A DNA stretch of 32,395 nt, from positions 1 to 32,395 of the forward strand of contig JABXJS010000213.1 in the NCBI GenBank assembly GCA_013538855.1. The letters are read 5' to 3'. The stretch comes from Herpetosiphonaceae bacterium. GTDB lineage: Bacteria; Chloroflexota; Chloroflexia; Chloroflexales; Herpetosiphonaceae. The notes beneath the pieces were generated by a model, which saw only the letters and a list, made by a program, of their open reading frames with translations, made no database searches and had not been told where the DNA came from. Within the stretch, counting starts at the first letter, position 1. Each line of letters begins with the position of its first letter. This document shows, piece by piece, positions 1 to 32,395 of this stretch. Position numbers and translations under genes: made by a program.

Positions 1-265
1 ACAACACAACAGGCGCGCTTCGGCATCAGCGGGCGGTGGCGCAATGCGCGACAATCGGCGCACAGCAACCACCGCCCAGACACTGCACTAGCACGCCCGC
101 CCAGCCGCCTCGCTGTAACGATCAACAACACAACAGGCGCGCTCCGGCATCAGCGGGCGGTGGCGCAATGCGCTACAATAGGCGCGCACACACCACCGTG
201 TAGACATTGAACCAGCGCGCCCGCCCAACAACCACGCTGTAACGATCAACAAAAACGGCGCGCCC
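1..265. repeat. 124-bp tandem direct repeat, two copies plus a partial third
   Basis: Unit 1 (1-124) and unit 2 (125-248) align without gaps at a period of 124. The first ~50 bases are nearly identical, including GGCATCAGCGGGCGGTGGCG. The middle is more diverged, and the shared end GCTGTAACGATCAAC occurs at 112-126 and 236-250. A third copy starts at 249 (ACAAAAACGGCGCGCCC) and decays within about 20 bases. The array begins at or before base 1, so its full copy number is not visible. No coding frame follows the repeat. Both units carry the 8-mer GCAATGCG, and the second also contains TACAAT (174-179), which could act as a -10 box, but no convincing -35 precedes it. It lies directly upstream of the epimerase gene and could be its regulatory region or simply an intergenic repeat. 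Confidence 0.85.
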
Positions 266-301
266 AATTAGCGCACCTGAAATCTAGCTGGAGATAGAAC
301 A

Positions 302-1432
302 GTGACGAATCATCAACAGCGCGCCCTCGTGACCGGCGGCGCAGGACTCATCGGCTCGCACATTGTGGACCTGCTGCTGCGCGAGGGCTGGCGCGTGCGC
401 ATCCTCGACAACCTAGAGCCGCAGACGCACCGCATGGGCCGCCCGGCCTGGGTGCCCGCCGCCGCCGAGTTCGTGCAGGGCGACATCCGCGACCGCGACA
501 CGACGCGCGCGGCGCTGCAGGACATCGACGTGGTCTTCCATCAGGCGGCCTACGGCGGCTACATGCCCGAGATCAGCAAGTATGTGGCGGTCAACAGCTT
601 TGGCACCGCGCAGATGCTGGAGATCATCCGCGAGGACAACCTGCCGATCAAAAAAGTGCTGGTCGCCTCGTCGCAGGCCGTCTACAACGAGGGCGCGGCC
701 GTCTGCCCCAACCACGGCCTCGTCTTCCCCGGCACGCGCCCGCAGAGCCAGCTTGAGCGCGGCGACTGGACGGTCTACTGCCCGCACTGCGCCGCCGCCA
801 CCACCATCGCGCCAACGCCTGAGGCGACGCCCATCGGCGGCGAGACCGTCTACGCCATCACCAAGATGGATCAGGAGCGGCTGGTGCTGACATGGGGCCG
901 CCAGAGCGGCATTCCCACCGTGGCGCTGCGCTACTCGTGCACCTACGGGCCGCGCCAGTCGATCTTCAACCCCTACACCGGCGTGATCGCCATCTTCAGC
1001 ACGCGCCTGCTCAACGACCTGCCGCCGGTGCTCTACGAGGACGGCGCGCAGACCCGCGACATGTGCTTCGTGGAGGATATCGCCCGCGCCAACCTGCTGG
1101 CGGCGACCAGCGACGCGCTCGACGGCCAGCCGGTCAACATCGGCTCTGGCGTCGCCACCAGCGTGCGCCAGATGGCCGAGATGATCGCCGACGTGCTGGA
1201 CATCAACATCGAGCCAGTCTGCCGCGGCGAGTTCCGCCCTGGCGAGATGCGCCACCTCTGCGCCGACATCAGCCGCGCCGCCGCCATCGGCTACCAGCCA
1301 GCCACCGACTTGGCCACCGGCATCGAGCGCTACATGGACTGGATTCGCGCCCAGGGCGACGTGCGCGACTACTTCGCCGCCGCCGAGGAGATCCTGCGCT
1401 CCAAGCGCATCGTGCAGCAGGCCAACGCCTAG
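302..1432 (+). CDS. NAD-dependent nucleotide-sugar epimerase/dehydratase (extended SDR), possibly dTDP-L-rhamnose 4-epimerase-like
   Basis: This 376-aa protein is an extended short-chain dehydrogenase. It has the NAD-binding GGAGLIG at residues 12-18, the acidic D36 after beta-2, and the catalytic YAITK (Y184, K188) preceded by the SSQAVY strand. Such enzymes act in the cytoplasm on NDP-sugars used for glycans, exopolysaccharide or glycosylation. Between the Ser strand and the catalytic Tyr is an insertion of about 45 residues with C135-x2-H138 and C160-x2-C163, which looks like a small zinc-ribbon. I recall similar Cys-bearing inserts in SDRs annotated as dTDP-L-rhamnose 4-epimerase, so that substrate is possible but not proven. 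The GTG start is supported by GGAGA at 290-294, 7 bases upstream. The gene is monocistronic, followed by a hairpin at 1458-1485, and has no sugar-gene neighbours in view. Confidence 0.9.
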   Translation: MTNHQQRALVTGGAGLIGSHIVDLLLREGWRVRILDNLEPQTHRMGRPAWVPAAAEFVQGDIRDRDTTRAALQDIDVVFHQAAYGGYMPEISKYVAVNSFGTAQMLEIIREDNLPIKKVLVASSQAVYNEGAAVCPNHGLVFPGTRPQSQLERGDWTVYCPHCAAATTIAPTPEATPIGGETVYAITKMDQERLVLTWGRQSGIPTVALRYSCTYGPRQSIFNPYTGVIAIFSTRLLNDLPPVLYEDGAQTRDMCFVEDIARANLLAATSDALDGQPVNIGSGVATSVRQMAEMIADVLDINIEPVCRGEFRPGEMRHLCADISRAAAIGYQPATDLATGIERYMDWIRAQGDVRDYFAAAEEILRSKRIVQQANA

Positions 1433-1457
1433 CTCAGGCGGCCAACCAATGCGCCTA

Positions 1458-1485
1458 GGCCAGCGCAGCATGGACTGTGCTGGCC
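1458..1485 (+). terminator. Hairpin downstream of the epimerase gene
   Basis: The arms GGCCAGCGCAG (1458-1468) and CTGTGCTGGCC (1475-1485) form an 11-bp stem with one G-T pair and a 6-base loop, starting 26 bases after the epimerase stop. There is no T-run after it, so it may be a weak or factor-assisted terminator, or a 3'-end-stabilising structure. Confidence 0.55.
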
Positions 1486-1837
1486 TGTATCGGCTCACCG
1501 AGCGCTCCCTGCTCATCCATAGATTACCCATTATTTTTATGTCAATACACTTCCAGGCGCTACCTGGCGCTACTGCGCACACATCAGCGCATACGTTGTT
1601 AGATGGCTAGCCGTGCTTGCTGAGCGCGTCTGCTGGCGCAGAGTCCGCTGCTGCACAGATCGACGGCAGGGCAACAGGACTCGCCTGCGCTCGTGATCGG
1701 CACAGGCATCCGCCACAGTTCGCGACCGTCTGCCCAGCCACCGAGCAAGCGCAGGTTATCGCCGCATGGCGGCAGCAGCATGGCGCGCTCGACATCGGCG
1801 CAGTGCAGCGGATGAGCGAAGCAACCAAGCGCGCATG
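1486..1837. other. Intergenic stretch without a supported gene
   Basis: About 350 bases lie between the epimerase hairpin and the small minus-strand gene. Short open frames exist on both strands, but none has a convincing ribosome binding site or recognisable protein. An AT-rich patch at 1520-1550 contrasts with its surroundings. Read on the minus strand it contains a perfect TTGACA (1540-1545), 18 bases from a poor TATGGA (1516-1521). Such a promoter would point back into the epimerase gene as antisense, which I consider weak. Confidence 0.5.
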
Positions 1838-2071
1838 TTAATCGGCGAGGGCGAGGTCGGCGGTATCGAGTGGCTCTAAGCGCTGGAGAGCGACGAGGGT
1901 GAGGCCGAGATCGCGGATACGAGACAGGACGCCGAAGAGTGCAGCCTGATCAGGCAGCGGGCCGTGGATCACGCTGGCGGCCTCGCTGGTGGTGATGGTC
2001 AGGCCATCGAACCACTGCGACCACTGCGGGCCGAGCTGACCAAGCACCTGAATCTGATACAGGTAGGCCAT
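1838..2071 (-). CDS. Small conserved-type hypothetical protein (77 aa)
   Basis: The product is a 77-aa soluble protein starting MAYLYQIQVLGQLG. It has an early Trp pair in WSQWFDGL and a later PDQAALFGVLSRIRDLGLTL segment predicted as helix. I recall small Chloroflexota proteins of this shape (ligand- or partner-binding-like, 'WSEWFDGLTI...DQAALHGLL'), but I know of no assigned function. The ATG is well supported by GGAGG about 6 bases upstream on the minus strand (near 2078-2082). It is co-oriented with the LuxR-family regulator gene and starts 194 bases after that gene's stop, so the two may be cotranscribed. The acidic tail (LDTADLALAD) is lineage-variable in appearance. No signal peptide or membrane segment is seen. 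Confidence 0.75.
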   Translation of the reverse strand: MAYLYQIQVLGQLGPQWSQWFDGLTITTSEAASVIHGPLPDQAALFGVLSRIRDLGLTLVALQRLEPLDTADLALAD

Positions 2072-2265
2072 GGTGACTCCTCCAAGCTGGTGACGATCAC
2101 AGCACAGTGTGGGCGTGCATGGCGGCGCTACTGCAGTTGGCGGATCAGCATTACGGGGTGACGCTAACCAGTGTGCCGCAGCGTGCCAGACGCAATAAAA
2201 TACCCTGAGCGTACACCAGGGGCAGGTGGGCTGGCACTAGCCGAAGGGTGGGCGACGCAGGTGGG

Positions 2266-5040
2266 TCAGAGCAGGCCAAGCTCCTTGGCGCGTGCCAGGG
2301 CCTGCGTGCGTGTGCTTACGCCGAGCTTGCCATAGAGATTATTGATGTGCCACTTGACCGTGCTCAGCGCCACCCGCAGCTGGGCGGCGATCTCGCGGTT
2401 GGAGAGGCCGCCGGCGATCAGGGTGAGCACGAGCTGCTCGCGCTCATTGAGCGGCTCTGGCAGCATCGGCGGCTTGGCGCTGCTGGGCACAGGTGCGGTG
2501 AGGTTAAGCGCGCCGAGCAGCTGGGCGATAAACGGCTGCAGCGTCAGCGCCGCCTGGTCCTGGCTTAGGCGCAGCAGCAGATCGGCCAGTGGCGGGCCAG
2601 CATCGACAAACGGCCGCAGCGCGCCCTCTGGCGCGGCCAGCATCAGGGCGCTCAGCAGGGTCTGCTGGGCGAGCGGCAGCTCACCGCGCTGGGCCTGGAT
2701 CAGCGCCTCTAGAATCAGCACCGGCACCTCGGTGCGGCTGACGCGGCCAGCCGTGATTGCCGCGTCAAGCAGCGCAGCGGCGATCTTCGGCTGCTGCTGC
2801 CGCAGCGCCACGAGCACCTGGACGGCCACACTGGCAGCGCCTAAAAATGGATCGCGCTGTGGCAGGCGCTGGTGCCAGAAGTTGGCCCAAGCCGAGGCGC
2901 GCTGCAGATCGCCACGGTTGAGCTGATAGAGCGCATAGGCGCGCTCCAGCAGCCAGATCTGCTGCTGCTCGGGCAGGCCAGCCACCAGCGTCTCGACCTG
3001 CAGCTGGGTGGCCGCCGCCGCCGCATGATCGCCGCCCAGCTGCAGCAGCAGCGCCAGCCACGTCTGGCTCAGCAGCAGCAGCACCACACTGGCGAGCTGC
3101 TGGCCCAGGCTCAGCACCTGGCGCGCGTGGTTGGCGGCCAGATCGAGCTGATTGCGCTCGTAGGCCACGCGCACCACGCCGAGATGGATCAGGCCCAGCG
3201 GCAGTGTCGTCGGCCAGCGCTCGACCTCGGCGCGGCGCAGGGCGGACTGATAGAGCAGCAGCGCGTCGCCGAGAAACCCCTTGGCGCAGTAGGCCAGGCC
3301 CAAGTCGTTGACAAGCACCAAGAAGAGCGCGGAGGTTGGCAGCGTGACCGTCGCCTGGGCCTGGCTGTAGATTTCGCGGGCGCTCGCAAGATCGCTGCGC
3401 AGCAAGGCCAGCGCGGCAAGCATCCAGTGCGCCCACATGGCCCAAAACGGCTGCAGGAGCGTCAACCGTGCGCGCACAGCAGGCTCGTAGGCCGTAAACG
3501 TAGCCAGATCGCCGCTGAGCAGCGCGAGCGCACAGCGCACCAGCAGCAGCCCATCGTCGACCTGCGCCAGCCAGCCGTCAGCGGCTCCCGCCGCGCCAGC
3601 GACTGCAGCGGCGCACTCCAGCCACGGCGCAACAGCAGGCAGATCGGTGCCGCTGAGCAGGGCGCTGAGCGCCGCCGCTAATGCGAGCTGCGGCCGCTGG
3701 CGCACCACTGGATGCGGCAGCAGGCTCAGCCAGCGCTGCGTCTCGCGATCATGGCGCAGCTCGATCAGCGGCGCGATATTGCGCTCGACGATCTCGGCCG
3801 CAGCGGCGTCGGCAGCGCCAGCGAGCGCGTGGGCGATCGCCTCGTCGATCAGGCCGTGCTGCTCGAACCAGGCGCTGGCATTCAGGTGCATGGCGCTGAT
3901 CTCGCTGCTGGCGGCCCCATAGCGCAGCCGCTCGCGCAGCACATCGGCAAACAGATGGTGGTAGCGATACCAGCGGCGCTCATCATCGAGCGGAATCAAA
4001 AAGAGGTTCATGCGCTCGAGCTGCTCGAGCAGCAGCTGGCTGTATGGCGCGATGCCCACCTGCTCTGGCCCTAAGATCAGCGCATCGCACAGCTCGGCGC
4101 AGAAGCGCTCTAGGATTGACGACTGAAGCAAAAATGTTTGCAGATGAATCGGCAGTTGCTCCAGCACCTCCTCGACCAAGTACTCAATAATAAAGCGATT
4201 GCTGCCAGTAAACGCCTTGACGAAATCCGCAGCTTGGCCACGATGCTGCATGGCCAGCGCAGCCAGGTGCAGCCCAGCGATCCAGCCCTCGGTGCGCGCC
4301 TCTAGCGCGGCGATCTCCTCCGGTGCCAGCGTGATGTTCAAGCTCTGGCGCAGAAACTCGGCCGTCTCATCAGCGGTAAAGCGCAGATCGGCAGCGCGCA
4401 GCTCGACCAGCTGGCGGCGGGCGCGCAGGCGCGACAGGGCCAGCGGCGGGTCCTCGCGGGTGACGATCACGATATGCAGGCGCGGCGGCAGGTGCTGTAG
4501 TAAAAAGCTCAGTGCCTGGTGAATCGGCGGCGACTGCACCACGTGGTAGTCGTTGAGCACCAGCACGGTGTCATGCTCAAGCATGGCCAGATCATTGAGC
4601 AGGGCGGTGAGCAAGACCGACTCGGCAGGCGGCTGTGGGGTTTGCAGCAGGGCGAGCAGGGTGGCGCCGCTGGCGGGCAGCACCGTCTGCAGCGCCGCCA
4701 CCACATAGCGCAAAAACACAACAGGATCGTTGTCGCTGCGGTCAAGTGCGAGCCAGGCCACCGGGCAGCCGCAGTGAGCCAGCCACTGCTCAACCAGGGT
4801 TGTTTTGCCAAAGCCAGCCGGCGCAGCAATCAGGGTCAGCGCAGCATGCAGTCCCGCGTCGAGACGGCGCAGCAGCCGTGGCCGGGCCAGCGTATCCGTG
4901 CGCAGCGGGGGCACGTGTAGCTTGGTCGCAAGCAGCGGCAGATTAGCTGCCACGCCTTCGGCAGCAGCCGCGCCCGCACGATCAGCAGGCTGATCAAATT
5001 CAGGAGCGGCGGCGGTGAACTTCTCTTCAGATGGTGCCAT
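2266..5040 (-). CDS. MalT/LAL-type LuxR-family ATP-dependent transcriptional regulator
   Basis: This 924-aa cytoplasmic regulator has the standard LAL architecture. An N-terminal STAND-type P-loop ATPase carries Walker A APAGFGKTT at residues 73-81 and a Walker B-like TVLVLND near 158-164. A winged-helix/NB-ARC-like region with EGWIAGLHLAALAMQ lies near 250. A long helical, TPR-like sensor region runs from about 400 to 840. The C-terminal LuxR helix-turn-helix is at about 860-924 (LNEREQLVLTLIAGGLSNRE, then STVKWHINNLYGKLGVSTR). In this family, inducer binding with ATP drives oligomerisation and activation; MalT is the model. The inducer here is unknown. The gene is divergent from the giant secreted-protein gene, which is its most plausible nearby target (inference). 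Length is typical. The ATG follows a somewhat distant GGAG. A good promoter is visible at 5098-5126. Confidence 0.93.
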   Translation of the reverse strand: MAPSEEKFTAAAPEFDQPADRAGAAAAEGVAANLPLLATKLHVPPLRTDTLARPRLLRRLDAGLHAALTLIAAPAGFGKTTLVEQWLAHCGCPVAWLALDRSDNDPVVFLRYVVAALQTVLPASGATLLALLQTPQPPAESVLLTALLNDLAMLEHDTVLVLNDYHVVQSPPIHQALSFLLQHLPPRLHIVIVTREDPPLALSRLRARRQLVELRAADLRFTADETAEFLRQSLNITLAPEEIAALEARTEGWIAGLHLAALAMQHRGQAADFVKAFTGSNRFIIEYLVEEVLEQLPIHLQTFLLQSSILERFCAELCDALILGPEQVGIAPYSQLLLEQLERMNLFLIPLDDERRWYRYHHLFADVLRERLRYGAASSEISAMHLNASAWFEQHGLIDEAIAHALAGAADAAAAEIVERNIAPLIELRHDRETQRWLSLLPHPVVRQRPQLALAAALSALLSGTDLPAVAPWLECAAAVAGAAGAADGWLAQVDDGLLLVRCALALLSGDLATFTAYEPAVRARLTLLQPFWAMWAHWMLAALALLRSDLASAREIYSQAQATVTLPTSALFLVLVNDLGLAYCAKGFLGDALLLYQSALRRAEVERWPTTLPLGLIHLGVVRVAYERNQLDLAANHARQVLSLGQQLASVVLLLLSQTWLALLLQLGGDHAAAAATQLQVETLVAGLPEQQQIWLLERAYALYQLNRGDLQRASAWANFWHQRLPQRDPFLGAASVAVQVLVALRQQQPKIAAALLDAAITAGRVSRTEVPVLILEALIQAQRGELPLAQQTLLSALMLAAPEGALRPFVDAGPPLADLLLRLSQDQAALTLQPFIAQLLGALNLTAPVPSSAKPPMLPEPLNEREQLVLTLIAGGLSNREIAAQLRVALSTVKWHINNLYGKLGVSTRTQALARAKELGLL

Positions 5041-5097
5041 GGGCTGAGACTCCGCGCATCAATGGAGCAATACGCAGGGGGCAATGCGATACCGCGC

Positions 5098-5126
5098 ATT
5101 CTACAAAAAAGCCCTCCCGTCCGCAA
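5098..5126 (-). promoter_or_regulatory. Sigma-70-type promoter of the LuxR-family regulator
   Basis: On the minus strand, TTGCGG (5126-5121) and TAGAAT (5103-5098) are separated by exactly 17 bases. The -10 lies about 58 bases upstream of the regulator's ATG. Confidence 0.6.
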
Positions 5127-5172
5127 GCCTCCGTAATGCCAGCGCCCACCCACCAGCCAAACCTTCGGCTAG

Positions 5173-5201
5173 TGACGACCAGCCCAGCTAGCCGCTACGA
5201 T
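5173..5201 (+). promoter_or_regulatory. Possible promoter of the giant secreted-protein gene
   Basis: TACGAT (5196-5201), in the GCTACGAT context resembling other -10 boxes here, lies 17 bases after TGACGA (5173-5178). The -35 match is poor. If correct, it implies a 5' leader of roughly 100 bases that contains the inverted repeat at 5253-5275. Confidence 0.35.
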
Positions 5202-5252
5202 ATCTGCATGCATCACCAGCGCCACCCTGCAATAAAACACGCATTGCGATCG

Positions 5253-5275
5253 AGCTAGCGCGCTATCCGCTAGCT
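5253..5275. promoter_or_regulatory. Inverted repeat (8-bp arms) in the leader of the giant gene
   Basis: AGCTAGCG (5253-5260) and CGCTAGCT (5268-5275) are perfect inverted arms around a 7-base spacer. They lie just before the GAGGAGGA ribosome binding site. This could be an operator for the divergent LuxR-type regulator or a leader hairpin that affects translation; sequence alone does not decide. Confidence 0.4.
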
Positions 5276-5305
5276 ACTTTGGCTGTTACTTTGAGGAGGA
5301 ACATC

Positions 5306-8300
5306 GTGCTGCAAGCTGTTCGACCACAAGCCCCGATCCCATCGCGGCAGCTGGCGAAGCTGGGCCAGATCCTACTGCTCATGGCGATCCTAATCGCCGC
5401 AGTGCCCCATGCCCAGCAGCGCTCACGCGCCGACGATGGCCAGGCCGCACCAGAGAGCCGGCCCTACACACCGCCGGCTCCTGCGCGAACCCTGCCGCCA
5501 ACGCTCGCCGATAAGCCCGAGCTAACCGAGCTGCGCACTGCCAACAGCGCTGTCTTCGATGTGGGCAACGGCACCTACGCCCTGTACCAAACCAGCCAGC
5601 CGCTGCACTACCAAGACGAGGATGGCGCTTGGCAACTGGTCAATCCGGCGCTCGCCGCTGTTGAGAGCGGCTGGATCAACCGCACCAACCCGCTCCAGAC
5701 CAGCCTCGCGCGCTACACGAGCGCCGCGCGCATCGCGGCCAGCAGCATCGGCACCGGCTGGCGGCCAACGGAGCTAAGCGTCATCGACGCGCAGGGCCAG
5801 GCCAGCGTCATCGCCACGCCGCTCAACGAGTGGAGCGCCAAGCCCGGCGTGCGCGCTGGCAATGCCCAGGCCGTGCGCTACCGCGAGTCATGGAGCAACG
5901 CGCTGCTGCAGGATCAGTGGCAGACCAGCGCTGGCTCCAGCGAGTACACCATGCGCCTCGCGCAGCGGCCGAGCGCGCCAGCCAACGCCCAAAGCCTCGA
6001 CCTGCGCGTCGAGCTAGCGCTGCTGCCCGGCACCACCATCTCCGTCAACGGCCAGCGCGCCAGTCTGCCGCTGGAGACCAGCGACGCCATCGAGTTTGTC
6101 GGCGCTGACGGCGTAGCCATGCGCCTGCTGCCACCGCGCACCTACGAGCAGAACAATCCCGACGAGAGCGTCGCCGGCACGTACCTGCTTAGCGGCACCA
6201 GCGATGCCTCGGTGGTTGAGCTGCGCGTGCGCACGCCCTGGTCGTGGCTCAGCGCGCCTGCGCGCCACTACCCGGTCATCATCGACCCGCTGTTCCAGAT
6301 TCGCTCGCCGCTGGAGTACAAGATCGCCAGCTACAACTGGAGCGATTTCACCTCAAGCGGCCACCCGACTGCCTTCACCGAGTACTTGAGCGGCAAGCCC
6401 GCCGCTGGCAACTTCGGCCTCTCGGCCCAGCGTCTGCTGGTGCACTTCGACCTGCCGACAATGCCCCAGGGCACCACCATCACCGACGCCCAGCTGTCCG
6501 TCGCGCCCTCTGGCGCATGGTTCAACAAGTCGCTGTCGATGCCGATGGATGCCTACACCTTCGACGACTGGAACAGCCCGCCGCTGGCCGTGGACACGCC
6601 TGGCACGCCGCTGGCCAACGCCGACCCCTACAACTACGACAAGGTCGCCTTCAGCAAAGACTTCGCCGACAAGGGCATCCATCTGTCTCACGACTGGGAT
6701 GTCACCGCCAAGATCAATCAGTGGCTCACCACCGAGATCGGTGCCGGGGAGTCCGGCGGCATCTTGATTCGTGCGCGCACCGAGCAGCCCTGTATCTTGA
6801 TCTATGCGCCCTTTATCCGCAAGAACTGTGGCGGCTTCTACTTCGAGCACCCGTCAACGTGGACCAAAGACGATCTATTTATGACGGAGTACCTCAGCGA
6901 TCCTGGCGATATCTTCACCAGCTTGCCCAAGGGCGCAGGCATCCGCCTGCTGGCCTACTATCAAGGCCCAACCATCATCAAGGGCCAGACCATTGACATG
7001 CGCGGCACCCTGGGCAACGTCGGCGGCGCGCCAAGCCAAGACCCGCCCTACTATCACGCCGACCACAACTACCGCGTCACCTCGAACCTGCGCGATAACA
7101 AGTGGACTGCGCTGGTGGCGCGCGGCTTTGGTACCCCCGTCAATGTGCCCAACCCGCCCGAGGGCAACATTCAAAGCTCGCAGGGCCTGAATGGCTCACT
7201 GACGCTGCAGAGCTACTCCAGCGATCAGAGCTTCCTGCGCGCCAAAACCGCCGCCAACTCCGGCCAGGTCGGCTATATCCTCTACGACGGCAAAGACGCC
7301 GGCCTCGATCAGAACCCGAATGTGCGCGTCGGCGCAGTCGATAGCTCATCGCCCGACAATGCCTACGATGTGCGCCTGATCGATCAGAACGGCACGCTGA
7401 CTACCGCCCTGCCTGCTGGAACCTACGCCAGCACGCAACTGCTTAACTATGCATTCAGCACCGCCAATCCGCTTGGGCTGTGGGATATCAATCTGCCAGC
7501 CAACAGCAACAGCCGCGTTGATGTTATTGTCCTGTCTGACAACTTAGAGTCGACCGCCTACTACGCCAATGCGAAGTACTTCAACGCCAATCTGTACCCG
7601 GCCAGCGGCGATAGCTACTTCACCACCGATGATCAGCATCTGGCGGTTAATAGCAATGTGCTGCCAAGCACGCCCAACGCCCAGATCAGCTACGGCGGCG
7701 TGTTCCTAACCAGCAGCATCTTCCCAATTGGCAGCGCCGAGCGCTATGCGCTAGCGCTCGCCTACAACGGCCCCGATCTGGTCATCAACGACCTCATTCC
7801 ACCACCGCCACGCCCTGGCAGCCAGCCAAGCGAGGTTCAGGTCATCAAGCAACATTCGTTTAATATTCGCGTGCGCGTCACCTCATGTGCGCAGACCGAC
7901 GCGACAGGCTTCCCACTGTTTCCCACCAGCGCAGGCACCTGTCAGCAGGTCAAGTGCCCGACGGTCTCAACGCCGTTCCGCACTGGCCACAATAATCTGC
8001 TCGGCCTGTGGAGCGAGGGTGGCTGGAGCGCTGGCACGCCGCCGTACTCCAGCAACGCTGGCTCGGCTCCGCTGATCGGCGCGCCGTCGAGCGCCACCGC
8101 GCCCACGATTGCAGTGGTCGGCGGGAAGGTCAACGCACCGTCAAGCTCCAGTGTCACCGTCACACCTGACGGCGGACCGTCGGCGACAGTTATGCTGCTA
8201 AGCTGCGCGGCGCCCGCTGCCCAGCCCCAGCCGCCATCAGGCTACTTCAGCATCTACGACGGCGCGCTCAATAGCGCCACACCGCTGTTCAGCCCGATCA

Positions 8301-11300
8301 CGCTGCTACCGAATGGTGTTGGCAGTGTGAAGCCCGACCCGTGGAACAGCGCCGACAATCTGGATATGACGCGCTCGGCCTTCAGCATCTACCCGACGCT
8401 TGGCCGCGCTGGCGAGTACGACAGCGTCACCCGCCACACTGGCACCGACCTTGTCTTTGGCGTCAGCTGGGGCGTCGATGTCAACGGCATGAGCTCGCTC
8501 GATCAGCGCACCAGCGTCTCCAAAGTTGGCGCACAGACGCCGCCGCCGATCGCCAGCCTCATCTTGAACATGGGCACCGACTTCAAGATGCGCATATCGC
8601 CCGACTTAGGCAAGGACGCCGCGCGTAAGTTCATGGGCATTCGCTTCGGCCATACCGGCAAGGCTACCATCACCCAGCCGGGCGGCCTCGGCAGCGCCTC
8701 GAAGCCCATCCAGGGCCTCATCTCCAACCGTGGCATGCTCGTGCCCGACCTGACCGCCGCCGATCCAAACCTGTCCAGCGAGAACGGCAGCGTTATCGAC
8801 CTGCGCAACCCTAACGATCCAGGCGGCTACGACCGCGTCTGGACTATGCCCGACATCCACACCGAGCTGTCGCCGGGCCTCGTCGCCCTGACCCAAGACG
8901 GCGCGATGCAGGTCTACAGCGCCGACCATCCCAACGCTGGCCAAGAGTTCAGCAAATCGTTCGAGTACAAGGGCTTCAAGGCGTCGGTGAGCGTCAACAT
9001 GGAGAAGTGCACCAACGCCGATCCCAACCAAGTGCTCGTCATCAAGGGCGAGATGAGCATGACCCTGCCCAGCCTGGGTGATAGCAAAGATCCGTCCGGC
9101 GTGATCGCAGCGAAGTTCAAGCTGTGCGAGACGAGCCTGCGCTCCGTGCACCTCGAGTTCAAGTCGCCTGTCGGTATTCCGATCGGCAACACCGGCCTGT
9201 TCCTGATGGGTGTCACCGGCGATGTGGAGATCTACGCCGATCACACCACCATTGGCTTCGATCTCGCCTTCCAGAGCGGCCCCGGCGGCGACGGCGGCGC
9301 GGCGAAGTTCCACGGCGGTGTGCTCATCGACACCCGCGGCCTCTTCGCCTTCCAAGGCGGCGGAACCCTGCTCAAGGGCAAGGTTAACGTCGACGGCAAG
9401 CTCTGGGTCGCCTGGAATCCGCTCGACGTCGGCTTTGAGGTCGATCTCAAGGTTGGCGACTGGCTCAAGGGCTTCGCCCGCGCCCATATGTGGAAGGGCC
9501 AGGGCTTCAACCACCGCTACGCTTGGCTGCCCGACGGCGACGAGACCCACATCACCGCCCAGATCGGCGCTGAGCTGAAGGTCAAGAAGGGTGCGATTGG
9601 CAAGGTGCTCATCGATATTCCGCCGGAGGATATCACCATCGGCATCGAGGTCGCCTTCGGCCAGTTCTGCACCAATAGCAACTGCACCCAGTACGAGTGG
9701 GGCATCAAGGGCAAGTTCGAGGTGCTCAGCTACGATGTCGGCATCTACTACGGCACCGACCGCGGCCTCGACTTCATCCTTGGCAACGACGGCTATGTGC
9801 TCATCGACCAGTACGGCGGTGCCCAGTCGGCTCCGGTGCGCCCAAGCGGCAGCGACAGCGCGCTGAACGTGCGCAAGGCCGCGCCTGTCGTCGCTGGCAC
9901 TGCCACCGAGCCGTTCACCGTCACCGCCCAGACCGAGCAGGTGCTCACCGGCCTTGGCTGGCGCGCTGGCAACCCGCACGTCACGCTGATCGCGCCCGAT
10001 GGCACGCGCCTCGACACGCTCGCCACCCAGACCACCTACACCACGGTGATCTCGGACACCGGCCTCCAGACCATGATCGCGCTCCAGCGCCCCAGCGATA
10101 GCTCCAAAGCCTGGGAGGGTGTCTGGAACGCTGAGATCAGCGGCCTGTCTGGCGACTCGTTCTTCGAGAACTATCAGTTCATGGCCTTCATGAACCGTGG
10201 CGCGCCTGGCACCCCGGCCGACTATCAGTTCACGTCGCCAGCGAGCGATGCGCCCGCCACCAGCTCGTACACCATCCGCTGGAGCGTGCCCGCCGACACG
10301 AGCGCTGCGCCAAACAGCACGATCAGCCTGTTCTATACCAAGCTGCCTGATCCAACCGACCCGCTGACTGGCAACCTTGGCATACGCGTGCCCATCCGCT
10401 ACAACCTGCCCTTCAGCGATGGGCAGTATGTCTGGGATATGCGCGGCCTCGCCACTGGCGCATATCAGATCTACGCCACCGTCGATGACGGCGTCAACGA
10501 ACTGCCTGTGGAGAGCATCAGCCAGCCTGATGATATGTGCACCCCGCTCAACAGCGGTCTGCCGCACGCGCGGGCCTTCGATCCGGCGCGCTTCCCTGGC
10601 ACAGTCGCCTTTACATCAACGGGGACGATTCAGTACACCGACAACACGCCGCCGCCTGCGCCCAGCGGCCTCCAGGTCGCCGTGTTCGATGGCGAGCTGT
10701 ATGCCACCTGGGACACTCAGGCCGCCAACGACTTCGATACGGTCAACTACATTCTGCACTGGACCCAGGACACGCCGCAGGCGCTGGTCGACAGCGAGGA
10801 TCGCATCGTCGCCGATGAGGAGCCAGGCTATCGCATCGGCGGCCTCACCAACGACCTCACGGCCACCGTCGAGCTACAGGCCGCTGACTCAACCGGCAAT
10901 CTCAGCTCCAAGGTCACGGTCACAGCGGTTCCAACCGGCACAGTCGATCCAGTGCCCTTCCAGCCGCAGACGTTCACCACCACCCTGGTGACGGCCAACA
11001 GCGCCAGCTTCACCTGGGAGGCCAACCCGTCTGGCCCGACGCCCGCCAGCTATCGCGTCCTGACCACCGATGTGCTCAGCGGCACGTCGAGCGAGATGAC
11101 GGTCAACACTCCTAGCGCCACCGTCTCCGGTCTGACCATCGGTCGCACCTACGATGTGCAGGTCAGCGCCAACAACAACGGCGGCTGGCACAGCGTCGGC
11201 ACCGATGCCATCCGCGTGATGGCCACCAGCGGCGTTGATGCCAATAACGATGGCATGGCCGACGACTGGGCCGCCGCCTATGGCCTGACCAGCGCCAGCG

Positions 11301-12037
11301 CCGACGACGACGGCGACGGCCTGACCAACGCCGAGGAGTACGCTGCGCACACCAACCCGCACATCCAAGACAGCGACAACGACGGTTTCAGCGACTACGA
11401 GGAGCTGAACCAAGGCTCGCCGCTCAACAACGCCGACGCGCTCGATGGCACCGAGGTGCCCAGCGAGTACATCCAGCCGCGCCTTGTGCTCAGCGAGGAC
11501 GAGCTAAACTTCAAGGCGCTCGAAGGCCCCACCAGCGTGGTCAGCACGCAGGCCATCGACTGGTCCAACGTTAGCAGTGGCACGCTCAGCCTGGCCACTG
11601 AGACCGACGCGCCATGGATCAACGCCAGCGCCAACGCCGCGCAGTTGATCATCGGCATCGATCCAAGCCACCTGAACCGCGGCTTCTACTCCGGCATTGT
11701 CCGCGTGAAGCCCGCCCCGGGCAGCGATCCGCTCATCGGCGCACAGACCTGTGTCCGCGTCAATGTCTGGGTCGACTCGCAGGTCGGCGGCCTGAAGATG
11801 TTCTTGCCGGTCATGTACAAGAATGCCACGACCAGCAAGCCGCAGGCTGAGCCACTCAAGCAGACGCCGATCGAGATGTCCGCAGCGCCAGCTGTGGCCC
11901 CAGCCGCAGCCATGCCGGTTGATGCCGCGCCGACTGCTGCGATCCCGATCAACCTGGCTCCAACCCTAGTTGTGCCGATTGAAGCGGCACCAACTCTGGC
12001 CAGCCCGATCGAAGGCGCGCCAGCAAGCGAGCGCTAA
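5306..12037 (+). CDS. Giant secreted multidomain surface protein (DNRLRE-like, FN3, thrombospondin-3-like repeats)
   Basis: The protein has 2243 residues. I chose the GTG at 5306 because GAGGAGGA (5293-5300) lies 5 bases upstream; a TTG at 5279 in the same frame has no such site. A signal peptide is clear: ILLLMAILIAAVPHAQQ followed by a charged region. Visible parts in order are: an RHS-N-terminal-like region (about 60-320); a DNRLRE-like beta module (about 332-515); a long unassigned beta-rich stretch, very Gly/Asp-rich at about 1240-1500; two FN3-like domains (about 1780-1875 and 1884-1973); Ca-binding thrombospondin-3-like repeats (about 1976-2048, with DDDGDGLTNAEEY and DSDNDGFSDYEE); a BACON-like beta domain (about 2060-2160); the motif KMFLPVMYKN (about 2164-2173); and a Pro/Ala tail of four 10-aa repeats. 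No catalytic site is evident. A role in adhesion, matrix or cell envelope is inferred. Confidence 0.9.
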   Translation: MLQAVRPQAPIPSRQLAKLGQILLLMAILIAAVPHAQQRSRADDGQAAPESRPYTPPAPARTLPPTLADKPELTELRTANSAVFDVGNGTYALYQTSQPLHYQDEDGAWQLVNPALAAVESGWINRTNPLQTSLARYTSAARIAASSIGTGWRPTELSVIDAQGQASVIATPLNEWSAKPGVRAGNAQAVRYRESWSNALLQDQWQTSAGSSEYTMRLAQRPSAPANAQSLDLRVELALLPGTTISVNGQRASLPLETSDAIEFVGADGVAMRLLPPRTYEQNNPDESVAGTYLLSGTSDASVVELRVRTPWSWLSAPARHYPVIIDPLFQIRSPLEYKIASYNWSDFTSSGHPTAFTEYLSGKPAAGNFGLSAQRLLVHFDLPTMPQGTTITDAQLSVAPSGAWFNKSLSMPMDAYTFDDWNSPPLAVDTPGTPLANADPYNYDKVAFSKDFADKGIHLSHDWDVTAKINQWLTTEIGAGESGGILIRARTEQPCILIYAPFIRKNCGGFYFEHPSTWTKDDLFMTEYLSDPGDIFTSLPKGAGIRLLAYYQGPTIIKGQTIDMRGTLGNVGGAPSQDPPYYHADHNYRVTSNLRDNKWTALVARGFGTPVNVPNPPEGNIQSSQGLNGSLTLQSYSSDQSFLRAKTAANSGQVGYILYDGKDAGLDQNPNVRVGAVDSSSPDNAYDVRLIDQNGTLTTALPAGTYASTQLLNYAFSTANPLGLWDINLPANSNSRVDVIVLSDNLESTAYYANAKYFNANLYPASGDSYFTTDDQHLAVNSNVLPSTPNAQISYGGVFLTSSIFPIGSAERYALALAYNGPDLVINDLIPPPPRPGSQPSEVQVIKQHSFNIRVRVTSCAQTDATGFPLFPTSAGTCQQVKCPTVSTPFRTGHNNLLGLWSEGGWSAGTPPYSSNAGSAPLIGAPSSATAPTIAVVGGKVNAPSSSSVTVTPDGGPSATVMLLSCAAPAAQPQPPSGYFSIYDGALNSATPLFSPITLLPNGVGSVKPDPWNSADNLDMTRSAFSIYPTLGRAGEYDSVTRHTGTDLVFGVSWGVDVNGMSSLDQRTSVSKVGAQTPPPIASLILNMGTDFKMRISPDLGKDAARKFMGIRFGHTGKATITQPGGLGSASKPIQGLISNRGMLVPDLTAADPNLSSENGSVIDLRNPNDPGGYDRVWTMPDIHTELSPGLVALTQDGAMQVYSADHPNAGQEFSKSFEYKGFKASVSVNMEKCTNADPNQVLVIKGEMSMTLPSLGDSKDPSGVIAAKFKLCETSLRSVHLEFKSPVGIPIGNTGLFLMGVTGDVEIYADHTTIGFDLAFQSGPGGDGGAAKFHGGVLIDTRGLFAFQGGGTLLKGKVNVDGKLWVAWNPLDVGFEVDLKVGDWLKGFARAHMWKGQGFNHRYAWLPDGDETHITAQIGAELKVKKGAIGKVLIDIPPEDITIGIEVAFGQFCTNSNCTQYEWGIKGKFEVLSYDVGIYYGTDRGLDFILGNDGYVLIDQYGGAQSAPVRPSGSDSALNVRKAAPVVAGTATEPFTVTAQTEQVLTGLGWRAGNPHVTLIAPDGTRLDTLATQTTYTTVISDTGLQTMIALQRPSDSSKAWEGVWNAEISGLSGDSFFENYQFMAFMNRGAPGTPADYQFTSPASDAPATSSYTIRWSVPADTSAAPNSTISLFYTKLPDPTDPLTGNLGIRVPIRYNLPFSDGQYVWDMRGLATGAYQIYATVDDGVNELPVESISQPDDMCTPLNSGLPHARAFDPARFPGTVAFTSTGTIQYTDNTPPPAPSGLQVAVFDGELYATWDTQAANDFDTVNYILHWTQDTPQALVDSEDRIVADEEPGYRIGGLTNDLTATVELQAADSTGNLSSKVTVTAVPTGTVDPVPFQPQTFTTTLVTANSASFTWEANPSGPTPASYRVLTTDVLSGTSSEMTVNTPSATVSGLTIGRTYDVQVSANNNGGWHSVGTDAIRVMATSGVDANNDGMADDWAAAYGLTSASADDDGDGLTNAEEYAAHTNPHIQDSDNDGFSDYEELNQGSPLNNADALDGTEVPSEYIQPRLVLSEDELNFKALEGPTSVVSTQAIDWSNVSSGTLSLATETDAPWINASANAAQLIIGIDPSHLNRGFYSGIVRVKPAPGSDPLIGAQTCVRVNVWVDSQVGGLKMFLPVMYKNATTSKPQAEPLKQTPIEMSAAPAVAPAAAMPVDAAPTAAIPINLAPTLVVPIEAAPTLASPIEGAPASER
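11912..12031 (+). repeat. Four in-frame 30-bp repeats encoding a 10-aa Pro-rich tail
   Basis: The repeats read MPVDAAPTAA, IPINLAPTLV, VPIEAAPTLA and SPIEGAPASE, with consensus xPI(E/N)xAPTxx, and end one residue before the stop. The register is exact at the protein level and diverged at the DNA level, so this is not a fresh slippage product. Confidence 0.85.
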
Positions 12038-12068
12038 GCCCGCTCCTACAGCCACTCGTCCGCCTACA

Positions 12069-12117
12069 CGGCGGCGCTGGAGCAGCCTCCGGGCTGCTCC
12101 AGCGCCGCCGTTTTTTT
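12069..12117 (+). terminator. Strong intrinsic terminator after the giant gene
   Basis: A perfect 19-bp GC-rich stem (12069-12087 with 12092-12110) with a 4-base loop is followed at once by seven T residues (12111-12117). It separates the giant gene from the purL promoter. Confidence 0.95.
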
Positions 12118-12156
12118 GACCCGCGCCGCCGGAGCAGCGCGGTCCAGCGCAGGCGT

Positions 12157-12185
12157 TTGACTCCCATACCTAGCGCGGTTAGAAT
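12157..12185 (+). promoter_or_regulatory. Sigma-70-type promoter of the purL operon
   Basis: TTGACT (12157-12162) and TAGAAT (12180-12185) are separated by exactly 17 bases. The -10 lies 33 bases before the purL GTG, leaving a leader too short for a purine riboswitch, and no PurR-like site is recognisable. Confidence 0.8.
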
Positions 12186-12218
12186 CGCCGCAGGTAGTTG
12201 AACAAACAGGAGAACAAC

Positions 12219-15119
12219 GTGCGCGCCTATCTCATCACCGTTCAGCCGCGTGAAACCCATGGCCCTGAACGGTTATATTTGTTGGCAGGGGACCTCACGA
12301 CCGACGAAGTAGCCGCGCTAACGCAGTCGCTGCTCCACGATCCGGTCGCCGAAAACGCTCGCTGGGAGCTGATCGACGCCAGCTTGAGCGCAATCCCAAG
12401 CCAGCCGACCGTTGAAGTGGCCTTCCGCCCCGGCGTCACCGACAACGAAGCAGAGACGATCCTCACCGGCGCTCATCATATGGGCGTGCAGCGCCTCTAT
12501 CAGGCCAAAACCCTCCGCCGCTACGTTTGCCCCACCTTCACCAATCTCGCCGCTCTGCGTGCCCACGCCTACGCCGATCTGCTCAATGATTTGATCGAAA
12601 CCGCCTATATTGCGCTTAGCCCGTCCAGCGCCGAGCGCACCGCCTTTTACGAGCACCTGCTCCAGACGCCAGCGCCTGCTGCGCCCAGCATTGCCCAGGT
12701 TGCGCTGCGCCAGGCCAGCGACGCCGAGCTAGAGCGCATCAGCCGCGAGGGCATCCTGGCGCTCTCGCTGGCCGAGATGCAGGCCATCCGCGAGTATTTC
12801 CAGCGCGAGGGCCGCGAGCCAACCGACGGCGAGCTAGAGACACTGGCCCAGACGTGGTCCGAGCACTGCCGCCACAAGACCTTCCGCGCCCGCATCAGCT
12901 ACAGCGGCGCGCCGGTTAGCCAACCCTGTGATCCGGCCCTGCACCCAGCGCTCGCCGAGCTACAAAGCCCGGACGGCGCGGTCATCGACGGGCTGCTGCG
13001 CCACTATCTAATGCAGGCCACCAACGCTGTGCGCACCGATGCGCTGCTCTCCGCCTTCGTTGATAATGCTGGCATCGTCGCCTTCGATCAGGACTACGAG
13101 GTCTCGTTCAAGGTCGAGACGCACAATCACCCCTCGGCGCTCGAGCCGTTTGGCGGCGCAAACACTGGCGTCGGCGGCGTTGTGCGCGATGTGCTCGGCG
13201 TCTCGGCGCAGCCGATCGCCGTCACCGACGTGCTGTGCTTCGGCCCCAGCGATCTGCCCGAGGCGCAGCTGTCGCCAGGCGTGCTGCACCCCCGCCGCAT
13301 CCGCGAGGGTGTCGTCGCCGGCGTGCGCGACTACGGCAACAAGCTCGGCATCCCCAATGTCAATGGCGCGATCTGGTACGACACGGGCTACACCGCCAAC
13401 CCGCTGGTCTTCTGCGGCACCGTCGGCATCGCCCCACGTGGCAGCCACCCCTCGGGAGCCAAGCCCGGCGACGCAATCATCGTGATCGGCGGCCGCACTG
13501 GCCGCGACGGCATCCACGGGGCCACCTTCTCCTCCGTCGAGCTAACCCACGAGACCGCCGAAAAAGTCGGCGCGGCGGTGCAGATCGGCGACCCGATCAC
13601 CGAAAAGACGGTGATCGACGTGCTGCTGCAGGCGCGCGAGCTGGGCCTCTACTCGGCCATCACCGACTGCGGCGCAGGCGGCCTCTCATCGGCCATCGGC
13701 GAGATGGGCGAGCACACCGGCGCCGAGGTTCAACTGCGCGATGTTCCGCTCAAGTATGCCGGCCTCCAGCCCTGGGAGATCTGGATCTCCGAGGCGCAGG
13801 AGCGCATGGTCGTAGCCGTGCCACCCGAGCATGTGCAGACGCTGCTGGAGCTGTGCGCTGGCGAGGATGTCGAGGCCACCGTCATCGGCCACTTCACCGA
13901 CGATGGCTACCTCACCGTGAAGTACAACACCGATGTGCTGGTCGAGATCGCCATGAACTTCCTGCACTCCGGCGGCGTGCGCCTGGAGCTGGCGGCGCAG
14001 TGGGATGGCGCGCCAGCTGTGGATGCTGCCACTGTGGTTGATCCAACGCCACAAGACACGCTCCTGGCGCTGCTGGCCCACCCGATCATCGCCTCTAAAG
14101 AAAATGTTGTGCGCACCTACGACCACGAGGTGCAGGGCGCAACGATCCTCAAGCCGCTCGTTGGCGTGCGCGAGGACGGCCCCGGCGACGCTGCCGCGCT
14201 GCAGCCGCGCGTGGACTCACGCCGCGGCATTGTGCTTGGCTGCGGCCTCAACCCACGCTATGGGCGCATCGACGCCTACTGGATGGCGCTGGCCGCCGTC
14301 GATGAGGCGCTGCGCAATATCGTTGCTGCCGGCGGCGATCCCGACCAAACCTGGATTCTCGATAACTTCTGCTGGGGCGATCCAAAGCTCCCCGACCGCC
14401 TCGGTAGCCTTGTGCGCGCGGCGGCTGGCTGTCACGACGCGGCGCTCGCCTATCGCACGCCCTTCATCTCCGGCAAGGACTCGCTCAACAACGAGTACCG
14501 CGATCAGGCTGGCAACCGCGTGGCCATTCCGCCAACGCTGCTGATCTCGGCCCTGGCGCTGGTCCCCGATGTGCTAAACACCGTCTCGATGGACGCCAAG
14601 GCCGCCGGCAATCTGGTGTACTTGGTTGGCGTCACGCGGCCCGAGCTAGGCGGCTCCATTCTGGGAGCCATCGGCGGCAGCGACAATCAGCGTGTGCCGC
14701 AGGTTGATCTTGGCCTTGCGCCGCAGCTGATGCGCGCCATGCATGTGGCCATCCATGGCGGCCTCGTGCGCGCCTGCCACGATCTGAGCGAGGGCGGCCT
14801 TGGCGTAGCCGCTGCCGAGATGGCCTTCTCTGGCGAGCTAGGGCTACAGCTCGATCTGCGCGCCGTCATCAGCGATGGCGCCCACAGCGACGCCGAGCTG
14901 CTCTGGAGCGAGTCGCCCACCCGCTGGCTCGTCGAGGTGACGCCAGAGCAGAGCGCCACCTGGGAGCAGGCCCTGAGCGGCTTGCCCTGGGCCAAACTCG
15001 GCACCGTCACCGCTGAGCAGTCGCTTACCATCATCGGCAGCGACGGCAGCACGATTATTAGCACGCCGCTGCCAGCGCTCAAGGCCGCATGGCAGAGCCA
15101 GCTTCAGTCGGCGTCATAG
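12219..15119 (+). CDS. purL: Phosphoribosylformylglycinamidine synthase subunit PurL with PurS-like N-terminal region
   Basis: PurL is the synthetase subunit of FGAM synthase, converting FGAR, ATP and glutamine-derived ammonia to FGAM in purine synthesis. The GTG at 12219 is preceded by AGGAG at 12208-12212; a TTG seven codons upstream lacks a site. The 966-aa protein is about 200 residues longer than a Bacillus-type PurL but lacks the glutaminase domain, supplied by purQ downstream. The extra N-terminus contains a PurS-like strand-helix unit (VEVAFRPGVTDNEAE near residues 65-79), and no separate purS is in the window. The family signatures EHCRHKTF, HNHPSALEPFGGANTGVGG (near 302) and DLSEGGLGVAAAEMAFSGE near the C-terminus are intact. 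Both AIRS-like halves are present. It heads a cotranscribed group with a DUF1444 gene, a membrane protein gene and purQ. Confidence 0.96.
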   Translation: MRAYLITVQPRETHGPERLYLLAGDLTTDEVAALTQSLLHDPVAENARWELIDASLSAIPSQPTVEVAFRPGVTDNEAETILTGAHHMGVQRLYQAKTLRRYVCPTFTNLAALRAHAYADLLNDLIETAYIALSPSSAERTAFYEHLLQTPAPAAPSIAQVALRQASDAELERISREGILALSLAEMQAIREYFQREGREPTDGELETLAQTWSEHCRHKTFRARISYSGAPVSQPCDPALHPALAELQSPDGAVIDGLLRHYLMQATNAVRTDALLSAFVDNAGIVAFDQDYEVSFKVETHNHPSALEPFGGANTGVGGVVRDVLGVSAQPIAVTDVLCFGPSDLPEAQLSPGVLHPRRIREGVVAGVRDYGNKLGIPNVNGAIWYDTGYTANPLVFCGTVGIAPRGSHPSGAKPGDAIIVIGGRTGRDGIHGATFSSVELTHETAEKVGAAVQIGDPITEKTVIDVLLQARELGLYSAITDCGAGGLSSAIGEMGEHTGAEVQLRDVPLKYAGLQPWEIWISEAQERMVVAVPPEHVQTLLELCAGEDVEATVIGHFTDDGYLTVKYNTDVLVEIAMNFLHSGGVRLELAAQWDGAPAVDAATVVDPTPQDTLLALLAHPIIASKENVVRTYDHEVQGATILKPLVGVREDGPGDAAALQPRVDSRRGIVLGCGLNPRYGRIDAYWMALAAVDEALRNIVAAGGDPDQTWILDNFCWGDPKLPDRLGSLVRAAAGCHDAALAYRTPFISGKDSLNNEYRDQAGNRVAIPPTLLISALALVPDVLNTVSMDAKAAGNLVYLVGVTRPELGGSILGAIGGSDNQRVPQVDLGLAPQLMRAMHVAIHGGLVRACHDLSEGGLGVAAAEMAFSGELGLQLDLRAVISDGAHSDAELLWSESPTRWLVEVTPEQSATWEQALSGLPWAKLGTVTAEQSLTIIGSDGSTIISTPLPALKAAWQSQLQSAS

Positions 15120-15135
15120 CACAACAACATTAGCT

Positions 15136-15160
15136 CGGCAGCATGATTGGCATGCTGCCG
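15136..15160 (+). other. Intercistronic hairpin between purL and the DUF1444 gene
   Basis: CGGCAGCATG (15136-15145) and CATGCTGCCG (15151-15160) form a perfect 10-bp stem with a 5-base loop and no following T-run. It starts 16 bases after the purL stop and ends 14 bases before the next ATG. It may be an RNA-processing or stability element, or a partial terminator that lowers expression of the downstream genes including purQ. Confidence 0.6.
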
Positions 15161-15174
15161 CTAGGTGATAGTAT

Positions 15175-16017
15175 ATGTCTGATACCTACTCCAACCAGCC
15201 GCTGCTCGACGAAGAAGAGTTCGGCGACCTGGTCGAAGAACGGCTCGAACACATCAAGGGCCTTGAGGAGCTGACGCGCAGCGGGATGGAGCTAAGCTTT
15301 CGCTGGCATGGACGTGCGGTCGTGTCCGAGCTAGAGCACTTCTACCAAGCCTACCGCCGCTCTCCAGCCCAGCTTGAATCCATTCTGGAGACCATCGAGG
15401 GTGCGGTGCGCTCGTTTGCGCCCGACCGGAGCCAGCAGCTCTGGGACGAGCTTGAGGATCGCATCTACCCCATGATCAAGCCGATTGAGATTCTGGCCGA
15501 TGTGGCCGAGCGCCAGCTGCCACAGCTTGTCTACCGCCCGTTCCTGGCCGATCTGATCGTCTGCTATGTCATCGACGAGCAGGAGAGCGTGGCCTTCGTC
15601 AACGAAGAGCACCTTAAAGCCTGGAATGTGATCGAGTCGACGCTCTACACACGTGCCGTCGATAACTTGCGCGCCCGCTCACTCAAGCCCGATATGCTCC
15701 AGATGAGCGGACAGGGCGACCAAACGCTGCTGATCTATGCCAATCAAGACGGCTACGATGCCGCCCGCCTGCTGCTCATCGATGTGCTGAATGAGTGGCA
15801 GGCGGTTATTCCTGGCCGCCTCGTGCTCGGCATTCCCACCCGCGACTTCCTGATCGGATTTAGCGACGCCAATCACGAGATCCTGCAGCGCATCGCCATG
15901 CAGATCGCCCAAGACTATAGCCGACTCGACTACAGCCTCACCGATGCGCTGTTCACCATCGTTAACGGACGCCTGGAGATCTACGACTACGACTGGTCAT
16001 CAAGCGAACGTCAGTAA
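15175..16017 (+). CDS. DUF1444 family protein
   Basis: The product is a 280-aa soluble, acidic protein matching the DUF1444 (YtpQ-like, UPF0354) pattern as I remember it. It has a helical N-terminal third (DEEEFGDLVEERLEHIKGLE), then a strand-rich part with PQLVYRPFLADLIVCYVIDE near residues 115-135. Next comes the segment around LLIYANQDGYDAARLLL, and GIPTRDFLIGFSD near 218-230, followed by a C-terminal helix-strand. Function is unknown for the family. The ATG at 15175 follows AGGTG. The gene sits inside the purL-purQ transcription unit, 55 bases after purL and 12 bases before a membrane-protein gene, an unusual guest in a purine operon. Confidence 0.8.
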   Translation: MSDTYSNQPLLDEEEFGDLVEERLEHIKGLEELTRSGMELSFRWHGRAVVSELEHFYQAYRRSPAQLESILETIEGAVRSFAPDRSQQLWDELEDRIYPMIKPIEILADVAERQLPQLVYRPFLADLIVCYVIDEQESVAFVNEEHLKAWNVIESTLYTRAVDNLRARSLKPDMLQMSGQGDQTLLIYANQDGYDAARLLLIDVLNEWQAVIPGRLVLGIPTRDFLIGFSDANHEILQRIAMQIAQDYSRLDYSLTDALFTIVNGRLEIYDYDWSSSERQ

Positions 16018-16029
16018 CAAGGAAACGCT

Positions 16030-16755
16030 ATGCCCACCCTGATGATCTTGATTACTATCATTTTGTATGGCGCTGCGCTCTATCTATGGGTGCGCCAGCG
16101 CTCATACCGCTACACGGTGGTGCTGGCCGGCGGTCATCTGATGGCGCTGCTGGAGCCACTCTGGCAGCGCTTATACTACTACAGCTACACGCCCAGCTCA
16201 TCTGACCTTACGCTGATGGGCAAAGCCGTGCCGCTCTACATTGTGCTCAGCATGAGCTGGCTATTTGCGCTGCCAGCGCTGGCGCTCTTCTTCGCGCAGC
16301 GCCAGCGCTGGTGGCCACGCCACTACCTGGCTGGACTAGCCGCCTTTGTGAGCTTGGTGCTGTATCATGTCATCATCCAAGGTCTGGCGCGGCTCACTGA
16401 TTTGTGGAAGTACACGCTTGATGCGCCGCACTGGGGCAGCAATGCGCTGCTGTATCAGCTATTTCTGGCGCTGATGGGCGCGCTGGTATCGATGATCATC
16501 GTCTATGCGCTTGTCGCCACACGCTACTACGCGGCAGAGATCGCCGTGCCGGTGCTGATCGGCAGCATGTTCGTCGCGCCGCTGCTGGTCTATGGTATCC
16601 TTGGCGCGCCGTTTTGGCTACCGCGGCTGATCGAACCAAGCACCTGGATTCTGCGCGGTGGCGTTGTCGTTACCCTAGGCTTGATCGCCTGGGTTGTTCA
16701 CTTGGCATGTTGGGGCCTGCACGCCTCGCGGCGGCAGCAGGTTAGATGGGGCTAG
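16030..16755 (+). CDS. Polytopic membrane protein of unknown function
   Basis: This 241-aa protein has about seven hydrophobic segments. They include LMILITIILYGAALYLWV at the N-terminus, IVLSMSWLFALPALALFF, YLAGLAAFVSLVLYHVII, LLYQLFLALMGALVSMIIV, VPVLIGSMFVAPLLVYGIL and GGVVVTLGLIAWVVHLACW. It ends in a short Arg-rich tail, suggesting a cytoplasmic C-terminus. I do not recognise the family and see no transporter or enzyme signature. The ATG has AAGGAAA a few bases upstream. It is translated from the purL-purQ transcript: it starts 12 bases after the DUF1444 stop, and its stop lies 8 bases before the preferred purQ ATG, so coupling to purQ is likely. Confidence 0.75.
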   Translation: MPTLMILITIILYGAALYLWVRQRSYRYTVVLAGGHLMALLEPLWQRLYYYSYTPSSSDLTLMGKAVPLYIVLSMSWLFALPALALFFAQRQRWWPRHYLAGLAAFVSLVLYHVIIQGLARLTDLWKYTLDAPHWGSNALLYQLFLALMGALVSMIIVYALVATRYYAAEIAVPVLIGSMFVAPLLVYGILGAPFWLPRLIEPSTWILRGGVVVTLGLIAWVVHLACWGLHASRRQQVRWG

Positions 16756-16763
16756 AAACACCA

Positions 16764-17528
16764 ATGAAAGTACTTGTTCTTCGCGCACCTGGCATCAACT
16801 GCGATGGCGAGGCCGCCGCAGCGATGGAGCTAGCAGGCGCACTCGCCGAGCGCGTCCACGTCAACCGCTTGCTCGATGGCAGCGTGCGCCTGCTCGACTA
16901 CGGCATGCTGCTGCTGCCTGGCGGCTTCGCCTACGGCGACCACCTCGGCGCTGGTCGTATGCTGGCCGTCGATCTGGCCCACCGCCTGCACGATGATCTC
17001 CATGTCTTTGTCGCCGATGGGCGGCCAGTACTGGGCATCTGCAATGGCTTTCAGGTGCTGGTCAAGTCGGGTCTGCTGCCTGGCGCAGGTGCCAGCGCCA
17101 CGCTGACCAACAACGCCAGCGGCCACTACGAGTGTCGCTGGATCGGCCTCAAGGCCAATCCGGCCAGCCCATGCCTGTTTACACAGGGCATCGACGAGCC
17201 ATTCGAGCTGCCAGTCGGCCACGGCGAAGGGCGCTTTTTGGCCGCGCCAGCCACACTAGCGCAGCTACAGGCCAACCAGCAGATCGCGCTGCAGTACGTT
17301 GACGCGCAGGGCCAGCCAACCCAAAGTTACCCGGCCAACCCCAATGGCGCACAGCTCGCCGTCGCGGGCATCTGCAACCAGCAGGGCAACGTGTTTGGGC
17401 TGATGCCGCACCCAGATCGCGCCTTCCTGCCCCAGCAACACCCGCAGTGGCGGCGGCGCGGCCTCGGCGCGGCGGGGCCAGGCATGGCCATCTTCCGCAA
17501 CGCCGTGCGGGCGATGCAGCAGGTCTAG
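16764..17528 (+). CDS. purQ: Phosphoribosylformylglycinamidine synthase glutaminase subunit PurQ
   Basis: PurQ hydrolyses glutamine to supply ammonia to PurL. It is a class I glutamine amidotransferase: MKVLVLRAPGINCD at the start, LLPGGFAYGDHLGAG for the oxyanion loop, the nucleophile C93 in GICNGFQVL, and the catalytic His H216 in MPHPDRA. The usual triad Glu (MPHPERA) is replaced by Asp at 218, a conservative change worth noting. I chose the ATG at 16764 because family members start MKVLV-like. An ATG at 16746 in the same frame adds six residues and would overlap the upstream gene by 10 bases; neither has a strong ribosome binding site, consistent with translational coupling. Length (254 aa) is slightly long, with a Pro/Arg-rich loop (QQHPQWRRRGLG) near the C-terminus. 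Confidence 0.95.
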   Translation: MKVLVLRAPGINCDGEAAAAMELAGALAERVHVNRLLDGSVRLLDYGMLLLPGGFAYGDHLGAGRMLAVDLAHRLHDDLHVFVADGRPVLGICNGFQVLVKSGLLPGAGASATLTNNASGHYECRWIGLKANPASPCLFTQGIDEPFELPVGHGEGRFLAAPATLAQLQANQQIALQYVDAQGQPTQSYPANPNGAQLAVAGICNQQGNVFGLMPHPDRAFLPQQHPQWRRRGLGAAGPGMAIFRNAVRAMQQV

Positions 17529-17533
17529 GACGT

Positions 17534-17561
17534 TTTCGAACAAGCAGCTCTCGCGTATAAT
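17534..17561 (+). promoter_or_regulatory. Promoter of purM
   Basis: A perfect TATAAT (17556-17561) is preceded by TTTCGA (17534-17539) at 16 bases. The purM ATG is 44 bases downstream of the -10. purM can therefore be transcribed independently of the purL-purQ unit. Confidence 0.65.
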
Positions 17562-17605
17562 GAGCATGCTGCTGTTGATTATTCCTGGCATACGTGGGAG
17601 AATGC

Positions 17606-18637
17606 ATGTCGAGCTATCGTGATGCAGGCGTTGATATCGACGCCAAAATGAATACTATTCGCCAAATGAGTTCCGCCGTTAAGGCGACCCATACCGCAGC
17701 TGTGCTGGCCGGCCTTGGTGCCTTCGGCGGCTGCTTCGATCTTCAGGGGGTGCAGCAAACGATCACGCACCCAGTCCTGGTAGCCTCTACCGATGGCATC
17801 GGTACCAAAACCATGGTCGCCGCCGCCGTTGGTCAGTATCAGCATTTGGGCTTCGATCTTGTCAACCACTGCATCAATGATATACTCTGTCAGGGAGCAA
17901 CCCCGCTGTTCTTCATGGACTATATCGCTGCCGCCACGCTCGACCAGGAGCTTGTGTTAGGTGTGGTGAGCGGCTTAGCGCAGGCCTGCCAAGCTGCTGG
18001 CATTGCGCTGCTTGGCGGTGAGACAGCCGAGATGCCCGGCGTCTACCAGCCAAACACCTTCGATGTCGCGGGCACGATTGTCGGCGTCGTCAGCCGCGAT
18101 ACCCTGATCGATGGCACGGCGATCCAGGCCGACGATGTGGTGCTCGCCCTGCCTGCATCGGGGCTGCATACCAATGGCTACTCGCTGGCGCGCAAAGTCT
18201 GTGAGCCGCTTGGCTACACAGCACAGCCCGCCATCCTCGCCGGCCGTACTATCGCAGAGGCTCTATTGGAGCCACATCGCTCCTATCTTGCTGATGTGCA
18301 GGCGCTGCGCACCGCCGGAATCGCAATTCATGGCTTGGTGCATATTACTGGTGGGGGAATTTGGGATAACATTCCACGAGTGGTGCCGCCACACCTCGCT
18401 ACCACCATCGTGCGCGGCACATGGCCGGTAGCGCCGATCTGTCAGCTGATTGTCGAGCAGGGCCAGCTCGATGAGCACGAGGCCCACCATGTGCTGAACA
18501 TGGGCCTGGGGATGCTCGTCATCGTGCCCGCCGCACAGGCGGCGGCGGCGCAGGCGCTGCTGCCTGCGCTGGCAGCCGTCGGCCACATCGTGCCGCGTGA
18601 CACCGATCAGCCAGCCGTAAGGCTTGTCAACGCCTAA
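17606..18637 (+). CDS. purM: Phosphoribosylformylglycinamidine cyclo-ligase (AIR synthetase) PurM
   Basis: PurM closes the imidazole ring, converting FGAM plus ATP to AIR, the step directly after PurL/PurQ. The 343-aa protein has the family length and signatures. SSYRDAGVDIDAK is at the start. GLGAFGGCFDL and LVASTDGIGTK form the nucleotide and phosphate region. NDILCQGATPLFFMDY, GGETAEMPGVY and GLHTNGYSLAR follow, with HITGGGIWDNIPRVVP toward the C-terminus. I chose the ATG at 17606 because GGGAG (17596-17600) lies 5 bases upstream; a GTG at 17594 in the same frame would place the start inside that site. It has its own promoter, and its 3' end contains the promoter of the next gene. Confidence 0.97.
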   Translation: MSSYRDAGVDIDAKMNTIRQMSSAVKATHTAAVLAGLGAFGGCFDLQGVQQTITHPVLVASTDGIGTKTMVAAAVGQYQHLGFDLVNHCINDILCQGATPLFFMDYIAAATLDQELVLGVVSGLAQACQAAGIALLGGETAEMPGVYQPNTFDVAGTIVGVVSRDTLIDGTAIQADDVVLALPASGLHTNGYSLARKVCEPLGYTAQPAILAGRTIAEALLEPHRSYLADVQALRTAGIAIHGLVHITGGGIWDNIPRVVPPHLATTIVRGTWPVAPICQLIVEQGQLDEHEAHHVLNMGLGMLVIVPAAQAAAAQALLPALAAVGHIVPRDTDQPAVRLVNA

Positions 18638-18653
18638 AGGTTTAGGCTATGAT
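18624..18653 (+). promoter_or_regulatory. Promoter of the rsbT-rsbX-kinase unit, overlapping the end of purM
   Basis: TTGTCA (18624-18629) and TATGAT (18648-18653) are separated by 18 bases in the GGCTATGAT context seen at other promoters here. The -35 lies inside the last purM codons, and the RsbT-like ATG is 57 bases past the -10. Confidence 0.6.
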
Positions 18654-18710
18654 ACAACTCGTCACACGATTGTCATCTTCATCTCCCGCCGGATGCGACA
18701 GGAAGCTGGT

Positions 18711-19133
18711 ATGATAACCGAAGAACCCCTCGCACAGCCGATTGTGCGCGAAGTTGATGTCTATCTGGCAGTGAGTCGCGGGCGAGAGCTAGCACGCCGC
18801 CTCGGATTTGACGAAATCGACCGCACGCGGATCGAGATCGCAATCCTAGAGCTGACCAGGAATATTTTAGTTCACGCACAGCGCGGTATGCTGACACTTC
18901 ACACTGTCGAAGCGAATAACCGTCGCGGAATTGCAATTGAGGCCCACGATGACGGGCCAGGCATTGAAGATATTGAGCTGGCGCTCAGCGATGGCTATAG
19001 TACAGCCCACACGCTTGGCGCCGGCCTCCCAGGCGTCCGTCGCCTGATGCATGAGTTTTCTCTCGAAAGCGCTCCCAACGTTGGTACAACGGTAAGAGCG
19101 ATTCGTTGGTTGCCATTGGGAGGGCGACGATGA
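18711..19133 (+). CDS. rsbT: RsbT-like serine/threonine protein kinase (anti-sigma-type GHKL ATPase)
   Basis: This 140-aa single-domain GHKL ATPase resembles RsbT, the switch kinase that phosphorylates STAS proteins of the stressosome and then activates a downstream partner. The N-box is ELTRNILVHA (E47, N51), the G1 box is DDGPGI, and the G2-like GAGLPGVRRLMHEF is the form typical of RsbT rather than RsbW. I chose the ATG at 18711, with AGGAAG just upstream; an open frame extends back to 18624 but overlaps the promoter and purM. The stop overlaps the next ATG as ATGA, so translation is coupled to the RsbX-like gene. No RsbS or RsbR STAS protein is adjacent, so its substrate must be encoded elsewhere. 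The gene symbol is assigned by domain resemblance only. Confidence 0.85.
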   Translation: MITEEPLAQPIVREVDVYLAVSRGRELARRLGFDEIDRTRIEIAILELTRNILVHAQRGMLTLHTVEANNRRGIAIEAHDDGPGIEDIELALSDGYSTAHTLGAGLPGVRRLMHEFSLESAPNVGTTVRAIRWLPLGGRR

Positions 19134-19711
19134 AATTAGAATGGGGCGTGCAGTGTCGCACCAAGGCCCACCAGACCGTCTCTGGCGATGGGTACGCCGT
19201 CATTGAAACCACCAATGGCTGGCTAATTACAGTGATCGACGGCCTCGGCGGTGGTGCGGAAGCCGCACGACCAACCAAGCTCGCACTTGAAACCATCCGC
19301 GAAAATCCCCAGCGCCCGCTGAAGGATTTGATTCAGCTGTGCCACGCCAATCTCCATGGCACACGCGGAGCTGTTATCGGGCTGCTGCGGCTTGAGACGC
19401 ATCAAAATCGCGCCTCCTATATCGGTGTCGGTAATATCGGCATCCATGTGCTGAGTCAGCGCGTAATTAAGCCTATCTCAAAAAATGGCATCCTGGGCCA
19501 CCGCCAGCTGCCATCGCTGCTGGAGATGAACTATACCTTCGACTCAGGCGATACCTTCATCCTGTACAGCGACGGTATCTCAACCCGCATGATCAGCGAC
19601 TCGGCGCTCGCCCACCCACCCAGCGACCTCGATGCGCTGGCCGCTGAGCTGCTCGAGCGCTATGGCAAGACCACCGACGACGCAACCATCTTAATCGCCC
19701 GCCCCAGCTAG
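19130..19711 (+). CDS. RsbX-like PP2C/SpoIIE-type serine phosphatase
   Basis: The product is a 193-aa PPM-family phosphatase of the short RsbX/SpoIIE type. Metal-binding Asp residues are visible in SGDGYAV near residue 21, in VIDGLGGG near 43, in LYSDGIS near 146, and in TTDDATILIA at the C-terminus. RsbX in Bacillus removes phosphate from the stressosome STAS proteins that RsbT phosphorylates, resetting the switch; the same pairing is implied here by the overlapping start and stop (ATGA) with the RsbT-like gene. The ATG at 19130 has GGGAGG at 19118-19123. The open frame continues upstream to 19106 but without a ribosome binding site. The histidine kinase gene follows after 9 bases. Confidence 0.85.
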   Translation: MKLEWGVQCRTKAHQTVSGDGYAVIETTNGWLITVIDGLGGGAEAARPTKLALETIRENPQRPLKDLIQLCHANLHGTRGAVIGLLRLETHQNRASYIGVGNIGIHVLSQRVIKPISKNGILGHRQLPSLLEMNYTFDSGDTFILYSDGISTRMISDSALAHPPSDLDALAAELLERYGKTTDDATILIARPS

Positions 19712-19720
19712 AGGTAGTGT

Positions 19721-22378
19721 ATGGACTTAGCAACGCAGCCACAGCTTCAAGATTGGCTCTCCAGCCACACGGACGTGATCGTCAAACGCTGGCAAGAGCT
19801 GTTAGCTGCTAACTGGCCCGAGCACGAGGAGATGTGGTCGAGCGAGCGCCTACAGCAGCTTTACGCCGCCTTCACGCAGCCCAACGCCACCAGTCGCGCC
19901 GAGATGCTCGAGCTAACGGTGCGCGCCGGTCGCACGTTTGGGCTAAGCTTTGCTCTGTCCCTCCCGCTCATGCTGCGCCGTGCGATAAGCCTCACCTTAA
20001 GCGAGCAGCCCTGGGATAATGGCGCAGCCTTCAGCGCGCTGGCCGCTATCGAGACGCTGCTCGACGCCACGATCAGCGCTATCTCCCACGCCTACCACCA
20101 CGATATCGAGGCCGAACACGAGTACCTGCTTGAGCAGCAGGCCCAAATGGCCACCGAGTCCGATCAGATGGCCCTGCAGCTCTCAACACTCTACGATATC
20201 TCGCAAACGCTCAGCACCACGCTTGATCGTTCTTTACTACTACAGAATGTAGGCCCACGCCTGCTGCAAACGTTCGATGTCCAGCACTGCGCGATTGTGC
20301 TTGAGGATACGGTGGCCATCTGGCGCGTCGAGCAGGCCTGGGGCGAGGGCTGGGGCCAGCTGGCTGGGTCAACCATCGCCGCCGAGAAGCTGCCCAAGGC
20401 GCTGCTCACCGCCTGCAGCACCGATCAGCCGCAGCGGCTGAAGAAGGTGCCCAAGTCCGGCACAACCTGGCTCTTCACCGATCAGCCGGTGCTGTTTGTG
20501 CCACTGATCCAGGAGCCAAGCCTCAAGGGCTGCCTAGTGGTTCAGTCGCCGCATCTGCTCGATCACCTCGATGCCAATACACTCAAGCTCTGGCACACTG
20601 TCGCAAACCAGATCGTGGTTGCGCTGCAAAATGCCCACCTCTACAGCGAGGTCCATGAGCTTAACACCGACCTTGAGCGCAAGGTCGCCGAGCGCACCGC
20701 CGAGCTACGCGAGGAGCGCGACCGCCTTGAGGCCATCGCCGATATCGCGCGCGACATCAGCACCCTCGAGATCGATGTGCTGCTCAACCGTATCCTGCAG
20801 GCGCTGGCTAACTTGACTGGCGTTTTGCACGGCTCAGTGATGCTCATCGACTCGGGCACCGGCCTGCTGGTCGACCGCGCTGTGCTCACCGAGAGCGAGC
20901 ACTCGCTTGGCTCACGCCGCTTCCAGGTCGGCGAGGGCATTGTCGGCTGGATCGCCCAGCATCGCCAGCCCGCCCTGGTCAACGATGTCGAAAATGATGA
21001 CCGCTGGGTCACGCTCGATGCCTTCGGCCAGATCGTCGGCAAGAATACTGGCGCGCTGGTCGGCGTGCCGCTGATCGCCGGCGACGATGTGGTGGGCGTG
21101 CTGATGCTCTCACATCCCCAGGCGCACTACTTCAACCAAAGTCACCTGCGCCTGCTCAAGGCCATCGCCGGCGAGATCGCCATCGCTATCTACAACGCTC
21201 AGCTGTATGAGTTCCTCGGCGAGCGCACCAATCGCCTCTACACCATGCTGCGCCACCAGGAAGAGGTGTCGAGCCAAAACAACGCTATTTTGCAGTCGCT
21301 CAACGATGCCGTGATCGTGTTCAACACCGAGCGCAGCGTGATCTTGGCCAACGACGCCGCCGCGCGCGTGCTCGACCGCCCACTCGACGATATCTTGACC
21401 CAAACCTTCGATGAGCTGCTCGATAGCCTCAATATCAAGCTGCCTGGCGATCCGCTTGGCCACGCCCTGTCGTACAACGGCGGCGAGCGCCCTGATCCGC
21501 TCTCGATCACGATCACCCGCGAGACCCAGTGGCTGCAAGTCACACTCGTGCCCGTGATCACCGAGCGCGGCGAGATGCTCGGCGCATGCTTGATCGGCCG
21601 CGATATCACCCGCGAGGTCGAGTCCGATCGCCTCAAGACCGAGTTCATCGGCACTGTTTCGCACGAGCTGCGCACGCCGATGACCTCGATCAAAGGCTAT
21701 ACGCAGCTGCTGGCCATGGGCTCGCTCGGCGAGGTCAACGACACCCAGAAAGAGTTTTTGAACACCATCACCTCCAACGCCGAGCGCATGATCGCCATCA
21801 TCAACGACCTGCTCGACATCACCAAGATCGAGACTGGCTCGGTTGAGCTCAACCCAGCGCCGCTGCGCATGACCGAGGTGCTGAGCCAGGTCGTCAGCGG
21901 CATCCGCGCCGATCTCACCTCGCACGAGCACGACTTCAGCTTGAACCTAGCGCCCAATCTGCCCAATCTCTGGGCCGACCAGGAGCGCGTCTACCAGGTG
22001 CTCAACAATCTGCTCAGCAATGCGATCAAGTACACGCCGCGTGGCGGTAAAATCGCGCTCAGCGCGAAGTCCATCGACTACGCCAGCATCCCCGAGCGCC
22101 AGCGCGAAGGCCTTAATCGCACCCGGCAGTACATCGAGATCCAGGTGCAGGACAGCGGTGTCGGCATCGACCCATCCGAGCAAGATAAAATCTTCGAGCG
22201 CTTCTATCGCACCGAGAACCAGCTCAAGATCGAGGCCGGCGGCACTGGCCTCGGTCTCTCGCTGGTCAAGCCGCTGCTGCAGCTTATGGGCGGCCGCATC
22301 TGGGTCGAGAGCGCCCTTAACCAGGGCAGCACCTTCACGGTTGTCTTGCCTGGCATCGTCGAAAAAGCGGCGCAGTAA
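19721..22378 (+). CDS. Multidomain sensor histidine kinase: RsbRD-like N-terminus, two GAF, PAS, HisKA, HATPase
   Basis: The 885-aa protein has no membrane segment and is probably cytoplasmic. An all-helical N-terminal domain (about 5-125) resembles the RsbRD N-terminal domain of stressosome co-antagonists. It is followed by a GAF-like domain (about 165-315), a coiled coil (about 308-345, LERKVAERTAELREERDRLE) and a second GAF domain (about 345-495). A PAS domain (about 515-635) precedes HisKA with phospho-acceptor H648 in VSHELRTPMTSIKGYTQL. The HATPase domain has N-box NNLLSNAIKY, G1 DSGVGI, F-box FERFYRTE and G2 GGTGLGLSLVKPLL. GAGGT precedes the ATG. No response regulator is adjacent, so this is an orphan kinase. 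Its place in the rsbT-rsbX operon and its RsbRD-like front end suggest that it reports to, or senses with, the partner-switching pair (inference). Confidence 0.9.
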   Translation: MDLATQPQLQDWLSSHTDVIVKRWQELLAANWPEHEEMWSSERLQQLYAAFTQPNATSRAEMLELTVRAGRTFGLSFALSLPLMLRRAISLTLSEQPWDNGAAFSALAAIETLLDATISAISHAYHHDIEAEHEYLLEQQAQMATESDQMALQLSTLYDISQTLSTTLDRSLLLQNVGPRLLQTFDVQHCAIVLEDTVAIWRVEQAWGEGWGQLAGSTIAAEKLPKALLTACSTDQPQRLKKVPKSGTTWLFTDQPVLFVPLIQEPSLKGCLVVQSPHLLDHLDANTLKLWHTVANQIVVALQNAHLYSEVHELNTDLERKVAERTAELREERDRLEAIADIARDISTLEIDVLLNRILQALANLTGVLHGSVMLIDSGTGLLVDRAVLTESEHSLGSRRFQVGEGIVGWIAQHRQPALVNDVENDDRWVTLDAFGQIVGKNTGALVGVPLIAGDDVVGVLMLSHPQAHYFNQSHLRLLKAIAGEIAIAIYNAQLYEFLGERTNRLYTMLRHQEEVSSQNNAILQSLNDAVIVFNTERSVILANDAAARVLDRPLDDILTQTFDELLDSLNIKLPGDPLGHALSYNGGERPDPLSITITRETQWLQVTLVPVITERGEMLGACLIGRDITREVESDRLKTEFIGTVSHELRTPMTSIKGYTQLLAMGSLGEVNDTQKEFLNTITSNAERMIAIINDLLDITKIETGSVELNPAPLRMTEVLSQVVSGIRADLTSHEHDFSLNLAPNLPNLWADQERVYQVLNNLLSNAIKYTPRGGKIALSAKSIDYASIPERQREGLNRTRQYIEIQVQDSGVGIDPSEQDKIFERFYRTENQLKIEAGGTGLGLSLVKPLLQLMGGRIWVESALNQGSTFTVVLPGIVEKAAQ

Positions 22379-22397
22379 GCCGCACCGCCAAAGCACA

Positions 22398-22421
22398 GCC
22401 GCCGCAGTCTCCTGCGGCGGC
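22398..22421 (+). terminator. Terminator hairpin after the histidine kinase
   Basis: GCCGCCGCAG (22398-22407) and CTGCGGCGGC (22412-22421) form a perfect 10-bp stem with loop TCTC, starting 20 bases after the stop and followed by the moderately T-rich CTTGTGTTGT. Confidence 0.75.
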
Positions 22422-22462
22422 CTTGTGTTGTACTAGAACTGCATGTGTTTGGCAGCTTTTAA

Positions 22463-22478
22463 GCATGCACCAGCATGC
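22463..22478 (-). terminator. Short hairpin at the end of the minus-strand secreted-protein gene
   Basis: Two GCATGC hexamers surround ACCA, immediately beyond the stop codon at 22480-22482. On the minus strand TTAAAAG follows. It is a weak terminator at best; the larger hairpin at 22398-22421 could serve both directions. Confidence 0.35.
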
Positions 22479-22479
22479 C

Positions 22480-23892
22480 CTAGCGCCGCCAGATGCCTAG
22501 GTAGCCATCAGGCAGCGTGGCCGGGGCAGGCTGAACGGCGTTGGGTGTGGTGATTAAGCGCCCGTTGTTCACCGTCAGCGCCACAGCCATCACGCCGTTG
22601 TGAATAGCCACCGCCCGCAGCGGCGAACCACCTGCGCTCACGCCAGGCCCGGCCAGCGGCGTCCAGATGTAGCGCTGGGTCAGATCAGCGCTGATCACGG
22701 CGATAAAGCCCTCGCCGCCAGCATATGGGCCAACGGCAACGCCGGCCACCGTGCGGCTGTCACGCTGATCGATACAACAGTAGGACTCACCGGCGAGGTA
22801 GACCGTGCCATCAAGGTCTGCCGCGATACTCAGTGGCACCAGCGTGTTGCCCTTGCCGCTCGATAGCCGCGCCACCAAGAACTGTCCGCGCTCAAGCGCG
22901 CCGTTCGCTGGGCTGTAGCGACCGTACCAGGTCAGCGCAGCGCTGTTGTTGTAGGGGTTGGTGTAGAAGTCGGGCTTGATGATGGTGGCCGCTTGGTTGA
23001 TATCGAGTGGATTGCGCTCGAAGACGTTGTTGCCGCCATCGCTGCGCCCAGTGAAGTAGAGCTTGCCGTCGCGCCCAAGCGCCACGCGCCGCCCACGTGT
23101 GTCGGCTCCCAGACCCGCACCGCTTGTGGCGCTCGCCGAGAAGTCGTAGCTGGTCCACACTGGCGCACCAGCATACGTCCAGGCGCGCAGAAAGGCCACC
23201 TGGAGATTCGAGTATTGCTTATAGCCGGTGGCGATCACGGTGGCGTTCGGCGCGTACACCGCCACATCGAAGGACTCGCTATCGGAGGTCGAGGCCCCGG
23301 TTGACCACGAGCCAACCTGCGTGCCGCCGAGGTTGTACACAAATACCTCTGGCGCAACAGCGGCGGCCACCGTGCCATCGCTGCCCAGCGCACAGCGCCG
23401 CACCACACCAGGATTGGCGCTCCAGAGCAGAGTTTGCGCGTCGGCGCTTAGCAGGGCCACGCCCCAGTTGCCACACACCACCAGTCGATTATTGACAACC
23501 TCAAGATCGTATACGACTGGATCGGCTACAAGCGCACCGCCGATGCGCGTAAGCGAGAGCGCGGTGTCGCTGTCAGCGTTGAAGCGCAGAATCGCGCCTG
23601 TGCCGCCACCAAGCAGGTTGGTCGGCGTCAGACCAAACGGATCAAGGCTCAGCGCACCACCCCAGATAACCTGCCGCTGCCCATCCACATCCGCCGCCCA
23701 GCCAGCATCGGCTCCGGCACCACCAAGATGCGTCGCGTAGGTCAGCGGCAGATCAAGACTTGGCTGCAGCGCTGTTGAGCGTGCGACAAACGGCAGAAAA
23801 ATCGTAGCCTGGCCATGCACACGCGGGTGCGGTGCCGCCCAGGCCGCCAGCGGAATCAACACCAGCAGCAGTCCAAGCCAGCGATAGCGCAT
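22480..23892 (-). CDS. Secreted beta-propeller-like protein of unknown function
   Basis: This is a 470-aa exported protein. I chose the ATG at 23892 because GGAGG lies 6 bases upstream; an in-frame TTG five codons earlier overlaps that site. The signal peptide is WLGLLLVLIPLAAWAAP. Directly after it comes QATIFLPFVARS, similar to a motif near the C-termini of two other secreted proteins here. The rest is a run of Gly-rich strand pairs such as THLGGAGADAGWAADVDGQ, KLYFTGRSDGGNN, TVYLAGESYCC and EGFIAVISADLTQRYIWTPL. These resemble SBBP-type (beta-propeller) repeats found in secreted bacterial proteins. A Cys pair occurs in CCIDQ. No catalytic motif is seen. Its promoter must lie in or beyond the MITE-like element, whose left end is only 20 bases upstream of the start. 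Confidence 0.8.
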   Translation of the reverse strand: MRYRWLGLLLVLIPLAAWAAPHPRVHGQATIFLPFVARSTALQPSLDLPLTYATHLGGAGADAGWAADVDGQRQVIWGGALSLDPFGLTPTNLLGGGTGAILRFNADSDTALSLTRIGGALVADPVVYDLEVVNNRLVVCGNWGVALLSADAQTLLWSANPGVVRRCALGSDGTVAAAVAPEVFVYNLGGTQVGSWSTGASTSDSESFDVAVYAPNATVIATGYKQYSNLQVAFLRAWTYAGAPVWTSYDFSASATSGAGLGADTRGRRVALGRDGKLYFTGRSDGGNNVFERNPLDINQAATIIKPDFYTNPYNNSAALTWYGRYSPANGALERGQFLVARLSSGKGNTLVPLSIAADLDGTVYLAGESYCCIDQRDSRTVAGVAVGPYAGGEGFIAVISADLTQRYIWTPLAGPGVSAGGSPLRAVAIHNGVMAVALTVNNGRLITTPNAVQPAPATLPDGYLGIWRR

Positions 23893-23911
23893 AGCATACC
23901 TCCACAAACGG

Positions 23912-24099
23912 TCACAATCCTAAGACCAATTCACCATTAAGCTTAATTAATCTGTATTAATCAAATCTGAACGCCTATAGATTAATACCAATGCACCTTG
24001 GATCAGGTGCAGGATGGCACCCTGCCGAGGGCGTGGGGCTGCGCCTCAAACTGCCGCGCATTGCAGCATCTGTAACGTGAATTGGTATAAGGATTGTTA
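23912..24099. mobile_element. MITE-like element with 23-bp imperfect terminal inverted repeats
   Basis: The left end (23912-23934) and the reverse complement of the right end (24077-24099) match at 20 of 23 positions, sharing ACAATCCT and ACCAATTCAC. The 188-bp span encodes nothing. Its left half is strikingly AT-rich (TTAATTAATCTGTATTAATC) and its right half is GC-rich. Internally it holds a further TIR-like copy, ATACCAATGCACC (23985-23997), and a hairpin GCACCT-TGGATC-AGGTGC (23993-24010). No clear target-site duplication or transposase is seen. This fits a non-autonomous miniature element; a bidirectional regulatory structure is the alternative. It fills nearly all the space between two divergent genes. 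Confidence 0.6.
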
Positions 24100-24101
24100 G
24101 C

Positions 24102-24129
24102 AATCTGCAATCGCACCACATTGCAGATT
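24102..24129. promoter_or_regulatory. Inverted repeat (10-bp arms) overlapping the LCP-gene -35 box
   Basis: AATCTGCAAT (24102-24111) and ATTGCAGATT (24120-24129) are perfect inverted arms around an 8-base spacer. The right arm contains the TTGCAG used as the -35. The geometry, about one and three-quarter helical turns between arm centres, suits a dimeric repressor. Confidence 0.5.
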
Positions 24130-24149
24130 TAGGCCGCCAGGGCTATAAT
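24121..24149 (+). promoter_or_regulatory. Sigma-70-type promoter of the LCP operon
   Basis: TTGCAG (24121-24126) and a perfect TATAAT (24144-24149, in GGCTATAAT) are 17 bases apart. The ATG is 41 bases downstream of the -10. Confidence 0.75.
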
Positions 24150-24189
24150 CGGCAGCGCGGATAGGAGTTCTCAACGAGGTTAACCTGCT

Positions 24190-25494
24190 ATGGATTGTTT
24201 TGAAGCACGTCGCCGCATTGCCGCCGGCCTACGTCCTGGCTCGACAAATCGCGAGCGCACCCTGCTGGGCTTTCACCTCGTTGACTGTCCTGCCTGCCGC
24301 GAAGTCCTCGCCGAGGCCGTGCAGGAGGAGCAGCTGCTGCAGCAGCTTTTAGCCGCCCATCCGACACCAGCGCCACCAGCTTCAGCCGCACATAGCTCTG
24401 CGCGCAGCCACTGGCGACGCTGGGCCTGGGTCGCTAGTCTGCTGGTCGTGGTGCTGATCGGCGTTGGTCTATTTTTAAGCCAGGGCCACCAAGCTGCGCT
24501 CGCCACGGTGCCGGGAACACCAGCACAGCCAAGCGCCACACCGCTCGTCGCTGGCGGCGTCGAGCTGCCGCCTGATATCGACACTGCGCCAACGGCAACA
24601 GCAGCACCTAGCCCAACCGCGCGCCCAAGCGCCACACCACGGCCAACTGCGACACCCACGCCCACGCCAACCGCCACGCCACAGCCGCTTCAGCCGCTCA
24701 ATATTCTGCTGCTGGGGCTGGATCGACGGCCTGACGAGACAGATGTCGCACGCTCCGATGCGCTCATCATTCTGCACCTCGACCCTGAGAATCAGCAGAT
24801 CGCGCTGCTCTCACTGCCCCGCGATCTGTGGGTTGGGCTTCCAGATCGGCAGCTCTATGTCAAAATCAACGCGGCCTATATGTACGGCGAGCTAGATGGC
24901 GGGGCCGCTGGCGGCGCAGCGCTCGCCCGGCAAACGATCAGCACGGTCATCGGCCAGCCGATCAACTATACGATTGTGACGACGTTCGAGGGCATGATTG
25001 CTGGCGTCGATGTGCTTGGCGGCATCGATGTCGATGTCCAAAAGTATATCTATGATCCGCGCTATCCAACCTTTGACTATGGCTATATGGAGGCCGAGTT
25101 CACGCCTGGTGTGCAGCATATGGACGGGGCCACCGCGCTGATCTACAGCCGTACGCGCCACGCCGACAACGATTTCGAGCGCGGCAAGCGCCAGCAGCAG
25201 GTGCTGATCGCCATCATGAGCGCCTTTCAGCAGGCGAGCGCCAACGACAACAGCGATACGATCAGTCAGCTGCTGCTCCAGCTCTACGCCACCGCAGAGT
25301 ACACCGATCTGGACCCGCTGGTCGCTGCTCAGCTCGCCCGCTGGGTCAACAACAACCCTGATCTAGCGATTAAGCGCGACTCGGTGGACCTGCGCTATGG
25401 CTACGAGACGAGCACCAGCGATGGTGCTTACATTATTCAGCCCGATCTGCCAGCCATCCAGGGCCTGGCAACAACACTGTTTGGAACAGAGTAA
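24190..25494 (+). CDS. LytR-CpsA-Psr (LCP) family protein with N-terminal anti-sigma-type zinc finger
   Basis: This 434-aa type II membrane protein starts with a zf-HC2-like finger: C3, then H29-x3-C33-x2-C36 (HLVDCPAC). A transmembrane helix follows (about 75-97, WVASLLVVVLIGVGLFLS), then a Pro/Thr/Ala linker (about 115-160), and the LCP domain from about 170 to the end. LCP landmarks are NILLLGLDRR, SDALIILHLDP, LLSLPRDLWVGLP, GGIDVDV and the Arg-rich ALIYSRTRHADNDFERGKRQ. LCP enzymes transfer undecaprenyl-linked glycopolymers to cell-wall peptidoglycan outside the membrane. The finger is a ZAS-type module normally found on anti-sigma factors, facing the cytoplasm. GAGGT lies 9 bases before the ATG. 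It heads an operon with a membrane protein and tsaC. Confidence 0.92.
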   Translation: MDCFEARRRIAAGLRPGSTNRERTLLGFHLVDCPACREVLAEAVQEEQLLQQLLAAHPTPAPPASAAHSSARSHWRRWAWVASLLVVVLIGVGLFLSQGHQAALATVPGTPAQPSATPLVAGGVELPPDIDTAPTATAAPSPTARPSATPRPTATPTPTPTATPQPLQPLNILLLGLDRRPDETDVARSDALIILHLDPENQQIALLSLPRDLWVGLPDRQLYVKINAAYMYGELDGGAAGGAALARQTISTVIGQPINYTIVTTFEGMIAGVDVLGGIDVDVQKYIYDPRYPTFDYGYMEAEFTPGVQHMDGATALIYSRTRHADNDFERGKRQQQVLIAIMSAFQQASANDNSDTISQLLLQLYATAEYTDLDPLVAAQLARWVNNNPDLAIKRDSVDLRYGYETSTSDGAYIIQPDLPAIQGLATTLFGTE

Positions 25495-25499
25495 AACGC

Positions 25500-26357
25500 A
25501 TGAACAAAATTCGCTTTGATCGAATCTTACCGCTCACCAGCCTCGTGGCGCTGGGCTTGATGGTTGTCTTTCTGCTTGAGTCCAACCCCGAAAATCCCCT
25601 CGTCGCGCGCATCAGCAACGACCTGCCGGTGATCTCGGTGGCCTGGCTGATCATCGCCGTCCTGATTGTGGTGATCAGCACTGGGGCCGATCTCTTCGCC
25701 CGCAGCCATCCACAGCTGGAGCATAGCACGCTGCTGCGCCTGCCTGGGCGGCTGCGCAATATCGAGATAGCGCCGCTGTTCTGGATTTTGCCCTCGCTGG
25801 CGGTGGTAGCAGCATTTGCCTTCTTCCGCCTCTTCCGCGACACCTTGCAGGGCGGTGCATTCGTGCTGGTGCTGCTGACCAGCGGTGTTTTGCTCACCGG
25901 CACCCTGGTGGCTCAGCACTACGATCTGGACCGCGATCCAGCAGTGCGCGAGAAAGCGCGCATCGGCCTGCAAGCGGTTGCCTATCTCGTCGCGTTTGGG
26001 CTGTTCAGCGCAATCCTACATACGCGCTACCGTGCGCTGATCACAGCCGTGCTGATCGTCTGCACCAGCGTGCCGCTCGCCTATCGCCTGCTCGCACGCT
26101 CGGTCAACGATCACCGCTGGCCGCTCACGATCGCCTTGGGCGTGGTCGGCGCGATCTTGGCCGAGGCCAGCGTTATTTTGACCTACTGGCCAGCAACGTT
26201 TTTGGTTGGCGGCACGCTGCTGCTCGCACTGTTTTATGTGCTGGTCAGTACGCTGCAACACGCCGAGGCGGGCACATTGACGGTGCGCGTCGGCTGGGAG
26301 CTGGCGGGGCTAGGCACGCTGGTGCTCGGTGTTTTAGCGGTAACAACGTTATGGTAA
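25500..26357 (+). CDS. Polytopic membrane protein of unknown function
   Basis: This 285-aa protein has about eight hydrophobic segments. They include ILPLTSLVALGLMVVFLL at the start, SVAWLIIAVLIVVIS, IAPLFWILPSLAVVAAFAFF, GAFVLVLLTSGVLLTGTLVA, LQAVAYLVAFGLFSAIL, ITAVLIVCTSVPLAYRLL, WPLTIALGVVGAILAEASVI and a final ELAGLGTLVLGVLAVTTL. I do not recognise the family; no charged residues typical of a transporter channel stand out. The gene lies 5 bases after the LCP stop, and its stop overlaps the tsaC start by 7 bases, so all three are read from one transcript. The ribosome binding site is weak (ACAGAG), again suggesting coupling. Confidence 0.8.
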   Translation: MNKIRFDRILPLTSLVALGLMVVFLLESNPENPLVARISNDLPVISVAWLIIAVLIVVISTGADLFARSHPQLEHSTLLRLPGRLRNIEIAPLFWILPSLAVVAAFAFFRLFRDTLQGGAFVLVLLTSGVLLTGTLVAQHYDLDRDPAVREKARIGLQAVAYLVAFGLFSAILHTRYRALITAVLIVCTSVPLAYRLLARSVNDHRWPLTIALGVVGAILAEASVILTYWPATFLVGGTLLLALFYVLVSTLQHAEAGTLTVRVGWELAGLGTLVLGVLAVTTLW

Positions 26358-26986
26358 CACGCACGGTTCTTTTTGATGCTACCGGCACACTGATCGCGCT
26401 AGACTACCTGCGATCTGGGGCGGTGATCGCATTTCCAACCGACACGGTCTATGGGCTAGGCTGCAATGTGTGGGATGGCCAGGCAGTGGCGTCTGTCTAT
26501 ACGGTCAAGGAGCGGCCGATGACCATGCCGCTGCCGGTGCTGCTCGCGACGCCAAGCGATCTAGAGCACGTTGTCACCGAGGTGTCGCCGCTGGCCTCCG
26601 CCATCGCAGAGCGCGCGTGGCCCGGCGCGCTCACGCTTGTGCTGCCAGCGCGGCCAAGCCTGCCGCCAGAGCTGCTGCTCGGCGGATCGACCATCGCCGT
26701 GCGCGTGCCAGACCACGATCAGCTGCGCCAGCTGATCCACGCCCACGGCCCCATCGCGGGCACCAGCGCCAACCGCCACAAGCAGCCAGCGCCAACCAAC
26801 GCCGCCAGCGTGCATCTACAGCTCAAGGGGCGTATTCCGCTGATCCTCGATGGCGGCCCTTCCGGCGCTGAGCTGGCCTCAACAATCATCGACCTGACGA
26901 CCGCGCAGCCCCGGCTGATTCGCGCCGGAGCCTTCGATCTGGCCACGATCAGCGATCTCGTGCCCACGCTGGCCGCCGAGGGTTAG
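26351..26986 (+). CDS. tsaC: L-threonylcarbamoyladenylate synthase (TsaC/YrdC family)
   Basis: The enzyme makes threonylcarbamoyl-AMP from Thr, bicarbonate and ATP for the t6A37 modification of ANN-decoding tRNAs. The 211-aa protein is the short TsaC type, without the Sua5 C-terminal domain. The signature PTDTVYGLG is at 29-37, K53 and R55 occur in VKERP, and GTSAN (137-141) forms the active-site lid region with S139 and N141. TsaD, TsaB and TsaE are not in the window. The ATG overlaps the end of the upstream membrane-protein gene (ATGGTAA). The stop overlaps by two bases the stop of the convergent gene at 26983, leaving no room for a separate terminator. Confidence 0.94.
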   Translation: MVTRTVLFDATGTLIALDYLRSGAVIAFPTDTVYGLGCNVWDGQAVASVYTVKERPMTMPLPVLLATPSDLEHVVTEVSPLASAIAERAWPGALTLVLPARPSLPPELLLGGSTIAVRVPDHDQLRQLIHAHGPIAGTSANRHKQPAPTNAASVHLQLKGRIPLILDGGPSGAELASTIIDLTTAQPRLIRAGAFDLATISDLVPTLAAEG

Positions 26987-27726
26987 ACCGTCAGCAGCAG
27001 CACCGTGTACAGCACAGCGCCAATCAAAAACGCCGAAAAGCGGCTCGCCCGCTCCTCGGGCAGCTCTTCTTTGAGCACATTCAGGATCACGCCGCCAGCC
27101 AGCAGCGCCAGCAGCACAGCGATGGCCGTCTTGGATAGCTCGGTGAGCGCACCAACACTCCAGCCCAGCAGCACCGCCAGCGCCAAAAGCCAGCGCCCAA
27201 TCCGGCTGTACATCGATTTATGGTGCTCGTGCAGACCGAAGTCGTTGACAAGAAAGTGCAGGCCCATGGCCAGCCCAAACAGCAGCAGCGACTGTGTGGT
27301 TGACTGCTCGCGATGCAGCAGCAAGTAGCCGATCAGCAGGTTGTACATTCCAAACGAGATAATGTGAATCCAGAACACCCCTGGCGAGGTGGCAGCCTCG
27401 GCGCGGTCGGCGGAGGACGCGGCGGCCTGCTGCTCGCGCGAGCGCTTGGCAAGGCGCTCCAATCCATAAAAAACCACCAGGCTTAGCAGCGCCAGAATAT
27501 ACACGTGGTGCTCGAAAAAGCGCAGCGGCTCAGCTGTCGACTCTGCTAAAACCGCCTGGCCGGCACTAAGCTCAGGCAGCAGATGCAGAAACACATAGGC
27601 CACCGAGGCACCGCCCGCCAGCGAAAGCCAGCGGCTGCGCGGAATATAGCGAATCATGTGCAGCTGCTGGGCAAACACATGGATGAGCGCCAGCGCCAGC
27701 GCAATCATCAAAGCAATCCACTGCAT
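26983..27726 (-). CDS. ZIP-like polytopic membrane protein
   Basis: This 247-aa membrane protein has about eight segments. Several polar motifs resemble ZIP metal transporters: GGASVAYVFLHLLPELS in an early helix, HFLVNDFGLHEHH (residues about 160-172), and LLAGGVILNVLKEELPEE near the C-terminus. In ZIP proteins, His/Asp/Glu residues in transmembrane helices IV and V bind Zn or other divalent metals. The match is by motif shape only and a specific substrate cannot be named. A His-poor, Ala/Ser-rich loop (QQAAASSADRAEAATS) divides the protein. The ATG has GGAG 5 bases upstream. It is convergent with tsaC, with overlapping stop codons. Homologues of this shape are often annotated only as membrane proteins. 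Confidence 0.7.
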   Translation of the reverse strand: MQWIALMIALALALIHVFAQQLHMIRYIPRSRWLSLAGGASVAYVFLHLLPELSAGQAVLAESTAEPLRFFEHHVYILALLSLVVFYGLERLAKRSREQQAAASSADRAEAATSPGVFWIHIISFGMYNLLIGYLLLHREQSTTQSLLLFGLAMGLHFLVNDFGLHEHHKSMYSRIGRWLLALAVLLGWSVGALTELSKTAIAVLLALLAGGVILNVLKEELPEERASRFSAFLIGAVLYTVLLLTV

Positions 27727-27838
27727 AGAAACTCCAAAGCTAGAGGCTATCTACGAGCAGTGGCTAGCAGGAACAGTGCCAAATATCCGTCTGCTGGCCC
27801 ATCAGCAGCGGCTGCGACGATGATACACTGAAGCCAAT

Positions 27839-27917
27839 GGGGGCGGCAGAGGCGGCGGAGCACTTAAAGCCAACGTGCCGTGCTTCGTCTCGGGTGCAAG
27901 TCCCGACGCCTCCACCA
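27839..27917 (+). ncRNA. tRNA-like sequence with CCA end and G3-U70-type pair; possible tRNA pseudogene or unusual tRNA
   Basis: The 79-base segment has a 7-bp acceptor stem: GGGGGCG (27839-27845) pairs with CGCCTCC (27907-27913), with G-U at the third pair, the alanine identity element. It ends ACCA. A perfect 5-bp T stem is formed by TCGGG (27890-27894) and CCCGA (27902-27906), around the loop TGCAAGT, in which G replaces the usual second T. The centre does not fold into normal D and anticodon arms; the best pairing I see is AGCAC (27859-27863) with GTGCT (27880-27884). It may be a decayed tRNA-Ala, a tmRNA-like relic or a functional tRNA-like RNA. TACACT (27824-27829) could be a -10 about 10 bases upstream, without a -35. 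Confidence 0.4.
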
Positions 27918-27933
27918 CCTGCGCAGCTAGGCG

Positions 27934-28356
27934 CTAGGAGAAGCGCGCTACCAAGCGTCGCTCAAAGGGCAGCGCCGCGTCCAGAGCCAGCGCGCCTGGG
28001 CCAAGCAGCACCAGCGCCACACACGCCGCAAACAGCGTCAGCACAAACTCGTAGCCATTGGCCCCGGCGAAAAAGCCATTCTCCAGATGCACGGTGAACA
28101 GCGCAACCAGCATGTTGATCGCCAGCGCGAGCGCCGCCGGGCGCGTCATAAAGCCAAGGATCAGCGCCAGGCCGCCGAGAAACTCCACCGCGATCACCAC
28201 CACAGCCGCCACCGAGGCCGCCGGAATATTCAGGCTTTGGAAAAACTGCGTCGTGCCGTCCACGCCGAAGGTGAACAGCTTCTGCCAGCCATGAATGAAA
28301 AAGACTAGCCCGACGACCACCCGCAGCACCGTCGTCCCGAGTTGTTTACGTTGCAT
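27934..28356 (-). CDS. DoxX family membrane protein
   Basis: This 140-aa protein has four transmembrane segments. The DoxX pattern is clear: TVLRVVVGLVFFIHGWQKLF in helix 1, then VVIAVEFLGGLALILGFMTR in helix 2, ALALAINMLVALFTVH in helix 3 and FVLTLFAACVALVLLGPG in helix 4. The family is linked to thiosulfate-oxidation subunits and redox-associated membrane proteins, but the function of most members is unknown. I chose the ATG at 28356, preceded by GGGAG; the frame stays open 70 codons further upstream but reads through intergenic-looking sequence toward the divergent gene. A second, distinct DoxX protein is encoded at 29510-29884. Its 3' end faces the tRNA-like sequence, 16 bases away. Confidence 0.92.
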   Translation of the reverse strand: MQRKQLGTTVLRVVVGLVFFIHGWQKLFTFGVDGTTQFFQSLNIPAASVAAVVVIAVEFLGGLALILGFMTRPAALALAINMLVALFTVHLENGFFAGANGYEFVLTLFAACVALVLLGPGALALDAALPFERRLVARFS

Positions 28357-28548
28357 CAGTTGTCTCCCACAGAATGTCACAAGGTTGCTCAATGGCGCTA
28401 AGCATAGCCAGCGCTGTCCTTCGCAGTGTCCTTTTGCTGTAACCAATCTTTGACTTTTCGGGCTATTGCGCCAACTGCTGGCCCAGTGTTTGCTTTCTAA
28501 GGCTTGTAGCAAGCATTTTCGTACGCATCCCAGCCTGAAGGAGGAGTT

Positions 28549-29364
28549 ATGGGGCATTGGCAGCAAGCACTGGGCATTCTCATCGATGAGCCGATTATCT
28601 CCATCTATCTACCCCGCACGGGCCAAGCGCGCCCCTTTCGGCTGCTCGGGCAGCATGTGAGCGCCATTCGCACGCAGCGCCAGAGCCTGCTGCTGGAGCT
28701 TTCGGGCAAAGATGCGCTGATCTGCCCCAACCACCCAGAGCAGATCTGGCAGATCGAGCCACGCGAGCCTGCTGGTAAGTCGCTCGCCGCCGCCGCTCGC
28801 CTCAACATTATCACGCTACGCCACACGGCCACGCTGCTGCATGGGCCAGAGATTGTGCTGGCCGATCGCGCCAGCGCGCTGCAGGCCGCCCCTGACATCA
28901 GCAATCTGCACTTCGAGCGCACAAGCGCCTGGCATAGTGTGCAGAGCCAGCCCGATCTACCGATCAGCGTGGCAATCCAGCAGCAGCAGATCGCCGCTGG
29001 CATCGGCAACATCTATCGCTCTGAGGCGCTCTTCTTAGCCGGCATCGACCCACGCACACCGGTGGCGCAAACGTCGCAGGCCCAGTGGGACGAGTTCTGG
29101 GATATCGCGCTGCTCGAGCATCCTCAGCTAGCCCAGCTCATCACCGCGCCAGCGCTCAGCGACCAGCACGGATCGCAGCGCTGGGTGTATCAGCGCCACA
29201 GCCAGCCCTGTCGCCGCTGTCAGACGCCTGTTGAGATGGTGCGGCTCGGCGCGCTGCAGCAGCCAACCTACTTCTGCCCCACCTGCCAAGCGCCGCCAAC
29301 CAGCCTCACCGCCGCGCCGCCGATTAGCCTGTTTACGCCCCACTACCAGCAGCGCTCAGCCTAA
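28549..29364 (+). CDS. Fpg/Nei-like protein with H2TH and zinc finger but no catalytic N-terminus
   Basis: The 271-aa protein belongs to the formamidopyrimidine-DNA glycosylase fold. The H2TH region has QQQIAAGIGNIYRSEALF at about 147-164, almost the Fpg consensus. The zinc finger has C221-x2-C224 and C243-x2-C246 inside WVYQRHSQPCRRCQ and TYFCPTCQ. Active Fpg/Nei enzymes begin with Pro (or Pro-Glu) after Met, and a Lys near residue 57 is needed for catalysis. Here the start reads MGHWQQALGILIDEP, about 20 residues shorter with no PELPEVE helix, and the Lys position reads RTQRQS. The ATG is firm, with GGAGGAG upstream. It may bind DNA damage without cutting, or have a new role. Head-to-head with a DoxX gene (192 bases apart). 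Confidence 0.85.
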   Translation: MGHWQQALGILIDEPIISIYLPRTGQARPFRLLGQHVSAIRTQRQSLLLELSGKDALICPNHPEQIWQIEPREPAGKSLAAAARLNIITLRHTATLLHGPEIVLADRASALQAAPDISNLHFERTSAWHSVQSQPDLPISVAIQQQQIAAGIGNIYRSEALFLAGIDPRTPVAQTSQAQWDEFWDIALLEHPQLAQLITAPALSDQHGSQRWVYQRHSQPCRRCQTPVEMVRLGALQQPTYFCPTCQAPPTSLTAAPPISLFTPHYQQRSA

Positions 29365-29389
29365 GTACGTCGCCGCCAACTCCATCGTG

Positions 29390-29415
29390 TAGCCCAGTGC
29401 AGTTGCTCTGGGCTA
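29390..29415 (+). terminator. Hairpin after the Fpg-like gene
   Basis: TAGCCCAG (29390-29397) and CTGGGCTA (29408-29415) form an 8-bp perfect stem with a 10-base loop, 25 bases after the stop. No T-run follows, so termination would be partial. Confidence 0.45.
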
Positions 29416-29509
29416 TAGGCATTGAGGACGGCCGCCATGACAGCGCCAGGGACAGCAGCGCGCTACGCTAGGTGCAGACACCTTGGCGACAACCAACAAG
29501 GAGGGCGGC

Positions 29510-29884
29510 ATGAATATCGCACTGTGGATTGTTCAGTGGCTGCTTGGCGTAGCGTTCATCATGGCCGGCGGCCTGAAGCTCACTCAACCTTACGACGCGC
29601 TGGCCAAGCAGATGGCTTGGGTGCGCGACTTTAAGCCCAACACGGTCAAGCTCATCGGCGGCCTCGAGCTGCTCGGCGGCATCGGCCTGATCGCGCCAGC
29701 CCTGTCCGGCGTTCTGCCCTGGCTCACGCCGCTGGCCGCCGTCGGCTTAGCGCTGACCATGCTCGGCGCAATCAGCGTCCATCTGCGCCGCCAGGAAATG
29801 CCCAACATCGCGGTGAATGTGGTGCTGCTCCTGCTAGCTGTGTTCGTCATCTACGGGCGCTTTATCGTGGCTCCCTTCAGCTAA
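29510..29884 (+). CDS. DoxX-like membrane protein (second copy)
   Basis: The product is a 124-aa, four-helix membrane protein of the DoxX-like type: WIVQWLLGVAFIMAGGLKL in helix 1, then LIGGLELLGGIGLIAPAL in helix 2, LTPLAAVGLALTMLGAI in helix 3 and NVVLLLLAVFVIYGRF in helix 4. It is shorter than, and clearly diverged from, the DoxX protein at 27934-28356, and is not a recent duplicate. The ATG at 29510 has AAGGAGGG a few bases upstream; the frame opens further back to 29483 but without a better site. It is followed by a strong hairpin. The physiological role is unknown; family members are often regulated with redox or stress genes, which cannot be tested here. Confidence 0.88.
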   Translation: MNIALWIVQWLLGVAFIMAGGLKLTQPYDALAKQMAWVRDFKPNTVKLIGGLELLGGIGLIAPALSGVLPWLTPLAAVGLALTMLGAISVHLRRQEMPNIAVNVVLLLLAVFVIYGRFIVAPFS

Positions 29885-29904
29885 ACCAACCTGCTCATAG
29901 CAGC

Positions 29905-29940
29905 AGCGCGGCCGATCGCTCGATGGCGATCGGCCGCGCT
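29905..29940 (+). terminator. Hairpin terminator after the second DoxX gene
   Basis: AGCGCGGCCGATCGC (29905-29919) and GCGATCGGCCGCGCT (29926-29940) form a perfect 15-bp stem with loop TCGATG, 20 bases after the stop. The following GTGTGCTTGG is only weakly T-rich. Confidence 0.7.
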
Positions 29941-29995
29941 GTGTGCTTGGAACCAATCTTGCGGCCACAAAGGGCATTACCGCAAAGGAGGTTCT

Positions 29996-30982
29996 ATGAA
30001 CACGTGGAGAGTCTGGCTCACCACGCTGGTGTGCAGCCTCTGGCTGGGCCTCGCTGCTCAACCCAGCAGCGCGCAAGCCGCCAACCTGCACATCGAGATT
30101 CGTCCGGAGATCGGCCCGGCCGGCAGCACCGTCGAGATTTTCGGCAGCAGCGCGGCCCCCAACGCCCAGATCAATGTGCTGTACGCGCCATTCGATAGCG
30201 CTATCGGCTGCCGGGCGGGCCGCGATGCCCAGCTCGTCGCCAGCGTCACCGCCGACGAGCGCGGCCAGTTCTACGCCGCGCAGCGCGCCACACCCAGCGC
30301 CGCCGACCAGATCGGCATCACCTATCTCGCAAAGACCAGCGGCCCCGACGCCCGCGCATCAAACGTCGCCTGCTTCACCTTCAGCGATGCCGGACCAGCG
30401 CGCACCTTCCCTGAGACTGGCTTCACCGTCAGCGGACGCTTCCTTGAGTACTGGGAGCACAACGGCGGCCTGCCCGTCTTTGGCTATCCCATCGGCCCCG
30501 CCCGCCAAGAGTACAACGCCGACACCGGCCAGACCTATCTGACCCAGTGGTTCGAGCGCAATCGCTTTGAGCTACACCCCGAGAACGACGCGCCCTACGA
30601 TGTGCTGCTCGGTCGCCTCGGCGTCGAGCGCCTGCACCAACAAGGCATTGACTGGACCACCCTGCCGCCTGGCGAGCGCAGCTCCGCCTGCTCCTGGTTT
30701 GCCTATACGCAGCACAATGTCTGCGATCAGGCCAACGGCGCTGGCTTCCTGACCTACTGGCGTAGCCACGGCCTCAACTTCGACAACGACGCCCGCAGCT
30801 CCTTTGACGAGAGCCTGGCGCTGTTCGGCTACCCGCTGACCGAGGCTTACTGGGACACCAACAGCAGCGGCGATACCGTGCTGATGCAGTACTTCGAGCG
30901 CGCCCGCTTCGAGTGGCATCCCGCGAACCCGCAGCCATTCCGTGTGCTGCTCGGCCGCCTTGGCGCTGAGCTGCGGCCCTAG
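29996..30982 (+). CDS. Secreted protein with two Chloroflexota-type 'YW...FGYP...FER.RFE.HP' repeats
   Basis: This 328-aa exported protein has a signal peptide (WLTTLVCSLWLGLAAQPSSAQA) and an Ig/IPT-like beta domain (about 30-130, IGPAGSTVEIFGSSAAP). Two copies of an approximately 70-residue module follow. Copy 1 (about 142-212) has SGRFLEYWEHNGGLPVFGYP, then WFERNRFELHPEN and VLLGRLGVE. Copy 2 (about 250-328) has GFLTYWRSHGL, ALFGYPLTEAYW, YFERARFEWHPAN and VLLGRLGAE. I recall this module as frequent in secreted Chloroflexota proteins, sometimes next to peptidase or lipoprotein domains; its function is not known to me. The ATG has a strong AAAGGAGG. It is followed after 14 bases by the FG-GAP-like protein gene, so the two secreted proteins are probably coexpressed. 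Confidence 0.88.
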   Translation: MNTWRVWLTTLVCSLWLGLAAQPSSAQAANLHIEIRPEIGPAGSTVEIFGSSAAPNAQINVLYAPFDSAIGCRAGRDAQLVASVTADERGQFYAAQRATPSAADQIGITYLAKTSGPDARASNVACFTFSDAGPARTFPETGFTVSGRFLEYWEHNGGLPVFGYPIGPARQEYNADTGQTYLTQWFERNRFELHPENDAPYDVLLGRLGVERLHQQGIDWTTLPPGERSSACSWFAYTQHNVCDQANGAGFLTYWRSHGLNFDNDARSSFDESLALFGYPLTEAYWDTNSSGDTVLMQYFERARFEWHPANPQPFRVLLGRLGAELRP

Positions 30983-30996
30983 ATCAAGGAGCAAGC

Positions 30997-32169
30997 ATGA
31001 AGCTTAAATCATGGATCAAAGCTGGCGGCTGTGTCGCTGGGCTGCTGTGGCTGCTCACGGCGCTGCCAGCCGTGTTCGCCGCCGGATTCAACAGCGACCC
31101 AAGTGCCTGGCACGATTTTTTCTGCCTTGACGACGAGGTCTGCGCTGTCGGTGACTTCAACGGCGATGGCCGCGACGACATCATCACCTTTGTGCGCAGC
31201 ACCACCAGCGGCGGCCAGGTCGGCGATGTCTATGTCGCCCTCTCCACCGGCTCCAGCTTCGCCGCTGCGACCCAGTGGCAGGAGCTATTCTGCATCGACA
31301 GCGAGACCTGCGCGATTGGCGATGTCAACGGCGATGGCCGCGCCGATATCGTCGCCTTTGTGCGCAGCACCAGCGGCGGCGGTCAGGTCGGCGATGTCTA
31401 CGTCGCCCTCTCCACTGGCTCCAGCTTCGCCGCCAGCGCGCAGTGGCAGGAGAGCTTCTGCCTTGAGCAAAGCATCTGCACGCTCGCCGATGTGAGCGGC
31501 GATGGCCGCGCCGATGCGGTCGCCTTCGTCCACGGCGTCGGCAGCGGTGCCAGCGACGGCAACGTCAACGTGGCGCTCTCAACTGGCTCCGCCTTCGCTG
31601 CCGCCAGCACCTGGAACGACTTTTTCTGCATCGGCGACGAGACCTGCGCCCTCGCTGATGTCAACAACGACCAGCAGGCCGATGCGATCACCTTTGTGCG
31701 CAGCACGCGCAGCGGCAGCGACACCGGCAATGTATTCGTGGCGCTCTCAACCGGCAGCCAGTTCAGCGCCGCCAGTCTCTGGCACGACACGCTCTGCATC
31801 CGCAGCGAGCAGTGCGCCATGGGCGATGTCAACGGCGATGGCTTCGTCGATGCGCTCAGCTTTGTCAAAAATACCCGCAGCGGCCCGCGCCAGGGCGATG
31901 TCTATGTCGCGCTGTCCAACGGGGCCACCTTCGGCACGCTCGCCGAGCGCTGGAGCGATTTTTTCTGCATCGACGGCGAGCAGTGTGCGGTCGGCGACTT
32001 CAACGGCGATGGCCGCGACGATATCGTCACCTTCATCCGCGACACCCAAAGCGACGCCACCCGCGGCGATGTCTACGTCGCCCTCTCCGATCCCAGCTTG
32101 GCCTCGCCAATCATCGACCCCGGCCCAGCGCTCAACGAGCACAGCCTGCTGCCGTTTATCATCAAGTAG
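30997..32169 (+). CDS. Secreted FG-GAP/VCBS-like repeat protein with six 56-aa calcium-binding-type repeats
   Basis: This 390-aa exported protein has the signal peptide AGLLWLLTALPAVFAAG and then six tandem repeats from residue 42. Each has FC(L/I)xxxxC, a Ca-binding-type DxNGDGxxD loop, a TFVRS-like strand and GDVYVALSTGS. They resemble FG-GAP/VCBS blades of integrin-like beta-propellers. The C-x5-C pair is conserved in all six repeats and could form a disulfide in each blade outside the cell. In repeat 4 the loop is VNNDQQAD, so metal binding there is doubtful. The C-terminus is NEHSLLPFIIK, a variant of the LP motif seen in two other exported proteins here. AAGGAG lies 6 bases before the ATG. 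It is probably cotranscribed with the upstream repeat protein. Confidence 0.9.
   Translation: MKLKSWIKAGGCVAGLLWLLTALPAVFAAGFNSDPSAWHDFFCLDDEVCAVGDFNGDGRDDIITFVRSTTSGGQVGDVYVALSTGSSFAAATQWQELFCIDSETCAIGDVNGDGRADIVAFVRSTSGGGQVGDVYVALSTGSSFAASAQWQESFCLEQSICTLADVSGDGRADAVAFVHGVGSGASDGNVNVALSTGSAFAAASTWNDFFCIGDETCALADVNNDQQADAITFVRSTRSGSDTGNVFVALSTGSQFSAASLWHDTLCIRSEQCAMGDVNGDGFVDALSFVKNTRSGPRQGDVYVALSNGATFGTLAERWSDFFCIDGEQCAVGDFNGDGRDDIVTFIRDTQSDATRGDVYVALSDPSLASPIIDPGPALNEHSLLPFIIK
31120..32098 (+). repeat. Six tandem 168-bp (56-codon) in-frame repeats
   Basis: Units start at 31120, 31288, 31456, 31624, 31792 and 31963, with unit 5 one codon longer and unit 6 truncated near 32098. Units 1 and 2 are the most alike at the DNA level (for example GGCCAGGTCGGCGATGTCTA against GGTCAGGTCGGCGATGTCTA), suggesting a late duplication. 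Confidence 0.9.
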
Positions 32170-32395
32170 CCCAGGCGCGCTGCAGCCGCCGTGATATGCA
32201 GCGCCAATCTGCCGCTCGCCTGCACTGGCCACCGCACGCCTAGCGATCAGCATCAGCTCATGTGGCGGTATGGTGATGCTGACCGCTGTGGTTAACGCGC
32301 TGGCTGTGCTGCCACAATCCGCAGCCGCGCCGCCCGCTCCCTCACCGCGATTGCCTAGCGCGTGGCTGCGCCGCCCGAGGCTGTCCCGCAGCGGC
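32170..32395. other. Right-end intergenic stretch with one hairpin, no gene seen
   Basis: No supported coding frame is visible. An imperfect hairpin pairs AGCG-A-TCAGCATCA (32242-32255) with TGATGCTGA-C-CGCT (32274-32287), 13 pairs with one mismatch and an 18-base loop. It lies about 70 bases after the last stop and lacks a T-run, so it may be a terminator or a small structured element. Confidence 0.5.

Follow-up and report, generated by a model that had tools for sequence, protein, structure and literature searches.

Positions 27,839 to 27,917 of the window, the 32,395-nt stretch of a 6.3-Mb Herpetosiphonaceae draft genome analysed here, contain a conserved gene for a small tRNA-like RNA whose fold is supported by covariation, whose acceptor stem is that of tRNA-Ala, and from which the parts needed for decoding are absent. 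The sequence is best read as a tRNA mimic that would pass alanine on to, or regulate, something beyond normal decoding. With modest confidence, we interpret it as a non-decoding tRNA mimic of the Herpetosiphonaceae that is presumably charged with alanine, and whose partner would use this alanine outside normal decoding. A more specific version, in which an independent alanyl-RNA, distinct from both tRNA and tmRNA, serves the family as a dedicated alanine carrier or as a rescue RNA without mRNA, is put forward only tentatively. We file the RNA as a lineage-restricted, previously undescribed form of non-decoding tRNA-like RNA, built like the tRNA-like domain of tmRNA; no paper naming Herpetosiphon together with "tRNA-like" was found in the literature. 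Cellular genomes rarely encode aminoacylatable RNAs other than tRNA and tmRNA. If the reading is correct, a perfect alanine acceptor without decoding parts would point either to an undescribed use of alanyl-RNA or to the limit to which a tRNA can be stripped while remaining useful.

Consistent with the original prediction, the 7-bp acceptor (GGGGGCG/CGCCTCC) with its G3-U70 pair, A73 and the following CCA are all present, as are the perfect T stem (TCGGG/CCCGA) and its loop TGCAAGT (Table 1). The further claim that the middle does not make a cloverleaf stands in so far as normal D and anticodon arms are missing. The region is not shapeless, however, as it forms a 9-bp stem with an 18-nt loop and an adjoining 2-bp D-like remnant. 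Homologous copies are 79-80 nt long, with an apical loop of 18-19 nt, an acceptor consensus of GGGGGCG/CGYCUCC and the T loop UGCAAGY throughout, in which G takes the place of U55. Compared with the tRNA family (RF00005), the RNA has the 7-bp acceptor, the discriminator, CCA, the 5-bp T stem and the 7-nt loop. Instead of a 7-nt anticodon loop on a 5-bp stem, it carries the covariation-supported 9-bp stem with its 18-19-nt loop; instead of a 3-4-bp D stem, it has at most 2 bp within an 8-nt segment; and a variable loop is likewise absent.

Table 1 Features of the tRNA-like RNA gene and its surroundings (window positions unless stated otherwise)
Feature	Position	Strand	Basis
Sua5/YrdC (t6A synthesis) gene	26351..26986	+	Pfam PF01300, E=8e-53; tblastn synteny
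Extra gene between Sua5/YrdC and the RNA in the window	26983-27726	-	
Extended -10 promoter element (probable), TGATACACT, 9 nt upstream of mature 5' end	27821..27829	+	Predicted from sequence
Conserved U at -1	27838..27838	+	T invariant in all copies; paired with A73 by RNAalifold
tRNA-like RNA gene, 79 nt	27839..27917	+	Homologues in three genera; covariation
Acceptor stem, 5' strand GGGGGCG	27839..27845	+	Invariant in 8/8 copies; equals own tRNA-Ala(GGC)
D-arm remnant GCAKAGGC, at most 2 bp (GC/GC)	27846..27853	+	RNAalifold
Central (P2) stem, 5' strand	27854..27862	+	Compensatory changes in 7/9 pairs
Apical loop CTTAAAGCCAACGTGCCG, core AAAGCCARCGYGCC near invariant	27863..27880	+	Alignment of window, Herpetosiphon and third-genus copies
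Central (P2) stem, 3' strand	27881..27889	+	Covariation
T arm TCGGG-TGCAAGT-CCCGA	27890..27906	+	3/5 pairs compensatory; loop conserved
Acceptor 3' strand CGCCTCC, discriminator A73, encoded CCA	27907..27917	+	G3.U70, A73 and CCA invariant
Herpetosiphon copy	H. aurantiacus 114-95T chromosome, 6,179,690-6,179,771		

Genes of this type are overlooked by tRNA finders and by Rfam. ARAGORN reported neither a tRNA nor a tmRNA at this position, Rfam gave no match at gathering score, and the RNA is not among the 43 RF00005 matches of its own genome. At relaxed Rfam thresholds, only weak matches to tmRNA (10.2 bits) and to the Twister-sister ribozyme (15.6 bits) appeared. The covariance search with tRNA and tmRNA models that the original prediction had proposed gave no match for tRNA and a weak, partial one for tmRNA (E=0.035, gathering score 47 bits). 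The Twister-sister candidate (RF02681) was rejected: its score lies below the gathering value of 34, the downstream part of the match falls in the non-conserved flank, and two homologous copies (L017 and L064) gave no match at E<=1. A short coding gene was likewise dismissed, as the frame ATG GGG GCG GCA is open in the window and the following codon is a TAG stop in Herpetosiphon. Folding of single sequences yielded z values of -1.7 to -2.0, which alone would not reveal a structured RNA.

A nucleotide search of the neighbourhood that took in 60 relatives matched positions 27,836 to 27,917 in each of the six genomes from the sister genus Herpetosiphon, including H. aurantiacus 114-95T, at 79-82% identity. 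In five of the six, the matches end at or beside the ends of the tRNA-like unit, and the flanks, aligned outward from the RNA ends without gaps, share 12-30% identity, which is no better than unrelated DNA. A covariance model (R1) built from seven sequences, those of the window and the six Herpetosiphon genomes, then recovered a copy in a third genus (G003) that had been left out of the model (E=2.4e-12); the remaining matches within the family were tRNA-Ala genes. Considering that the 82-mer recurs at 81-82% identity in six sister-genus genomes between unalignable flanks and again in a third genus, its conservation is far beyond chance. Each of the eight genomes, from three genera, carries a single copy. 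No copy was found in a fourth genus (G001), whose genome is 75% complete, and two samples, each of about 390 further Chloroflexota genomes, yielded nothing comparable under stricter filters. Among the Chloroflexota sampled, the RNA was found in one family only. Phages and plasmids gave no match, nor did a pattern search of viral contigs. Since the culturable type strain H. aurantiacus 114-95T carries the RNA, its properties can be tested directly.

The same comparison bears on structure, for the original prediction had suggested searching for the 79-mer in related genomes and asking whether its stems covary. They do: double compensatory changes occur in 10 of the 21 base pairs, a count reached by none of 500 shuffles, in an alignment (A2) of four distinct sequences from three independent lineages from which the structure was itself partly derived. 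The proposed fold has standard pairs in 94% of the cells of this alignment, and the compensatory pairs fall to 0-2 when partners are slid against each other. The changes lie in the central arm (seven pairs) and the T stem (three pairs). The acceptor is invariant except for G5-C68, which becomes G-U, and the two pairs of the D remnant lack covariation support because both are invariant. Left unaided, RNAalifold returned the three main helices of this fold together with the 2-bp D remnant. The third-genus copy is the strongest part of the structural evidence, as it came from a model built without it; the sequence of its central arm is largely different and the pairing is kept, with one A.C mismatch. 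A pseudoknot between the D segment and the loop, seen in the minimum-energy fold of Herpetosiphon, was rejected, as its positions are almost all invariant and, with the 9-bp P2 also formed, the linkers seem too short.

The window and Herpetosiphon copies differ at 14 of 42 stem positions and at only 3 of 37 unpaired or loop positions, which is the opposite of the pattern expected from a decaying gene. The RNA is under selection as a structure. The suggestion that it might be a tRNA in decay is refuted by the compensated stem changes across three genera and the near-invariant loops. Relatives do not lack the stems or show a full tRNA-Ala at the locus, as the refuting scenario of the prediction envisaged; the stems are kept, and the Herpetosiphon copies occupy the equivalent position after sua5.

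In the window and in Herpetosiphon alike, Sua5/YrdC is the last syntenic gene before the RNA, and the order LytR-CpsA-Psr, DUF5656, Sua5/YrdC, RNA is common to both. The third genus differs from the others: there, rpsB-tsf follows the RNA at a distance of about 220 nt in the same orientation. None of the adjacent genes recurs as a partner in all three genera and, lacking a constant neighbour, the RNA is apparently a gene in its own right. A DoxX gene neighbours it in the window. In five Herpetosiphon loci (L013, L015, L016, L018 and L019), the stretch separating sua5 from the RNA contains an inverted repeat (CTCAGCCCTTG...CAAGGGCTGAG type) that may be the terminator of sua5. A simple promoter scan that required a -35 hexamer found no promoter. 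At 11 nt before the RNA, TGCTANAAT occurs in each of the six Herpetosiphon copies, in flanks that are otherwise unalignable, and the third-genus copy has GATAAT about 15 nt upstream.

The acceptor GGGGGCG...CGCCTCCACCA is identical to that of the genome's own tRNA-Ala(GGC). Bacterial alanine identity comprises A73, G2-C71, G3.U70 and G4-C69 together with G20, and no anticodon elements (PMC9976931); minihelices can be loaded with alanine, as cited there (reference 110 in PMC9976931). The acceptor part of this set (G3.U70, G2-C71, G4-C69 and A73) is present and invariant in all copies, with G3.U70 in eight of eight. Given the identity of the acceptor with tRNA-Ala(GGC), the lack of anticodon elements among the AlaRS determinants and the loading of minihelices, alanylation is the likeliest chemistry. 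The RNA is probably alanylated, and its conservation fits selection for charging. Counting against this, G20 has no clear equivalent in the RNA, and the change of U55 to G together with the 8-nt D remnant could disturb the tRNA elbow.

In the scheme we propose, the RNA would be transcribed from its own extended -10 promoter and trimmed before G1 by RNase P, with probable cleavage 3' of U(-1), and the mature 3' end would be the encoded CCA. AlaRS would charge it with alanine through the acceptor shared with tRNA-Ala, using G3.U70 and A73. Without an anticodon loop, the charged mimic should be unable to decode. A dedicated partner may bind it through the invariant loop of the central arm and the T/D elbow, the conserved apical loop probably being the docking site, and could use the alanine for a purpose other than normal decoding, such as non-ribosomal transfer or SmpB-like ribosome rescue. 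The restriction of the RNA to one family, with no copy in the fourth genus, and the lack of a neighbouring gene common to the three genera count against this scheme.

A near-invariant apical loop would, however, equally suit a regulator that pairs with RNA or binds protein and keeps the acceptor solely for stability. On this account, the acceptor and T arm of a small RNA in a tRNA coat would serve processing and stability, the loop would pair with mRNAs or sequester a protein, and charging would be irrelevant. The conservation of the loop, which nearly matches that of the acceptor, favours such a role, as does the precedent of the pseudo-tRNA tRNAOther of B. cereus, which is poorly aminoacylated, off polysomes and regulatory (PMC3399842). 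We consider it unlikely, since it leaves unexplained why the acceptor of tRNA-Ala, with its G3.U70 wobble and A73, has remained nearly constant while both other helices vary. More doubtful still is a minimal rescue RNA of the tmRNA kind, in which the tRNA-like domain alone would enter stalled ribosomes with SmpB and add alanine without an mRNA-like part. The layout agrees with the tRNA-like domain of tmRNA (SsrA), which likewise has an Ala-type G3.U70 acceptor, A73, an encoded CCA, a T arm, a D segment without a proper stem and, in place of an anticodon arm, a long P2 without anticodon; a fragment of that domain together with SmpB yields polyalanine in vitro without template mRNA (PMC3929946). 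The partial Rfam match of the window copy also favours a tmRNA-like RNA, but it scores far under the tmRNA gathering value, and the Herpetosiphon and third-genus copies have no tmRNA match at E<=1. Two elements that the genome's own tmRNA keeps, the conserved D-loop sequence (GGTTTCGAC) and the GGAC before the T stem, are absent. That tmRNA is normal (tag GKTNFRAPVALAA, RF00023 score 183.5), whereas the RNA coexisting with it has 79-80 nt and neither mRNA-like part, pseudoknots, tag frame nor GGUUUCGAC D loop. In line with the original prediction, which saw no tag reading frame, apparent frames are not conserved between genera: GCC AAC GYG CCA TGA is closed by its stop in Herpetosiphon only, and the window and third-genus copies have no in-frame stop within the RNA. 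Derivation as a tmRNA remnant was rejected, as the middle of the window copy resembled its own tmRNA (p=0.013) but those of the Herpetosiphon and third-genus copies did not (p 0.44-0.98).

That the RNA is a degenerate copy of tRNA-Ala or tmRNA, such as an integration scar, would agree with its being missed by ARAGORN and scored below Rfam thresholds and with the tRNA-Ala-like T arm and acceptor. It is highly improbable and in our view already refuted by covariation, with two covarying helices and near-constant loops in three genera and with syntenic window and Herpetosiphon copies. Equally hard to sustain is an unusual decoding tRNA-Leu(YAA), in which the central arm would hold a CTTAAA-G anticodon loop with an 11-nt insert after position 37. 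The loop of the window and Herpetosiphon copies can be written as (C/G)TTAAA, 11 nt and (G/A) on a stem, but the third genus has TGCAAA, with G for U33 and a loop that would be 8 nt. Moreover, both genomes examined have normal tRNA-Leu(UAA) and (CAA), the D stem and class II variable arm are absent, the acceptor is of the Ala type, and the similarity of the middle to the genome's own tRNAs does not exceed chance; a local alignment of the 5' part that might have indicated derivation from tRNA-Leu was not significant. To our knowledge, no bacterial enzyme splices tRNAs at 37/38, which also counts against this reading. A replacement for a missing tRNA was considered as well, because tRNA-Ala(UGC), tRNA-Ile(GAT) and tRNA-Lys(UUU) are not among the 43 tRNAs detected in the draft. 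All three are present in H. aurantiacus, whose complete genome has Ala(UGC) and Ile(GAT) side by side, and the absence of these two from the draft likely reflects a gap in the assembly, probably where an rRNA operon lies. The tRNAs of H. aurantiacus cover all 20 amino acids and include three for alanine (GGC, CGC and UGC); with this full set and a normal tmRNA, the RNA fills no decoding gap.

The non-decoding alanine mimic that we favour has partial parallels elsewhere. It shares with bacterial tRNA-Ala the 7-bp acceptor, identical to that of its own tRNA-Ala(GGC), A73, the encoded CCA, the 5-bp T stem and the 7-nt loop, and differs in lacking a D stem, a 7-nt anticodon loop and a variable loop and in having the 9-bp central arm with its 18-19-nt loop and G55 for U55. 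Precedents for charged RNAs that are diverted from translation or used unusually in it include tmRNA (PMC3929946) and the cell-wall-bridge tRNA-Gly of S. aureus (PMC4052509). The latter are charged tRNAs thought to be kept from translation and have altered elbow positions; they carry glycine rather than alanine and are ordinary isoacceptors with an anticodon (reviewed in PMC4052509). By description, B. cereus tRNAOther is likewise a tRNA-like gene outside translation, but its anticodon is that of tRNA-Trp and it forms part of longer RNAs (PMC3399842). D-armless mitochondrial tRNAs also have a short segment in place of the D arm, although they retain the anticodon loop and decode (reviewed in PMC7609411).

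A viral contig (L177:2065-2135, - strand) holds a 71-nt sequence with an Ala-type acceptor, an intact T arm and no cloverleaf middle, which ARAGORN misses. ARAGORN also misses two D-armless tRNA-like sequences in another Chloroflexota family, at L065:1501-1574 (- strand, genome G246) and L076:1501-1576 (+ strand, genome G177), in which the same Ala-type acceptor and normal T loops accompany a central arm that varies. Directly downstream of each is a gene that we read from its ORF as an IS1-like transposase, and the homology between the two loci starts about 24 nt before the RNA and extends through the transposase. The two Chloroflexota sequences, a looser form of D-armless Ala-acceptor RNA, are a hint that alanine carriers of this kind might have evolved repeatedly.
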